Source: Akkermansiaceae bacterium
GTDB lineage: Bacteria > Verrucomicrobiota > Verrucomicrobiia > Verrucomicrobiales > Akkermansiaceae
Reading direction: 5' to 3'
Assembly (NCBI GenBank): GCA_013001695.1
Contig: JABDMC010000034.1
Span: 1-56,665 of the forward strand
DNA: 56,665 nt
Every line of letters starts with the position of its first letter. Positions within the stretch are counted from its first letter, which is position 1. A program made the position numbers and the translations under genes. Under the pieces are notes generated by a model. That model had not been told where the DNA came from. It was given only the letters and a program-made list of their open reading frames with translations, and searched no databases. Shown one piece after another: positions 1 through 56,665 of this stretch.

Positions 1-312
1 TTCCGGTTCCGCGTTTGCGGTCCGGATCCGGCAGGCGGGGCGCCCGCCCTACAATTTGTTGGCGTTTCGGTTCCGCGTTTGCGGTCCGGTTCCGGCAGGC
101 GGGGCGCCCGCCCTACAATTTGTTGGCGTTCCGGTTCCGCGTTTGCGGTCCGGTTCCGGCAGGCGGGGTGCCCGCCCTACAATTTGTTGGCGTTCCGGTT
201 CCGCGTTTGCGGTCCGGATTTGGCAGGCGGGGCGCCCGCCCTGCACTTTGTTGGCGTTCCGGTTCCGCGTTTGCGGTCCGGTTCCGGCAGGCCGGGGCGC
301 CCGCCCTACATT
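1..312. repeat. 64-bp tandem repeat, five copies, running off the left edge
   Basis: Units begin at 1, 65, 129, 193 and 257 with an exact 64-base period. Each unit starts TTCCGGTTCCGCGTTTGCGG and contains the GC-rich near-palindrome GGCGGGGCGCCCGCC followed by CTACAA. Copies differ by a few substitutions; the fifth has one extra C in the palindrome and diverges after the CTACA. The array lies directly downstream of the phnE stop codon and fills the gap to the window edge, so its true length is unknown. There are no unique spacers, so it is not a CRISPR. It resembles an expanded intergenic palindromic element; no coding function is supported. Confidence 0.9.
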
Positions 313-320
313 GACCCCGC

Positions 321-2168
321 CTACGTCCACTCGGCGCTCCCGCGGAGGCGCCGGCGGACAAGGTCCGAGGTGACGTCACCCGCGAAGACGAGCGCCGCGC
401 CCAGCAGGACGTAGAAGACCATGTCGTCGTAGAAGAGGCGCGTGTTGGCCTCGTCGATGAGGCTCCCGAGCGACAAAACCCCGAGCATCCCGAGCACCGT
501 CGCTTCCCGGATGCACGTTTCCCACCGGTAAAACAGCAGGAGGAGGAAGCGGTTGAAGCACTCCGGGAGGAGCGCCCCGAGGTAGGCCGCCTGCCGGCCG
601 GCGCCCCCGCAGATCATGCTCTCCGCGGCGCCGTTGCGCTGGTTGTCGATGACCTCGCTCCCGAGGCGCACCAGGATGCCGCTGTTGTGGATGGCGAGGG
701 CCAGCACCAGCGGCCACACGGTGGGACCGAAGACCTGCAGGAGCAGGAAGGCGAGGATGTACTCCGGGATGGACCGCGCCGCGAGGGCCCCGATGCGCAG
801 CAGGCTGCCGGCCCCCGCCCGCCATCCATGGACCGCCTCCCCTCCCCCGGGGATTCCCAGTGGATCCCGCCGCGCGAGGCTGCGCGCCGCAATCGGCGCC
901 GCCAACAGGGCCGCGAGACCCGCCAGCAGGATGGCGGCCGTCCCGATGTGAAAGGTCTGATGCAGTCCGGCCGTCCCCTTCGGCCAGAGACGTTCCGCCA
1001 TCCACGGCCAGGCCTTCGACCAGTCCCCGGTCTCCGCCACCGGGTGGGGAACGATTTCCTTGAGAAACCGTTCGAGGTTGCGGGCGCGTTGTTCCGGCGG
1101 CAGGTCCGACCGCCACTGGCCTTCCGTCCACCACGCGGCCGCCACGGCGATCACCATGACCACCAGCGAGGCGCGCAGGAAGCCGGACCGCGGGCGTTTC
1201 CGCCGCAGGGCCTCCACGGCATCGCCGGGTTGCCCCGCTTTGCGGGCCGCCTTCGGCCGCGAGAGGCGCTTCCGCACCAGCGCCCCCCATTGATCGATGA
1301 CGATCACCGCCAGCATCAGGGCATAGAGGTAGGTCCAGATTTCGTGCAAGTGGCCGTCCTCGTAGGCGGTCGAGATGTGGTAGCCGATGGTGGGAATCCC
1401 GAGGAAGCCGAGCACCGCCGAGGAGCGCACCGCGCACTCCAACCGGTACATGGCATAGGTCACGAGGTCCGGAAAGGCCCGCGCCACGATCCCCACCACG
1501 AAGGCCGTGAAGCTGCCCGACCCTCCGGAGCGCATCACCCCCGCCGCGGACCGGTCCTGTTCGTCAAGCAACTCCGAAAAGACCTTCGCCAAGGTGCCGC
1601 CGTAGGGAAGGGCGATGGCCAGCACCGCCGCGAGCGGCGAGGTCCCGATGGCCGTCAGGAACAGGAGGGCCCACAGCAGTTCGTGCACCGAGCGGGCCAG
1701 GGTCGCGGCTCCGCGCACCAAGAGGCGCAGCGACTTCAACGCCCAGAGGAGCCCGCCGTCGCCGTTGCCGTTCGTCCCGCCCGCTTCCGGGCCGGCCTTG
1801 CCATTCGGGGCGAGCACCGGCCACCACGCGCGGGAACCGAGGATCCCGAAGACGATTCCCCCCGCCACGGCGAGGCTCATGGCGACCACCGCGTAGCGCA
1901 CGGTCAGCCAGAGGGCCGCCCCGACCTTTTCCCAGAACGGGGGCGCCGCCACCGGAAGGTCGCCCGCCTCGTAGTCGAGCGCCGGCTGGACGGCCGCCTT
2001 CAGGAAGTCGCCCGCCAGCTTCAGCCCGCCCTCGGACGGTTGCAGGTCCCGCGGGTCGGCCCGCAGGACGACCAGCCCGACCGCAAACAGGCCCACGGCC
2101 GCGAGGAGCGTCCACCGCCGGCTGCCCATCCAGTTCATCCACCTCGACGGTTCCGGCGTCATCATCAA
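321..2168 (-). CDS. phnE: PhnE-type ABC permease, two permease domains fused
   Basis: Inner-membrane channel of a phosphonate/phosphite/phosphate ABC importer, 615 aa. A usual PhnE has about 260-290 aa, and this one contains two complete permease halves (roughly residues 70-300 and 345-605). Each half has a hydrophobic core and an EAA-like loop: the first near 'SAAGVMRSGGSG', the second near 'NGAAESMICGGAG'. The protein therefore probably supplies both membrane subunits of the transporter on one chain. The start ATG overlaps the end of phnC by four bases (ATGA), indicating translational coupling in a phnD-phnC-phnE operon. The substrate cannot be read from sequence, and no C-P lyase genes are in the window. 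Confidence 0.88.
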   Translation of the reverse strand: MMMTPEPSRWMNWMGSRRWTLLAAVGLFAVGLVVLRADPRDLQPSEGGLKLAGDFLKAAVQPALDYEAGDLPVAAPPFWEKVGAALWLTVRYAVVAMSLAVAGGIVFGILGSRAWWPVLAPNGKAGPEAGGTNGNGDGGLLWALKSLRLLVRGAATLARSVHELLWALLFLTAIGTSPLAAVLAIALPYGGTLAKVFSELLDEQDRSAAGVMRSGGSGSFTAFVVGIVARAFPDLVTYAMYRLECAVRSSAVLGFLGIPTIGYHISTAYEDGHLHEIWTYLYALMLAVIVIDQWGALVRKRLSRPKAARKAGQPGDAVEALRRKRPRSGFLRASLVVMVIAVAAAWWTEGQWRSDLPPEQRARNLERFLKEIVPHPVAETGDWSKAWPWMAERLWPKGTAGLHQTFHIGTAAILLAGLAALLAAPIAARSLARRDPLGIPGGGEAVHGWRAGAGSLLRIGALAARSIPEYILAFLLLQVFGPTVWPLVLALAIHNSGILVRLGSEVIDNQRNGAAESMICGGAGRQAAYLGALLPECFNRFLLLLFYRWETCIREATVLGMLGVLSLGSLIDEANTRLFYDDMVFYVLLGAALVFAGDVTSDLVRRRLRGSAEWT

Positions 2169-2926
2169 TCCCCGGCCTCGCCGAGGGCGTAGAGTTCGTC
2201 CAATTCCTCCCGGGTGGTTTCCTCCACGGACTGATCGAACATCACCCGGCCTTCCCGGAGGCCCACGAGGCGGGGGAAGAACTCCCGCGCCAGCTCGACG
2301 TGGTGGAGGCTCATCACGAGGGTGACGCCCTCCTCGGCGGCGGCGGTGGTCAGGAGACGCAGGAGACTCCGCGCCCGTCCCGGGTCGACCGAGGCCACCG
2401 GTTCGTCGGCGAGGATGGCCGCCGGGGCCTGGTAAAGGGCCCGCGCGATGGCGACCCGCTGCTGTTGCCCCCCGGAAAGCGTGTCGGTCCGCTCATAGAG
2501 CTTTTCCGGAATCCCGAGGCGCGCCAGAAGTCCGTGCACCGCTTCCGCGTCCGCCATCGGCGTCAGGACCATGCGCCGCAACAACCCCCAGAACCCGAGA
2601 CGCCCGGCCCGCCCGCTGAGGACATTCTGGATAACCCGCAGGTTCGGCACCAGCCCGAGATCCTGCGGCACCCACGCCAGGTCGCGCCGCACCTCGCGCA
2701 GGCGGCCGGCCGTCATGCCGCCGGTCTCCTCCCCGAAGACCCGGACCGAACCCGCGCTCGGCATCCGCCGCCCGTTCATGAGGCCCAGGGCCGTCGTCTT
2801 GCCGCTCCCGCTCGGGCCGATCACGCAAAGCTGCTCGCCCTCCTCCACCGTCAGCGACACCCCGTGCAAGGCGCGCGCCGCCCCGAACTGCACCTCCGCG
2901 CCCTCCAACTGGAATACCGGCCTCAA
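2165..2926 (-). CDS. phnC: PhnC-type phosphonate ABC transporter ATPase
   Basis: Cytoplasmic ATPase energising the importer, 253 aa, the normal length for PhnC. Walker A is 'GPSGSGKTT' near residue 38, the ABC signature is 'LSGGQQQRVAIARAL' near 150, Walker B is 'AILADEP', followed by the H-loop 'SLHHVELA'. The start is TTG at 2926: reading upstream in frame meets a TGA three codons earlier, and the nearby ATG and GTG codons are in other frames. It is the middle gene of phnD-phnC-phnE, 89 bp after phnD and overlapping phnE by four bases. The family call is secure; phosphonate rather than phosphate or phosphite specificity is inferred only from the PhnD/PhnE neighbours. Confidence 0.9.
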   Translation of the reverse strand: MRPVFQLEGAEVQFGAARALHGVSLTVEEGEQLCVIGPSGSGKTTALGLMNGRRMPSAGSVRVFGEETGGMTAGRLREVRRDLAWVPQDLGLVPNLRVIQNVLSGRAGRLGFWGLLRRMVLTPMADAEAVHGLLARLGIPEKLYERTDTLSGGQQQRVAIARALYQAPAAILADEPVASVDPGRARSLLRLLTTAAAEEGVTLVMSLHHVELAREFFPRLVGLREGRVMFDQSVEETTREELDELYALGEAGD

Positions 2927-3015
2927 GTCGATTCACTGCTGTCCATAAAATAGAATGGCGCGGATGCCCTCCCCCCCCAGACAGGACACCCACGCCAAAA
3001 TTGGCAACGGAGAAA

Positions 3016-3927
3016 TCAGCGCATGAGGTCGAGTTCCTGCGCCACGGCGCGGATCCCCGAGAAATCCTCGTTCTTGGCGGGAATGAGCTTCTCCCGGTTG
3101 AAGGCCTTGAGCACATCGGGATCCGTGCAATCCACGAGGGCCTTCTGCAACTTGTCGGTGAACCCCTCGCCGAAGGCCTTCTCCAGGGCGGGATGCACCG
3201 TCAGGTTGTAATCGGCGTAGTCCGGGGTGATCCAGATGATCGGCGCCTTCGCGGGGTCGAGTTTCCCCTCCGCGACCATCGAATCGTAGGTTTTGAAGTT
3301 CAGCGCCCCGACCTGCACCGATCCCGCCTCGACGGCCTTGGCCGTGGCGACGTGGCCGCCCTGCTTCTGGAACTGCACCGGCTTGGAGAAAAACTCCGCG
3401 GCGCTCTTCCCGGTGTTCTGCTTGATGAAGAACTCGGGCATCAGGCGCCCCGAGGTCGAGCTCGGGCTCCCGAAGGTGAACGTCAGGTCCTTGATCGCCT
3501 CGCCCGGAAAGGCATCCGACTTGGCCAGGCCCGTGGAGGCGTTCGCGATGAAGTAGGTCTTGAATTGCGGGTCGGCCTGGCCCTGGGCGATGGCCCGCGC
3601 CCCCTCGACCCGGTCGCGCGCCTGCACCCCGGTCAACCCGCCGAACCACACGAGGTGCACCTCGCCGTTCTCGAAGCGCTTCACCGCCGCGGAGTAGTCC
3701 TTCGAGATCGAGAATTCCACCGGCACCCCGAGGGATTTCGCAAGGTAGTCCTTCAGGGCCTGGAACTTCGCCTCCTGGTCGGAGATCTTCTCGTCGGGGA
3801 TGGCGGTGATCACCATCTTGGCGTCGGCATCGCCGCCCGCCGTCCCTCCGTTGTCGCATCCCGGCAGCACCAACAGCGCCGCGGTCGCGGCTGCAACCAC
3901 CGGCCTCATTGTCTTCTGTATCGTCAT
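3016..3927 (-). CDS. phnD: PhnD-type periplasmic substrate-binding lipoprotein
   Basis: Binding protein of the phosphonate/phosphate importer, 303 aa. The N-terminus 'MTIQKTMRPVVAAATAALLVLPGC' is a lipoprotein signal with lipobox LPGC, so the mature protein should be membrane-anchored. The body is a type 2 periplasmic-binding fold of the PhnD/PtxB group, with the characteristic 'FTFGSPSSTSGRLMPEF' segment. An upstream in-frame start at 3990 would add 21 charged residues before the signal peptide, so ATG at 3927 is preferred. No Shine-Dalgarno sequence precedes it (AAACAAACGAAC lies just before the ATG). First gene of the transport operon; a phosphate-starvation promoter is plausible but I cannot identify one. 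Confidence 0.88.
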   Translation of the reverse strand: MTIQKTMRPVVAAATAALLVLPGCDNGGTAGGDADAKMVITAIPDEKISDQEAKFQALKDYLAKSLGVPVEFSISKDYSAAVKRFENGEVHLVWFGGLTGVQARDRVEGARAIAQGQADPQFKTYFIANASTGLAKSDAFPGEAIKDLTFTFGSPSSTSGRLMPEFFIKQNTGKSAAEFFSKPVQFQKQGGHVATAKAVEAGSVQVGALNFKTYDSMVAEGKLDPAKAPIIWITPDYADYNLTVHPALEKAFGEGFTDKLQKALVDCTDPDVLKAFNREKLIPAKNEDFSGIRAVAQELDLMR

Positions 3928-4165
3928 GTTCGTTTGTTTTCTGGTTCGGCGAGATTCGGCATCAGGGGCACAAAAAAACCGCCGGACCACTCATGGAAAA
4001 AGCGGTCAAGCGGCTTGAGGCCTGTTGCTGAGCGTGGACCCACGCTCGGTGATTGCTTCTCGTTCTCGTCTCACGAATTTCCCGCGATTGCGCACCGCGG
4101 ATGGTTCGATATCGCAGCCCCGCGCCCCTGGCAACGAAAATCCACCGATCAGGCCCCGGATCGGC
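3928..4165. other. Intergenic region between HAD phosphatase and phnD
   Basis: Both flanking genes are on the minus strand, so this holds the end of the HAD unit and the phnD promoter. A hairpin with 7-8 bp arms (GAGCGTGG/CCACGCTC, 4030-4047) has no T run after it. A run of seven A (3972-3978; T on the transcribed minus strand) follows a weak imperfect stem around 3980-4005 and may be the terminator. I see no convincing promoter. Confidence 0.35.
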
Positions 4166-4948
4166 CTAGACGCGGTCGAATCCGCACATCTGCCTGAGGC
4201 AGCGCCAGCCGAAGGCCCGCCGATCCCGGTAGGGCCGGGCGGGCCGCAGGATCCGCCATCCCTTCTCCTCCGCCCTGCGCTCGAAGGACCCCTCGGGATT
4301 CACGGCGGTGATTTCCTCGCACAGTTCCAGCATCGGCAGGTCGGCCTTGCTGTCCGAGTACCCGGCGCTGTCCGGCTGCGGCCCGGCGATCCCCAGCTCC
4401 TCCTTCAAGCGGGCCACCTTCACGGCGCCCTTGTTGTTGCCGCCGGTGAAATCCGGAAAGAGGGGCACGCTGGTCCCGAACTCGACCCGGGTGCCGAAGG
4501 AGGCGTCGACCCCGAGCGCATCGCCGATCGGCTTCACGTAGAACTCCGGGCTGGCCGACACCAGGATGACGCGGCGTCCCTTCATGTTCTCCTTCACCAG
4601 TTCCTCGAGCAAGTCGTCGTAGCAGATCGCCGGGATGATGTGCGCCACGAACTCCCTCACGAGCTCCTCCAAGCGCTCGCGCCGCATCCCCCACAAGAAC
4701 GACAGGAAGATGCGCTTCATCCCTTCCGACCCGAGGACCTTCGCCAGCGGCAGGGCCGGGAGGAAGAGCAGCAGGTAGAGACGGCGCAAGGGCTCGGCCC
4801 GCAATATCCAGTTGCAAAAGAGCAGCTGGGTGTCCCAGGGATGGAGGGTTTGATCGAGGTCGAAGAGCGCGACCCCCCTGTTTTCGTGCGATGCAGCCAC
4901 GGGCAGGAGCATCCCGAGGCGATTCCGGATTGCAAGCACGGGCTTCAT
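4166..4948 (-). CDS. HAD-IB family phosphatase, phosphoserine-phosphatase-like
   Basis: Cytoplasmic hydrolase of the haloacid dehalogenase superfamily, 260 aa. Motif I is 'FDLDQTL' (nucleophile Asp30, acid Asp32), motif II is the serine in 'LVSASPE', the motif III lysine is in 'NNKGAVKV' and motif IV is 'SDSKADLPML'. The large helical insert between motifs I and II is the cap domain of subfamily IB, which includes phosphoserine phosphatase and phospholipid-metabolism enzymes; the hydrophobic cap ('LYLLLFLPALPLAKVLG') is compatible with a lipid-like substrate. The precise substrate is unknown. The start at 4948 is only 18 bp from the divergent cyclophilin gene; a second in-frame ATG at 4912, nearer motif I, is an alternative. 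Confidence 0.8.
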   Translation of the reverse strand: MKPVLAIRNRLGMLLPVAASHENRGVALFDLDQTLHPWDTQLLFCNWILRAEPLRRLYLLLFLPALPLAKVLGSEGMKRIFLSFLWGMRRERLEELVREFVAHIIPAICYDDLLEELVKENMKGRRVILVSASPEFYVKPIGDALGVDASFGTRVEFGTSVPLFPDFTGGNNKGAVKVARLKEELGIAGPQPDSAGYSDSKADLPMLELCEEITAVNPEGSFERRAEEKGWRILRPARPYRDRRAFGWRCLRQMCGFDRV

Positions 4949-4966
4949 GGGCTTTCATTCCCGCCC

Positions 4967-6715
4967 GTGAAGTTCCCCCTTACGGCGGCCGTTCTTGCGC
5001 CGGCCCTTCTCACCCTGCCGCTTTTTGGTGCCGAGGCGCCGACCAATTTGCGTGCCGCCGCGCCGTTCACCGCCTCGAGCAATGTCGAACTGAGCTGGGA
5101 CGACAATTCCGACGACGAGGACGGGTTCGAGTTCCAGTTGCAACCGAACGGCACCGGCGACTGGATCACCTTGGGAATCGCCCGCCGCAACCAGACGCTG
5201 GTCAGCAACATCACGGGCGCCCCTCCCAATGTCACCGACAACTGGCGGGTGCGCGCCAGGAGCGCCGCGAGCGGAGATTCCGACTGGACCGACCCGGTCC
5301 CGCTCACCATTCCCGACTTTGTGGCCATCCGGAGCGGCACCTTCCTCGGTCCGGTCGAGGGGGAAATGCTGAGCATCAATCCCCCGCCCACCGCCGGCAA
5401 TCCCCCGGTGTCATGGTCCGCGACCGACCTTCCGCCGGGCATGAGCATCGACACCACCACCGGCGTGATTTCCGGGCCCGCTCCCGCCCCGGGAGTGCAC
5501 CGCCCGATCATCGGCGTCTTCGACGGGTCGACCATGGCGAGCACCTTCCTCACCCTGCGCGTCATCGCGGCCCCGTCCGGACCGGTGGAGACCGCGGGAC
5601 CCGCGGCCCACGTCACCCTCGATGCCTCCTCCGCGCTCGCCATCGACCTGGCCGCCCTCTTTTCCGACCCCGACGCTCCCGAGGCGGTCCGCATCGCCAC
5701 CAATCTCGGGGTGATCGACACCATCCTCTACCCTCGCGCCACGCCCGCCACCGTGGAGAACTTCCTGAATTACGTCGATGACGGCGATTACACCGACGTC
5801 ATCTTCCACCGCTCGGTGGATATCTCCACGGCCGGCGTGGACGTCATCCAGGCGGGACTCATGAAGCCCGCCGGGAGCAAGTACGCCGCCGTCCCGCTCG
5901 ATCCCGCCGTCATCAACGAACCCGGCCAGTCGAATCTCCGGGGCACCATCGCGGTGGCGAAGCAGGGCGGGAACGCCAGCAGCGGGACCAGCCAGTGGTA
6001 TTTCAACGTCAACCCCAACACCAATCTCGATCCGCGCACCCAGAATGGCGGCTTCACGGTCTTCGGCCGTGCCGCGACCCTCTCGCTTCCCGTCATGGAC
6101 GACATCTGGAGCCGGCCGACGGGGACTTACGAAGCGGTCATCGAGGGCAATCCAGACAGCACGGTCACGTTTTCCGGCTGGCCCACCACCGTGGTGCCCG
6201 CCGGGCCCACCCCGGCCCTTGACGAGTTGATCCAGATCAGCTCCGTGACCCGCATCTCCCCGCTCGACTACGACGTCACGGCCAACAGCAACCCGGCCCT
6301 CGGGACCGCGGATCTCACCGGCAGCACCCTGCTCTTCACGCCCACCGGCAGCGCCACCGGGGCGGCCGAGCTTTCCCTGCAGGTCACCGACCTCGACGGC
6401 AACACCCTCGCGAGTTCCCTGACGGTCTGCGTCCTCGACCTCGATATGGTCCCCGGGATCTCCGCGGGCGGATCGCTGGAAATCACCTTCGATCACGAAA
6501 AGAACATCCCCGGCCTCGTCTACGAGGTCCAGCGCTCCACCGATCTCGTCACCTGGACCAGGGTCTGGTCGACGACCGACGGCTTCGGGGCCCCGGAGGT
6601 CACCGCGCAGACCGATCTCGGGTCGCGGTGGCGCCTCACCGTCGAGGACCCCGGGTCCTCCCCGCCCGACCCCGCCGCGGCCTACCTGCGGATCGTCGTC
6701 ACGAAATCGCCCTAG
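4967..6715 (+). CDS. Secreted multidomain cyclophilin-type peptidylprolyl isomerase
   Basis: Predicted exported protein, 582 aa. GTG at 4967 is chosen because it is followed at once by a signal peptide ('KFPLTAAVLAPALLTLPLFGA'); upstream in-frame sequence is antisense to the HAD gene. Domains in order: fibronectin III (about 20-115; 'NVELSWDDNSDDEDGFEFQL'), a putative Ig/cadherin-like domain ('DLPPGMSIDTTTGVISG'), a cyclophilin domain (about 225-400) with 'FHRSVD', 'IQAG', 'RGTIAVAK', 'SGTSQWYFNV' and 'FTVFGRA', then a C-terminal beta domain with 'YEVQRSTDLVTW', a module common in secreted verrucomicrobial proteins. The role is probably prolyl isomerisation of exported proteins. The cyclophilin active-site loop is longer than usual between FHR and IQAG, so activity is not assured. 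Confidence 0.8.
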   Translation: MKFPLTAAVLAPALLTLPLFGAEAPTNLRAAAPFTASSNVELSWDDNSDDEDGFEFQLQPNGTGDWITLGIARRNQTLVSNITGAPPNVTDNWRVRARSAASGDSDWTDPVPLTIPDFVAIRSGTFLGPVEGEMLSINPPPTAGNPPVSWSATDLPPGMSIDTTTGVISGPAPAPGVHRPIIGVFDGSTMASTFLTLRVIAAPSGPVETAGPAAHVTLDASSALAIDLAALFSDPDAPEAVRIATNLGVIDTILYPRATPATVENFLNYVDDGDYTDVIFHRSVDISTAGVDVIQAGLMKPAGSKYAAVPLDPAVINEPGQSNLRGTIAVAKQGGNASSGTSQWYFNVNPNTNLDPRTQNGGFTVFGRAATLSLPVMDDIWSRPTGTYEAVIEGNPDSTVTFSGWPTTVVPAGPTPALDELIQISSVTRISPLDYDVTANSNPALGTADLTGSTLLFTPTGSATGAAELSLQVTDLDGNTLASSLTVCVLDLDMVPGISAGGSLEITFDHEKNIPGLVYEVQRSTDLVTWTRVWSTTDGFGAPEVTAQTDLGSRWRLTVEDPGSSPPDPAAAYLRIVVTKSP

Positions 6716-6740
6716 GCCAAATTGTGCTCAGAAAGGTGGC

Positions 6741-6810
6741 ATGACCGTCCCGGTCATGAGGAGATCCCTCCCGCGCGGAGCGCGGCAATTTCCGGCCCTT
6801 CGGGCCGCCT
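6741..6810. other. Hairpins downstream of the cyclophilin gene
   Basis: Two inverted repeats lie in the gap between the convergent cyclophilin and MFS genes: ATGACCG-TCC-CGGTCAT (6741-6757) and CCGGCCC-TTCG-GGGCCG-like bases around 6793-6810. Neither is followed by a T run on the plus strand, so either might stop or stabilise the cyclophilin transcript but the evidence is weak. Confidence 0.35.
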
Positions 6811-6867
6811 CGGTCATCACGACCGGGACGCCGCCCAAGCCGGCACAATCCCCCCGGGCCGGCTCGC

Positions 6868-6901
6868 AAAAAAAACACGGCCCCGGTTGCCCGGAGCCGT
6901 G
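6868..6901 (-). terminator. Rho-independent terminator of the MFS gene
   Basis: On the minus strand, CACGGCTCCGG, loop GCAA, then CCGGGGCCGTG form an 11-bp near-perfect stem followed by eight T. It starts 24 bp after the MFS stop codon. Confidence 0.93.
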
Positions 6902-6924
6902 TGAGAGATTCGCGCTTTGCGGCG

Positions 6925-8556
6925 TCAGGCCTCCATCGCGGCGTGCTTCTTGTCGGCCTCTTCCTGGCCGTGGATGTCGATCGGCTTGTAGCCTCCCCGC
7001 GCCTTGAAATACATGATCAGGATGATGTAACACACCAGCATGATGACCGGGAAGATCACCATCGACCCGAGGGCCTTCTGATTGCTGTTTGCGCGGGTGC
7101 TCGCCACCAGCTCGGCCGCCGCCTCACGTTTGTCCTCGGGGAGATTCTCAACCAAGCCCTCGACTGCGGCATCGTCGATCGTCTCGTACTTCATGACCTC
7201 GTAGATGCTCTTTTCCGTCAGGGTCGTGACCTCTCCATCCTCCACAAGTCCGGGCACGGCCTCCGCCACCTGGGCGCTCTCCACGATGGCGGTCTGCTGG
7301 GCCTTCGTCTGGAGCACCCCGATGTAGGGAAAGCCCAGGGTTCCCACCGCCAGCATCCCAATCCCGCTGATGGCGTTCAGGGTGAAGGCACCACCTTTCG
7401 GCGTCTGCTCGGCGACCACTCCCAGCATCGTCGGCCAGAAGAAGGTTTTCCCGATCCCGTAGAGGGTCGCCGCCGCGAAGATCGCCATCCCAGTCGTGAA
7501 GGAAAGCGTGTAAAGTCCCAGCACCGCCAGGAGAGCGCTCACGGCGAGGAGCCCCAGCGGCGACAGCTTGTGGACGATCGGCCCCGCAAAGAACCGGAGA
7601 ATCACCATGATGATCGAGGTGTAAACCAGGACCCATCCCGGGTGGAAATTGTTTTCCTCGGCCACCCCTTCCATGATGCCGGTGATCCATCCGTCCGTTC
7701 CGATTTCCGTCGTCGCCAGCGGCATCATGATGAGGATCAGGAAGAACAGGAGTCCCCGGCCGAGGGACTTCGTATAGAGACCAAACCAGACGACCAAGCC
7801 GATCCCGATCGCAATGAAGAGGCCCTTCTGCCAGCCTGGCAGGACGATCGTGCTTCCGTTCGAGAAGAAATCCATCAACTGCAGCACGAGCAAGACTGCC
7901 ACCACCACGGCACCGAGGATTCCAAACTCCGAGAGCATCGCCCGGTAGCTCACCCCGGCCTCCTCCCGCTCGTGTCTCGGAAAGCTCACCCGCATCAGCA
8001 TCAGGAGATACACCACCGCCGGAAAAGCGATTATTCCCACCTTGATCCACCACGCGACGTCACCCATGAAGATCGTGATGATCCCCGCCAGAACGAGGCC
8101 GCCCGGCCAGCCGGCGTGAAGGATGTTCAGCCACTTTGTCTTCTCCTTGCTGAACATCGTGGCGACCACCGGGTTGATGAAGGCTTCCACGGTGCCATTG
8201 GCCAAGGCGGCAACGAGGCTTCCCCAGTATACAAGCCGGAACGCCGTGGCGGTATCACCACCCTTCGATACGAAAAACGCGGCCACACCCATTACGGCCC
8301 AGAGAATGTGTCCCGCCGCCGCGAAAAACATCGCGGTCTTGTAGCCGATCCGGTCGATCACCAGCGAGAATCCGATGATACTGACCGCGAACGGCCAGAT
8401 CCCGATGCCTGCCAGCCGGCCGGCCTGGGCCGGATCCAAGCCGAACTCCCCGGCCCAGACGTTGATGAGGAAGAGTCTGCCAACAAATGCAAACGCCGTC
8501 GTGATGAGTGCGACAAAGCAGCCCCAGAAGACCAGCTTGTCGTGTTTGTTAGTCAT
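6925..8556 (-). CDS. MFS transporter, FucP/NHS-like
   Basis: Inner-membrane major facilitator transporter, 543 aa, with about 12 hydrophobic segments. The first half has '[19 protein letters not shown]' (an MFS loop 2-3 equivalent) and '[34 protein letters not shown]', a signature of sugar/nucleoside MFS members found in Planctomycetes and Verrucomicrobia. A hydrophilic stretch of about 75 residues lies before the last membrane segment ('[21 protein letters not shown]'), making it longer than the usual 400-450 aa. The tail is cytosolic and charged. It is a single-gene unit with its own terminator and 255 bp to ilvC upstream. The substrate is unknown; a sugar is the family-based guess. Confidence 0.75.
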
Positions 8557-8741
8557 GTCGTGTCGCTGATGAGTTTGTTAGAATGGAAGGCGATTCTGAC
8601 CGGCTTGCCCCACATGACAAGCTCATGATTGCGGGAATTACGGGGCCGATTGGCAGGGGGATGAGAGAGCTTGGTGCGGGGGAATGAACCGTCTCCGAGC
8701 CAGGGCGGGACTTATTCCCAGCGGGCGCCCGCACCGCCCCC

Positions 8742-8806
8742 CGGGAGGGAGGATTGTCCCCACCGTGTCCGCCGAAGCCTTGGCGAAGGAGGAAGCCTCC
8801 CTCCCG
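8742..8806. repeat. Inverted repeat just downstream of ilvC
   Basis: Arms CGGGAGGGAGG (8742-8752) and CCTCCCTCCCG (8796-8806) are perfectly complementary over 11 bp. The 43-bp loop contains a smaller near-palindrome, CGCCGAAGCCTTGGCG. It sits five bases after the ilvC stop on the minus strand and could stop ilvC transcription, but there is no T run; a dispersed palindromic element is the alternative. Confidence 0.6.
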
Positions 8807-8811
8807 CGCCC

Positions 8812-9864
8812 CTACTTCGAGGTCGAGACGTAGCTCGCCTGGCTGACGCCCTTGCCGACTTTCTTCTTTTTGCCGCCCAGCCAGCTCATCATGCCGCGCA
8901 ACTTTTCGCCGACCTTCTCGATGCCGTGCTTCGCCTCCTCGCGGCGGATCCTGTTGAAGTTCTTCGAGCCGGAATTGAATTCGTTGACCCATTCCCTGGC
9001 GAACTTCCCGCTTTCGATCGTCTTGAGCTGGGCTTTCATGCGCTTCTTGACCGACTCGTTGATGATCTTCGGGCCCACCGTGACGTCGCCGTACTCGGCC
9101 GTCTCGGAGATCGAGAACCGCATCCCGGCGATCCCGCTCTCGTTCATGAGGTCCACGATGAGCTTCAGCTCGTGCAGGCACTCGAAGTAGGCCATCTCGG
9201 GCGAGTATCCCGCCTCCACCAGCGTTTCGAACCCGGCCTTCACGAGCGCCGAGGCCCCTCCGCACAACACGCACTGCTCGCCGAAGAGATCCGTGACGGT
9301 CTCTTCCCGGAAATTGGTTTCGAACACCCCGGCCCGCGTTCCGCCGATGCCCTTCGCCCACGCAAGGGCGGTCTGCTTGGCCTTGCCGGTGGCATCCTGG
9401 TGCACCGCGATGAGGGTCGGCACGCCCTTCTTCTCGAGGTACTGGCTGCGCACCGTGTGGCCCGGGCCCTTCGGGGCGACCATAATGACGTCCACGTCCT
9501 TCGGCAGCTCGATCAACTTGAAGTGCACCGCGAGCCCGTGCGAAAACAGCAGCGTCTTGCCCTTGGTGAGATTGGGAAGGACGTCCTTCTCGTAGACCGA
9601 GGGGATCACGGTGTCCGGGACCGCCATGAGGATGACATCGGCATGCTTCACGGCCTCGGCGGTGTTCATCACCTTGAACCCGAGCTTCTTGGCCACCGCC
9701 CGCGACTTCGATTTCCCGTAGAGCCCGATGACCACATCGCAGCCGCTGTCCTTGAGGTTCAGGGCGTGGGCGTGTCCCTGCGAGCCGAACCCGATCACCG
9801 CCAGTTTCTTGCGCTTGATGGTGTTGAGGTTGGCGTCCTTGTCGGTGTAAATCTTGGTGGCCAT
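8812..9864 (-). CDS. ilvC: Ketol-acid reductoisomerase, class I
   Basis: Cytoplasmic enzyme of valine, leucine and isoleucine synthesis: Mg-dependent isomerisation and NAD(P)H reduction of 2-acetolactate. 350 aa, class I length. The Rossmann motif is '[17 protein letters not shown]'. Catalytic lysine is in '[10 protein letters not shown]', metal ligands in '[12 protein letters not shown]' (D..E) and 'ECLHELKLI' (E...E), and the substrate serine in 'SISETAEYG'. The cofactor loop reads '[11 protein letters not shown]': the two serines typical of NADPH-using enzymes are kept, but Tyr replaces the usual Arg. A lysine-rich tail of about 25 residues after 'MSWL' is longer than in many homologues. 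No other ilv gene is adjacent. Confidence 0.96.
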
Positions 9865-10099
9865 GATGTCGTGTTCCCGCGGGTTTTCTGCGGGAAAGGG
9901 CGGCGAGACTGGGCTACCCGCCCAACCTCGTCAAGCCGCGAGCCCCGGCCGGGCACCGCCCACCACAGCGGCGCCGGACCGGGGAACCTGGCCGCTTCGC
10001 GCGGCACCCCGCTGGCGGGCGGTTCCCCGCCACTCCGGGGCGGCGCGGGTCCCGGGCCCTCCGGGCCGGGGCGGCACGCCGTTCGTCCACGTGCCCGCC

Positions 10100-10273
10100 C
10101 TAGCGGGAAGCCGCTTCGGCGGCGTGTTCAAGGGAGTGCCCGGCGTGCTCCACGTCGCTGCCGATGCCGGCCACCGTGTTGCAGGCGCCGAGAGCAAGCG
10201 CCCCAAGGAGCAAGGCGCCGAGAGAGATCGCCTTCACGAGGCGGAGGTCGGATTTAAGGAAGTAGGTCATCAT
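10100..10273 (-). CDS. Entericidin-like small lipoprotein
   Basis: 57 aa. 'MMTYFLKSDLRLVKAISLGALLLGALALGAC' is a lipoprotein signal with lipobox ALGAC; the mature part 'CNTVAGIGSDVEHAGHSLEHAAEAASR' matches the entericidin EcnA/EcnB pattern (NTxxGxGxD, AGxxxxxAA). Entericidins are envelope-stress lipoproteins, some described as toxin/antidote pairs; only one copy is here. The start is fixed by a sigma54-like promoter (10288-10303) whose predicted +1 lies three bases before this ATG. It is divergent from the sigma54-activator gene and shares its 346-bp intergenic region and upstream palindromes. Confidence 0.87.
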   Translation of the reverse strand: MMTYFLKSDLRLVKAISLGALLLGALALGACNTVAGIGSDVEHAGHSLEHAAEAASR

Positions 10274-10287
10274 GGCGATTCGTTTTC

Positions 10288-10303
10288 GCACGGGTCGTGC
10301 CAA
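10288..10303 (-). promoter_or_regulatory. Sigma54-type promoter of the entericidin gene
   Basis: Minus-strand TTGGCACGACCCGTGC followed by GAAAA. It matches TTGGCACG-N4-TTGC with GG-N10-GC spacing. Predicted +1 at 10276, leader three bases. Confidence 0.85.
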
Positions 10304-10479
10304 GCGGCTCCTCCCCCGGCCGTCCGCCCGGGCCGCCCCCCGCCCGGTCCCGCCCCGGCGCTCATTCTGACCCCCGGGGGGGCTCCCCGCCCGCATCGGA
10401 TCGAGGAATGACCGGCTCGGAGCGGGGGTGGGTCGGTGCTCCACGGGGCCGATGCAGCCCGAAATCAGAACGATTTTGG

Positions 10480-10522
10480 CGCAAAGCGCACGATTTTCTC
10501 GTCAACGGCGTTGCATTTTGCA
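10480..10522. promoter_or_regulatory. Paired palindromic activator sites (entericidin/regulator spacer)
   Basis: CGCA-AAG-CGCA (10480-10490) and TGCA-TTT-TGCA (10512-10522, followed by ACCC) begin 32 bp apart. They lie between the divergent entericidin and activator genes, about 65 bp upstream of the activator promoter and 180 bp from the entericidin one. A further TGCA at 10453 may be a half-site. This 346-bp spacer otherwise holds GC-rich, non-coding sequence. Confidence 0.65.
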
Positions 10523-10586
10523 ACCCATGGGTCCGTTCCGCAGCCCCAAAGTGCCCGAATCGTGCAGCCTACGCCCCCCCGGGTGC

Positions 10587-10602
10587 AAGGTACGGAATCG
10601 GC
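10587..10602 (+). promoter_or_regulatory. Possible sigma54 promoter of the activator operon
   Basis: AAGGTACGGAATCGGC followed by TATCTGAT. It has GG-N10-GC spacing and an A/T-rich sequence after the -12 GC, but GGTACG is a weaker -24 than GGCACG. Predicted +1 at 10614 gives a six-base leader, as in the other members of the set. Confidence 0.5.
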
Positions 10603-10619
10603 TATCTGATCTCACCAAC

Positions 10620-11990
10620 ATGGATGTCCTGATCATTGACGACGAGAAAAGCATTCGCGAAGCCACCCGGATCGCGATCGAGGCCGAGGGGCACTATGCC
10701 GAGGCCGTGGATGGCGGGCAGGTCGCCCTCCTCCGCATGAAGGAGGACCCCTTCGACCTCGTCATCCTCGACCTGCGCCTCGGCGACGAGGACGGCATCG
10801 AGGTGCTCGAGAAGATCAAGAAGCACCGGCCCAACACCGTGGTCGTGATGTTCACCGCCTTCGCCACCGTCGAGACCGCCGTCAAGGCGATCCAGATGGG
10901 CGCTTTCGACTACCTCGAAAAGCCGTTCACCCCGGACCAGCTGCGCAGCGTCCTCGTCCGGGCGGAAAAGCAGAGCAAGGTCGAGGCGAAGATCGACCAC
11001 CTCCAGACCGAGGTCGCCACCCTCAAGCAGGAGAACTCGAAGAATTCCCCGCCCCTGCGCTTCGACACCGAGGAGCCCGCCATGAAGGAGTCCCTCGACG
11101 TCCTCTTCCGGGCCGCGCCGACCCCCGCCACCATCCTCATCCTCGGGGAAAGCGGGACGGGCAAGAGCGTCGTGGCGCGCGCCGTGCACGAGCGCAGCCA
11201 CCTCGCCGAAAAGCCGTTCGTGACGGTCAGCTGCCCGTCGCTGTCCAAGGAACTCCTCGAAAGCGAGTTGTTCGGCCACGTGCGGGGGGCCTTCACCGGC
11301 GCCGTGAAGGACAAGTGGGGCAAGGTGCATGCCGCCGACGGGGGCACCCTCTTCCTCGACGAGATCGGGGAACTGCCCCCGGAAATCCAGCCGAAGCTCC
11401 TCCGCCTCCTGCAGGAACGCGAGTACGAGCGCGTCGGCGAGAGCACCACCCGCCAGGCCAAGGTGCGGGTCGTCGCCGCCACCAACCGCAACCTCGCCCA
11501 GCTCGTCGAGGAGGGGTCGTTCCGAGAGGATCTCTACTACCGCCTCAATGTCATCACGGTCGAGATGCCGCCGCTCCGGAACCGCCCCGCCGACCTGATG
11601 GGCTTCGCGGAGTCCTACGCCGAATTCTTCGCCGGCCAGATCGGGCGCGAGCTGAACGGCTTCGCCCCGGATGCCAAGGCACGCCTCATGTCCTACCCGT
11701 GGCCCGGCAACTTGCGCGAATTGCGCAACGTCACCGAGCGGGCCGTGATCCTGTGCCCCGGCGACGGGATCGCCGCCAAGGACCTCTCCGGTCTCGGCGA
11801 GGCGGCCGCCCCGGGCGCGCTCAACGGCGAATCGCTCATGGCCGGCGGGGACGTCACCATCGAGGAAATCGAAGAAGCGCACATCCGCCGGGTCCTCGAG
11901 CGATGCGGCACCATGAAGGAGGCCGCCGAAACGCTCGGCATCAACAAGGCCACCCTGTATCGCAAACGCCAGAAGCTCGGGCTCGAGTGA
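10620..11990 (+). CDS. NtrC/AlgB-type sigma54-dependent response regulator
   Basis: Enhancer-binding transcription activator, 456 aa. Receiver domain 1-120 with acidic pair Asp7-Asp8, phospho-acceptor Asp51, Thr79 and Lys101; AAA+ domain about 148-380 with Walker A 'GESGTGKS' (176-183), the sigma54-contact loop GAFTGA (223-228) and Walker B 'GGTLFLDEIGEL'; Fis-type HTH at the end ('MKEAAETLGINKATLYRKR'). The intact GAFTGA means it should work with sigma54. ATG at 10620 begins the receiver domain directly; upstream in-frame sequence is not protein-like. First gene of a three-gene operon with its cognate kinase. The sigma54-like promoters and paired palindromes across 10-38 kb are its likely targets (inference), including its own promoter. 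Confidence 0.93.
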   Translation: MDVLIIDDEKSIREATRIAIEAEGHYAEAVDGGQVALLRMKEDPFDLVILDLRLGDEDGIEVLEKIKKHRPNTVVVMFTAFATVETAVKAIQMGAFDYLEKPFTPDQLRSVLVRAEKQSKVEAKIDHLQTEVATLKQENSKNSPPLRFDTEEPAMKESLDVLFRAAPTPATILILGESGTGKSVVARAVHERSHLAEKPFVTVSCPSLSKELLESELFGHVRGAFTGAVKDKWGKVHAADGGTLFLDEIGELPPEIQPKLLRLLQEREYERVGESTTRQAKVRVVAATNRNLAQLVEEGSFREDLYYRLNVITVEMPPLRNRPADLMGFAESYAEFFAGQIGRELNGFAPDAKARLMSYPWPGNLRELRNVTERAVILCPGDGIAAKDLSGLGEAAAPGALNGESLMAGGDVTIEEIEEAHIRRVLERCGTMKEAAETLGINKATLYRKRQKLGLE

Positions 11991-12009
11991 TCGATGTGCC
12001 CCCTCCGTC

Positions 12010-13818
12010 ATGATCCGGAACCGGCTCCTCATCACCCTCTTGATGGTCATCGCCGTGATCATCTGCCTGGGGGTGTCCGCGCTGTGGCTGGTCCACTCCC
12101 ACACCAGCCGCTTCGACCGCCTCCTCGACGAGAAGGATGAGACCGTCCTGGCGGTCAACTCCGTCATCTTCCATTCGAGCGTGCTCAGCGACTATCTCGT
12201 GCCGGCCCTGCTCGACAGCGACAAGCTCGCCGCGCTGGAAGCCAGCCCGGTCATCAACCAGCACGCCGCCGCCCTCGGAGCGCAGGTGGAGATGCTGGAG
12301 GATCGCTTCATGGGCGACGGGGAGACCCCCGTTTTGCCGCAGCTCGGCGCCCTCGTGGAGGCCCACCTGGCGGACATCGAGGCGGCCATCAGCGGCGCGG
12401 TTCCCGTTCCGGAGCGGGCGCTGCTCGGCGACCGCATCGCCTCGCGCACCCGCGCCATCGCACGCACCGCCCGGGAACTCGTGACCACCAATGCCGCCCG
12501 GACCACGGCACAGCGCGACGTCCTCGCGAAGCAGTCGCGCCACACCCTCATTTACCTGGGGTTGCTCGTGCTCACGGCGGCCGGCGTGCTCTTCGCCATC
12601 TACCGGCAATTCCACTCGCTCGCCCTCGCCCCTCTCGCGGATCTCACCGATTCGGTCCGGGAAGTCGGCCGCCGGAACTTCGAGTTGTCCCTCCCGGTCC
12701 GCAGCGAGGATGAAATCGGGCAGCTGTCGGAAGCCTACAACGAGATGGCCGCCGAGCTTCGCCACCTCCACCGCGAAACCGACGAGCACATCGTGGCCCT
12801 CAACGCCCTCAACCGGGCCCTCCTCACGGCGTTTCCGTTCGCCATCATCGTGGTCGATCGCGAGGGGTCGTTCGTCCAGGTCAACCCGGAGGCCGAGCAG
12901 CTCCTTGCGGGCCTCGGAACGCCCGGCCGCCTGCCCGCCAAGCTCCACAAGCTCTTCGAGGAGGTGGTGGCGACCGGGGACGATTACCTGCCCGGCGCCC
13001 CCGACCAGGCGCTGCTCTTCCGTCTCGACGAGCGGGAGTTCTACTACCTGCCCCGCATCATCGCGCTGCCCCCGGTCGAGGACCTCTCCGACTGCTGGGG
13101 CATCGTCCTGAGCGACGTCTCCCGGTTCCGCTGGCTGGACGACCTGAAGATGAGCGCCCTCGCCACGGTTTCCCATGAGCTGCGCACCCCGCTGACCAGC
13201 ATCCGCATGGTCCTCCACCTCCTCCTCGAACAGAAGATCGGGCCGCTCAACGAGACCCAGAACGAGATGATCGCCTCCGGGTCGAAAGACTGCGAGCGCC
13301 TGATCGACACGCTCAACGATCTCCTCGACGTCTCCCGCCTCAACAGCGGCGCCGGCCACCTCAATATCGAGGCCGTGGCGCCCGGCGACCTCCTCGCGGA
13401 ACAGCCCGCCAGCCTGAAGGAGAAGGCGCGCGCCAAGCAGGTCGAGATCGAGGTCGACACCAACGGCTCGCTGCCCCTCGTCCTCGCGGATGGCCCCCGC
13501 ATCAGGCAGGTCCTCACGAACTTCCTCAGCAATGCCATCCGGTTCAGCCCGCCGGAATCGGTGGTGGCCGTGAAGGCCCGCAAGGCGGGTGCCGAATTCG
13601 TGCGCTTCATGGTGAGCGACCGGGGACCCGGCATCCCCCCCGAGGCCCAGGATCGGATTTTCGATCGCTTCTTCCGCGGCCCCGGCCAGAACGATGGCGG
13701 CATGGGGATCGGGCTCTCCGTCAGCCGCGAAATCCTCACCGCGCACCGCGGGCGGATCGGCTTCACCAGCGACGCCGGTATGCCCACCACCTTCTATTTC
13801 GATCTGCCGCTGGCCTGA
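12010..13818 (+). CDS. Membrane sensor histidine kinase (KinB-like)
   Basis: 602 aa, inner membrane. TM1 about 7-29, a helical periplasmic domain 30-177, TM2 about 178-198, HAMP 199-255, a PAS-like domain 265-370 ('AIIVVDREGSFVQVNPEAEQLL'), HisKA with phospho-acceptor His389 ('ATVSHELRTPLTSIRM'), and HATPase_c with N box 'LTNFLSNAIRF' and G boxes 'DRGPGIP' and 'GGMGIGLSV'. The architecture matches KinB, partner of the sigma54 activator AlgB in Pseudomonas. It starts 19 bp after the activator gene and is certainly in the same operon. The long periplasmic helical domain suggests detection of an envelope or small-molecule signal, identity unknown. Confidence 0.92.
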   Translation: MIRNRLLITLLMVIAVIICLGVSALWLVHSHTSRFDRLLDEKDETVLAVNSVIFHSSVLSDYLVPALLDSDKLAALEASPVINQHAAALGAQVEMLEDRFMGDGETPVLPQLGALVEAHLADIEAAISGAVPVPERALLGDRIASRTRAIARTARELVTTNAARTTAQRDVLAKQSRHTLIYLGLLVLTAAGVLFAIYRQFHSLALAPLADLTDSVREVGRRNFELSLPVRSEDEIGQLSEAYNEMAAELRHLHRETDEHIVALNALNRALLTAFPFAIIVVDREGSFVQVNPEAEQLLAGLGTPGRLPAKLHKLFEEVVATGDDYLPGAPDQALLFRLDEREFYYLPRIIALPPVEDLSDCWGIVLSDVSRFRWLDDLKMSALATVSHELRTPLTSIRMVLHLLLEQKIGPLNETQNEMIASGSKDCERLIDTLNDLLDVSRLNSGAGHLNIEAVAPGDLLAEQPASLKEKARAKQVEIEVDTNGSLPLVLADGPRIRQVLTNFLSNAIRFSPPESVVAVKARKAGAEFVRFMVSDRGPGIPPEAQDRIFDRFFRGPGQNDGGMGIGLSVSREILTAHRGRIGFTSDAGMPTTFYFDLPLA

Positions 13819-13839
13819 GACATCCCCGCAACCCGCGTC

Positions 13840-14478
13840 ATGACTCCACCTTCGCAATCCGAAACCGGCCGGCGATCCGGTCGCATCCTGATCGTGGACG
13901 ACGAACCGACCCTGCGTCTCGGGTTCCGCGTGGCGCTCACGACGGAAGGGCACGACGTGACCATCGCCGAGAACGGGAATTCGGCCCTGCAGGCGCTCGC
14001 CCGGGACGAATTCGACCTCCTCCTCCTCGACCTGCGCATGCCCGGGATCGACGGGCTGGATGTCCTGCGCGCCAACATCGCCGCGGGCCGCATGGTGCCG
14101 GCGGTCCTGGCCAGCGCCCACATCGACGACGCGGTGGTCCTCGCCTGCCTCCACCTGGGCGTCGTCGATTTCCTCAGCAAACCGGTCGGCCTCGCCGAGC
14201 TCCGGGAGACGGCGGACCTCGTCCTCCAGGAGGAATCTGCCGTGGGTCCCGGAGGCGGCGCGCCACCGGAACCGGTCCCCGCGGCCCGCTGGCACCTGCG
14301 CCGCCGCGATCCGGCCCGGGCCCTCGCGGCCCTCGACGGGGACCCCGCCCCCGGCCCGCGATCGTTTCTCTGGAAGCGGGTTGTGGCCCACCTCGTCGGG
14401 GCCACCCGGCCGGAAACGCTCGAAGGCGCCGGACCGCGGCCGTCCCTCCGGGAACTGCTCGCCTGGAGGGACCTCTGA
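13840..14478 (+). CDS. Receiver-domain protein with short C-terminal helical tail
   Basis: 212 aa. REC domain about 13-130: 'ILIVDDEPTLR', phospho-acceptor Asp64 in 'LLLLDLRMPGIDG', and a conserved Lys in 'FLSKPVGL'. The remaining 80 residues ('RWHLRRRDPARALAALDGD...SLRELLAWRDL') contain no DNA-binding or enzymatic domain that I recognise; they look like one or two helical repeats. Third gene of the activator-kinase operon (21-bp gap), it may act as a phosphate sink or as an adaptor for the kinase. There is no output domain, so it is not a transcription factor by itself. Confidence 0.85.
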   Translation: MTPPSQSETGRRSGRILIVDDEPTLRLGFRVALTTEGHDVTIAENGNSALQALARDEFDLLLLDLRMPGIDGLDVLRANIAAGRMVPAVLASAHIDDAVVLACLHLGVVDFLSKPVGLAELRETADLVLQEESAVGPGGGAPPEPVPAARWHLRRRDPARALAALDGDPAPGPRSFLWKRVVAHLVGATRPETLEGAGPRPSLRELLAWRDL

Positions 14479-14499
14479 AACCGCCCGGAAGCGCGCCGC

Positions 14500-15096
14500 T
14501 TACGCCACCGACGACCGCTCCCTGGATTCCTTCCAGGTGTCCTGCAGCGCCCTGCTGATCGTCGCGGCCTGCTCCTGCCCGAACCCGTCTTCTTCGCGGT
14601 TCATCTCACCGAGGACGACCTCGGGGAGGATCCGGTTGGCATCCAGGATCAGGGTGTTCCATTCCCGCAGGTGGCGCAGCAGGATGCCGGCGAGTTCACT
14701 GTCGCCATTGGCGGCGAACTCGATCGTGTAGAGCATCGCACATCCCGTCGAGGTCGAGTTCAGGAGCAGGTACTGGTCGCGGAACACCTGACAGTCGCGG
14801 TGGCTCCCGATGTGCTCGGCCGACCCGATCGCCCAGCCGGTGGCCTTGGCGACCGTCTCCTTGACCTTCGCGGAGAGGTTGCCGCCCTCGAACCGCTTCT
14901 CCCCGTAGTGTTCGAGCTCGTCCACGCAGTTGCGCAGGAGCACCCGGATGCGGGCCAGGATCGTGGAGGCTTCGCCCTGGGGAACCGACCCGTCGCTGTT
15001 GGCGGCCACAAGCTGCCCCTTCATGAAGGCCAGCAGGTCCCCGAAGTATCCCTTGATGATCTCTTCCGTGTTCGTCTTCTCGATTGTGTCGTTCAT
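14500..15096 (-). CDS. Conserved-looking helical protein of unknown function, stress-regulon member
   Basis: 198 aa, soluble, mostly helical, no signal peptide. I do not recognise the family. Visible features are 'MNDTIEKTNTEEIIKGYFGDLLAFMKGQL' at the N-terminus, Cys residues in 'RNCVDELEHYGEKRF' and 'HRDCQVFRDQY', and a long helix 'TIEFAANGDSELAGILLRHLREWNTLILDANRILPEV'. The sequence upstream of 15096 can be read in frame but contains the sigma54-like promoter at 15111-15126, whose predicted +1 (15099) lies three bases before this ATG, so the short form is favoured. It is convergent with the two-component operon (21-bp gap). The setting suggests a stress role; no activity is claimed. Confidence 0.75.
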   Translation of the reverse strand: MNDTIEKTNTEEIIKGYFGDLLAFMKGQLVAANSDGSVPQGEASTILARIRVLLRNCVDELEHYGEKRFEGGNLSAKVKETVAKATGWAIGSAEHIGSHRDCQVFRDQYLLLNSTSTGCAMLYTIEFAANGDSELAGILLRHLREWNTLILDANRILPEVVLGEMNREEDGFGQEQAATISRALQDTWKESRERSSVA

Positions 15097-15110
15097 ACCC
15101 TGCTTGCATC

Positions 15111-15126
15111 GCGGACGGCGTGCCAT
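15111..15126 (-). promoter_or_regulatory. Sigma54-type promoter of the 198-aa protein gene
   Basis: Minus-strand ATGGCACGCCGTCCGC followed by GATGC. It has a perfect TGGCACG -24, GG-N10-GC spacing and CGCGAT at -12. Predicted +1 at 15099, three bases before ATG. Confidence 0.8.
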
Positions 15127-15194
15127 GATCCCGTTCCCGCCATCATCCGGGAAAATCAGGGGTCCGTGGGGGTCCGCAGCCCGCCCCGGGACCG

Positions 15195-15244
15195 TGCGGA
15201 TTGCAGGGTACACCCCCTCCCGCGCGCCGGACGTGCAGGATGCA
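15195..15244. promoter_or_regulatory. Palindromic activator sites upstream of the 198-aa protein gene
   Basis: TGCG-GAT-TGCA (15195-15205), overlapping TGCA-GGG-TACA (15202-15212), and TGCA-GGA-TGCA (15234-15244). The second and third begin 32 bp apart. They lie 70-120 bp upstream of the promoter at 15111-15126 and just behind the stop of the Cys-rich gene. Confidence 0.6.
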
Positions 15245-15264
15245 TGAGACCGGGCGGGCCGATG

Positions 15265-15801
15265 TCAGGCGGATTCCCGGGCGAGGTCCCTCAACCGCCG
15301 GGCTGTCCGGAGGCACTGGTCGCGGCAAATGCGGAGAATGCGCATTCCCGGATCGGATCCGCACCGCTGCGCGCATCTCGTGCTCGCCGCCACGCATCGT
15401 TCGAGGATGTGGGGAAGACTCGCGATCCGGTCGTCCCGGAGGCGCGCCAGCGAGCGGCCGGAGGCGTCGCAGATGTCCGCACAGGCATGGCAGCAGAGAA
15501 TGATTTCCCTCATGCGCTCCGCCTCGCGGTGCTGCATGCCTTCCGCGGCGGTGCGCTCGCACACCGCACTGCACGTTTCGATCTCATCGAGCGCCGCCAC
15601 CACCCTGTCGCAGGGGGAGAATGGCACCCGCCCCCCGGATCCGCCGCGAAGTGCGAAGCGCCCGTTTCGAATCGATCGGGCCTCGCGGTGGCGCGGCCCG
15701 AAGGCGGCGCGCGGTTCTGTTTCGTCGAGTCCCGGCAGGCGCGGCTGGCGGGGACGGGGGACATCGTGATCGGCTGCCTTCCTGAATTTTTCCGGCTCCA
15801 T
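15265..15801 (-). CDS. Cysteine-rich four-helix-bundle protein (DUF326/Csp-like)
   Basis: 178 aa. The C-terminal 115 residues carry 11 cysteines in helical spacing ('TCSAVC', 'ILCCHACADIC', 'CVAASTRCAQRC', 'RICRDQC'), the pattern of DUF326 and copper-storage (Csp) proteins that line a four-helix bundle with thiols and hold Cu(I). No export signal is visible, so it would be cytosolic like Csp3. The first 60 residues are basic, proline- and arginine-rich and unlike the family, so the true start could be later, although no other ATG precedes the domain. The promoter at 15816-15831 predicts +1 three bases before ATG 15801. Copper storage is inference from the family. Confidence 0.78.
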   Translation of the reverse strand: MEPEKFRKAADHDVPRPRQPRLPGLDETEPRAAFGPRHREARSIRNGRFALRGGSGGRVPFSPCDRVVAALDEIETCSAVCERTAAEGMQHREAERMREIILCCHACADICDASGRSLARLRDDRIASLPHILERCVAASTRCAQRCGSDPGMRILRICRDQCLRTARRLRDLARESA

Positions 15802-15815
15802 GGCGGAACGCCAGC

Positions 15816-15831
15816 GCACGCGAGATGCCAA
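15816..15831 (-). promoter_or_regulatory. Sigma54-type promoter of the DUF326 gene
   Basis: Minus-strand TTGGCATCTCGCGTGC. It has TTGGCA at -24, TGC at -12 and GG-N10-GC spacing. Predicted +1 at 15804. Confidence 0.75.
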
Positions 15832-15885
15832 CCGCGATTTGCCGGTAACCCCGCGGGCGCGGCGCCCGGCCCCCCGGGCAGGGGT

Positions 15886-15927
15886 TGCAAGATGCCCCCA
15901 TTTCTCCGCCGCGCAGTGCAATGTGTC
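15886..15927. promoter_or_regulatory. Paired palindromic activator sites (DUF326/DUF883 divergent spacer)
   Basis: TGCA-AGA-TGCC (15886-15896) and TGCA-ATG-TGTC (15917-15927) begin 31 bp apart, each followed by a CCC run. The pair sits between two divergent sigma54-like promoters, about 55 bp from the DUF326 one and 80 bp from the DUF883 one, so it could serve both. Confidence 0.7.
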
Positions 15928-16005
15928 CCCCTCGGGACGAGGCCCCCGCCCCCTCATCCGCCGGCCAGGATCGGGGCGCCCCGATCCGTCGCGGGCCCGG
16001 ACCGA

Positions 16006-16021
16006 TTGGCACTCATCCTGC
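16006..16021 (+). promoter_or_regulatory. Sigma54-type promoter of DUF883-lipid kinase operon
   Basis: TTGGCACTCATCCTGC followed by GATTCC, one of the best matches in the set. Predicted +1 at 16033, five bases before the DUF883 ATG. Confidence 0.85.
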
Positions 16022-16037
16022 GATTCCGTGTGGCATC

Positions 16038-16490
16038 ATGGAAACCACCGAACAACTCGAAACCATCCACCGCCAGACCACCCCCCCGCGAGGCTTCGCC
16101 CCGCCGGCGTCCGACCAGGAACTGGAGGCCGGACTCGTCGAGGCCGGTCTCGAGGCCGCCGAGGACGAGAAGCGCGGCATCCTCGAAGCCCAGCCGGACC
16201 CTTCCGCCGCGCCCCCCAACCCGGGCCGGGACACCGGGACCACCGACCGGGGATTCCAGGAGCGCCTGGCCGCCACCGCCAGGGAGGCCACGGAGAAGGG
16301 ACGCCGGGCCGCGCGCCGCGCCAGGCAGGCCGCCAGGGAGAAGAAGGAAACGACCGCGGCCTACTTCCGCGACCGGAACGCCCGGCAGGTGGCGGATGAC
16401 CTGCGCGCCGCCTCGAAGGAGCACCCGCTCCTCGTTTTCGGGGGCCTCGCGGTCGCCGGTCTCGCCCTCGTCCACCTCTTGCGGAAGTGA
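16038..16490 (+). CDS. DUF883-type membrane-anchored stress protein
   Basis: 150 aa. N-terminal 60 residues are acidic and proline-rich; the middle is a strongly amphipathic helix rich in Ala, Arg, Lys and Glu ('ATAREATEKGRRAARRARQAAREKK'); the C-terminus has the DUF883 pattern 'DLRAASKEHPLLVFGGLAVAGLALVHLLRK' with one membrane segment. Family members (ElaB/YqjD) tether ribosomes or other partners to the inner membrane in stationary phase or stress. ATG 16038 is preferred over upstream in-frame starts because the sigma54-like promoter (16006-16021) lies between them and predicts +1 five bases before this ATG. First gene of an operon with the lipid kinase 60 bp downstream. Confidence 0.8.
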   Translation: METTEQLETIHRQTTPPRGFAPPASDQELEAGLVEAGLEAAEDEKRGILEAQPDPSAAPPNPGRDTGTTDRGFQERLAATAREATEKGRRAARRARQAAREKKETTAAYFRDRNARQVADDLRAASKEHPLLVFGGLAVAGLALVHLLRK

Positions 16491-16550
16491 TGGGGCGCCC
16501 GCCCATCCCCGCAGGCCGATCCCGACTTCGCACCCTGAACAGCCATCACC

Positions 16551-17576
16551 GTGTCCGCCATCGCTGCCCTCGGTCCCAACGGGAATGAACGCTCCCGCCC
16601 CGCGGGGGGCGCGGATCGTCCCGCCTTTCGGTCCGCGAGCGTCATCCTGAACCGCCAGTCCGGCGGCTTGCTGGGGGGCGATCCCGATGTCGCTGCCGCC
16701 GGGATCTGCGAACGGCTCCAGGCGGCCGGGGTCTCGGCGCGCCCACACCTCGTTCCCCCCCGCGAATTGGCCAACGCCATCGAGGAGGCCCTCGCGGAGG
16801 ACACCGAGGCGCTCGTCGTCGGCGGCGGCGACGGAACGGTCCGCTCGGTCGCCAACCGGATGCTGGCCGGCGGACACGGCACCGGGAAGATGCTCGGCAT
16901 CCTCCCCCTCGGAACCTTCAATGGTCTCGCCCGCGACCTCGGGCTGGGCACGTCATCCGGGGAGGCTCTCGAGCAAATCCTCCGCGCCCGCGCCACGCCC
17001 ATGGACGTCGCCTTTGTCAACGACCACCTCATGCTCATCGCGTGTCTCCTCGGGCCCTACGTCGCCCTGGCCCGCATGCGCGAGGAGTGCCGGGGCCTCG
17101 GGTGGTTCCGGGGCAGCAGCCGCATGATTCCGGCGTGGCTCCGGGCCGTGTTCAGTTCCGCGAAGATCACGGTCGATATCCAGGACGACCACGACCTGAA
17201 CGTCCGCGCCCGGAGCCGGCTCATCGCCATCACCAACAACATCTACCGGGCCACCCCGCAGACCCTCCCGCGGAGGCTGCGAATCGATGAAAACATCATG
17301 GAGATCTTCATCAGCCGTCACCGGTCGCCGTGGGGGCTGCTGCGGGCCGGCCTCGACCTCCTCGGGTCCCGCTGGCGCGATAACCCCGGGCTCGATTATC
17401 ACCGCGCCCGGCGCCTGGAGATCAACTCCGCCCGCGGCAAGCGCCTGCCGGCCATGATAGACGGGGAAGTCGTGACCCTCGATCTCCCCCTCCGCTGCTC
17501 GCTGCGGCCCGCGGCCCTCCGGATCCTGCGTCCCGAGACGCCCGGCCCGGATCCCGATTCCCAGCGCGCCGCGTGA
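16551..17576 (+). CDS. Diacylglycerol-kinase-family lipid kinase
   Basis: Cytoplasmic, membrane-associated lipid kinase of the DAGK catalytic/YegS family, 341 aa. Nucleotide-binding motif 'VVGGGDGTVRSVANRML' followed by 'LGILPLGTFNGLARDLGL', the conserved GTxNxxAR[D/E]L signature. The C-terminal beta domain has 'RLEINSARGKRLPAMIDGEV', matching the usual inner ridge '...DGE'. It phosphorylates diacylglycerol or a related lipid to feed phospholipid recycling. Starts at GTG 16551 ('VSAIAALGPNG'); no ATG lies between the DUF883 stop and the domain except 'MNAPA'-like codons in other frames. Co-transcription with DUF883 places it in the stress regulon. Confidence 0.85.
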   Translation: MSAIAALGPNGNERSRPAGGADRPAFRSASVILNRQSGGLLGGDPDVAAAGICERLQAAGVSARPHLVPPRELANAIEEALAEDTEALVVGGGDGTVRSVANRMLAGGHGTGKMLGILPLGTFNGLARDLGLGTSSGEALEQILRARATPMDVAFVNDHLMLIACLLGPYVALARMREECRGLGWFRGSSRMIPAWLRAVFSSAKITVDIQDDHDLNVRARSRLIAITNNIYRATPQTLPRRLRIDENIMEIFISRHRSPWGLLRAGLDLLGSRWRDNPGLDYHRARRLEINSARGKRLPAMIDGEVVTLDLPLRCSLRPAALRILRPETPGPDPDSQRAA

Positions 17577-17588
17577 CCGGCGGGTGGG

Positions 17589-17620
17589 TGCATGATGCAG
17601 CCCGCAGCGTGCAACTTGCA
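17589..17620. promoter_or_regulatory. Paired palindromic activator sites upstream of DUF2188 gene
   Basis: TGCA-TGA-TGCA (17589-17599) and the perfect GTGCA-ACT-TGCAC (TGCA parts 17610-17620) begin 21 bp apart, two helical turns rather than three. They lie 66 bp upstream of the promoter at 17686. The 221-bp spacer has no other feature I recognise. Confidence 0.7.
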
Positions 17621-17685
17621 CCCTGTCCGGCGGGCGGGACTCCGGCCCCGGCGCGATTCCCCCTGGACCGCCGGCCCGTCCCCGC

Positions 17686-17701
17686 GCGGCACGCCGCGTG
17701 C
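17686..17701 (+). promoter_or_regulatory. Sigma54-type promoter of the DUF2188 gene
   Basis: GCGGCACGCCGCGTGC followed by TTTCC: GGCACG at -24, TGC plus T tract at -12, GG-N10-GC spacing. Predicted +1 at 17713, giving an unusually long leader (85 bases) for this set. Confidence 0.75.
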
Positions 17702-17797
17702 TTTCCCCTTCTTGTCCGAGGCCGGCTCCCCCGACCGGATCTTCCGCCCCGGAACCCTCCTCCGTCCCGACCGGGCGGCAGGCGACCAATCACGATC

Positions 17798-18184
17798 ATG
17801 AAGACCAAGATTCACATTGTGCCCCACGACGGCGAGTGGGCGATTCGGCTGGCCAACAGCGAACACCCGGCCTCCGTCCACCCGACCCAACAGGCCGCCA
17901 TCGAAAGCGCCATGGACATCGCGGAGGACGAGGAGTCTGACATCGTCGTCCACCGGCGCAATGGCAGCTTTCGCAACGTGATCAACTACGAGACCATCGA
18001 GGCGCGCGCCAATGCCAACGGCGGCCGCCACATCGATCCGGTCCATCTCGCCTGGGGCATCTTCGCCGCGGGCGCGCTCACCGCCATCGCCGTGTACTTG
18101 GCCACCCACCCGCCCCGCCAGGCACGCCGGTGGGTCCACCAACTCGACGAACAGCGGCCGGACTGGCTGCGCTTCAATTCCTGA
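17798..18184 (+). CDS. DUF2188-like protein with C-terminal membrane segment
   Basis: 128 aa. Residues 1-65 resemble DUF2188 ('HIVPHDGEWAIRLANSEHPASVHPTQQAAIESAMDIA', then 'SDIVVHRRNGSFRN'), a small alpha-beta domain common in stress-gene clusters. After a linker there is a membrane helix ('LAWGIFAAGALTAIAVYLA', about 90-108) and a basic tail. ATG 17798 starts the domain exactly; upstream in-frame sequence is low-complexity and holds the promoter. Biochemical function of DUF2188 is unknown. Single-gene unit. Confidence 0.75.
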   Translation: MKTKIHIVPHDGEWAIRLANSEHPASVHPTQQAAIESAMDIAEDEESDIVVHRRNGSFRNVINYETIEARANANGGRHIDPVHLAWGIFAAGALTAIAVYLATHPPRQARRWVHQLDEQRPDWLRFNS

Positions 18185-18331
18185 TTCCCCGGTCGGTCCA
18201 CGCCGCCAATCCACCGTTCTCCCGCCCCGCAACGCATCCGAATCCACATAGCGCACCACGACCGCCCGTCCGGAACGAACGATTTTCCGGTTGACGCCCC
18301 GGGCTCCAGCGGCCGCACTGCAGTGAAAGCC

Positions 18332-18868
18332 ATGCCTGATCCAGACCCTGCTTCCCCGGAGGTGCGCAACGCGCCCGTGGCGCTCGACCGCGACGTTTTT
18401 CTCCGCGACCTCCTCCGCCACCTGGCCGGAACCCTCCAGGACGTCGTCGGCATCGAGGAGGCATCCGGATTCATCAGCGTCGTCGGCCAGGAGATCGGCG
18501 AGGAAATCAACGACGGCTACAAGAAGGCCCTGAATGTCTCGGGACTCGACCGCGAGCAGGTCGCGGAGGTTTGCGTCGACCTCAAGCGGCGGATCAAGGG
18601 CGATTTCTACATCATATCCCAGGATGACGAGAAGATCGTCTTCGGGAACCGGGCCTGCCCGTTCGGCGACAAGGTCATCGGGCGACCGGCCCTGTGCATG
18701 ATGACATCAAACGTGTTCGGGGGGATCACCTCCGAGAACCTCGGCTACGCGAAGGTCTCGATCGAGGAGGCCATCGCGCGCGGCGACACCGGCTGCCGGG
18801 TGGTGGTCTATCTGAAACCCACCGAGGAGGCCCAGGCCGCCGACGGACGGGAATATTTCAAGGGCTGA
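18332..18868 (+). CDS. MetOD1-domain (methanogen output domain 1) sensor protein
   Basis: 178 aa, soluble. The C-terminal half has '[56 protein letters not shown]', the signature of the MetOD1 family with cysteines in CPFG, LCMMTS and GCRVVVYL. The domain occurs next to or fused to histidine kinases and is thought to bind a ligand or metal through these cysteines. Here it ends one base before the histidine kinase GTG start, so the two are co-translated and very probably act together as a sensor. A GTG at 18323 is an alternative start adding three residues. No sigma54-like element precedes it. Confidence 0.75.
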
Positions 18869-18869
18869 C

Positions 18870-20405
18870 GTGATTGCGGACGACTTCGCGTGCCTGGCGA
18901 GGGCTCTTCCGGAACCGATGCTTCTCGTCACCGGCGAGGGACGCATCGTCGACGCCAACCCCGCCGCGGCGAATCACCTCGCCCGGAACTCCGGGACGCT
19001 GCCGGGCGAAGACCTGCGCGAGCACCTCGCCGACCCGCCCGAGGCCGTCCGGCAGTTCCTCCACAACTGCAGCCGCAGCAGCGAACTCGTCCTGGGCGCC
19101 ATGACGTGGCACCGCGGCGATGGCGAGCCGGAGAAATGGCGGGCCGAGGGCACCCTCCTGGAGGCCCGCACCGAGGATGCGCCGCCCCTCCTCATGATCC
19201 GCCTGCGGCCCATGGCCGCCGCCGGCCGCAGCTTCCGGACCCTCAACGAGCGCATTGCGGACCTGAACAGGGAGATCCAGGCGCGGCGCTGCGCCGAGGA
19301 GGCCCTCATCGCGAGCGGCGACCGGCTCGAGTTCGTCCTCAATGCCATCGGGGTGGGTCTCTGGTTCAACGAGCTGCCTCTCGGGGACCTCAACTGGGAC
19401 CAGCGCACCCGCGAGCTGTTCTTCGTGCCGGAGGACGTCCAGCCGACCATCGAGTTGTTCTACGACCGCCTCCACCCGGACGACCGCGATCCGACCCGGG
19501 AAGCGGTGGCGACCGCCATGCAGACCGGCAACACCTATTCCGTCCAGCATCGCGTCATCGACCCGGCGAGCGGCGCGATCCGGTGGATCCGCTCGCTGGG
19601 GCTCGCGACCTACGACCAGGACCACAACCCGGTCCGCTTCGACGGCCTCAACTACGACATCACCGAGGAAAAGCAGAACGAGCAGGACCTCTGCGACCTT
19701 GCCGAACAATTGTCGCTGGCCGACCAGCGTAAGAACGACTTCCTGGCCACCCTCGCGCACGAATTGCGCAATCCGCTCGCGCCGATTCGCACCGGCCTGG
19801 AGGTCATCCGGATGAAGGCCGACGACCCGTCATCCGTCGGGGAGATGCGCGAGATCATGTCCCGGCAGGTCGAGCAACTCGTCGTTTTGATCGACGATCT
19901 TCTCGACGTTTCCCGGATCACGCACGGCACCCTGCGCATCCGCAAGGCGTCCGTTCAGCTCGCCGACGTCCTCCGGGACGCCATCGTGGCCACCGAGGTC
20001 TTCATCACGGATGCCGGTCACGAGCTGGAAACCTCCATCCCCGAGACACCCATCGAACTGGATGCCGACCCGCACCGGCTGACGCAGGTGTTCTCGAACC
20101 TCCTCCACAACGCCGCCAAGTACACCCCCCCGGGAGGGCGCATCCGCCTCTCCGCGGAAGTGGCCGGTCGCGAGGCCCGCATCACCGTGGCCGACAACGG
20201 CTACGGCATTCCCCCGCAGGAGCGGGAACACATCTTCGAGATGTTCAGCCAGCTCGCCCCGCCCCCCGACCGGATTGCGGCGGGACTCGGAGTCGGCCTC
20301 GCTCTCGCCAAATCCCTCGTCGAGCTCCATGGCGGCCGGATCGAGGTCGCCAGCGACGGCCCCGGGGCGGGGAGTGCCTTCACCGTCAGCCTGCCGGTTC
20401 GCTAG
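18870..20405 (+). CDS. Soluble PAS-PAS histidine kinase
   Basis: 511 aa, no membrane segment. PAS-like domain about 8-60 ('LPEPMLLVTGEGRIVDANPAA'), a coiled-coil about 122-148, a second PAS/PAC about 150-270 ('FYDRLHPDDRDPTREAV', 'RVIDPASGAIRWIRSLG'), HisKA with His297 ('ATLAHELRNPLAPIRTGLE'), HATPase_c with 'VFSNLLHNAAKYTPPGG', 'DNGYGIP' and 'GLGVGLALAKSLVELHGG'. GTG at 18870 directly follows the MetOD1 stop, so the MetOD1 protein is its probable input partner. Its last 20 bases overlap the convergent response-regulator gene, a likely partner. Input signal unknown. Confidence 0.88.
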   Translation: MIADDFACLARALPEPMLLVTGEGRIVDANPAAANHLARNSGTLPGEDLREHLADPPEAVRQFLHNCSRSSELVLGAMTWHRGDGEPEKWRAEGTLLEARTEDAPPLLMIRLRPMAAAGRSFRTLNERIADLNREIQARRCAEEALIASGDRLEFVLNAIGVGLWFNELPLGDLNWDQRTRELFFVPEDVQPTIELFYDRLHPDDRDPTREAVATAMQTGNTYSVQHRVIDPASGAIRWIRSLGLATYDQDHNPVRFDGLNYDITEEKQNEQDLCDLAEQLSLADQRKNDFLATLAHELRNPLAPIRTGLEVIRMKADDPSSVGEMREIMSRQVEQLVVLIDDLLDVSRITHGTLRIRKASVQLADVLRDAIVATEVFITDAGHELETSIPETPIELDADPHRLTQVFSNLLHNAAKYTPPGGRIRLSAEVAGREARITVADNGYGIPPQEREHIFEMFSQLAPPPDRIAAGLGVGLALAKSLVELHGGRIEVASDGPGAGSAFTVSLPVR

Positions 20406-20793
20406 GGCCCGCATCGCCGACGTCCAATTTTGCCAGGAGGTCCCGCAGGGTGGCCGGGTCGACCGGCTTCACGAGGTGCTCGACGAACCCCGCGGCGCGG
20501 GTGCGGGCGATGTCCTCCTCGGTGTTCCAGCCGGTGAGGGCCACCAGGACCGGCGCCCGTTCGCCGAGATGCTCCCGGATCCGGCCGGCCGCCTCGCAAC
20601 CGTCCAGGCGCGGCATCCCGATATCCATGACGATCACATCGAACGGGCAGCCGGAGTCGGTCCGCACCGCCGCCACGGCCTCTTCCCCGTCGAATGCGGT
20701 CTCCGCGTCGTGCCCTTCCAGCTTGAAAAACAAGCTGAGCGTCTCGGCCGCCGATCGATTGTCGTCCACCACAAGGACCCGGAGCTTCTTCAT
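20386..20793 (-). CDS. Stand-alone receiver-domain response regulator
   Basis: 135 aa: 'KKLRVLVVDDNRSAAETLSLFFKLEGH', phospho-acceptor Asp in 'DVIVMDIGMPRLDG', Thr in 'VALTGW', Lys in 'HLVKPVDPATL'. This CheY-like form has no output domain and typically receives phosphate from hybrid or PAS kinases. ATG 20793 opens the receiver core; an upstream in-frame ATG (20838) would add a nonconserved polar stretch. The gene is convergent with the PAS kinase, overlapping by 20 bp, and divergent from the heme oxygenase gene. Confidence 0.85.
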   Translation of the reverse strand: MKKLRVLVVDDNRSAAETLSLFFKLEGHDAETAFDGEEAVAAVRTDSGCPFDVIVMDIGMPRLDGCEAAGRIREHLGERAPVLVALTGWNTEEDIARTRAAGFVEHLVKPVDPATLRDLLAKLDVGDAGPSEPAG

Positions 20794-20962
20794 CTTCGGG
20801 TCATCCTCGCAAGTGCGGCCCGGGCTGTCCATCATCATCCCCCGCCCCTGCAGCCCTCTCCGCCGGCGATCGCCCCCCGGGCCCGGCCCATTTCTTCGTG
20901 GCGATCGGCAAGATCGACTTGCATCCGCCTGACGGAGAACCTTCAGTGCCTTGAGATTCACG

Positions 20963-21553
20963 ATGATCGACTGCCGGAACGATTCCTTTCTCCCCGCCGT
21001 GCGCCAACAGACCCGCGCGCTTCATGACCAGCTCGAGGAACTCGTCGGCCTCGATCGTCTCACCCGTTCCCGCGCCGATTACGGGGCAGCCCTCCGGCGC
21101 TTCCTGGCGGTCTGGCACCCGCTCGAGAAACTCCTCGAGGAGTCGCCGCTCCGGGACGATCCCGGCCTCGACCTCCCGCGCCGCCTCCGGTCCCGGGCGC
21201 TCCTCGCCGATCTCGCCCGGCTGGGCGATCCCGATCCCGCCGGGACGGCCGGCGCCGGCCTCCGGGCCCCGTGGAGCTCCCTCGACACCCCCCGGGCCAT
21301 CGGGGTGCTCTACGTCCTCGAGGGGTCCACCCTCGGCGGCCGGCTGATCTGCCGGAAACTCGACGAGGACCTCGGCATCACACCCGGGTCGGGAGCCTCG
21401 TTCTTCGCCGGTCACGGTCCCGACAACGCCGCGATGTGGAAATCCTTCCTCGAATGGAGCGAGACCGCCCTCGCCCCCGGGGGAGTCGCGGAAGCCGTCG
21501 AGGCCGCCTGCACCACCTTCCGGTTCTTCCTCGAGGCCTTCCGAACATCATGA
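20963..21553 (+). CDS. bphO: Bacteriophytochrome-associated heme oxygenase
   Basis: Cytoplasmic enzyme that opens heme to biliverdin IX alpha, CO and iron, supplying the phytochrome chromophore. 196 aa, standard length. Proximal heme ligand His is in 'RQQTRALHDQLEELVG' near residue 20, and the distal helix has 'IGVLYVLEGSTLGGRLICRKL', the BphO version of the glycine-rich kink. ATG 20963 is chosen over TTG 20951. The stop overlaps the bphP start by four bases (ATGA), giving the classic bphO-bphP coupling. Confidence 0.9.
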   Translation: MIDCRNDSFLPAVRQQTRALHDQLEELVGLDRLTRSRADYGAALRRFLAVWHPLEKLLEESPLRDDPGLDLPRRLRSRALLADLARLGDPDPAGTAGAGLRAPWSSLDTPRAIGVLYVLEGSTLGGRLICRKLDEDLGITPGSGASFFAGHGPDNAAMWKSFLEWSETALAPGGVAEAVEAACTTFRFFLEAFRTS

Positions 21554-23793
21554 AGGCGGCCCCGCACACTCCCGACACCACCGCCTGCGACCGCGAGGTG
21601 ATTCACGCCCCGGGCTCGATCCAGCCGCACGGGATCCTCCTCGCCCTCGATCCCGCCGACTTGCGCGTGCGGCAAATGAGCGAAAACGCCCCGGACGCCG
21701 TCGGCCTCCCCGGCGCCGATCTCCTCGACCGCCCGATTCTCGACCACTTCGTCCCCCAATACCGGGATGAGCTGGGGAAGTTGCTCGCCGAAAGCGACAC
21801 CCCCTTTTCCAATCCCCTCCGCGTCCCTCTCCTCGCCGGCGGCACCGAGACCGTTTTCGACGGAATCGCCCACCGGACCGGCGATGCCATCATTCTGGAA
21901 CTCGAGAACCGCAACGACGTGAATTCCGCCGACCGGCCGTCGTCCCGCAGCCTCGACCACCACTTCCAGCTCACGGCCCGTTCCCTCATGCGGGTTCGGG
22001 GCGCCGCCTCCATGGCCGAGGCGGCCGCCATCGTCTGCGAGGAACTCCGCGGCTTCACCGCCTTCGACCGCGTCATGCTCTACCGCTTCGCCCCGGACTT
22101 CCACGGCGAGGTGATCGGGGAAGCCCGGCGCGATAACCTCGAGCCATTCCTCGGCCTCCACTATCCCGCCAGCGACATCCCCAAGCAGGCCCGCGAACTC
22201 TACAAGCGGAACTGGATCCGCCTCATCTACGACGTTCATGCCGTCCCGGCCGGCCTCGTCCCCCCCGGCGAGCCCCTCGACCTCAGCCAGAGCGTCCTCC
22301 GCAGTGTCTCCCCGATCCACATCGAGTACCTGAAGAACATGGGCGTCCGGTCCTCGATGTCGATCTCCCTCCTCGACCAGGACGAGTTGTGGGGACTCAT
22401 CGCCTGTCACCACTACGAGGCACCGCTCTTCGTCCCCTACTCGATGCGGGCATCCTGCGTCCACTACGGGCTGGTGATCGCGGCCCAGCTCACCGCCAAG
22501 GAACTTCAGATCTCCCACGAGGACGAATCGCCCCGGCACCTCAGCCTCAACGACCTCACCAAGAAACTCTCGGGCGCGAAGAATTTCCTGGAGGGCCTGC
22601 GATCCCACGCCCGGCCGCTCATGGATCTCGTGCGGGCCTCCGGAATCGCGATCGCCCACGAGGACGAGGTCGTCACCGCGGGAAGCACTCCCGCGACATC
22701 CTTCATCCGGCGCCTCCTGGATCACCTCGACGACGGCCCGGACACCGAATATTTCGCCACCTCCAGCCTCCCCGCCGAGCTTCCGCAGTTCGATCCCCCC
22801 GCCGACACCGCCGCGGGGGTCCTCGCCATCGACCTCGGGGTCGACTGGCGGCTGCTCTTCTTCCGTCCCGAGGATATCGAGACCGTCCGCTGGGGAGGCG
22901 ACCCCAACAAGGCCGTCGATCCCGACCGGCCCCTCACCCCCCGCGCCTCGTTCGCGGAGTGGAAGGAATCCGTCCGCGGCAAATCCCGCCCGTGGTCGGA
23001 CGCCGACCTCCACCTCGCCCACGAATTGCGCGCTTCGTTGATGGCCTTCATCGTCCAGCAGAATTTCCAGTTCGAACGCCTCCACCGCGAACTCGCCGAA
23101 AAGAACAAGGAGATCGAACAGTTTGCCTACACCGTCTCCCACGACCTCAAGTCGCCGCTCGTGACCGTCAACGGCTACGCGGGCGCCATGGAGGAAGACC
23201 TCGATGCCGGGGATGAAGCCGCGGCCCGCGACGCCCTCCAGCGCATCCAGCGCGCCGCCAAGAAGATGGAGAACCTCATCGAGGAGCTGCTCGAATTCAG
23301 CCGCATCGGCCGTCACCCGGGCGTCATGACGCCGGTCGACATGGCCCGGCTCATGAACGAACTCCGCGCCGACTTCGCCCTGCGGTGCGAGGAGGCCGGC
23401 GTGGACCTCGAGATCGATCCGCTCGACGTCAGCATCACCGGATACGAGGAGGACCTCTACCGCCTCTTCCAGAACCTCCTCGACAACGCCCTCAAATACG
23501 GGCGCGATACCCCCAACCTCAGGATCTCGATTCATCACGAGCGGTTGCCCCGCGCCGTCCGGATCGCCGTCAGCGACAACGGCCCCGGCGTCGATCCCGC
23601 CTACCACGAGCGCATCTTCCACCTCTTCCAGCGGGTCGATTCCTCCACCCAGGGCAGCGGGGTGGGCCTCGCCTCGGTCGCCAAGATCGCCGAGCAGCAC
23701 CGCGCCCAGTTCGGGGTCAACTCGGCCCTTGGAAAGGGCGCCACCTTCTGGGTACAATTTCCGGCCCGCGCCCAAAGGAATCCATCCAACTAA
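21550..23793 (+). CDS. bphP: Bacteriophytochrome red/far-red light sensor histidine kinase
   Basis: 747 aa, cytosolic. PAS domain with chromophore-attachment Cys13 in 'ACDREVIHAPGSIQPHG', GAF domain with 'ASDIPKQARELY' (Asp near 209 contacts biliverdin) and 'MSISLLDQDELWGLIACHHY', PHY domain about 330-510 with tongue motif 'WRLLFFRPE...VRWGG', then HisKA with His531 ('AYTVSHDLKSPLVTVNGY') and HATPase_c ('NLLDNALKYG', 'DNGPGVDPAYHERIFHLFQRV', 'GSGVGLASVAKI'). It is a canonical biliverdin-binding phytochrome. Upstream in-frame sequence belongs to bphO on another frame. bphO supplies the pigment; the response regulator starting two bases after bphP is the likely phosphate acceptor. Confidence 0.96.
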   Translation: MKAAPHTPDTTACDREVIHAPGSIQPHGILLALDPADLRVRQMSENAPDAVGLPGADLLDRPILDHFVPQYRDELGKLLAESDTPFSNPLRVPLLAGGTETVFDGIAHRTGDAIILELENRNDVNSADRPSSRSLDHHFQLTARSLMRVRGAASMAEAAAIVCEELRGFTAFDRVMLYRFAPDFHGEVIGEARRDNLEPFLGLHYPASDIPKQARELYKRNWIRLIYDVHAVPAGLVPPGEPLDLSQSVLRSVSPIHIEYLKNMGVRSSMSISLLDQDELWGLIACHHYEAPLFVPYSMRASCVHYGLVIAAQLTAKELQISHEDESPRHLSLNDLTKKLSGAKNFLEGLRSHARPLMDLVRASGIAIAHEDEVVTAGSTPATSFIRRLLDHLDDGPDTEYFATSSLPAELPQFDPPADTAAGVLAIDLGVDWRLLFFRPEDIETVRWGGDPNKAVDPDRPLTPRASFAEWKESVRGKSRPWSDADLHLAHELRASLMAFIVQQNFQFERLHRELAEKNKEIEQFAYTVSHDLKSPLVTVNGYAGAMEEDLDAGDEAAARDALQRIQRAAKKMENLIEELLEFSRIGRHPGVMTPVDMARLMNELRADFALRCEEAGVDLEIDPLDVSITGYEEDLYRLFQNLLDNALKYGRDTPNLRISIHHERLPRAVRIAVSDNGPGVDPAYHERIFHLFQRVDSSTQGSGVGLASVAKIAEQHRAQFGVNSALGKGATFWVQFPARAQRNPSN

Positions 23794-23795
23794 TC

Positions 23796-24236
23796 ATGGC
23801 CAATCAGAAGCTTGTCGATTTCCTCCTCGTCGAAGATGACGACGATCACGCCGATCTTGTCATCCGGGCCCTCAAGAAGGGCCGCGTCGTGAACCGCATC
23901 GACCGCGCCCGGGACGGCGTCGAGGCCATGCGGTTCCTGCGGAAGGAAGGCGAGTTCGCCGGCGTTCCCCGCCCCGACATCGTGATCCTCGACCTGAAAC
24001 TCCCCCGCAAGGACGGGCTCGAGGTCCTCCAGGAGGTCCGCGATGACCCCCACCTTTCGATGCTCCCCATCGTGATCCTCACGACCTCCAGCGCCGAAAC
24101 CGACCGCGCCAGGGCCTACGAGTACCACGCCAATTCCTACCTGAAGAAGCCGATCGACTTCGAGCAGTTCCGGAAGATGGTCGAGGACCTGAGCCTCTAC
24201 TGGGGCGTCTGGAACGAAGCGCCGCCCGAATCCTGA
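23796..24236 (+). CDS. Rcp1-type response regulator, partner of the phytochrome
   Basis: 146-aa receiver with no output domain: acidic cluster 'FLLVEDDDDHADLVIRALKK', phospho-acceptor Asp in 'DIVILDLKLPRKDGLEVLQEV', Thr in 'VILTTSSAETD', Lys in 'SYLKKPIDFEQF'. The 'VEDDxxD' start and extended alpha4-beta5 region are typical of Rcp1, the cyanobacterial phytochrome response regulator. It begins two bases after bphP, in the bphO-bphP operon. Confidence 0.92.
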   Translation: MANQKLVDFLLVEDDDDHADLVIRALKKGRVVNRIDRARDGVEAMRFLRKEGEFAGVPRPDIVILDLKLPRKDGLEVLQEVRDDPHLSMLPIVILTTSSAETDRARAYEYHANSYLKKPIDFEQFRKMVEDLSLYWGVWNEAPPES

Positions 24237-24254
24237 CCCCCCCCGATCCGAGCC

Positions 24255-25400
24255 TTGAAGCCCTTGCGGACCCATATCCTGCTCCTCGTCGAGGACGATG
24301 ACGACCACGCCGACCTGGTCGCCTCGCACCTCGACCAGAAGGGATCGCAGCAGTTCCGTCTGCACCGGGCCCGCAGCGCCACGGAGGCCCTCGAGCGCAT
24401 GACCGGCGAGGACTTCGATGTCATCCTCCTCGATCTCAGCCTCCCCGACAGCGGCCCCGAGCAGACCCTCGAGACGTTCACGACCCGCTTCCCCGACACG
24501 CCCATCGTGGTCCTGACCTCCCTCGCGGAGGAGAGCCTCGTGCAGCGGGCCATCGACTCCGGCGCCCAGGATTACCTCGACAAGTCGCTCATGCGCGGGG
24601 ATGTCGTGACCCGGTCGGTGCGCTACGCCATGGACCGCAAGCGCGTCATCTCGCGGCTCGAGCGCCAGAATGACGAACTCAAGCGCTTCGCCCACACCGT
24701 GGCCCACGAGTTGAAGACCCCCATGCAGGCCATGCTCACCGCCCTGCACCTGGTCCATGAGGCCGCCGGGGAGTCGCTCGACAAGCCGCTCCAGCAGCTC
24801 CTGGAACTTGGTCGTTCGTCCGGCGATCACATGAAGAACCTCGTGAACGACCTCCTGGCGTTCGCCGAGGCCGATCCCGACCAGCCCCGGGCCGACGCGG
24901 TCGACCTCCATGCCGTCACCCGGAAGGTGATCGATTCCCTCCAGTTGATGGACGGCGCGGAGCATTGCCGCATCGAGGTCGACGGGACCCTCCCGGTCGT
25001 CGCCGGCGCCGAATCCCAGCTCCGCCAGGTCATGGAGAACCTCATCAGCAACGCCATCAAGTACCGCCGCGAGGAGGACCCCGTGGTCATCATCGGCGCC
25101 GCCCGGGAGCCGGGTCGCTGGGTCATTCGCGTCGAGGACAACGGGGTGGGCATCCGGCCCGAACACCAGCAGCGCATCTTTGAAACCCTCTACCGTGTGG
25201 CGTCCGACAACCCCGTCCCGGGAACCGGGATCGGCCTCGGTTTCGCCAAGGGGGTCATCGAGCGCCACGAAGGCGAAATCTGGGTCGAATCGGAGCGGGA
25301 CCGGGGAAGCACCTTCTTCTTCTCGCTGCCCGCCAACGGCTCCTCCGCGGGGGACGATGCCGCCTCCCCGCGGGACGGCGGGGCGACGACCGCCTCGTGA
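24255..25400 (+). CDS. Receiver-histidine kinase (REC-HisKA-HATPase)
   Basis: 381 aa, soluble. N-terminal receiver about 5-125 with phospho-acceptor Asp in 'DVILLDLSLPDSGPEQTL', short coiled linker, HisKA with His151 ('FAHTVAHELKTPMQAML') and HATPase_c ('MENLISNAIKYRRE', 'VEDNGVGIRPEHQQRIFE', 'GTGIGLGFAKGVIERH'). The receiver-first order means its kinase may be controlled by phosphate received from another kinase, most simply the phytochrome, making a light-fed phosphorelay. TTG 24255 is the only start giving the whole receiver. Gap to the upstream gene is 18 bp. The target is not evident. Confidence 0.88.
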   Translation: MKPLRTHILLLVEDDDDHADLVASHLDQKGSQQFRLHRARSATEALERMTGEDFDVILLDLSLPDSGPEQTLETFTTRFPDTPIVVLTSLAEESLVQRAIDSGAQDYLDKSLMRGDVVTRSVRYAMDRKRVISRLERQNDELKRFAHTVAHELKTPMQAMLTALHLVHEAAGESLDKPLQQLLELGRSSGDHMKNLVNDLLAFAEADPDQPRADAVDLHAVTRKVIDSLQLMDGAEHCRIEVDGTLPVVAGAESQLRQVMENLISNAIKYRREEDPVVIIGAAREPGRWVIRVEDNGVGIRPEHQQRIFETLYRVASDNPVPGTGIGLGFAKGVIERHEGEIWVESERDRGSTFFFSLPANGSSAGDDAASPRDGGATTAS

Positions 25401-25415
25401 CGCCCCGCGCCGCCG

Positions 25416-26591
25416 TTACTGCCGGCGGTTCACCGGCGTCCAGCGCGTTTCTGCAATCACCGGCGAGTCCGCCGGGAGGTCGCTGTTTCCCACGATGACC
25501 AACTCTCCACCGGTGGTGAGGGTCTGCCGCGCCGCAAAGTCGACGAGGTCACAGCGCAGGTGCGGCGGAAAGCCCCTGTCGCCGCGCGTCGGGTAACCGC
25601 GCGAATATCCGGCGAGGCAATCCGTCCCGGCCGCCACGGTCAGGCTGGCGATGTTGGCGTTCGAAGCCGCCCGCACGATGGCGGGCAATTCGGTCAGCGT
25701 CAGGCTCGGATTGGCCTCGAGGAGGGCGGCCGCGTGCTCGCCCCGCTCGCGGTCGCTCGCCGCGAATACCGGCTTCATGACCCGGCGGGCCTCATCCGCC
25801 AGGTCGCTCACGGGCATCCGCTCCGGGTCACCCTCCAACCGCGCCTCGACGAGATTCGGGTACTCGCAGACCCGCGAATACTCGTCCCCGACAAACTCGA
25901 CGGCCGCGACGAGCAGCGGGTCCTGCTGGTCCGGAATGGCGCGGCGCACCGCCTCGTCGATGACCCGAAGGGCCTGCAGGCTGTGTTCCGTCGCCCGGTT
26001 GTTCTGGTTTGAAAATTCCTTCTCCTCGATGCGCGATTTCTGGAATCCGGCGTGCGCGAGGGCCTGTGCGAAGGAATCCGGCACGCCGTGGACGGCCTCC
26101 TCGCCAAGGTCGCTCACCCGGCGCAGGAAGACCGCGCCTTCCGACAATCCCAGCAGGTAAAACCGGCGCGCCGTCGCCGCGGCCTGCAGCATCGGCAGGA
26201 GATGATAGTCGCCCCCGAAGAGCGACATGGTCGGAAACCGGCACGCGCACTGGATGCTGAGCGCCCCGTCGGCGGTGGCGAGGTAGGCCAGGCCTCCCCG
26301 CTGGTGGTCCCAGAACTTCCGGTCGTCGATCAGTTCCATCGCGGGGTCCAGCATGGCCGCAGACTCCTCCTTGTAGCGCTCCTCGTCGCGCAACTCGGCG
26401 CGGCGATCGAGAACCGCGCTCTTGAACCGGATCCGCGCCGCCAGCGCTTCCTCGTGGGTGCGGCCCGCCTCGATGTAGATGGACATGCTCAATCCGCGAA
26501 ACCTCGGCGGCACGAGCGGATCGATGATGTCGAGCAGTTGCTCCATGGATTCCACCTCATGGTGGTCGGTCTTTTCGTTGGCGATCATCAT
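25416..26591 (-). CDS. baeRF-like (bacterial archaeo-eukaryotic release factor-like) protein
   Basis: 391 aa, cytosolic, no signal or membrane segment. The central part ('SIQCACRFPTMSLFGGDYHLLPMLQAAATARRFYLLGLSEGAVFLRRV') resembles baeRF family proteins related to eRF1/Pelota, which recur in bacterial stress islands and may act on ribosomes; the call is from general resemblance, so moderate. The start is set by a sigma54-like element at 26604-26619 whose predicted +1 (26592) is one base before the tandem ATGs ('MMIANEKTDHHEV'). A longer form from 26609 would begin inside the promoter. Divergent from mgtC, with palindromic sites between. Confidence 0.55.
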   Translation of the reverse strand: MMIANEKTDHHEVESMEQLLDIIDPLVPPRFRGLSMSIYIEAGRTHEEALAARIRFKSAVLDRRAELRDEERYKEESAAMLDPAMELIDDRKFWDHQRGGLAYLATADGALSIQCACRFPTMSLFGGDYHLLPMLQAAATARRFYLLGLSEGAVFLRRVSDLGEEAVHGVPDSFAQALAHAGFQKSRIEEKEFSNQNNRATEHSLQALRVIDEAVRRAIPDQQDPLLVAAVEFVGDEYSRVCEYPNLVEARLEGDPERMPVSDLADEARRVMKPVFAASDRERGEHAAALLEANPSLTLTELPAIVRAASNANIASLTVAAGTDCLAGYSRGYPTRGDRGFPPHLRCDLVDFAARQTLTTGGELVIVGNSDLPADSPVIAETRWTPVNRRQ

Positions 26592-26603
26592 GCCATTCTC
26601 ATC

Positions 26604-26619
26604 GCTCATACCGGGCCAA
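26604..26619 (-). promoter_or_regulatory. Possible sigma54 promoter of the baeRF-like gene
   Basis: Minus-strand TTGGCCCGGTATGAGC followed by GATGAG. TTGG and GCGAT fit and spacing is GG-N10-GC, but CCC replaces CAC. Predicted +1 at 26592. Confidence 0.5.
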
Positions 26620-26672
26620 TCCGGAGCACCTGCGCTTCCGCGTGATTCCGCGTCCCGCCTCCCGTCCCGGCG

Positions 26673-26714
26673 TGCATATTGCATCCCTCCCGGCCGCGAA
26701 CGGTGCAAGCTGCC
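26673..26714. promoter_or_regulatory. Paired palindromic activator sites (baeRF/mgtC spacer)
   Basis: GTGCA-TAT-TGCAT (TGCA parts 26673-26683) and GTGCA-AGC-TGCC (26704-26714) begin 31 bp apart, between divergent genes. Distance to the baeRF promoter is about 54 bp, to the mgtC candidate 28 bp. Confidence 0.7.
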
Positions 26715-26741
26715 ACGCGCCTCGTGCCCGGCAATTCCCGC

Positions 26742-26757
26742 TTGGCTCATGCCCGGC
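26742..26757 (+). promoter_or_regulatory. Possible sigma54 promoter of mgtC
   Basis: TTGGCTCATGCCCGGC, GG-N10-GC spacing, predicted +1 at 26769, nine bases before ATG. A second candidate (GGGTCACAATCCTGC, ending at 26776, followed by GAT) has the better -12 but would start transcription inside the gene. Confidence 0.45.
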
Positions 26758-26777
26758 CCGCGGGTCACAATCCTGCG

Positions 26778-27248
26778 ATGCTCGACCTCGACTGGGGACA
26801 GATTCTCGATCATGCCTCCCATCTCGCCGTGGCCTATGTCCTCGCCCTTCCGAGCGCCCTCGACCGCGAGGCGGCCTCCCGCAGCGCCGGCTTGCGCACC
26901 TATCCGCTGGTGGCCATCGGGGCCTGCGCCTTTCTGCTCGTCGGCGAGTCCTTCCTCGTCGATCCCACCGCCAACGCGCGGCTCATGCAGGGGCTCATCG
27001 GCGGACTTGGTTTCCTCGGGGGCGGCGCCATCCTCAAGAGCCAGGGCAACGTGATCGGGATGGCCACCGCCGCCAGCATCTGGAACACGGGCGCGGTCGG
27101 CATGGCCGTGGCCTACAACCGCTACGAGATCGCCATCGTCCTCGCGGTGCTGAACTTCGCGACGCTTCGCCTCGGCCGGAAGTTCAAGAAGGACCTCGAC
27201 CTCGCCGGGGACGGGGAAGCGGATGACGGACCCCGCCGGGACGCCTAG
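26778..27248 (+). CDS. mgtC: MgtC/SapB-family membrane protein
   Basis: 156 aa, inner membrane. The N-terminal domain carries four to five membrane segments with the family signatures 'LPSALDREAASRSAGLRTYPLVAIGACAFLL' (in place of LGxxIGxERExxxxxAGLRTxxLV), 'RLMQGLIGGLGFLGGGAIL' and 'GMATAASIWNTGAVGMAVAY'. It lacks the C-terminal ACT-like domain of full-length MgtC, as in SapB-type members. Family roles are in survival at low Mg and acid stress, possibly by modulating F-ATPase. The gene is convergent with yihY, overlapping by four bases. Confidence 0.85.
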   Translation: MLDLDWGQILDHASHLAVAYVLALPSALDREAASRSAGLRTYPLVAIGACAFLLVGESFLVDPTANARLMQGLIGGLGFLGGGAILKSQGNVIGMATAASIWNTGAVGMAVAYNRYEIAIVLAVLNFATLRLGRKFKKDLDLAGDGEADDGPRRDA

Positions 27249-28291
27249 GATTCCTCCGCCTGCCCATCCTGGTCGCGCGCCGGTTCAAGCCACGAATCGT
27301 CCTCCCTCTTGGCGGCGCCCACCGTGTCCGCCACGAAGGCTCCCCGCTCGCCCCGCGGCCTCTCGCGGCCGGTCGTTGAATCCAGGACGGTCTGGTGTTC
27401 GATCTCGGCGTCGAGCTCGGCTCCCAGCAGCATCGCGAAGCTGAGGCTGAACAGCCAGAGCAGGAGGAGAACCACCCCGCCCAGCGATCCGTAGGTCTTG
27501 CCGAGGTCCACCAGCTCGGTGGCATACCACGAGAGCACCGCCGAGGCCGTGATCCCCAGGGCGGTGCCAACCAGGGCCCCGATCGACAGCCAGCGCCACT
27601 TCGCCGGCCGGCGGGAGGGGCCGTAACGATAGGTCACCATCAGCCAGCCCCAGAAGGCAGCCGCCACCAGCGGCCAGCGCAGGGCGTCCAGCCAGGCGCC
27701 GGGCGTTCCGCCGATGGCCGCCGTGATCCCGGGGACCACCACCACCAGCCCCAGCATCAGCAAGCCGGTGCAGATCGTGGCGGCCGCGAGAGCGATGGCG
27801 CTCAGGCGCATCCCGATCATCCCCCGCGAGGATGTTTCGCCGTAGGCGAGATCAAGGGCGATCGCGATGGCCTGGTGCGCCCGCGACGCCCCCCAGAGGC
27901 CGACCAGGATGCTGAAAAGCAGACTCCACCCCGCCAGGCGCGGGGCGCCGGTCAGCCGTTCCAGTTCTTCCCGGAAGAACTCGATGACCCCCGCCGGAAC
28001 GAGCCCGCGCAAGGAATCGATGTGCCCCGCGACTTCCCCGACGTCGAAGAGCATCCCGTAGATGGCGAGGCTCGTGGTGAACAGCGGCACGAGGCTCAAC
28101 ATCAGGTAGAAGGCCACTCCCCCCGCCATGAGGCCGGTGCGGTCCCCCTGCAGGGAGCGCGCCGTGCGCCACAGGATGTCCTTCCATGCCACCGCGGAGA
28201 ACTGCCACGGGTGCCGCGCCCGCCGGTTCCGCGGGGCGGGCGGTCTTCCTTTCCGGCGGGTCAATCGCCGCGTCGTCGGTTCAAGGTTCAT
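27245..28291 (-). CDS. YihY/BrkB-family membrane protein
   Basis: 348 aa, inner membrane, six membrane segments in the YihY/virulence factor BrkB order: 'GDRTGLMAGGVAFYLMLSLVPLFTTSLAIYG', 'LFSILVGLWGASRAHQAIAIALDLAYGE', 'GTALGITASAVLSWYATELVDLGKTYGSLGGVVLLLLWLFSLSFAMLLGAELDAEIE'. The end is a charged cytosolic tail. Older annotation as RNase BN for this family is wrong; members are putative transporters. It follows the AI-2E gene by 65 bp on the same strand, so is probably second in that operon. The N-terminus is basic ('TRRLTRRKGRPPAPRNRRAR'). Confidence 0.85.
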   Translation of the reverse strand: MNLEPTTRRLTRRKGRPPAPRNRRARHPWQFSAVAWKDILWRTARSLQGDRTGLMAGGVAFYLMLSLVPLFTTSLAIYGMLFDVGEVAGHIDSLRGLVPAGVIEFFREELERLTGAPRLAGWSLLFSILVGLWGASRAHQAIAIALDLAYGETSSRGMIGMRLSAIALAAATICTGLLMLGLVVVVPGITAAIGGTPGAWLDALRWPLVAAAFWGWLMVTYRYGPSRRPAKWRWLSIGALVGTALGITASAVLSWYATELVDLGKTYGSLGGVVLLLLWLFSLSFAMLLGAELDAEIEHQTVLDSTTGRERPRGERGAFVADTVGAAKREDDSWLEPARDQDGQAEES

Positions 28292-28356
28292 GGTTCAGGA
28301 TGGATGGAGGTGGTGGTGCGGATCCGGCGGGGGGCACGCCCCGCGGGCGCCGCGAT

Positions 28357-30225
28357 TCACGTGGGGGCATTCGCCAGCACGGGAAGCTCATCCCGCGGCG
28401 GGACGGCGGCGGAGGGAGCCGCCTCCCCGGGCGCCTCCTCGAGGGAACCCCGGATCCAGGCGACCAGGGGGTCGAGACCGCGCGCCACGGCCGCGGCGCC
28501 CGCTTCCCGGAGTTCCCGGTCGTCGGGCCCGGCATCGGCCGCCGTCGTCCAGCTGAACAACACGAGGGGAAGATCGAGACCCGCCTGGTCCAGGAGCAGC
28601 CGCCACCGTTCCACCTGCCGCTTTTCATCGCGCGCCGAGGCGACCACCACGATCCCGCGCGCCGCGGCGTCGTTGAGATCCTCAAGCACTTCCGAAACGA
28701 GCCGCCCGCGCCGGCTGAAACACAGTTCCGCGGGGATGTGGGGCTGCGCCCACGCCAGGGCGCTCACCGCGGCCTGGTCCAGCATCGAGACCGGGGGACA
28801 CACGAGAAGACGGCAGTTCTCGCCGTCACAATCAGGGGCCGGGAGCGGTTCGTGGTCCATGTCATCCAGGATGTCGCACAGCGCGACACCGAGGCGGTGC
28901 ACTTCACCCGCCGCCAGCGCCCCGCCCCGCAAGTCGGCGAGGGCCTGCTCGAGGGTGGGCACCACGATGGTCTCGATCGCGGTCGCTTCCGAGTCGTCCT
29001 GGTGATAGCTCTCCGCCAGCACCTGCGCCGCCCCGTCGAGATCCTGCCGCAACAGCCGGTGGTAGAAGTTGGCGTGCGGCTCGAGCCGGGGCTGCTTGCT
29101 CATCAGCCACGAGAGAAACGCGAGCCCCGGGACATGCTCGCCGAGGACAACCAGGCACACCGCGAAGGGCGTTCCCAGGATGGCGCCCACCGGTCCCCAC
29201 AGCCATCCGAGGAAGACCACCGTCAGCAGAACCGCCAGGGTCGAAACCCCCACCCCCGCCCCGAAGATGAACGGTTCCAGGACGTTCGTCGTGATGTCGA
29301 GAAACACGTAGAGGAGCAGCGCCAGGAGGACCGGCTCCCACCCCGGCGTGGTCACCAGCGCCGCCAGCACCGCCGAAAGCGTCCCGAGAATGCTCCCGAG
29401 GTACGGGATGTAGCGCAACAGCCCGGCGAAGCCGCCCCACACGACCGCATACGGGATGTCGAGCAGGTAGAGCCCGAGGCTCGCCGCCGCGCCGTAGGCG
29501 AGGTTGACCGCAAATTGCAGGCCAAGGTAGCGGCTGATGCGGGAACCCGCGTCCGTCACGGCGTGGGTCGTGATGACCATCCGCGTGTGGCCGGCGAGGC
29601 CGACCAGGCGCTCCACAAGGTCTTCCCTCCACGTCAGGAACAGCGCCGTCAGGATCACCATCAACCCGATCGTGAAGATGGTGTTGACGTAGGGGCCGAG
29701 GCCTTCGAGCGAAAACTCGGGGAACTGATCCTCGGCCACGACCTTCACCGGAACGGCGGAGGCCTCCTCGTCCTCCGTGGGAACGACCGGGGTCCCGTCA
29801 ATCGTCCCGGGATCGCGGTCGAACTCCTCGCCGACCTCGCGGATCGTCTGCTGGAGCTGGGTGATCGTGCTGCCGGTCATGTAGGCGCGCACCGTGCTGA
29901 TCTTGTGCCTGATGTTTTCCCGGTACTCGGGGACGTCGCCCACCAGCCCGGCAAGCTGGCTGCCGAAGATCCATCCGAGGGCCCCGAGGATGGCGAAGGC
30001 GACCGCCAGCACCATCGCCACCGCCGGCATGCGCCCCACCCGGTGCCGCTCCAGGAACCGGACCCCGGGGTAGAGGACAAAGGAGCACAGCACCGCGAGA
30101 ACGATCGGCACCAGGATGAACTGCGCCCAGTAGAGGATCGCGCAGATCATCAGGACCGACGCCAGCTGGGCTGCAAACAGGATGGAGCGGGGAGCCCGCG
30201 GGGCGTTGAGCGAATCCGAGCGCAT
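28357..30225 (-). CDS. AI-2E family transporter with extra cytosolic C-terminal domain
   Basis: 622 aa; typical AI-2E family (TqsA/PerM) proteins have 330-400 aa. Residues 1-370 form the membrane part: N-terminal segments ('AQLASVLMICAILYWAQFILVPIVLAVLCSF'), a central extramembrane loop with acidic patch ('EDEEASAVPVKVVAED'), and the conserved C-terminal membrane block ('IPYAVVWGGFAGLLRYIPYLGSILG', 'PFIFGAGVGVSTLAVLLTVVFLGWLWGPVGAILGTPFAV'). The last 240 residues are cytosolic; 'CRLLVCPPVSMLDQAAVSALAWAQ' to 'GIVVVASARDEKRQVERWRLLL' looks like a Rossmann-like module. Substrate unknown. ATG 30225 coincides with the predicted sigma54 +1, implying a leaderless message; upstream in-frame starts lie beyond the promoter. 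Confidence 0.82.
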   Translation of the reverse strand: MRSDSLNAPRAPRSILFAAQLASVLMICAILYWAQFILVPIVLAVLCSFVLYPGVRFLERHRVGRMPAVAMVLAVAFAILGALGWIFGSQLAGLVGDVPEYRENIRHKISTVRAYMTGSTITQLQQTIREVGEEFDRDPGTIDGTPVVPTEDEEASAVPVKVVAEDQFPEFSLEGLGPYVNTIFTIGLMVILTALFLTWREDLVERLVGLAGHTRMVITTHAVTDAGSRISRYLGLQFAVNLAYGAAASLGLYLLDIPYAVVWGGFAGLLRYIPYLGSILGTLSAVLAALVTTPGWEPVLLALLLYVFLDITTNVLEPFIFGAGVGVSTLAVLLTVVFLGWLWGPVGAILGTPFAVCLVVLGEHVPGLAFLSWLMSKQPRLEPHANFYHRLLRQDLDGAAQVLAESYHQDDSEATAIETIVVPTLEQALADLRGGALAAGEVHRLGVALCDILDDMDHEPLPAPDCDGENCRLLVCPPVSMLDQAAVSALAWAQPHIPAELCFSRRGRLVSEVLEDLNDAAARGIVVVASARDEKRQVERWRLLLDQAGLDLPLVLFSWTTAADAGPDDRELREAGAAAVARGLDPLVAWIRGSLEEAPGEAAPSAAVPPRDELPVLANAPT

Positions 30226-30236
30226 GCCTTCTCTTA

Positions 30237-30252
30237 GCCTCCGGCGTGCCAG
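30237..30252 (-). promoter_or_regulatory. Sigma54-type promoter of the AI-2E-yihY operon
   Basis: Minus-strand CTGGCACGCCGGAGGC followed by TAAG. The -24 TGGCACG is perfect; the -12 is GGC rather than TGC. Predicted +1 is the A of the ATG at 30225. Confidence 0.7.
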
Positions 30253-30326
30253 CTCCCCCGGCGCGCCCCCTCCCGGCCCCGGAGCATGAAACCGGCCCGC
30301 GGCGCCCCGCCCGGGCCGCGCGGGCG

Positions 30327-30368
30327 TGCATTTGGCGTCCACCGCCGGGTGGGATGGTGCATGCTGCA
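30327..30368. promoter_or_regulatory. Paired palindromic activator sites upstream of AI-2E
   Basis: GTGCA-TTT-GGCG (TGCA at 30327) and the perfect 15-bp palindrome GGTGCA-TGC-TGCACC (TGCA parts 30358-30368) begin 31 bp apart, about 75 bp upstream of the promoter and immediately after the cls stop codon. Confidence 0.75.
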
Positions 30369-30374
30369 CCCGCC

Positions 30375-31577
30375 CTACAACTGGTCGCGGAAGAGATGCG
30401 CCGCGGCATCCTGCAGCTTCTGGAAGACCGGACGCTTCCGCCACTGCCGGTAGTCGACTTCATGGGCGTCTTCCCGGTCGGCGGCAAGCATCTCCCAGTG
30501 CCGGGATGCGGCCGCCGCGCCTTCGATCCGCAGGTTCGCCTCGGCGTTGATCCGGCACGAGCGGCAGTCGAAATTCGCCGAGCCGATGTGCACCTCGCGG
30601 TCATCGACGATCAGGGCCTTGCTGTGCAGGAGGGTCGGCTCATACTCGAAAATCCGCACCCCGCTCTCGAGCATTCCCCCCCACTTGTGCCGTGACGCCT
30701 TCCGGACCGACTGCCAGTCCATGTTCTCGCCGCACGTCAGGACGCACACCTCCACCCCCCGCCGCCGCGCCTCGAGGATCCGGTCCAGGAGGTCGCCGCA
30801 GGGCATGAAATACGGCGTCACGATTCCCAGGCGCTGCCGGGTCCGCCCGATGGCATCGCAGAAGCTGTGGAGGATCCGGTTCGGCCCGTCGGCCGGCTCG
30901 GCAGCGACGACCTGCATCGTCGTTTCTCCCTGCGCCTCGAGGGAGGGGAAAAACCGCTCGTCATCCGCCGCCGGGACCGCTTCCGGATCACAATGCGAAA
31001 AGAACACCCGCTGCATGTCGGCCACCACCGGCCCGGCAACGCGATAGTGGTTGTCCCGCCAGTGTCCGCTGTCCTGCGCATCGCCGGTCCACTCGTCCGC
31101 GATGCCGAGACCGCCCGTGAACCCCGTCTCCCCGTCGACGACGAGCAGCTTGCGGTGCGTCCGGTGGTTGAAGCGGTGCCAGAATCGCCACCGGAACGGG
31201 CGGAACCGGTGCACCTCGACCCCGGCGGCCTTCATCATGTCGAGCGAGTCCTCGCTCATTCCGGCGCATCCCACCGCGTCGAGCACCACCCGGACATCCA
31301 CCCCGTCGGCGGCCTGCGTGGCGAGGGCCTCCGCGACCATCTTTCCGATGGCCCCGCGCTCGTAGATGTAGGTCTCGAAGCAGATGCTCCGCTGCGCGCT
31401 TCGGATCGCATCCAGGAAGGCCGGGAAGATCTCGGTCCCATTCTTGAACAGGCGGTAGCCGTTCCCCGCCCGGCGGGGGAATTCCCCTTCCGAGGCATCG
31501 ATCCCACCGCTCCCGCGGGTCCCGCTCGTCGTGGCCGGCGCCGCACCCACCAGCAGGCTTCCCTTGTCGCTATTCAT
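30375..31577 (-). CDS. Cardiolipin synthase, ClsB-like phospholipase D family
   Basis: 400 aa. Two HKD active-site motifs, 'HRKLLVVDGETGFTGG' and 'HSKALIVDDREVHIGSANFD', show a phospholipase D-type phosphatidyltransferase. There are no N-terminal membrane helices, unlike ClsA, so it resembles ClsB/YbhO. It joins phosphatidyl groups to make cardiolipin (or uses phosphatidylethanolamine), changing membrane composition under osmotic stress. Third gene of ubiB-DUF4235-cls, 28 bp after DUF4235. Start ATG 31577; a later start near 'GNGYRLFKNG' cannot be excluded because the first 35 residues are not conserved. Confidence 0.87.
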   Translation of the reverse strand: MNSDKGSLLVGAAPATTSGTRGSGGIDASEGEFPRRAGNGYRLFKNGTEIFPAFLDAIRSAQRSICFETYIYERGAIGKMVAEALATQAADGVDVRVVLDAVGCAGMSEDSLDMMKAAGVEVHRFRPFRWRFWHRFNHRTHRKLLVVDGETGFTGGLGIADEWTGDAQDSGHWRDNHYRVAGPVVADMQRVFFSHCDPEAVPAADDERFFPSLEAQGETTMQVVAAEPADGPNRILHSFCDAIGRTRQRLGIVTPYFMPCGDLLDRILEARRRGVEVCVLTCGENMDWQSVRKASRHKWGGMLESGVRIFEYEPTLLHSKALIVDDREVHIGSANFDCRSCRINAEANLRIEGAAAASRHWEMLAADREDAHEVDYRQWRKRPVFQKLQDAAAHLFRDQL

Positions 31578-31605
31578 CAGTTCCCGCTTTCCTCCCGGTC
31601 CCGTT

Positions 31606-31932
31606 TCAAATCCCGGCCCGCGCCGCCTCGAGGTCGTCCCCCTTGACCGGGATCGTCGTCCCGGCGAGCACGCGGCGCACCGCGAGCTTCACCAGTCCCC
31701 CCGCCACGCCCGTCACGACGGTCCACACCATGGCATCTTTCCAACCCACGCGGGGCGCCGCCGGGTTCACCGGCGGGTCTTCATCCCGCACCGCCTTGTA
31801 GACGCTCCCGACCAGGGACCGCGAGGCCTTCGCCGCCACCGCCGGTAGCAGCACCCCGAGGCCCACCAGCGCCACGGTGGACGCCGTCGACCGGTCCCTC
31901 GCCGGGAACAGATTGCGCAGCCCCCCCTTCAT
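31606..31932 (-). CDS. DUF4235-like small membrane protein
   Basis: 108 aa with two membrane segments, 'ASTVALVGLGVLLPAVAAKAS' and 'DAMVWTVVTGVAGGLVKLAVRRVLAG', and a short conserved block 'RDEDPPVNPAAPRVGWKDAM' between them. The pattern fits DUF4235, of unknown function. ATG overlaps the ubiB stop by four bases, so it is translated with ubiB and followed by cls. Confidence 0.72.
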   Translation of the reverse strand: MKGGLRNLFPARDRSTASTVALVGLGVLLPAVAAKASRSLVGSVYKAVRDEDPPVNPAAPRVGWKDAMVWTVVTGVAGGLVKLAVRRVLAGTTIPVKGDDLEAARAGI

Positions 31933-33593
31933 GATCTCCTCTCGAACAGGATCCGGGCCGCGAGGACCAGGGCCCCCGTGGATGCCACCAGGAAAAAGAA
32001 CATCGCGATCCCCGGGTAGCCCAGGATCGTGAAATTGGCGTCGATATGCATCATCATCGCCGCCCCCACGATGAGGGCGCCCAGGATCAGGCCCATCGTG
32101 ATCCGGTTCGCGATCTTCTCGATCCCCTTCAGGAGCCGCCGCTCGTCGATCGCGTCGACGTGCACCTCGATCTCGTTGTTGGACAACTTCCGGAGCACCT
32201 CGTTGATGCGTTCCGGGGTGCGCGCGAGCAACTCCTTGGCTTCCACTGCGAGGCTCAGGAGGCTCCCCGAGGTCAGGGTCGCCTTCAAGCGGCGTTCCGC
32301 GAGTTCCGCAGCGTGGCGCCGGATGGCCTCGTCCGGCCGGAACTCCGGGTCCAGCGCCTGCCCGATCATGTCGAGGTTCAACAGCATCTTCCCGAGCATG
32401 TAGAGTTCATGCGGGATGACGAGGCCGTGCCGGCCGCACAACTCCGTAATCTCCATGACGGCGGTCCCGACCTGCATGTCCTCGACGCACTTCCCGGCCC
32501 GCGCCGCCACGAGTTCACTGATCGCGCTCCGGAACTCCTTGGGGTCGAAATCATCGTTGGCCCTCCCGATCTTCATGGCGAGGTTGGCGCATTCCTCCCC
32601 GTGGGACTTGCTCAGCGCCAGCAACAGCGCCAGCAGGTGGTTCCGCAGGCCCTCCGGAACATGCCCGACCATCCCGAGGTCGATCAACCCGACCTTGTGG
32701 TCCCGGGTCAGGAGAACATTGCCCGGATGCGGGTCGGCGTGGAAGAACCCGTCCACCAGGACCTGCTGCAGGTAGGCCTTGAAAAGCTCGTCGGTGAGCG
32801 CCGCGCCATCCAACTCGACCCGCACCACGCCGGAAAGATCGGTCACCCGGGTCCCGTCGAGCAGTTCCATGGTGAGCACCTGCGATCCGCAATAATCAGG
32901 GACCGGCGCCGGCACCACGATCCCCGGAAACTCCCGCAGGTTGCGGGCAAGCCGCACCAGGTTCCGCGATTCCCGGCCGTAATCGAGTTCCGAGGTGATC
33001 CGCTTGCGGACCTCGTCGACGATCGAGGCGAAGCGGTGGCGCTTCGCGGTCTCGCTGTGTTTCTCGAGGAACTCCGCCATTTTCGCGAGGCCCTCGAGGT
33101 CCTCGAGCAGCCGCTTGCGGATCCCGGGCCGCTGGACTTTCACCGCCACCTCCATCTTGCCGTTGCGCAGCACCGCCCGGTGGACCTGCCCGAGGGAGGC
33201 GGCCGCGAGCGGCTTCTCGTCGAACGACTCAAACGCCGACGACAAGCGGACCCCGAGGTGTTCTTCCACGCTCTTGCGCACCTCCTTGAACCCGAAGGGC
33301 TCCACGTCGTCCTGCAGGCGCTGCAGGGCGGCGAGCCAGGCCGGAGGGAGGAGGTCCGAGCGGGTCGAGAGCAACTGCCCGATCTTCACGAATGTCGGGC
33401 CCCGCTTCTCGAGGTCCCGCGCGAACTCCCGGGCATCCTCACTTCGTTCCACCTCGTCCGCGGCAAACGCTTCGGACCCGAAAGCCGGGTCCTCGAAAGC
33501 CGCCTTCAGCTCGTCGCGCGGGCCGTACTTCAACAACAAGGTCGCCACGTCCTTGTAGATTCTCAGGTTGCCGGTGTTGAGGGAAATGCTCAT
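31929..33593 (-). CDS. UbiB/ABC1-family atypical kinase
   Basis: 554 aa, membrane-associated kinase-like protein. The family motifs are present: 'KRGPTFVKIGQLLSTRSDLLP' (KxGQ), 'PLAAASLGQVHRAVL' (Ala-rich loop in place of the P-loop), 'VDGFFHADPHPGNVLL' (catalytic HxDxxPxN) and 'IDLGMVGH' (Mg-binding DxG). Two C-terminal hydrophobic helices anchor it. UbiB/COQ8 proteins act as ATPases or lipid kinases in ubiquinone synthesis, but no quinone gene is nearby; here it leads a lipid-stress operon (DUF4235, cls). ATG 33593 is set by the sigma54-like promoter with a predicted leader of four bases; a longer in-frame start would lie above the promoter. Confidence 0.9.
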   Translation of the reverse strand: MSISLNTGNLRIYKDVATLLLKYGPRDELKAAFEDPAFGSEAFAADEVERSEDAREFARDLEKRGPTFVKIGQLLSTRSDLLPPAWLAALQRLQDDVEPFGFKEVRKSVEEHLGVRLSSAFESFDEKPLAAASLGQVHRAVLRNGKMEVAVKVQRPGIRKRLLEDLEGLAKMAEFLEKHSETAKRHRFASIVDEVRKRITSELDYGRESRNLVRLARNLREFPGIVVPAPVPDYCGSQVLTMELLDGTRVTDLSGVVRVELDGAALTDELFKAYLQQVLVDGFFHADPHPGNVLLTRDHKVGLIDLGMVGHVPEGLRNHLLALLLALSKSHGEECANLAMKIGRANDDFDPKEFRSAISELVAARAGKCVEDMQVGTAVMEITELCGRHGLVIPHELYMLGKMLLNLDMIGQALDPEFRPDEAIRRHAAELAERRLKATLTSGSLLSLAVEAKELLARTPERINEVLRKLSNNEIEVHVDAIDERRLLKGIEKIANRITMGLILGALIVGAAMMMHIDANFTILGYPGIAMFFFLVASTGALVLAARILFERRS

Positions 33594-33608
33594 GATGCCA
33601 CCGGTATC

Positions 33609-33624
33609 GCACGGGGCGTGCCCG
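33609..33624 (-). promoter_or_regulatory. Sigma54-type promoter of ubiB-DUF4235-cls
   Basis: Minus-strand CGGGCACGCCCCGTGC followed by GATACC. GGCACG and TGCGAT fit the set, GG-N10-GC spacing. Predicted +1 at 33597. Confidence 0.8.
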
Positions 33625-33687
33625 CTCCGAACCGCGCCATGCCCTGCAATCTCCGGGCCCGGGCTCGCCGCGGCCCCTCCCCGGGGT

Positions 33688-33725
33688 TGCAAAGCGCACC
33701 GTTGCGGACCGCTTTTGCACCTGCC
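33688..33725. promoter_or_regulatory. Palindromic activator sites upstream of ubiB
   Basis: TTGCA-AAG-CGCACC (TGCA at 33688) is a clear site about 64 bp above the promoter. A degenerate second copy (TTTTGCACCTGCC, TGCA at 33716) begins 28 bp away with a shorter spacer. Confidence 0.6.
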
Positions 33726-33746
33726 CTGTTGGCCCCGACCACCGAC

Positions 33747-33776
33747 AAAAACGACCGCCCCGGGCGGGGCGGTCGT
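33747..33776 (-). terminator. Rho-independent terminator of the pmp3-lipoprotein operon
   Basis: Minus-strand ACGACCGCCCCG, loop CC, CGGGGCGGTCGT followed by T5. The 12-bp stem is perfect. It ends 41 bp after the lipoprotein stop. Confidence 0.95.
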
Positions 33777-33817
33777 TGGTCGTCCCGGAGGACGATCGCT
33801 TGGGGGGGAGAAAATGG

Positions 33818-34174
33818 TCAGTTTTCGAGGTCTTGCTTCGATTCGTCGCCGCCGCCCTCGGGACCATCATTCGGAAGGTCCACGTCGACGGTGGGCACCT
33901 TGATGGTCACCTCCTTCGTGCCGACGTCCACATCCGGGCCGTCCACATCGTAGGCGGGAAGCTTGCCGCCCTTGACGTCAACGTCGACGCTCGGCAAGCG
34001 GCCGCTCTCGGTGATTTCGACTTTCGGCAACGCGCCGGGGTCACCGGACACGTCGACCTTGGGGAGTTCCCCTTCCGCGGTCTGGTCAACATCGCAGGCG
34101 GTCAGGAACAATCCCATCAGGGCTGCGGTGCTCAGGCCAAGAAGGCTAGCTGTTTTCCATTCTTTGTTTTTCAT
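33818..34174 (-). CDS. Repeat-containing lipoprotein
   Basis: 118 aa. Signal 'MKNKEWKTASLLGLSTAALMGLFLTAC' with lipobox LTAC. The mature region is a run of short beta-type repeats of the form LPxVDV with acidic turns ('LPKVDVSGDPGA', 'LPKVEITESGR', 'LPSVDVDVKGGK', 'LPAYDVDGPDVDVG', 'VPTVDVDLPN'). I know no assigned function. A strong ribosome-binding sequence (GAAAGGA) precedes ATG 34174, in contrast with the nearly leaderless first genes, consistent with its being second in an operon 47 bp after pmp3. Likely envelope-surface protein in stress. Confidence 0.75.
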   Translation of the reverse strand: MKNKEWKTASLLGLSTAALMGLFLTACDVDQTAEGELPKVDVSGDPGALPKVEITESGRLPSVDVDVKGGKLPAYDVDGPDVDVGTKEVTIKVPTVDVDLPNDGPEGGGDESKQDLEN

Positions 34175-34221
34175 TGCGTTTCCTTTCTTGTTGTCAGGTT
34201 TGAGAGCGAATGCGCCCTTCC

Positions 34222-34413
34222 TTATTTGCGTGTGAGAATGACGTAGAAGGCGTGAATCATGCCCGGGACCCAGAAGAAGAGGGTCAGGACGAGGTTCAGC
34301 CAAAAGTGGAACGTGAGCCCGACCTGCAGCGCCACGCCAAGGGGCGGCAACAGCACGGCCAGGATAATCCGGACGATGTCCTTCACTCCTTCGTTTGCGT
34401 GTGTGGTATCCAT
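34222..34413 (-). CDS. Pmp3/YqaE-family small membrane protein
   Basis: 63 aa with two membrane helices: 'IVRIILAVLLPPLGVALQVG' and 'FWLNLVLTLFFWVPGMIHAFYVIL'. The LPPLGV motif and 'PGMIHAFYVI' ending are diagnostic of UPF0057 (Pmp3/YqaE), small proteins induced by salt and cold that affect membrane potential. ATG 34413 lies 13 bases after the predicted +1 of the sigma54-like promoter. First gene of an operon with the repeat lipoprotein. Confidence 0.92.
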   Translation of the reverse strand: MDTTHANEGVKDIVRIILAVLLPPLGVALQVGLTFHFWLNLVLTLFFWVPGMIHAFYVILTRK

Positions 34414-34438
34414 GGTAGTTGGGTTCGGGTATGGGATT

Positions 34439-34454
34439 GCAGTTCGGATACCAA
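34439..34454 (-). promoter_or_regulatory. Sigma54-type promoter of the pmp3 operon
   Basis: Minus-strand TTGGTATCCGAACTGC followed by AATCC: TTGG, TGCAAT and GG-N10-GC spacing; TAT replaces CAC in the -24. Predicted +1 at 34427. Confidence 0.65.
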
Positions 34455-34530
34455 TCGCGGTTCCCCCCGGAAACCCCCTGTTTTCAGGGACGTTCCGGAT
34501 TCCGGCTTTTCCCCGGGGATCGGATCGGAG

Positions 34531-34572
34531 TGCAAACTGCGCCGACTGGTGTTTCGATCCGCGCACGCTGCA
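34531..34572. promoter_or_regulatory. Paired palindromic activator sites upstream of pmp3
   Basis: GTGCA-AAC-TGCGCC (TGCA at 34531) and CGCA-CGC-TGCA (34562-34572) begin 31 bp apart, 77 bp above the promoter. The remaining part of this 300-bp spacer holds the mscS terminator. Confidence 0.7.
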
Positions 34573-34639
34573 CGCCCCCTCCCGGCGATGCCAACGCGCC
34601 CGGCGCCGGCTTCCCGATGCGGCGTTTCGCCCTCCCGGG

Positions 34640-34678
34640 AAAAGGAAAAGGCGGCGTGGACCGGGTCCACGCCGCCTT
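34640..34678 (-). terminator. Rho-independent terminator of mscS
   Basis: Minus-strand AAGGCGGCGTGGACC and GGTCCACGCCGCCTT form a 15-bp perfect stem with a CG loop, followed by TTCCTTTTC. It is 36 bp after the mscS stop. Confidence 0.9.
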
Positions 34679-34713
34679 GGGCTTCACTGCCGTGATCGTG
34701 TCGCGGCCGGGTC

Positions 34714-35784
34714 TCAGGCCACGCCCGCCCGGTGGTTGTCACGCTGCGGAGATCCATCCTGGTCCGGGGACCCCTTGCCGTTGCGCGACGACTTCTCGAG
34801 GGCCTTCGAAATCCTGGCGGGCTTCGGCGGTTGCTCGCCCGCCGGCCATCCCTCGCGCTGCTTCGTCCGGTCCCCGTCCGATTCCTCGGTCTGGTCGTGG
34901 AACAGGACGACCTGGGTCGGGTAGGGCATGTCGATGGCGGCCTTGTCGAGGGCCGACTTCACCCCGCGGATCACGGCATCCTTCGTGCGCATCACGTCCG
35001 CCTTCTGCGGATCCGTCCACCAGCGGGCGCGCAGGTTCACACTGCTGCCGGCGAGGTCCATGACAAGGACCTGCGGGGCGGGATCGGAGAGGACGCCGTC
35101 CGTGTTCTGGAGGGTCTCCATGATGAGGTCGCATGCCTCGTCGATGTCGTCGCCGTAGCCGATTCCGATGTCGTACTGGCTGCGCCGGGCATCGTGCGCG
35201 GTCTTGACCACCACCGCATTGGTGAAGATCTGCCCGTTGGGGATCACGATTCGCTTCCCGTCGTAGGTCTTCAGCAGCGTCGCCCGGGTCTCGATGTCCT
35301 TCACGGTCCCCTCGAACCCGTCCACCTCGATCTGGTCGCCGATCTCGAACGGCTGGCGCAGGAGGATGAGGATTCCCGCCAGGAAGTTCTGCAGGATGTC
35401 CTTGAAGGCAAAACCGATCGCCACACCACCGATTCCGAGGGTCGCGAGCAGGTCGCCGGGGCTGATGGAGGGCGCCACGATGGACGTCGCCACCAGGAGG
35501 CCGCCCAGCATCGCCAGCCAGCTCGCCAGCCGGCCCCCGACGATCCCGAGGTTGGTGCGTCCCGCCTTCTCCGCCGACTTCCGGATGCCCCGCTTGAGAA
35601 GTTTCCCGGCGAAGATGAACACCGCGAGGACCACCAGCCCGATCGCGAGGTTGGGAAGGAGCCGTAGGAACCCGTCGACCATGTTGTCGATGCGTTCCCA
35701 GATGGAATCCATATCGACGTCGACCTGTCCGGTCGTGTCCTGGATTCCGGGTGTGTCCGCTTGTGCAAGTATCGTAGTCATCAT
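34714..35784 (-). CDS. Small-conductance mechanosensitive channel (MscS family)
   Basis: 356 aa, inner membrane. Hydrophobic segments around 36-60, 80-100 and 105-130; the pore helix TM3 is 'DLLATLGIGGVAIGFAFKDILQNFLAGILILL', then the MscS beta domain ('FEIGDQIEVDGFEGTVKDIETRATLLKTYDGKRIVIPNGQIF') and the C-terminal alpha-beta domain. It opens with membrane tension to release solutes during hypo-osmotic shock. The tail is extended, polar and basic (about 50 residues). ATG 35784 ('MMTTILAQAD') lies 14 bases after the predicted +1. Single-gene unit with its own terminator. Confidence 0.93.
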   Translation of the reverse strand: MMTTILAQADTPGIQDTTGQVDVDMDSIWERIDNMVDGFLRLLPNLAIGLVVLAVFIFAGKLLKRGIRKSAEKAGRTNLGIVGGRLASWLAMLGGLLVATSIVAPSISPGDLLATLGIGGVAIGFAFKDILQNFLAGILILLRQPFEIGDQIEVDGFEGTVKDIETRATLLKTYDGKRIVIPNGQIFTNAVVVKTAHDARRSQYDIGIGYGDDIDEACDLIMETLQNTDGVLSDPAPQVLVMDLAGSSVNLRARWWTDPQKADVMRTKDAVIRGVKSALDKAAIDMPYPTQVVLFHDQTEESDGDRTKQREGWPAGEQPPKPARISKALEKSSRNGKGSPDQDGSPQRDNHRAGVA

Positions 35785-35810
35785 GTTGTTTTGGTTGGTG
35801 GCTGGGAATC

Positions 35811-35826
35811 GCACACCCCGTGCCGT
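35811..35826 (-). promoter_or_regulatory. Sigma54-type promoter of mscS
   Basis: Minus-strand ACGGCACGGGGTGTGC followed by GATTCC. GGCACG and TGCGATT fit the set, GG-N10-GC spacing. Predicted +1 at 35799. Confidence 0.8.
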
Positions 35827-35937
35827 TCACGGCCCGCCGCCCGCGATCCCGCGGAACTTCGGGGTTTTCGCCCTTCCCCTGCCGCCCCGGAAGGCGCCGA
35901 AGCAGCCACGGAGCACCACCTTGCGCCGCCCGGGGGT

Positions 35938-35948
35938 TGCAAAACGCA
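35938..35948. promoter_or_regulatory. Single palindromic activator site upstream of mscS
   Basis: TTGCA-AAA-CGCACCC (TGCA at 35938), 112 bp above the mscS promoter and just behind the DUF2238 stop. I find no second copy at 31 bp. Confidence 0.55.
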
Positions 35949-35964
35949 CCCGCCCTGCGCCGCC

Positions 35965-36630
35965 TCAGCAGGCCCCGGGAGCGGTGACGCCGTCCCGGCA
36001 GTTTTCCTCGACCGCCTCCTCGAGGACCTCGTCGAGGAATCCGAGCGGTTCGCGCTTCTGCTTTCTCTTGAGGTAGATGTAGCCGACCACGGAGGCGCCC
36101 GTGGCACCGAGGCAATCGACGATGAGGTCGCCCATCGTATCGACCAAGCCGCTCTTCTGCATGTTCAGGCCGAACATCATGTCCATCCCGAACTCGAAGA
36201 TCTCCCAGATCACGCCGATCGAAACGGCGAAGCCGAAGGCGAACATCGAGAGCAGGAGCGGCCGGGCCCGCACGCGGTCGCGCTTCTGCAAAACCAGCAT
36301 GAGGCTGACCCCCAGGAGGCCGATCCCAAGCGCCGAACCGGTGTGGAGCGCGATGTCCCACCACCACAGCCGCTCGTAGAGGTCGGCATGCTCGCCCAAA
36401 AAGATGGTACAGAAGGTAAAGACGACGATCGCCGCCACAAAGCTCCGGGGCGCGTGGATGCCGCACCGCTTCGGGAGGATCACCGGGACGATCGTCAGAA
36501 TCAATGTCAGGGTGCCCACAAAGACGCTTTCCCAGGCGCCCGTGAACACACCGCCCAGGATCGTGAGGCCCAGGACCCCCCAGACCAGCCAGATCACCTT
36601 GCCCGCAGGCTCCTCAGGCGACGGGGGCAT
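35965..36630 (-). CDS. DUF2238 (YjdF-like) membrane protein
   Basis: 221 aa, inner membrane, about six hydrophobic segments. Signatures are 'LHTGSALGIGLLGVSLMLVL' and 'FGFAVSIGVIWEIFEFGMDMMFGLNMQKSGLVDTMGDLIVDCLGA', matching the WE.FE / DT..DL.....GA pattern of the DUF2238/YjdF family, whose function is unknown. The short charged C-terminus ends in Cys. It overlaps the preceding 82-aa gene by 17 bases, so is the last gene of the DUF1328 operon. Confidence 0.8.
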   Translation of the reverse strand: MPPSPEEPAGKVIWLVWGVLGLTILGGVFTGAWESVFVGTLTLILTIVPVILPKRCGIHAPRSFVAAIVVFTFCTIFLGEHADLYERLWWWDIALHTGSALGIGLLGVSLMLVLQKRDRVRARPLLLSMFAFGFAVSIGVIWEIFEFGMDMMFGLNMQKSGLVDTMGDLIVDCLGATGASVVGYIYLKRKQKREPLGFLDEVLEEAVEENCRDGVTAPGAC

Positions 36631-36862
36631 GGCCGGATTCGGTTATCGGGGAACGGGCCGCGGGGGAGCATCCGGCGCGGGACATGGCTCGCGCCGTGTT
36701 CAGGGCCTCCTGCAACTGCTGTTCCACCCGGGCCCCCAGTTCACCGGCGTCGCATCCGGCGTCGCATCCGGCGTCGCGGCGCTGGGCGGCGCGCACCAGG
36801 CGGTTCGCGAGGGCAAGCCGGGCCCGCAGGCTGATCAACAGGTCTCCGGAGTTCATTTTCAT
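36614..36862 (-). CDS. Small helical protein with Asp-Ala-Gly-Cys repeat
   Basis: 82 aa, unrecognised. 'MKMNSGDLLISLRARLALANRLVRAAQRRD' is a basic helix, then a small tandem 'AGCDAGCDAGE' encoded by a repeated 12-base unit, then 'LGARVEQQLQEALNTARAMSR'. No signal or membrane segment. ATG 36862 or 36856. It lies 70 bp after DUF1328 and overlaps DUF2238, so it is in an operon between two real genes, which supports it being translated; otherwise it would be weak. Confidence 0.5.
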   Translation of the reverse strand: MKMNSGDLLISLRARLALANRLVRAAQRRDAGCDAGCDAGELGARVEQQLQEALNTARAMSRAGCSPAARSPITESGHAPVA

Positions 36863-36932
36863 CGTCGCGTTTCCCCTGGATGGAGCCGCCGGGGGGCGGG
36901 GCGCACCCCATCCCCCGGCCGCAGCTTCCCGC

Positions 36933-37109
36933 CTAGGCGTGGGTTCCCTTGGTGAAGTGCGCGATGAGGCCCACAACAAAGAGAACCAGGAAGACCACGA
37001 AGAGAGCCTGCGCAACCCAGGAGGCTGCACCTGCCACTCCGGTGAATCCGAGTGCTCCGGCGATCAACATGATGACGAGGGCGATCAAGGCCCATTTCAG
37101 TAGGTTCAT
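36933..37109 (-). CDS. DUF1328/YtjA-family small membrane protein
   Basis: 58 aa with two membrane helices: 'MNLLKWALIALVIMLIAGALGFTGVAGAASWVAQALFVVFLVLFVVGLI'. The 'ALGFTGVAGAASWVAQALFVVFLVLFV' core is diagnostic of DUF1328 (YtjA), a stress-associated protein of unknown mechanism. An AAAGGAAAA sequence precedes ATG 37109. First gene of an operon with the 82-aa protein and DUF2238, driven by a sigma54-like promoter 46 bases upstream. Confidence 0.92.
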   Translation of the reverse strand: MNLLKWALIALVIMLIAGALGFTGVAGAASWVAQALFVVFLVLFVVGLIAHFTKGTHA

Positions 37110-37167
37110 TTGTTTTCCTTTCGTTGGTTTTGGTTTGCCGCCTGATAACGGCGGCCAGACACCAAGC

Positions 37168-37183
37168 GCATCCCCCGTGCCAA
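37168..37183 (-). promoter_or_regulatory. Sigma54-type promoter of the DUF1328 operon
   Basis: Minus-strand TTGGCACGGGGGATGC followed by GCTTG: essentially consensus TTGGCACG-N5-TGC. Predicted +1 at 37156, leader 46 bases, here with a ribosome-binding sequence. Confidence 0.85.
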
Positions 37184-37365
37184 CACCGGTTCGCGGCCGC
37201 CGCGCAGGCCACCCGGGGTCGCCGCGCATCCGGCCTGATGTCCCTGAATCCATGCGGCGGAAATCGTCATGGCGTCATCCGGTTCACGGCGGGAAGAGGA
37301 CGCCGGCCCCCGCGGCGGGAATGCGAAAAGCCGGCACCATGGGCGCAGAGTGCGCGGCGCCTTGA

Positions 37366-37376
37366 TGCATTCTGCG
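37366..37376. promoter_or_regulatory. Palindromic activator site, DUF1328 side
   Basis: ATGCA-TTC-TGCGTCC (TGCA at 37366). It lies 183 bp above the DUF1328 promoter, in the 484-bp spacer shared with the PA2169-type gene. Confidence 0.5.
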
Positions 37377-37447
37377 TCCGCCGCCCACCTCCGCGCGGGC
37401 CCCGTTCCCGGTGGGTTCACCGCACGGCGGCCGGACGCCGCGGGCCG

Positions 37448-37490
37448 TGCGGATTGCATGGTTTTCGCCCTCCGACGATTGCAATGTGCC
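37448..37490. promoter_or_regulatory. Paired palindromic activator sites upstream of the PA2169-type gene
   Basis: TGCG-GAT-TGCA (37448-37458) and TGCA-ATG-TGCC (37480-37490) begin 32 bp apart, 42 bp above the promoter at 37532. The first is almost identical to the site at 15195. The rest of the spacer between 37184 and 37531 holds no gene. Confidence 0.7.
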
Positions 37491-37531
37491 CTGAATTCCC
37501 GGCTGCCGGCGCGGATTCCCGGCGAATCAGG

Positions 37532-37547
37532 CTGGCATCGCGCCTGC
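37532..37547 (+). promoter_or_regulatory. Sigma54-type promoter of the PA2169-type gene
   Basis: CTGGCATCGCGCCTGC followed by GATATC: TGGCA at -24 and TGCGAT at -12, GG-N10-GC spacing. Predicted +1 at 37559, leader 35 bases. Confidence 0.8.
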
Positions 37548-37593
37548 GATATCAACGGCAGGGCAATGATGCCCGCCAACCGAAAGAAACATC

Positions 37594-38046
37594 ATGAACC
37601 AAGCTACCACAACCAACAAAGAATGTATCGACGTCTGCAACAGCCTCCTCCGCGGTGAGCGTTCCGCCGTCGAAACCTACGACAAGGCCATCGAGAAATT
37701 CGGTTCCGAGCACGACGTGAGTGCCCTGCGATCGATTCGCAACGACCACTCGAAGGCCGTTTCGCAACTGATGAACAACGTCCGCGACATGGGCGGCACG
37801 CCCGACGTGGACTCCGGCGCCTGGGGCACCTTCGCCAACGCCGTGCAGGCCACCGCCAACCTCTTCGGCACCGAGTCGGCCCTCGAGTCCCTTGAGCAGG
37901 GCGAAAAGAAGGGCCGCAGCGACTACCAGGACGCCCTTGAAAACGACGACGTCCTTCCCGAGTGCAAGGCCATGATCCGCAATGATCTTCTCCCGAAGAT
38001 CGAGCAGCACCTCGGGCGCCTGAAGCAACTTCAGGACGAAGCCTGA
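37594..38046 (+). CDS. PA2169-family (DUF2383) four-helix-bundle stress protein
   Basis: 150 aa, cytosolic, ferritin-like. Helix 1 'KECIDVCNSLLRGERSAVETYDKAIEKF', helix 2 'VSALRSIRNDHSKAVSQLMNNVRDMGG', then 'GAWGTFANAVQATANLFG' and helix 'ALESLEQGEKKGRSDYQDALE'. The E..Y and DH/EE residues of the ferritin-like fold are present in helices 1 and 2, so metal binding is possible. Family members appear in stress clusters; biochemical role unknown. ATG 37594 opens the domain. Adjacent divergent DUF1328 operon shares the spacer. Confidence 0.88.
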   Translation: MNQATTTNKECIDVCNSLLRGERSAVETYDKAIEKFGSEHDVSALRSIRNDHSKAVSQLMNNVRDMGGTPDVDSGAWGTFANAVQATANLFGTESALESLEQGEKKGRSDYQDALENDDVLPECKAMIRNDLLPKIEQHLGRLKQLQDEA

Positions 38047-38149
38047 TCGACCCCCGGGCGTACGCCCGACCGCCATCCCGCATGCAGCCGGGGACCCCGC
38101 CTCGCGGGCGTCCCCCCGCTGCCGGCGGGATTCTTCCGTTTCCCCCGGC

Positions 38150-39334
38150 CTAGTTTCCCCCGTAGACGACCACCGGGCCCATCCCATGGCCCTGGACGCT
38201 GCGCAACTTCTGCACGGCCTTCACCACCTCCGCCGCGGCGGCATCGACCTCCGCCTCGGTCGTGAAGATCGACAGGGAAATCCGCAGGCTGCTCTTGGCC
38301 TTCTCGTCGGAGAATCCCATCGCCTTCTGCACGTGACTCGGCTGCTGCCTGCCGGTCATGCACGCGCTCCCCGCCGAACACTGGACACCCGCCTCGTCGA
38401 GGAGGATCAGGAGCCCCGCCGCTTCGCACCCCTCGAAGGACGCATGCACGATGTTGACGGCGCGGTGCCGGCGCGAACCGTTGAGCGTCATGCCCTCGAT
38501 CCCCGCCACGAGCCTCTCCTCGAAGCGGTCCCGGAGGCGCTTCACCTCGGCGTGACCGTCCTTCTCGAGACCGGCCTTCATGATTTCCGCGGCTTTCCCG
38601 AGTCCCACGATGGAGGCCACGTTCTCCGTCCCGCTGCGCCGCCCGCCCTCCTGGCCGCCGCCGCGAATCATCGGTTCGAAGCGCACCCCTTCCCGGATGT
38701 AGAGCGCCCCCACCCCCTTGGGGGCGTGAAACTTGTGGCCGCTGATCGAGAGGTAATCCACCGGGATCTCGCGCACGTCGACGGGCATCTTCCCCACCGC
38801 CTGGATGGCGTCGGTGTGGAATGCCCATCCCGCCTCCTTCGCGACGGCGCACGCTTCCGCGACCGGCTGGATCACCCCGGTCTCGTTGTTGGCCCACATC
38901 ACGGAGGCGAACCCCGGCTTCCCGCACGCCACCGCCTCGCGGTATTCGTCCATCTTCATCCGCCCCTCCCCGTCGGTCCCGCAGCGCACCACCTCGTATC
39001 CCACCGCTTCCATCGCTTCGCACGGCCGCAAAACCGCGCTGTGCTCGATGACGCTCGTCACCACCCGCGACTCTTTCCGCCCCACCAGGCGCGCCAGCCA
39101 CTTCAACGCCATGTTGTTGCTCTCCGTCCCGCATCCCGTGAAGACGATCTCCCCGGGGTCGGCATGGATCAACCCGGCGACCTGCTCGCGGGCCTCCTCG
39201 ATGGCGTTCTTCACCGCCTTCCCGGCCCGGTAGCCGCTCGACGGATTATGCCAGTGTTCCCTCAGGAACGGCAGCATCGCCTCCACGACTTCCGGATGCA
39301 CCCGCGAGGTCGCATTCGAATCCAAGTAAATCAC
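38150..39334 (-). CDS. Cysteine desulfurase, NifS/IscS-like
   Basis: PLP-dependent enzyme that removes sulfur from cysteine to supply Fe-S clusters or thiolated tRNA; 394 aa, the usual size. 'YLDSNATSRVHPEVVEAMLPFL' is the family N-terminus, 'TGCGTESNNMALKW' binds the PLP phosphate, the lysine is in 'SGHKFHAPKGVGALYI', and the persulfide cysteine is in 'CSAGSACMTG'. No iscU, sufU or trmU gene is adjacent, so its sulfur acceptor cannot be inferred. No sigma54-like promoter precedes it. Confidence 0.93.
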   Translation of the reverse strand: MIYLDSNATSRVHPEVVEAMLPFLREHWHNPSSGYRAGKAVKNAIEEAREQVAGLIHADPGEIVFTGCGTESNNMALKWLARLVGRKESRVVTSVIEHSAVLRPCEAMEAVGYEVVRCGTDGEGRMKMDEYREAVACGKPGFASVMWANNETGVIQPVAEACAVAKEAGWAFHTDAIQAVGKMPVDVREIPVDYLSISGHKFHAPKGVGALYIREGVRFEPMIRGGGQEGGRRSGTENVASIVGLGKAAEIMKAGLEKDGHAEVKRLRDRFEERLVAGIEGMTLNGSRRHRAVNIVHASFEGCEAAGLLILLDEAGVQCSAGSACMTGRQQPSHVQKAMGFSDEKAKSSLRISLSIFTTEAEVDAAAAEVVKAVQKLRSVQGHGMGPVVVYGGN

Positions 39335-39402
39335 CGCCGAACCCTACGGCGACCCTCTCTCCCCGGCAAGTGCCCCTCTCCGCCCGCTCATTCCCCCGGA
39401 CC

Positions 39403-39493
39403 CCTCCGAAGGCTCTTAACCACCTCCCCGGGCAAATCCCCCCCAGGTGCATTTCTGCAGCCCATTGGGGAGATGGTTAAGAGCTTTCGAAGG
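39403..39493. repeat. Long inverted repeat upstream of NYN and cysteine desulfurase genes
   Basis: Arms 39403-39429 and 39467-39493 pair over 27 positions (24 Watson-Crick, one G-T, two mismatches); the core is GCTCTTAACCACCTCCCC against GGGGAGATGGTTAAGAGC. The 37-base loop contains TGCATTTCTGCAG, similar to but one base longer than the activator palindromes. It lies between divergent genes, so it is not a terminator of either. Could be a small structured RNA or remnant of a mobile palindrome. Confidence 0.85.
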
Positions 39494-39648
39494 TAAATTT
39501 ATGTTAATGAAAATCCACACGATATCAACTCCTATTTTCCTTGAGCAGCGAAATTCCCTGCGGGGGTCATCCCCCGCCCCTAATTTCCGGGCGGGCATTG
39601 ACAATCGGGGCGGCGCGGATCACCAGTCAATCCCTCCCCACCAGCACG
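39494..39648. other. AT-rich leader of the NYN gene
   Basis: The first 50 bases (39494-39543) are strikingly AT-rich for this genome (TAAATTTATGTTAATGAAAA and similar). A promoter is plausible here but I cannot fix a -10/-35 pair. The gap to the cysteine desulfurase start (39335-39402) shows nothing else. Confidence 0.4.
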
Positions 39649-40470
39649 ATGCCCGATCCAGTTCCTGACGCCACCATGGCGGTTTTCCTCGATCTCGAGA
39701 ACATCGCGATCGGGGCCCGCGAAGCCAAGTATCCCCGCTTCGACATCCAGAAGGTGTTCGAGCGGCTCCTTCTCCGCGGCCACATCGTCCTCAAGAAGGC
39801 CTACTGCGACTTTTCCCGCTACGGCGAGTTCAAGCGCGATCTCCACGAGGCGTCCTTCGAGCTCATCGAGATCCCCCATGTCCGCCAGTCCGGGAAGAAC
39901 TCCGCGGACATCCGGATGGTGGTCGACGCCCTCGACCTCTGCTACACGAAGGGGCACGTCGAAACGTTCGTCATCATCTCGGGCGATTCCGATTTTTCCC
40001 CGCTTGTGTCCAAGCTTCGCGAGAATGCCAAGAACGTCATCGGCGTGGGCGTCAAGAATTCGTCCTCCGACCTCTTCATCAACAATTGCGACGACTTCAT
40101 CTACTACGACGACCTCGTCCGGAAGTCGCCCACCAAGAAGGCGGTGCGCAGCAACACCCGGGTCGCGAAGACCAAGGCGGCCAAGAAGAAGTCCGCCAAG
40201 AAGGCGGGCACGGACGACAGCTTGACCGCGGACGCCGCCATCGAGCAGGTCATGGACACCCTCGCGGGACTCGGCAGCGAACGCGGCGACGACCCGATCT
40301 GGGGGTCGATGATCAAGCAGGCCCTCAAACGCCGCAATCCCGGATTCAATGAGCGCGCCCACGGATTCCGCTCCTTCAACGAGCTATTGCTCGAGGCCGA
40401 GAAGCGGAACCTCCTCACCCTCGACGCCGACGAGAAATCCGGCGGCTACACCGTCCTGGCCGCCGACTAG
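39649..40470 (+). CDS. NYN-domain ribonuclease-like protein with C-terminal winged-helix/LOTUS-like domain
   Basis: 273 aa, cytosolic. NYN (PIN-like) nuclease domain 10-160: acidic residues 'AVFLDLENIA', 'KNSADIRMVVDALDLCY' and 'FVIISGDSDFSPLVSKLRENAKNVIGVG', the standard metal-binding set of the LabA/NYN family. A lysine-rich linker about 165-195 ('KKAVRSNTRVAKTKAAKKKSAKK') suggests nucleic-acid binding; the last 75 residues ('DPIWGSMIKQALKRRNPGFNERAHGFRSFNELLLEAEKRNLLTL') fit an OST-HTH/LOTUS domain. Probably RNA processing or decay. ATG 39649 precedes the domain; upstream in-frame sequence is poor. Confidence 0.85.
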   Translation: MPDPVPDATMAVFLDLENIAIGAREAKYPRFDIQKVFERLLLRGHIVLKKAYCDFSRYGEFKRDLHEASFELIEIPHVRQSGKNSADIRMVVDALDLCYTKGHVETFVIISGDSDFSPLVSKLRENAKNVIGVGVKNSSSDLFINNCDDFIYYDDLVRKSPTKKAVRSNTRVAKTKAAKKKSAKKAGTDDSLTADAAIEQVMDTLAGLGSERGDDPIWGSMIKQALKRRNPGFNERAHGFRSFNELLLEAEKRNLLTLDADEKSGGYTVLAAD

Positions 40471-40547
40471 CGCGAGGCCCCGGCCGGGCGGGCGGCCTAC
40501 AATTCTGCGATATCGCGGTGGCGCCCGACGTAGTACTCCGCGCGCCG

Positions 40548-43151
40548 ATGTTCCGTCTCCTCCTCTTTTTCGCCCTGCTCCTCGCGGCCTCCACCGCGTC
40601 GCGGGCCGGGCGCGCCCATCGCGGCCTCCTCGTCCTCTACGACTTCTCCTCGCCGCAGGGCACCGTCGTCAAGGACCGCGCCGGGACCCGCCCGCCGCTC
40701 GACCTCCGCATCGCGAACCCCGGGGCGGTGCGCCGCACCGCAGGCACCCTGCAACTCCACGGCAACGCCGTCATCCGCTCCGATCGCCCCGCCGCGAAGG
40801 TGATCGCTGCCGTCCGGCGCTCGGGGGAACTCACCGTCGAGGCCTGGATCCAGCCGGCCAACACCACCCTCGACGGCCCGGCCCGCATCGTGACCCTCTC
40901 CGCCAACTCCGCGGAACGAAACTTCACGCTCGGGCAGGACGGCCACAAGTTTGACGTGCGCCTCCGCACCACCAGGACCAGCACCAACGGCATCCCATCC
41001 CTGGCGTCCCCGCCGCGCAGCCTGAAGGCGCAACTCGTCCACGTGATCTACACGCGGGGGCGCGACGGGATGGCCCGCCTCTACCTCGACGGGTCACCGC
41101 AGTCCGAGAGGAAGGTCGCGGGCGATCTCCGCAATTGGGATGCCTCCCTCCGCCTGGCGATTGGCAACGAGCTCACCGGCGACCGCCCGTGGAAGGGGAC
41201 CTGTCACCTCGTCGCGATCTACGGGCGGGCTCTCACCCTGCAGGAAGTCCGCGGGAACCACCGCGCCGGCCCGCGCGCCTCCGGAGCGGCGGCCGCCTCC
41301 CCGGGCGATGCCGGGGCCCGCTTCTTCGAAACGAAGATCGCCCCGCTCCTCGCGAGAAACTGCCTCGAATGCCACGACGCCGCCACCCGGAAGGGCGATC
41401 TCGATCTCTCCCGCCGGGACCGCGCCCTGGCCGGCGGCAAGAACGGCAAGGCGCTCGTCCCCGGCGATCCCGACGCCAGCCTCCTCTGGGAGGAGGTCTC
41501 GCATGATGACATGCCCAAGGACCGCGACCCGCTCAAGCCGGAGGAGAAGGCCCTCTTGCAGAAGTGGATCACGGACGGCGCCCGGTGGAGCCTCGAGGCG
41601 ATCGATCCGGCCATCTACGCCCACGCCGGCCCCGCCGGGACCTGGGTGCAACGCCTCACCGTCGCGGAATACATCGCCACCGTGCAACAGACCATGGGGG
41701 TCGACATCAGCGCCGAGGCCCGCCGCCTGCTCCCGCCGGACCTGCGGGCCGACGGCTTCAGCAACACCGCCTACAACCTCAACGTCGACCTCAAGCACGT
41801 CGAGGCCTACGCGCGCCTCGCGGCCGCCATCGTGGACCGCCTCGACGTCCCCCGGTTCGCGGGTCGCTTCTCGAAGAACCGCAAGCTCACCCAGAAGGAG
41901 ATCCGCGCCCTGATCGCGGGGATGGGCCGCTGGATATTGCGCGGGCCGCTCGAGGCGCGCGAGATCGATTCCTACCATGGGATCACCACCACCGTGGCCA
42001 GCGGCGGCGGCGGCTTCGAGGAGGCCGTGCGCTACGTCATCGAGGCCATGCTGCAATCGCCGCGCTTCCTCTACCGCCTCGAGCACCAGCAGGGCGACGG
42101 CGAAATGTGGCCCGCCGGTGATTACGAGCTGGCTTCGCGCCTGAGCTACATCATCTGGGGATGTTCACCCGACGAGACGCTCATGAAGGCCGCCGCGGAG
42201 GGCCTCCTCACCGATCCGGAACGCCTCGAGCACGAGGCGAAGCGCCTCCTGGCGGCCCCCCGCGCCGTGGAGCGCTCCCTGCAGTTCGTCCACGAGTGGC
42301 TCGACCTCGGCCGCCTCGACAACCTCCGGCCGGACCGGACGCGGTTCCCCCGCTGGGACCCCGCCCTGGCCGCAGACATGCAGCGCGAGACCCGCGCCTT
42401 CTTCGAGGAGATCGTGTGGAAGCAGAAGCGCCCGCTCTCCGAACTGCTCAATGCCCCCGTCACCTTCGCCACGCCGCGGCTCGCGGCCCACTACGGTCTC
42501 GCGCCCCGCGGGGCGCCCGGTGAACTTGCCCGCCACGACCTCGACCCCCGGGGGGGCCGCGGCGGTCTCCTCACCCAAGGCAGCGTCCTCACCATCGGCG
42601 GCGACGACGCCTCCATGGTCACCCGGGGGCTCTTCGTGATGCACGACCTCCTGCGCGGAGTCGTCAAGGATCCGCCCCCGGGCGTCGATACCACCCCCAT
42701 CCCGTCCAGCCCCGGCGTCACCCAGCGCTTCGCCGCCGAGCGCCGCATCAACGACAAGGCCTGCGGCGGATGCCACGCCAGGTTCGAGCCCCTCGCCTTC
42801 GCCCTCGAGAAGTACGACGGCCTCGGCGCCTTCCGCCACAAGGACGAGTTCGGGAATGCCCTCCGCGAGGATGGCGAAATCTTCCTCCCCGGCGCGGAGC
42901 GGGCCGTGGCCTACGGGTCGGCCCGCGAGCTGGCGGACTTTCTCGCGGCCAGCGACCGGGTGAAGTCCAGCCTCACGTGGAAGCTCACCCAGTTCGCCCT
43001 CGGCCGCCCCCTCGGCGCCGCCGACGCGCCCCACCTCGAGGCGATCCACCGGGAGGCCCAAAAGAACGGCGGCACCTACCAGGCCACCCTCACCGCCATC
43101 GTCCTCAGCGACCTCGTCCGCCTCACCCGCACCGAACCCGCCCCGCCGTAA
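40548..43151 (+). CDS. Secreted c-type heme protein: LamG, planctomycete-type heme domain, DUF1587/1592/1588/1585
   Basis: 867 aa, exported (signal 'MFRLLLFFALLLAASTASRAG'). Order: LamG/concanavalin-like domain about 25-230; planctomycete-type cytochrome c domain with heme site CLECH and distal Met in 'DDMPKD'; DUF1587 ('LTVAEYIATVQQTMG'); DUF1595/1592 ('YELASRLSYIIWGCSPDETLM', 'HEWLDLGRLDNL'); DUF1588 ('RGGLLTQGSVLTIGGDDASMVTRG') with a second CGGCH; DUF1585 at the end ('FALGRPLGAAD'). These proteins abound in Planctomycetes and Verrucomicrobia and pair with DUF1552 proteins, as here (105-bp gap), perhaps in oxidative attack on polysaccharides; the function is unproven. Confidence 0.9.
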   Translation: MFRLLLFFALLLAASTASRAGRAHRGLLVLYDFSSPQGTVVKDRAGTRPPLDLRIANPGAVRRTAGTLQLHGNAVIRSDRPAAKVIAAVRRSGELTVEAWIQPANTTLDGPARIVTLSANSAERNFTLGQDGHKFDVRLRTTRTSTNGIPSLASPPRSLKAQLVHVIYTRGRDGMARLYLDGSPQSERKVAGDLRNWDASLRLAIGNELTGDRPWKGTCHLVAIYGRALTLQEVRGNHRAGPRASGAAAASPGDAGARFFETKIAPLLARNCLECHDAATRKGDLDLSRRDRALAGGKNGKALVPGDPDASLLWEEVSHDDMPKDRDPLKPEEKALLQKWITDGARWSLEAIDPAIYAHAGPAGTWVQRLTVAEYIATVQQTMGVDISAEARRLLPPDLRADGFSNTAYNLNVDLKHVEAYARLAAAIVDRLDVPRFAGRFSKNRKLTQKEIRALIAGMGRWILRGPLEAREIDSYHGITTTVASGGGGFEEAVRYVIEAMLQSPRFLYRLEHQQGDGEMWPAGDYELASRLSYIIWGCSPDETLMKAAAEGLLTDPERLEHEAKRLLAAPRAVERSLQFVHEWLDLGRLDNLRPDRTRFPRWDPALAADMQRETRAFFEEIVWKQKRPLSELLNAPVTFATPRLAAHYGLAPRGAPGELARHDLDPRGGRGGLLTQGSVLTIGGDDASMVTRGLFVMHDLLRGVVKDPPPGVDTTPIPSSPGVTQRFAAERRINDKACGGCHARFEPLAFALEKYDGLGAFRHKDEFGNALREDGEIFLPGAERAVAYGSARELADFLAASDRVKSSLTWKLTQFALGRPLGAADAPHLEAIHREAQKNGGTYQATLTAIVLSDLVRLTRTEPAPP

Positions 43152-43256
43152 TCCGCCCATCGCCGCATTCCCGGGTTTCTTTTCCGGGATGGTTCCCCTA
43201 GGGTGGACCGACCCACGACATCCGCAAAAACCGCAGGTCTTCGATCTGCCGCCACC

Positions 43257-44654
43257 ATGATCACCCGACGCACCATGCTCCGGGGCCTCGGCGCCACCGC
43301 CATCGGCCTTCCCTTCCTCGAAGAGATGGCCCTCGCGGCGGGATCGCGGGCGCCCGTCATCCCGGTCCGGGCCTTCAACCTCTTCTTCGGCCTCGGCATT
43401 CCGGCCCCGCTGCAGCGCGAGGAATTCGAGGGCGTCCTCGAACCGCTCCAGCCGCTATCCGGCAAGCTTCTCATCATGCGCGGGATCGACCAGGTCCGCT
43501 GCGACGAGGGCGGCATGAACGCCCACTTCGACGGCGCCTCCGGGGCCTTCACCGCGACGCCCCCGAACGGCGAGGCCCGGGCCGGCGGGGCCAGCATCGA
43601 CCAGGTCATCCGCCAGGCCACGCACCCCGGCGGCATGCCGCCCGGCATGGTCCCCACCCTGGTCGGCGGCACGTTCTTCCGGCGCAGCCGCATCAGCCGC
43701 TACGTCCACAGCTACAACGAGGACGGCACCGTGGCGGCCGCCATGCAGGAAAAACCGCGCGACCTCTTCGATCGCGTCTTCGGGAAACTCGACCACGGCG
43801 GCGAGGATCTCCGGCGGGAACGCCTCAAGCGCAGCGTCCTCGACTCCGTGGTCGACCAGTACCGGCACCTCACCGGCCCGAACTCGCCGCTCGGAACCGC
43901 CTCGAAGGCCCGCGTCGCGGAACATCTCGACCGCATTCGCGAGTTCGAGCAACGCGCCTTCGCCATGAAGCACCGCGACGAGAACGGCCCCGGGATGCCG
44001 CCGCGCTCGCAGGTCCCGCATGGCGGTCCCGCCGATCCCGGGGGCCAGGGGATCGACCTCACCCTCGAGGAACTGACCACCGAGTGGCGTCTCATGGCGG
44101 ACCTCTACGCCCTCGCCATCCAGATGGACCGGGCCCGCTTCGGCTCCCTGACCTTCCTCGCCGCCGGGGAGCGCATCCGGCTCACCGGCGACTACCGCTA
44201 CAACGGCCGCCGGGTTTTCGCGTTCGACGATGCCCGCCAGCGGAACGCCACCGGCGAAAAGGGCTGCAGCCACGAGTGGTGGCACGCCTTCAACGAGGGC
44301 CGCAAGAACGAGCAGCTGCGCGCCCACGCGCACATGAAGATGCGCGAACTCGCCTATTTCCTCGGGCGCCTCGACGAAACCACCGAGGCCAACGGCCGCA
44401 GCATCCTCGAAAACTCGCTCCTCACCATCTCCACCGAATCCGGCGACGGCCGCCACAACGATTCCAAGCGGGAACTCTCCGGCGTCTTCCACGCCGTCAC
44501 CGGCGCCAACGGGCGCTTCAAGACCGGCCGCTTCATGGACCTCGAGGCCGAGGGACTCGACGTCTACAACACCATGCTCGCCGCCATGGGCGCCAGGGGC
44601 CGCCTCGGACCGGCAAACCGCGAGCACCGCCCCGTCGACGCCATCCGCGCCTGA
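43257..44654 (+). CDS. DUF1552 protein with Tat-like signal
   Basis: 465 aa. 'MITRRTMLRGLGATAIGLPFLEEMALAAG' is a twin-arginine-type export signal, so it is folded before export. The body is DUF1552: 'FNLFFGLGIPAP', 'GKLLIMRGIDQ', 'RYVHSYNEDGTVA', 'TTEWRLMADLYALAIQMDRARFGSLTFLA', 'NSLLTISTESGDGRHNDSKRELSGVF'. It probably belongs to the DUF1501-like sulfatase/alkaline-phosphatase superfamily but its activity is unknown. Universal partner of the DUF1592-type heme protein upstream. ATG 43257 is chosen because RR follows at once. Confidence 0.9.
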   Translation: MITRRTMLRGLGATAIGLPFLEEMALAAGSRAPVIPVRAFNLFFGLGIPAPLQREEFEGVLEPLQPLSGKLLIMRGIDQVRCDEGGMNAHFDGASGAFTATPPNGEARAGGASIDQVIRQATHPGGMPPGMVPTLVGGTFFRRSRISRYVHSYNEDGTVAAAMQEKPRDLFDRVFGKLDHGGEDLRRERLKRSVLDSVVDQYRHLTGPNSPLGTASKARVAEHLDRIREFEQRAFAMKHRDENGPGMPPRSQVPHGGPADPGGQGIDLTLEELTTEWRLMADLYALAIQMDRARFGSLTFLAAGERIRLTGDYRYNGRRVFAFDDARQRNATGEKGCSHEWWHAFNEGRKNEQLRAHAHMKMRELAYFLGRLDETTEANGRSILENSLLTISTESGDGRHNDSKRELSGVFHAVTGANGRFKTGRFMDLEAEGLDVYNTMLAAMGARGRLGPANREHRPVDAIRA

Positions 44655-44669
44655 GCGGGCGGGCCCGGC

Positions 44670-44825
44670 CTAGTACTGCGGGTCTTTCCGCACCGGGGCC
44701 TGGAGGCGGTAGCCTTCCTCGTGCGCCTTGTAGCCCCCGGCCGCTCCGGCCGCCGCCGCCACAAGGCAACCGTTCAGGCTCAGGGTCGCCATCGCGACGA
44801 CGAGCAACATGATGATCTTCTTCAC
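44670..44825 (-). CDS. Small lipoprotein
   Basis: 51 aa. Starts at GTG 44825: 'VKKIIMLLVVAMATLSLNGC' with lipobox LNGC; mature sequence 'CLVAAAAGAAGGYKAHEEGYRLQAPVRKDPQY' includes an Ala/Gly-rich segment. A start at the internal ATG (44810) would remove the two lysines of the signal, so GTG is preferred. Unknown function; convergent with the DUF1552 gene, 15 bp apart. Confidence 0.65.
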   Translation of the reverse strand: MKKIIMLLVVAMATLSLNGCLVAAAAGAAGGYKAHEEGYRLQAPVRKDPQY

Positions 44826-44878
44826 GGCACCACCATGAACGGACCTCCCCGGGAATGTCAACCGGGTAAACCCCGCTG

Positions 44879-45406
44879 TCACTCCGGATCCGGGGAGGCC
44901 TCCCCCGCGCCCGCCTCCTCGCCGGCGCGCAACGCCGCGGGGTCGATGCGCACCTTCCGGTTCTTGGTGGGCACGCAGAAGACCACCGCGTCGACCCTCG
45001 TCCGCACCACGCTGAACCCCAGGGAGCTGTTGAAGTAGAGCAGGAAGAAGGCCTGGTGCTTGTCGGGTAGCGTCTTCCAGTAGCGCTTGATCTCCGACTC
45101 GAGGGTGATGATCTCGGCCCGCCCTTCCAGGTAGACGAGTTCGCCGAGGCTATCCAGGCCGAACAACCACTCGACCCTCGGGTTGGCCTTGATGTTCGCG
45201 ATCTTGCGGCTGTCCGGTGAGGTGATGGTGATCACCTGGTCCCAGCGGGGCGCCGAGATCGTGCCCATCCACGTGGCGTGCGGCACCCCCTCGCCACTCA
45301 CGGTCGTCAGGAGCCCGATCCCGCGCTCCCCGATGCGGCGCTCGAGGATCTTGCGCACCGAGGCGAGGTCGGCTGCGGTGGGGGTTTGGAATCCTTGTTC
45401 ATCCAC
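44879..45406 (-). CDS. Pyridoxamine 5'-phosphate oxidase-fold protein
   Basis: 175 aa, cytosolic split-barrel flavoprotein-like fold: 'GLLTTVSGEGVPHATWMGTISA', 'VITITSPDSRKIANIKANPRVEWLFGL' and 'YLEGRAEIITLESEIKRYWKTLP' match the general stress protein 26/PPOX group that bind FMN or F420. The end 'LGFSVVRTRVDAVVFCVPTKN' completes the barrel. Start GTG 45406 because nearby ATGs are out of frame. Substrate unknown. 80 bp after pntB on the same strand; cotranscription possible. Confidence 0.8.
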   Translation of the reverse strand: MDEQGFQTPTAADLASVRKILERRIGERGIGLLTTVSGEGVPHATWMGTISAPRWDQVITITSPDSRKIANIKANPRVEWLFGLDSLGELVYLEGRAEIITLESEIKRYWKTLPDKHQAFFLLYFNSSLGFSVVRTRVDAVVFCVPTKNRKVRIDPAALRAGEEAGAGEASPDPE

Positions 45407-45486
45407 GATGGCAGCATACCGCCTGCCACGCGGCGCGTCACGCGCCAATGATCCGCAGTTTCCGCCCCGGCGGCCCCCCGGCGGGG

Positions 45487-46881
45487 TTACTTCAGGCTTT
45501 TGAGGACGCCCTCGAGGCTTTCGCGGGCGTCGCCGAAGAGCATGCGCGTGTTCTCCTTGTAGAAGAGCGGGTTGTCGACGCCGGCGTAGCCGGTCGCCAT
45601 GGACCGCTTCAGGACGATGGTCTTCCTGCCCTTCCAGACCTCGAGGACCGGCATCCCCGCGATGGGACTGTCGGCGTCCTCCTGCGCGGACGGATTCACG
45701 ATGTCGTTGGCGCCGATCACCACCGAGACGTCCACCGCGGGGAAGTCGTCGTTGATCTCGTCCATCTCGAAGACGATGTCGTAGGGGACCTTCGCCTCGG
45801 CGAGCAGGACGTTCATGTGCCCCGGCATGCGGCCCGCCACCGGGTGGATCCCGAAGCGCACCTTGACACCCTGGTCGCGGAGGGTCTTGACGAGCTCGAA
45901 CACGACGTGCTGGGCCTGCGCCACCGCCATCCCGTAACCGGGGACGATCATGACTTCCTTCGCGGCGGCGAGGAGGTTCGCGGTTTCCTCGGCGCTGACG
46001 GCCACCGCTTCCCCGGCGACCCCCGTCGCGGCGCCCTTCCCGGAGCCGCCGCCGAAGCCTCCCGCGATGACCGCGAGAAACTTCCGGTTCATGGCACGGC
46101 ACATGATGTAGCTCAGGATGGCGCCGCTGCTCCCCACGAGGGCCCCCACCACGATGAGGAGATCGTTGCTGAGCATGAAACCCGTCGCCGCCGCGGCCCA
46201 TCCGGAATAGCTGTTGAGCATCGAGACCACCACCGGCATGTCGGCCCCCCCGATCGCCATGACCATGTGGATGCCGAATAACAGGGCGATGACGGTCATC
46301 AGGACCAGGGGGCCGGTCCCGCCGCCCTCCGCCGCCTGCGCGAGGAACATCCTGCCGAACCACAGCGCCAGGACCAGCAGGCCGAGGTTCAGCCAGTGCC
46401 GCGCCGGAAGCATGAGGGGCTTCCCGCCCACCCGCCCGCTGAGCTTGCCGAAGGCCACCACCGATCCGGAGAGCGTCACCGCCCCGATCAGGATGCCCAG
46501 GTAGATCTCGACGTCGTGAATCGTCTTCTCGGCGCCCTCGAAATGGGCCGATGCGTCCGGATCGAGGAAGGCCGCGAAGCCGACGAGCACCGCGGCGAGA
46601 CCCACGAGACTGTGCAGGATGGCCACCAGTTCCGGCATCTGGGTCATCTTCACTTTCCGGGCCAGCCCGAGGCCGACCACCCCGCCGGCGACCATCCCGA
46701 GGATGAGGATCCAGTGGTTCCGGGTGACGACCCCGATGATGGTTGCCAGCAGCGCCATCCCCATCCCGAGGATCCCGTAATAGTTTCCCCGCCGGGCGGT
46801 CTCCTGGTGACTCAGCCCCCCGAGGGCCAGGATGAACAGGACGATCGCGGCAAGATAGGAAACTGTGACGAGCCCGTGCAT
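45487..46881 (-). CDS. pntB: NAD(P) transhydrogenase beta subunit
   Basis: 464 aa, inner membrane. About eight membrane helices (residues 1-260), then domain III with the NADP(H)-binding '[59 protein letters not shown]', 'DINDDF'-like '[25 protein letters not shown]' and '[17 protein letters not shown]'. With PntA it couples proton entry to reduction of NADP by NADH. It starts six bases after pntA. Confidence 0.96.
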
Positions 46882-46887
46882 GTCTCT

Positions 46888-48450
46888 TTACTTGCGGAAC
46901 ATTTCCAGCATGCGGTGCGTGACGGCGAAGCCGCCGGCGATGTTCACGCTCGTGACGAGGATCGCGATGCCCGCCAGGAACTGGATCCACCCGTTCCCCG
47001 ACGAAACGTGCAGGAGGGCCCCGATGATGATGATGCTGCTGATGGCGTTGGTGACGCTCATGAGGGGCGTGTGCAGCGCCGGGGTCACGTTCCAGATCAC
47101 CATGTAGCCGACGAAACACGCCAGGACGAACACCGTGAAGTGCGCCATGAAACTCGGGGGCGCCACGAGACCCATCCCGAAGAGCGCCAGGCCGCCCAGC
47201 AGGAAGGGCAGGATCAGGGCCTTCGCGGAGGCCTTCTCGCGCCGCGGCTCGACCGCCTTCACCGGCGGGGGCTCGGGGGCCTCCGCCTGGGCGGGCGCCG
47301 CGGTCAGCTTCGGGGCCGGCGGCGGCCACGTGATCTCGCCGTTCTTGATCACGGTCGCCCCGCGGATCACCTCGTCGTCCATGTTGACGTCGATGGTGCC
47401 GTCCTTATTCGGGCAAAGCTCGGTCAGGAGGTGGCGCAGGTTCGTGCCATACAGCTGGCTCGACTGCGTGGGCAGGCGGCTGGGAAGGTCGGTGTAGCCG
47501 ATGACCGTGACGCCGTGCTTCCGGACCACCTTTCCGGCCTCGGTGAGGGCGCAGTTGCCGCCCTGCTCGGCGGCGAGGTCGACCACCACGCTGCCGTCGC
47601 GCATCGTCTTGACCATCGGCTCGGTGATCAGTTCGGGGGCGGGTTTCCCGGGAATGAGGGCCGTCGTGATGATGATGTCGACCTCCATCGCCTGGCGCGC
47701 GAAGAGGGCCATCTCGGCCTTGATGAACTCGTCGCTCATCACCTTGGCGTAGCCGCCTTCGCCGCCGCCCTCTTCCTCGAACTCGAGGAGGAGGAATTCG
47801 GCGTCCATGCTTTCCACCTGTTCCTGCACTTCCGGCCGGGTGTCGAAGGCCCGCACGATGGCGCCCATGCTGCGGGCCACCCCGATGGCGGAGAGCCCGG
47901 CCACCCCCGCCCCGATGACGAGCACCGTGGCCGGCGGAATCTTGCCCGCGGCCGTGATCTGGCCGGCGAAGAACCGTCCGAAATGCTGCGCCGCTTCCAC
48001 CACCGCCCGGTAGCCGGCGATGTTGGCCATGGAACTGAGGGCGTCGAGCTTCTGGGCGCGCGAGATGCGCGGGACGCTGTCCATGGCGAGCACCGTGGCC
48101 CCGCGCGCCGCCATGGCGTCCATGAGGGCCTTGTTCTGGCCCGGCCAGATGAAGGAGATGAGCGTCGTCTTGCCGTCCAGCAGCTCGACCTCGTCGATGC
48201 CGAGTTCCGGGTGCTTCTCGGGGGCGCGCACCTTCAGGATGATGTCCGACGACCGCCAGACGGCGTGCGCGTCGGCGCCGACCTCGGCCCCGGCTTCCTT
48301 GTAGGCCTCGTCGGAGAAATTCGCGGCGGCGCCGGCGCCGGCCTCCACCACGACCTTGAACCCGAGGGCCCGCAGTTGCTGCGCGACCTCCGGCGTGCTT
48401 GCCACCCGGCGCTCGCCTTCGTGCAACTCTTTGGGAATTCCCACCTGCAT
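46888..48450 (-). CDS. pntA: NAD(P) transhydrogenase alpha subunit
   Basis: 520 aa, full-length single-chain PntA as in E. coli (not split into PntAA and PntAB). Domain I 1-380 with the NAD(H)-binding fold: '[21 protein letters not shown]', '[32 protein letters not shown]', mobile loop near '[10 protein letters not shown]'. A proline- and alanine-rich linker (about 385-415) leads to the C-terminal membrane part with four helices ('[43 protein letters not shown]'). Makes NADPH from NADH and proton motive force with PntB. Confidence 0.97.
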
Positions 48451-48529
48451 CCTGACCGGCGCAGGCTATGAGGTCACGGCAAAGCCGTCGAGAGCGATGA
48501 TCAGTTATCCCCCGCCGCCGGGCGGCACG

Positions 48530-51500
48530 TCACTTCACCCGGTTAATCCGGTAGTAGCGGTGGCTCACCGCGGTGGGCGCGCTCTCGGTTTCCGGGGGGC
48601 CGGCATCGATCCACTGCATGCGCCCGCCGGTGCCGCCCGCCACCTCGGGACCCCCGCCGGACGGGAGCCAGAGGACGAGGTCGCTGGTGTAGAGGATCTC
48701 GTACTCGGCGAGCGGCGCCCCGTCCCATTCGACCACGATCTCGGTCCGCGCGGCATTCCACGCGATGCTGTGGTTCAGCGGCGGGATGACCGCCAGGTTG
48801 TCGGCCGGGTTGGTGCCTCCGGCGAGCTCCGCGGCATTGGTGAGACCGTCACCGTCAAAGTCGTTTTCGCCGTCGGGGACGCCATCCGGACCGACGCTGC
48901 CGTTGTCGCCGGTGGCGTCGGCGAGGTCCGGCCGGAAGGGATTCTGCACGCCCGGCACCGAGGGGACGAGGTCCCGCACCTCGTCGTAGTCGAAGAGCCC
49001 GTCGCCGTCGCGCTCGATCCCGATGCGCTCCCCGCAGTTGCTCGGAACCGCCGTGAAGGTCACCGGGGCCGCGGCGCTGGCCCGCCCGAGGAGGCTCGCG
49101 AGGCTCTCGGTCACGGTGGCCTCGTCGGATTGGAAGCTGCCGCCCCCGATGTAGCGCCAGCCGCGGGGTTCGCCGTCGACCACCGACTTGGCGATGATGT
49201 CGACGACCCAGAGGTCCCCGAGGGCGAGGAGGGTGTCCATCAGGTTGGCCTCCGGCGTGCCGGGGGTCGCGTCGGTCCGGGTCACCTGCCGGCCGACCGC
49301 GGCGTGCGCGTCGTGGCTCGCCGTCCCGGGTGGCTCGAAATTGTCGGGGTTGTACCCGTAAACCGGGTTGTTGAAATCCGATCCGGTGAACGCCAGCATG
49401 AGGGCCACCATGTCGGCGATCTCCTGGTCGTTGTTGAAGGCGAAGGCCGGCTCCCCGAAGAACCGCGCCAGGGTGTCGACACTGCCGTCATGCAGGAACC
49501 CCGCCCCGGCCCGCGAAGCGTGCGGCGCGCCGCCCGCCGCCGGGTCCGGCGAGACCGTGAAGCCGACCTTGTCGTACATGTTGCGGAGCTGGGGAACCTT
49601 GATGGCGTCCTGCGTCGACCCGTCGATGCCCACGAGGGCGTGGTGGCGCTCGCCGAGGGATCCGGGGGGAATGGCGGTGAATTGCGGGTTGAAAAAGGGA
49701 TTGCCGCCCGATTCGAGGCTGTCGGTCCCGATGCCGATCGGCAGCGCATGGCAGGTGATGCACGCCACCCCGTCAATCTGGCGGCTCACGGGGCGGTAGA
49801 CCTCGGTCAGGGCCCGCCGCGGGTTCCCCGGGGGCAGGGGCGTCCCCTCCGCGAGGGCGAACTTCCCGGTGGCGAAATGCCCCGGCAGCGGCAGGCTCGT
49901 CGGCAGGGTGTTGTCGATGTTCCGGTAGGGATTCGGCGGGAAGTGGATCGTGTCGAGGTAGTCCTCGAACTCCTGCATCTCCCCGCCCGCCGGGGTGGTG
50001 GTCAGCGTCTCGTCGTCGCCGAGGAGGGCCGTGAAGGCGCCGCCGAACTGCTCGATCCCCTGCCGGTCGCCGCGCCAGTGATGCGGCTCCTTGCCGATGA
50101 TGTCCTGCAGCGTCTGGGTCGTCATGGGCCCCTTCATCGGGTGAAACTCCGCGTCGAAGCCCGAATCGAGCAGCGGGAAGTTGCCTCCCTTGTTGATGAC
50201 CACCTCCCCGGGACCGGGGTCCCGGCCGCCGGTGGTGGCCTCCACGATGGTGAGGGCCTCCCCGGACGGGTCGCCGAGGTCCCACGCGAGGCGGTCCATC
50301 CGCGCATCGACATGGCACGAGGCGCAGGAGGTGTGGCCGAGCCCCGAGGTCTCGTGCGTGTCGTAGAGATGGCGCCGGCCGGTTTTCACCTCGGCGGGCG
50401 TCGGATCGAAGAACGGGAGGCGCGTCAGTTCCGTCAGGCCGTCGAGGTCGACGATCGAGACGCTGGCCTCGAAGCGGTTCAGGACGTAGATGCGGCGGTT
50501 CAACTCGTCGATGGCGAGGCCGGTGGGCCCTTCCCCGACCTCCACGACGTCCGTCGGGGCGGCGCGATTGCCCGCCGCGTCGAACACGGCGAGGTTGTTG
50601 GACCCCATCCCCGTCACGAAGGCCAGCGACCCCGCCGCATTCCACGCCACCGCGCGCGGATCCCCCAGGGACCGGTCACGCTCGGTCTGCGCCACGGTCG
50701 GGCTGCTGTAATCGAGGTGCGGATTGAGATCCCCCACGGTCACCGCCCCGGGGCTCGAGGGGGCGAAGGACGCGAAATTCACCCGCAGAAAGGTCCCGTT
50801 GATCTTCGGCTCGAAGCGAATCTCGTTGGTGGCGTCGGTTCCCACCACCACCACCTCGCCGGTCGCCGGGTGCACCGCGATCGCCATGCAGATGTTCATG
50901 AGGCCCCCGGCGTAGGTCACCCCGTTGGTGGCGGTGTCGATGATGGCCACGTCGTGGTCGAGCAGGTCCCAGCCCACCGGACGGCCCGAGGCCGCGGCAT
51001 TCGCCCCGCTGACCCACGGCGTCCAGTCGGTCCCGTTGTCATCCCGCCACGCCCCGGCGGCGTCCTTCTTCACGATCAACCCCACCTGCGGCGGGGTGGC
51101 GAGGGCCGGGTTGAGCGGCGGATCGAATCCGGGCGGCGCGTTGGGCGGCGGGTTGTCCCCGCCGTACGGCCCGGACGGATCGCTGACGATGTTCGGCGGG
51201 AAGGCCAGCGTCCCGCCCCCGCTGTCGAGGCCGCCTGCCAGGACGGTCGATCCGTTCCCCGACTCGTAAATCGCGGCAAACACGGTGGAGCCGTCCCCGC
51301 TCACCGCGAGGGCCCGCGGATCCTCGCCGGCGATCGCGATCTCCAGCGGCGGCACCGCGAGGCCGGCGGGATCGAACACCTGCACGCAGTTCGCCTGCGA
51401 GCAGGTCACGTAGGCCTTTTCGGGGGTCCCCGCGAAGATCACGTCCGCCGGTTCATCCTTCGTCCCCAGGGTGGCGCGGACCACCTGCGCGGCGACATTC

Positions 51501-51811
51501 ACGACGCTGATGGAGTCCGAGATCTGGTTCACGACCCACGCCTCCGAGTTCGTCCGGAACCGGACCGAGACCGGATCGTAGCCCACCGGGATGGACGCCC
51601 GCGGCGCCAGCGTCCCCGCCTCGACCGCGAATATCTCGAGGCGATGATCGGCGGTGTTGCAGATTGCAAGCCACGAGCCGTCGGGGCTCATCGCCACGGG
51701 ATGCACCTGCGGGGTCTCGAAATTGACGAACTTGGCCCGCGCCGGACCGGCCAGGAGGCAGGCCCCGGCGAGGAGCAGGGCGGCCGGCAAGTGGAGGGAG
51801 GATCTCGGCAT
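48530..51811 (-). CDS. Secreted YncE-like beta-propeller with two c-type heme sites
   Basis: 1093 aa, exported: signal 'MPRSSLHLPAALLLAGACLLAGPARA'. Residues 30-450 are propeller repeats ('HPVAMSPDGSWLAICNTADHRLEIFAV', 'PTGLAIDELNRRIYVLNRFEASVSIVDLDGL'). A cytochrome c peroxidase-like part follows with heme motifs CASCH and CITCH, later 'HDGSVDTLARFFG' and 'DMVALMLAFTG'. Next are calcium-type repeats ('DGDGLFDYDE', 'DFDGDGLTNAAELAGGTNP') and a terminal 'YEILYTSDLVLWLPSGGG' module like the one ending the cyclophilin. Probably a periplasmic or surface electron-transfer protein. ATG 51811 sits at the signal peptide. Confidence 0.8.
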   Translation of the reverse strand: MPRSSLHLPAALLLAGACLLAGPARAKFVNFETPQVHPVAMSPDGSWLAICNTADHRLEIFAVEAGTLAPRASIPVGYDPVSVRFRTNSEAWVVNQISDSISVVNVAAQVVRATLGTKDEPADVIFAGTPEKAYVTCSQANCVQVFDPAGLAVPPLEIAIAGEDPRALAVSGDGSTVFAAIYESGNGSTVLAGGLDSGGGTLAFPPNIVSDPSGPYGGDNPPPNAPPGFDPPLNPALATPPQVGLIVKKDAAGAWRDDNGTDWTPWVSGANAAASGRPVGWDLLDHDVAIIDTATNGVTYAGGLMNICMAIAVHPATGEVVVVGTDATNEIRFEPKINGTFLRVNFASFAPSSPGAVTVGDLNPHLDYSSPTVAQTERDRSLGDPRAVAWNAAGSLAFVTGMGSNNLAVFDAAGNRAAPTDVVEVGEGPTGLAIDELNRRIYVLNRFEASVSIVDLDGLTELTRLPFFDPTPAEVKTGRRHLYDTHETSGLGHTSCASCHVDARMDRLAWDLGDPSGEALTIVEATTGGRDPGPGEVVINKGGNFPLLDSGFDAEFHPMKGPMTTQTLQDIIGKEPHHWRGDRQGIEQFGGAFTALLGDDETLTTTPAGGEMQEFEDYLDTIHFPPNPYRNIDNTLPTSLPLPGHFATGKFALAEGTPLPPGNPRRALTEVYRPVSRQIDGVACITCHALPIGIGTDSLESGGNPFFNPQFTAIPPGSLGERHHALVGIDGSTQDAIKVPQLRNMYDKVGFTVSPDPAAGGAPHASRAGAGFLHDGSVDTLARFFGEPAFAFNNDQEIADMVALMLAFTGSDFNNPVYGYNPDNFEPPGTASHDAHAAVGRQVTRTDATPGTPEANLMDTLLALGDLWVVDIIAKSVVDGEPRGWRYIGGGSFQSDEATVTESLASLLGRASAAAPVTFTAVPSNCGERIGIERDGDGLFDYDEVRDLVPSVPGVQNPFRPDLADATGDNGSVGPDGVPDGENDFDGDGLTNAAELAGGTNPADNLAVIPPLNHSIAWNAARTEIVVEWDGAPLAEYEILYTSDLVLWLPSGGGPEVAGGTGGRMQWIDAGPPETESAPTAVSHRYYRINRVK

Positions 51812-51942
51812 GACCCTAAGGGTTAGCAGTCCCGCGACCGCGCTGCAACGCAGATTTCCCCGCCCGGCCCGGTAACCCGTACGGGGCATATCCGGGCCTT
51901 GCCCCCCGCCGCCCCCTAGTGGTAGACCTTCATTCCTCCGCC

Positions 51943-53550
51943 ATGGCTCGCTCCAGTGAAATTGCCCCATCCGACATCCGCCGCCGGTCGCGGGCCGACA
52001 CGAATCTGCGGGTGCAGGACCCCACTCCCAGGAAGAAGGAACCCAAGAGGGACGGCCCCTGCGTCCTGGTGGTCACCCCGGAGATCACCTACCTGCCCGA
52101 CGGCATGGGCAACCTCGCGCAGCGGTTGTCGGCCAAGGCCGGCGGCCTCGCCGACGTCTCCGCCTCCCTCGTCAACGCCCTCTACAACCAGGGCGCCGAC
52201 GTCCACGTCGCCCTCCCGAACTACCGCCGCATCTTCCACACCGATGTCGCGGACATCTTCCACGGGGAGATCCGGGACCTGGCGAGGCACCTTGAAGACA
52301 AGCGGATTCACCTCGCCGAAGACCGTGTCTTCTACCACCGCGATTCGGTGTACGGCTCGGAAAACAACCTCATCGCCCTCGCCTTCCAGAGGGAGGTCAT
52401 CAACAACGTCATTCCGAATGTTCGCCCGGACCTCATCCACTGCAACGACTGGATGACGGGGCTGATTCCGGCGGTGGCGCGGCGGCGCGGAATCCCCTGC
52501 CTCTTCACGGTGCACAACATCCACACCGAGAAGATGTCCCTCGAGCACATCGAGGACCGCGGGATCGACGCCGCGGATTTCTGGCAGTACCTCTACTACG
52601 AGCGTCCGCCGCACAATTACGAGGAGTCGCGCAGCACCAATGGCGTCGACCTCCTCACCTCCGGGATCTTTGCCGCCGACCACGTCAACACGGTCTCCCC
52701 GACCTTCCTCTCCGAGGTCGTCGACGGCCGGCACGATTTCGTTCCGGGCCACATCAGCCACGAACTCTGGAACAAGTGCCAGGCCGATTGCGCCACCGGG
52801 ATCCTGAATGCCCCCGACCAGTCGTTCGACCCGAAGTCCGACCCGCATCTCGAGTTCCACTTCGGGCCCGAGGACCACGTCGAGGGGAAACGGCGCAACA
52901 AGCGGCAGCTCCAGGAGGAATTCGGGCTCGAGCTGGCGGAAGACGCCCCGATGCTCTTCTGGCCCTCGCGCCTCGACCCCGTCCAGAAGGGCCCCCAGCT
53001 CCTCACGGACATCCTTCACCAGCTCGTCACCGATTACGCCGACTTGAAGCTCCAGATCGTCATCGTGGCCAATGGCGACTTCCAGCAGCCGTTCCACGAC
53101 ATCGTCGCGATGCACGGCATCCAGCACCGGGTGGCGGTGCGGGATTTCAACGAGACCCTCTCGCGACGCGGGTATGCCGCGGCCGATTTCATGTTGATGC
53201 CGTCGCGCTTCGAACCGTGCGGCCTGCCCCAGATGGTGTCGCCGAAGTACGGCACCCTCACGGTGGCGCACAACACCGGGGGGATCCACGACACCGTCGA
53301 ACCCCTCGACCTCGCCGCCGGCTCCGGGAACGGGTTCCTCTTCGACCACTTCGACTGCCAGGGCTTCCGGTGGGCGATCGATGAGGCCCTGCGCTTCTAT
53401 CGCCAGCCCGCGGAGGTCCGGAAGGCCCACATCGCCCGCATCATGCGGGAAAGCGAGGCCCGCTTCAACCACGCCAGCACCGCCAAGGACTATATCAAGC
53501 GCTACAACGCGATGCTCGGCAAGTCGGTGACCAAGGGGTCCGCCGAGTAG
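51943..53550 (+). CDS. glgA: Glycogen/starch synthase, GT5 family
   Basis: 535 aa, cytoplasmic. GT-B fold, ADP-glucose-dependent alpha-1,4-glucan chain elongation. 'VVTPEITYLPDGMG...AKAGGLADVSASL' contains the KxGGL substrate motif, 'HCNDWMTGLIPA', 'VHNIHTEKMSLEHI', and the C-terminal acceptor/donor site 'FMLMPSRFEPCGLPQMVSPKYGTLTVAHNTGGIHDTVE' with the catalytic Glu in 'FEPCGL'. A basic N-terminal extension of about 40 residues and a 10-residue insert before KAGGL are unusual. ATG 51943 is chosen over GTG 51919 by position; either is possible. No other glg gene is in the window. Confidence 0.9.
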   Translation: MARSSEIAPSDIRRRSRADTNLRVQDPTPRKKEPKRDGPCVLVVTPEITYLPDGMGNLAQRLSAKAGGLADVSASLVNALYNQGADVHVALPNYRRIFHTDVADIFHGEIRDLARHLEDKRIHLAEDRVFYHRDSVYGSENNLIALAFQREVINNVIPNVRPDLIHCNDWMTGLIPAVARRRGIPCLFTVHNIHTEKMSLEHIEDRGIDAADFWQYLYYERPPHNYEESRSTNGVDLLTSGIFAADHVNTVSPTFLSEVVDGRHDFVPGHISHELWNKCQADCATGILNAPDQSFDPKSDPHLEFHFGPEDHVEGKRRNKRQLQEEFGLELAEDAPMLFWPSRLDPVQKGPQLLTDILHQLVTDYADLKLQIVIVANGDFQQPFHDIVAMHGIQHRVAVRDFNETLSRRGYAAADFMLMPSRFEPCGLPQMVSPKYGTLTVAHNTGGIHDTVEPLDLAAGSGNGFLFDHFDCQGFRWAIDEALRFYRQPAEVRKAHIARIMRESEARFNHASTAKDYIKRYNAMLGKSVTKGSAE

Positions 53551-53645
53551 CCGCCGCCCGCCGGGAAATTGCGGCGAATGATCGTTCCGGGGCCGGCCGT
53601 ATAGGCAGCAGCCCCGCCCCCCGGGGGGCGCACCCGCATATTCCC

Positions 53646-55904
53646 GTGATTCGACTCCAGACCATTCTCCTCGCGCTTCTGCCGGCCATCCTGATCGCCG
53701 CGGACGACGCCCCGCGACCGGGGCACTCGCACCGGGGCGAGGCCTTCAACGAGGGTCCCCGCACCGGCGCGGTCCTCATGGAAGGCACCGGCGCGAGGCC
53801 CTTCCCGGTCACCACCGACTCGGATGAGGCCCAGGCCTTCATCGACCAGGGAGTCGGGCAACTCCACGGGTTCTGGTATTTCGAGGCGGAACGCAGCTTC
53901 CGGCAGGCCGCCGCCGCCGATCCCGATTGCGCCATGGCCTACTGGGGCATGGCCATGGCCAACTGGGAAAACGAGAAACGCGCCAAGTTGTTCATCAAGG
54001 AGGCGGTGGCGCGGAAGGACGGCGCCGGCCCGCGCGAGCGCCTCTACATCGCGGCCCGCGCCAACCACCTCGACGACGAACCGAAGGAGGCCAAGAAGCG
54101 GCACCAGGAACTCCTCAACGACCTCGAGACGATCATCCATGAGCACCCGGATGACCTCGAAGCGCGGGCCTTCCTCGCCTGCCGCATCTGGCAGTTCTCC
54201 CGGAAGGGCCTGCCGATCCACAGCCACGAGGCGGTTGATGCCCTTCTCGCCCCGGTCTTCGCCGCCCATCCCATGCACCCCGCGCACCACTACCGGATCC
54301 ACCTTTGGGACAAGCACAAGGCGGAGCGGGCCCTCGACTCCGCCGCGAAACTCGGCCGCACCGCGCCCGCCATCGCGCACATGTGGCACATGCCCGGCCA
54401 CATCTACTCGCAGCTCAAGCGCTACGACGACTCGGCGTGGGCCCAGCAGGCCTCGGCCCGCATCGACCACCGCCACATGATCGCGAACCGCCTCCTGCCG
54501 GACCAGATCTTCAACTACGCGCACAACAATGAATGGCTCGTGCGCAACTTCATCATCATGGGCGACGCCCCGCGCGCCCTCGCCGCCGCGAAGAGCCTCG
54601 TCAGCAATCCGCGGCATCCGAAGCACAACACCCTCGAGAAGAACGGCCGCAGTGCGCGATACGGGTTCATCCGCCTCCTCGAGGTCATCGAGCAATTCGA
54701 GTTGTGGGACGAGGCGGACGTCTGCGGGGCCGCCCCGTGGCTGGCCCCCGGCGGACCGCCGGAACTCGAGGCCAAGCGTCTCCGCGTCCTCGGCATCGCC
54801 CACGCCCGGCGCGAGAACCCGTCGAAGCTCAAGGAGATCACCGCCGAACTCGACACCCTCCTCGCCACCGCGAAGGAGGCCCGGGAATCCGCCGCGAAGG
54901 AGGCGCGCGAAAAGGCCGAGGGGGAAAAGAAGAAGCCCAAGGAGATCGAGGACGCGGTGAAGGCGGCCGTCAAGAAGCCCGAGGCCGCCGTCAAGGCGCT
55001 CAAATCGGCCCGCGAGGAGCTCGACCTCTACCGCGCCCTGCTCGACAACGACCTCGACGCCGCAAAGGAGTTGGCCGGGAAGGCAAGCGGTGAGAAGTTC
55101 GCCCGGGCCCGCCTCCACCTGCACCTCGGGGATTCCGAAAAGGCCCTCGCGGAAAGCAGGGAGGCCGTCGAGAAGAAGCCCGGGCAGGTCCTCCCGCTCG
55201 CGGCGCGCGTCGAGATCCTCAACGCCCTCGGAATGGACGAGGAAGCCCGCGAAGCCTTCGGTCAACTGCGGGAGTTGTCGGCGCACCTCGACCTCAACGC
55301 TCCCCCTTTCCTGCGCCTCACGCCCGTCGCGGTGGCCTGCGGTTTCGCGGATGACTGGCGGGTGGCCCCCGCGGTTCGCGACGACGTCGGCACGCGGCCC
55401 GATCTCGGCGCCCTCGGCCCCGCGGAGTGGTCGCCACCGCCGGCACCGCCCTTCGAACGTCCGGACCATGACGGGACTCCGGTCGCCCTGAAGGACTTCA
55501 AGGGCGAGGCGCTGGTCCTGATCTTCTACCTCGGGCACGGATGCCTGCACTGCGTGGATCAACTCAATGCCTTCGCCCGGGAGGCCGCCCGCTTCGAAAG
55601 CGCCGGCCTGCGGATCCTCGCGGTGAGCACCGACTCGGTCCCCGAGATCCGGAAGTCCCGCGATGGGTTCGCCACCGACGGCGGCGAGTTCCCGTTCCCC
55701 CTCCTCGCCGACCCCGGCCTCCGCCTCTTCCAGCGCTATCACGCCTACGACGATTTCGAGAAAGAGCCCCTCCACGCCACCTTCGTCCTCGATCCCGCCG
55801 GCCGGATCCTGTGGCGGGACATCGGTGCGGAACCCTTCGAAGACACCGGTTTCGTCCTCGACGAGGCCCGGCGCCTCCTCATCCTCCACGGCAACCGGCC
55901 GTGA
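53646..55904 (+). CDS. Secreted TPR protein fused to a peroxiredoxin-like redoxin domain
   Basis: 752 aa, signal 'VIRLQTILLALLPAILIAADD' from GTG 53646. Residues 60-570 are helical tetratricopeptide-like repeats ('FEAERSFRQAAAADPDCAMAYWGMAMANWEN', 'HMWHMPGHIYSQLKRYDDSAWAQQASARID'), with a Lys/Glu/Ala-rich coiled-coil about 410-455. The last 150 residues are an AhpC/TSA-type fold ('GEALVLIFYLGHGCLHCVDQLNAFAREAARF') carrying a CxxC (GCLHC). It may reduce or oxidise partner thiols outside the cytoplasm. It is 95 bp after glgA and followed by DUF1080. Confidence 0.8.
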   Translation: MIRLQTILLALLPAILIAADDAPRPGHSHRGEAFNEGPRTGAVLMEGTGARPFPVTTDSDEAQAFIDQGVGQLHGFWYFEAERSFRQAAAADPDCAMAYWGMAMANWENEKRAKLFIKEAVARKDGAGPRERLYIAARANHLDDEPKEAKKRHQELLNDLETIIHEHPDDLEARAFLACRIWQFSRKGLPIHSHEAVDALLAPVFAAHPMHPAHHYRIHLWDKHKAERALDSAAKLGRTAPAIAHMWHMPGHIYSQLKRYDDSAWAQQASARIDHRHMIANRLLPDQIFNYAHNNEWLVRNFIIMGDAPRALAAAKSLVSNPRHPKHNTLEKNGRSARYGFIRLLEVIEQFELWDEADVCGAAPWLAPGGPPELEAKRLRVLGIAHARRENPSKLKEITAELDTLLATAKEARESAAKEAREKAEGEKKKPKEIEDAVKAAVKKPEAAVKALKSAREELDLYRALLDNDLDAAKELAGKASGEKFARARLHLHLGDSEKALAESREAVEKKPGQVLPLAARVEILNALGMDEEAREAFGQLRELSAHLDLNAPPFLRLTPVAVACGFADDWRVAPAVRDDVGTRPDLGALGPAEWSPPPAPPFERPDHDGTPVALKDFKGEALVLIFYLGHGCLHCVDQLNAFAREAARFESAGLRILAVSTDSVPEIRKSRDGFATDGGEFPFPLLADPGLRLFQRYHAYDDFEKEPLHATFVLDPAGRILWRDIGAEPFEDTGFVLDEARRLLILHGNRP

Positions 55905-55965
55905 GGCCGGATCCGGCTTCGCCCCGCACCGGCGCCCCGCCTCCCACCACCCCCACTCCTCCGTC

Positions 55966-56661
55966 ATGAAAACGTATCAACTCATCGCCACCGCCCTCCT
56001 TCCCCTGGCCGCCCTCGCCGACCACCACGAGTCCTCCGGCGGCGCCAAATCGCTCTTCAACGGAAAGGACCTCGCCGGTTGGCACGCCGACGTCCCGGCG
56101 AAGGACAAGAACAAGGACCTCGGCCCCAGCTTCGTGGTGCGCGACGGCATGATCGTCAGCCTCGGCGTCCCGCGCGGCCACCTCATCACCGACGCCTCCT
56201 ATTCCGACTACAAGCTGGTCGTCGAGTATCGCTTCCCGGGCAAGCCGGGGAACTGCGGGGTGCTCGTCCACACCTCCAAGCCGCGCGTCCTCTACGAGAT
56301 GTTCCCGGCCTCCATCGAGGTCCAGATGAACTCCGGGCACGCCGGCGACTTCTGGTGCATCGGCGAAAACATCGAGGTCCCCGACATGGAAAAACGCCGC
56401 CCCCGCGGCAAGAACCAGAAGTGGGGCGGCAACAAGGGCGACTCCCGCCGCATCCTCAACCTCACCGACGACTCCGAAAAACCCCTCGGCGAATGGAACA
56501 CGATGGTCATCGAGTGCCGGGGCAAGGAGGTCAAGGTGCACGTCAACGGCGACCTCGTGAACCACGGCACGAACTGCACCGTCGACAAGGGCCAAATCGC
56601 CCTGCAGGCCGAGGGCGCCGAGGTCGAGTTCCGGAAGCTGGAACTGACGCCGCTGGAGTGA
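55966..56661 (+). CDS. DUF1080 (3-keto-disaccharide hydrolase-type) secreted protein
   Basis: 231 aa, signal 'MKTYQLIATALLPLAALADHH'. The DUF1080 concanavalin-like fold is clear: 'KSLFNGKDLAGWHADV', 'FVVRDGMIVSLG', 'YSDYKLVVEYRFPGKPGNCGVLVHTS', 'MFPASIEVQMNSGHAGDFWCIG', 'WNTMVIECRGKEVKVHVNGDLVNHGTN', 'GQIALQAEGAEVEFRKLEL'. Some members hydrolyse 3-keto-glycosides; others bind glycans. Typical of Planctomycetes and Verrucomicrobia. It ends four bases before the window edge and is complete. Confidence 0.92.
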   Translation: MKTYQLIATALLPLAALADHHESSGGAKSLFNGKDLAGWHADVPAKDKNKDLGPSFVVRDGMIVSLGVPRGHLITDASYSDYKLVVEYRFPGKPGNCGVLVHTSKPRVLYEMFPASIEVQMNSGHAGDFWCIGENIEVPDMEKRRPRGKNQKWGGNKGDSRRILNLTDDSEKPLGEWNTMVIECRGKEVKVHVNGDLVNHGTNCTVDKGQIALQAEGAEVEFRKLELTPLE

Positions 56662-56665
56662 GCCA

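Follow-up and report, generated by a model that had tools for sequence, protein, structure and literature searches.

A lineage-specific, single-copy quasi-palindrome at a rearranged junction between divergent cysteine desulfurase and NYN genes in an Akkermansiaceae genome, and its possible role as a 5′-terminal stem-loop

In Escherichia coli, ompA and papA carry mRNA-stabilising 5′-terminal stem-loops. A 27-bp stem is long enough to be a substrate of RNase III. Stabilisation of bacterial mRNA by 5′ stem-loops is described in the consulted part of PMC7509114, and the RppH enzyme of Bacillus subtilis requires at least two unpaired 5′ nucleotides according to the part of PMC3997798 used here. Another kind of bacterial palindrome is the REP repeat: in the sections of PMC3733652 drawn on, GTAG and CGTC REPs have a stem of 5–13 bp, one end of which carries the GTAG or CGTC tag, and REP repeats are reported in Verrucomicrobia. 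The hairpin described below shares with the stabilising stem-loops of E. coli ompA and papA, Acinetobacter recA and Helicobacter vacA a predicted position at or near the 5′ terminus of a leader, where about one base would be unpaired. It differs from them in its 27-bp stem and its lack of conservation, and its transcript is only predicted.

The window (the whole stretch of DNA that was analysed) has 56,665 nucleotides. The features of the locus are the following; those without orientation are given as unstranded.

38150 to 39334, minus strand: cysteine desulfurase, NifS/IscS-like (best NCBIfam match NifS, below the cut-off of that model)
39364 to 39630, unstranded: spacer at the junction of a local rearrangement, without DNA homology in the relatives' regions between or around these two genes
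39403 to 39429, unstranded: left arm of the inverted repeat (inverted-repeat search and arm pairing)
39430 to 39466, unstranded: loop of 37 nt, in which GGGC/GCCC and TGCA/TGCA pair internally in predicted folds
39448 to 39459, unstranded: TGCATTTCTGCA, which forms a 4-bp inner stem within the loop; it resembles the TGCA-N3-TGCA sites of the window, but its own spacer has 4 bases
39451 to 39560, unstranded: AT-rich trough (minimum 30% GC in 60 bases)
39467 to 39493, unstranded: right arm of the inverted repeat (inverted-repeat search and arm pairing)
39501 to 39528, minus strand: sigma-70-like promoter, TTGATA-16-TAACAT, from a consensus scan; it faces the hairpin, then the desulfurase
39649 to 40470, plus strand: NYN-domain protein (Pfam NYN domain; start at 39649 or 39676)

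The two arms, each of 27 nt and separated by 37 nt, are 89% complementary and have the coordinates and lengths first proposed for them. On the plus strand, the stem comprises 24 Watson-Crick pairs, one G-T pair and two C-A mismatches, in agreement with the 24 of 27 plus one G-T of the original prediction. On the minus strand, it comprises 24 Watson-Crick pairs, two G-T pairs and one A-C. Pairing including G-T thus reaches 26 of 27 positions on the minus strand against 25 of 27 on the plus strand; such an asymmetry (two G-T against one) over three differences is uninformative alone. The arms differ by C/T transitions at all three positions, and these leave the stem nearly intact. The RNA fold of the hairpin has an energy of −52.0 kcal/mol on the plus strand (z −6.3) and of −60.1 kcal/mol on the minus strand (z −5.6); none of 200 shuffles was equally stable in either case. 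The hairpin ranks first among the 87 inverted repeats of the window (25 longest listed) and is the strongest short-range one. With 24 of 27 pairs and a loop of up to 100, it lies above the best value of all 20 simulated windows (range 19 to 22), which were generated from first-order Markov models of the window.

Comparable hairpins were counted by one rule, which asked for 19 or more pairs out of 22 and a loop of 3 to 60. The window and 40 stretches of its own genome, 443,476 bases together, contain five: the present one, two in stretch L179, one in L184 and one in L196. No such hairpin was found in 311,327 bases of the relative G010 or in 384,859 bases of the relative G003. By eye, the palindromes at L179 8691–8876 (GCCCGGGCCTTCAGGCCCGGG type), at L184 3139–3241 (GACCGTCCCGGTC type) and at L196 4007–4072 with its surroundings (TTCGAC...CTCAGG type) have the look of repeat families.

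The search for further copies suggested with the original prediction returned a single copy in its own genome (5.13 Mb, 399 contigs, 97% complete): the locus, its other strand and two partial matches of 21–28 nt (E 0.02–0.06). At a convincing score, DNA search found no hairpin in 57 relatives; 13 of these gave short weak matches (E 0.004 to 0.1). Fifteen weak matches (L003–L017, one of them from the own genome) were folded, and the palindrome formed in none of them. A covariance model (R1; Infernal, stricter filters) likewise found no homologue in the 57 relatives. Among 385 other genomes of the order, a set that partly overlaps with the 57 relatives, DNA search gave no accepted copy. Beyond the own locus, this search of 386 genomes (own genome included) returned two short weak matches, 0.2–0.3 being expected by chance (E about 5e-4 to 7e-4 per genome over 386 genomes). 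Both were rejected: L189 (31 bases, 91%, part of the loop) lies inside an open reading frame of 340 aa and occurs once in that genome, and L190 is limited to the flank. The exact 20-base arm pattern was not found in genome_contigs, a set that possibly does not include the own genome, and the plasmid and phage collections gave no match to the hairpin. A 16-base arm pattern occurs in 10 contigs of the viral collection; all 10 were folded and have no long palindrome at the match. Rfam gave no match in the window at gathering score; at a lax threshold, the sole matches were to models of miRNA precursors, with scores far under the respective cut-offs, and to one sRNA (E 1.7). A tRNA remnant was considered, the arms being slightly D-arm-like, and was rejected: ARAGORN found no tRNA in the window, and no tRNA model of Rfam matched at the lax threshold. 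In the literature covered (mostly papers outside subscription; searches on hairpin, divergent promoter and desulfurase, on Verrucomicrobia palindromes and on Roseibacillus desulfurase), no description of this locus was found.

The desulfurase and the NYN gene are separated by about 315 bp in this genome. Homology with the relatives ends near 39363 and restarts near 39631, leaving a non-homologous spacer of about 267 bp. The NYN gene, whose named protein relatives are from Roseibacillus-type and other Verrucomicrobia metagenome bins, is found in 13 of the 14 genus relatives (partial, at a contig end, in G007), and this desulfurase is found at high score in 12 of the 14. In 10 of the 14, both genes are on one contig; they are divergent likewise, but lie 5.8–15.3 kb apart with other genes between. 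The hairpin therefore sits at the junction of a rearrangement and, given the extent of the homology gap (about 39364–39630), both it and the AT-rich stretch lie inside the new spacer. The genes intervening in G003 include one for a sulfatase, which lies before NYN, and another, behind the desulfurase, that encodes a DUF7133/cytochrome c protein. DUF1592- and DUF1552-type genes lie between the desulfurase and NYN in G010 and G006, and beyond NYN in this genome. In most relatives, the desulfurase is preceded by a gene on the same strand; here it has no such neighbour. By eye, 10 of the 12 relatives compared are alike in the sequence immediately upstream of the desulfurase, and G002 and G010 deviate.

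A sharp change to AT-rich composition beside the repeat had also been noted; the 60-base GC minimum there is 0.30, the mean of the window being 0.676. The window has two troughs below 0.40 GC, of which this one is the deepest. The promoter-like site falls inside it. It is the only such site in 39200–39750 (551 bases), 0.2 being expected in shuffles; the same rule applied to both strands of the whole window gives four hits, two of them overlapping, that is, three distinct sites. The site matches the consensus at 9 of 12 positions only, and AT-rich sequence favours such matches. From the spacing to the −10 box, transcription would start at about 39494 (A), one base outside the hairpin. The predicted leader of 164 nt, from about 39494 into the first coding bases, is predicted to fold with the hairpin at its extreme end.

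The palindrome at the junction is unique, and the promoter-like site has its predicted start right beside it. For these reasons the following reading is favoured, tentatively and with less than even confidence: the hairpin would be a quasi-palindrome of recent, lineage-specific origin that arose together with the rearrangement; it would now make up the 5′-terminal stem-loop of the desulfurase transcript and would probably affect the stability or processing of this mRNA. The 5.8–15.3 kb between the two genes would have been rearranged away, giving the short spacer that holds the quasi-palindrome. The desulfurase would most likely be read from the minus-strand promoter at 39528–39501 in the AT-rich stretch. 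A transcript from about 39494 would then open with the 27-bp stem-loop, leaving about one base unpaired at the very 5′ end. The stem-loop would most likely either shield the 5′ end from pyrophosphohydrolase and 5′-end-dependent RNases or be cut by RNase III. Protection or cleavage would in turn set the lifetime of the mRNA. If this reading is true, a promoter and a 5′ stem-loop arose where a rearrangement parted the gene from its old neighbour. The structured RNA named in the original prediction is thus plausible in one respect, the sole promoter-like site of the region predicting a minus-strand start that abuts the hairpin; the compensatory changes proposed as a check had no homologues to be sought in, and cannot be counted because only one sequence exists. 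A more elaborate version, a newborn cis-regulatory leader RNA recognised by the NYN protein or by an iron-sulfur- or sulfur-responsive factor, which would make a two-gene circuit in this lineage only, is given very little weight.

The 27-bp stem could equally be neutral. That template switching or fold-back produced the quasi-palindrome as the rearrangement brought the two genes together, and that it has no function, is a serious contender, ranked close behind the 5′ stem-loop reading. The hairpin lies within non-homologous junction sequence, is single copy, is absent from all relatives searched and has no target-site duplication, all of which speaks for such a scar. In yeast, template switching is known to make inverted-repeat arms alike (PMC3820800 and PMC8604942, in the parts consulted). 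Like template-switch quasi-palindromes, the hairpin has near-perfect inverted arms and a unique sequence and lies at a rearranged junction; the ancestral, unswitched sequence is missing here, so that the switching event is putative. On the other side, a predicted promoter start placed exactly at the hairpin edge would have to be a coincidence, and the arms differ by C/T transitions only, which largely spare the stem, though three differences are few. The hairpin is conserved in no searched genome, and therefore nothing shows selection on it. A unique accident of one strain had been named as the outcome that would speak against the original prediction; as regards conservation, this largely describes what was found, no homologue having been recovered from the searched genomes. 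The locus has little general meaning; it also illustrates that even a striking palindrome can occur just once.

An orphan mobile palindromic element of MITE or REP/BIME type, also proposed originally (as a remnant), is unlikely. Its size of about 91 bp, its long inverted arms and its intergenic position are those of such an element, and the other strong hairpins of the same genome (L179, L184, L196) look repeat-family-like by eye. Against this, there is one copy in a 97% complete genome, and none in the 57 relatives, in 385 genomes of the order (accepted copies), in genome_contigs (arm), or in plasmids and phages. There is also no target-site duplication: the 20-nt flanks on each side have a longest common stretch of 3 nt, out of register. 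The stem is far above the 5–13 bp given for GTAG/CGTC REPs in the part of PMC3733652 used, and is not a short, tagged REP stem. The hairpin is an intergenic palindrome as are the REP/BIME of the GTAG and CGTC super-families; unlike these, it is single copy with a 27-bp stem, and its ends, which read GGACC|CCTCC and CGAAGG|TAAATT, are without GTAG or CGTC. Assignment to the REP/BIME class was rejected accordingly (not many copies; 27-nt arms; GTAG/CGTC tag missing). With bacterial MITEs (NEMIS/Correia, RPE, RU-type), it shares a length under 200 bp, inverted arms and a possible action as RNA; it differs from them in having no copies and no target-site duplication, in not being AT-rich itself and in having TA at one end only. 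Assignment to the MITE class, as defined in the part of PMC2229807 consulted, was rejected for the missing target-site duplication and further copies.

That the arms are a pair of inverted operators, accompanied by a TGCA-type site in the loop, through which a transcription factor controls the divergent promoters, is improbable. The original prediction had drawn attention to a loop element resembling activator palindromes but with a four-base spacer. This element does exist: TGCATTTCTGCA is the only TGCA-N4-TGCA of the window, which has seven TGCA-N3-TGCA sites. The loop (GGTGCA-TTTC-TGCAGCC) resembles these seven, for example GGTGCATGATGCAGCC at 17589, and the hairpin lies between divergent genes and adjoins the AT-rich stretch. 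However, the spacer is 4 instead of 3, the inner stem already explains the TGCA pair, the arms do not recur in the genome, and the only other strong loop match (L189) falls inside an open reading frame and is no more than chance would give over 386 genomes. The loop element, with its four-base spacer, may be unrelated to the N3 sites. The latter look like a real local operator family. They are found at 10512, 15234, 17589, 17610, 26673, 30358 and 51658 of the window, and their flanks tend to G[GT]TGCANNNTGCA[AC]C. With spacers of 2 to 6 pooled, there are nine matches against 1.58 expected, and none of 100 shuffles reaches nine. The own genome has four occurrences of the strict form GKTGCANNNTGCAMC, of which two fall inside this window (control 0).

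An intrinsic terminator was rejected: the genes are divergent, the desulfurase on the minus strand and NYN on the plus strand, and no terminator-like site was found at 39403–39493; the view that the repeat is the terminator of neither gene is upheld. That the hairpin is a substrate of the adjacent NYN nuclease, as had been suggested from adjacency to a gene that does carry a Pfam NYN domain, is scarcely credible, the gene being present in 13 of the 14 genus relatives and the hairpin in none of the 57, the hairpin upstream of NYN in G010 being different and also single copy, so that there is no common sequence, and the predicted transcript through the hairpin belonging to the desulfurase.

This G010 hairpin (L070 974–1037; 21 of 22 bp) is of unrelated sequence, lies 80–143 bp upstream of NYN and directly after an open reading frame, and is outside the 311,327-base sample. 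A repeat-type hairpin lies upstream of NYN in L092. Among the best 80 of 306 NYN loci and 13 genus regions (605 kb), five hairpins reach 20 or more pairs out of 22, and two of these lie shortly upstream of NYN; a common hairpin upstream of NYN was rejected, these instances being too few to argue from. Upstream of the desulfurase, G010 (L034, about 1311) and G002 (L037, about 1292) have a common GC-rich element without an Rfam match at gathering score. Its stem is AACAGGAT/ATCCTGTT or AACTGGAT/ATCCGGTT around GGGGGGGAAA; one stem pair is altered on both sides.
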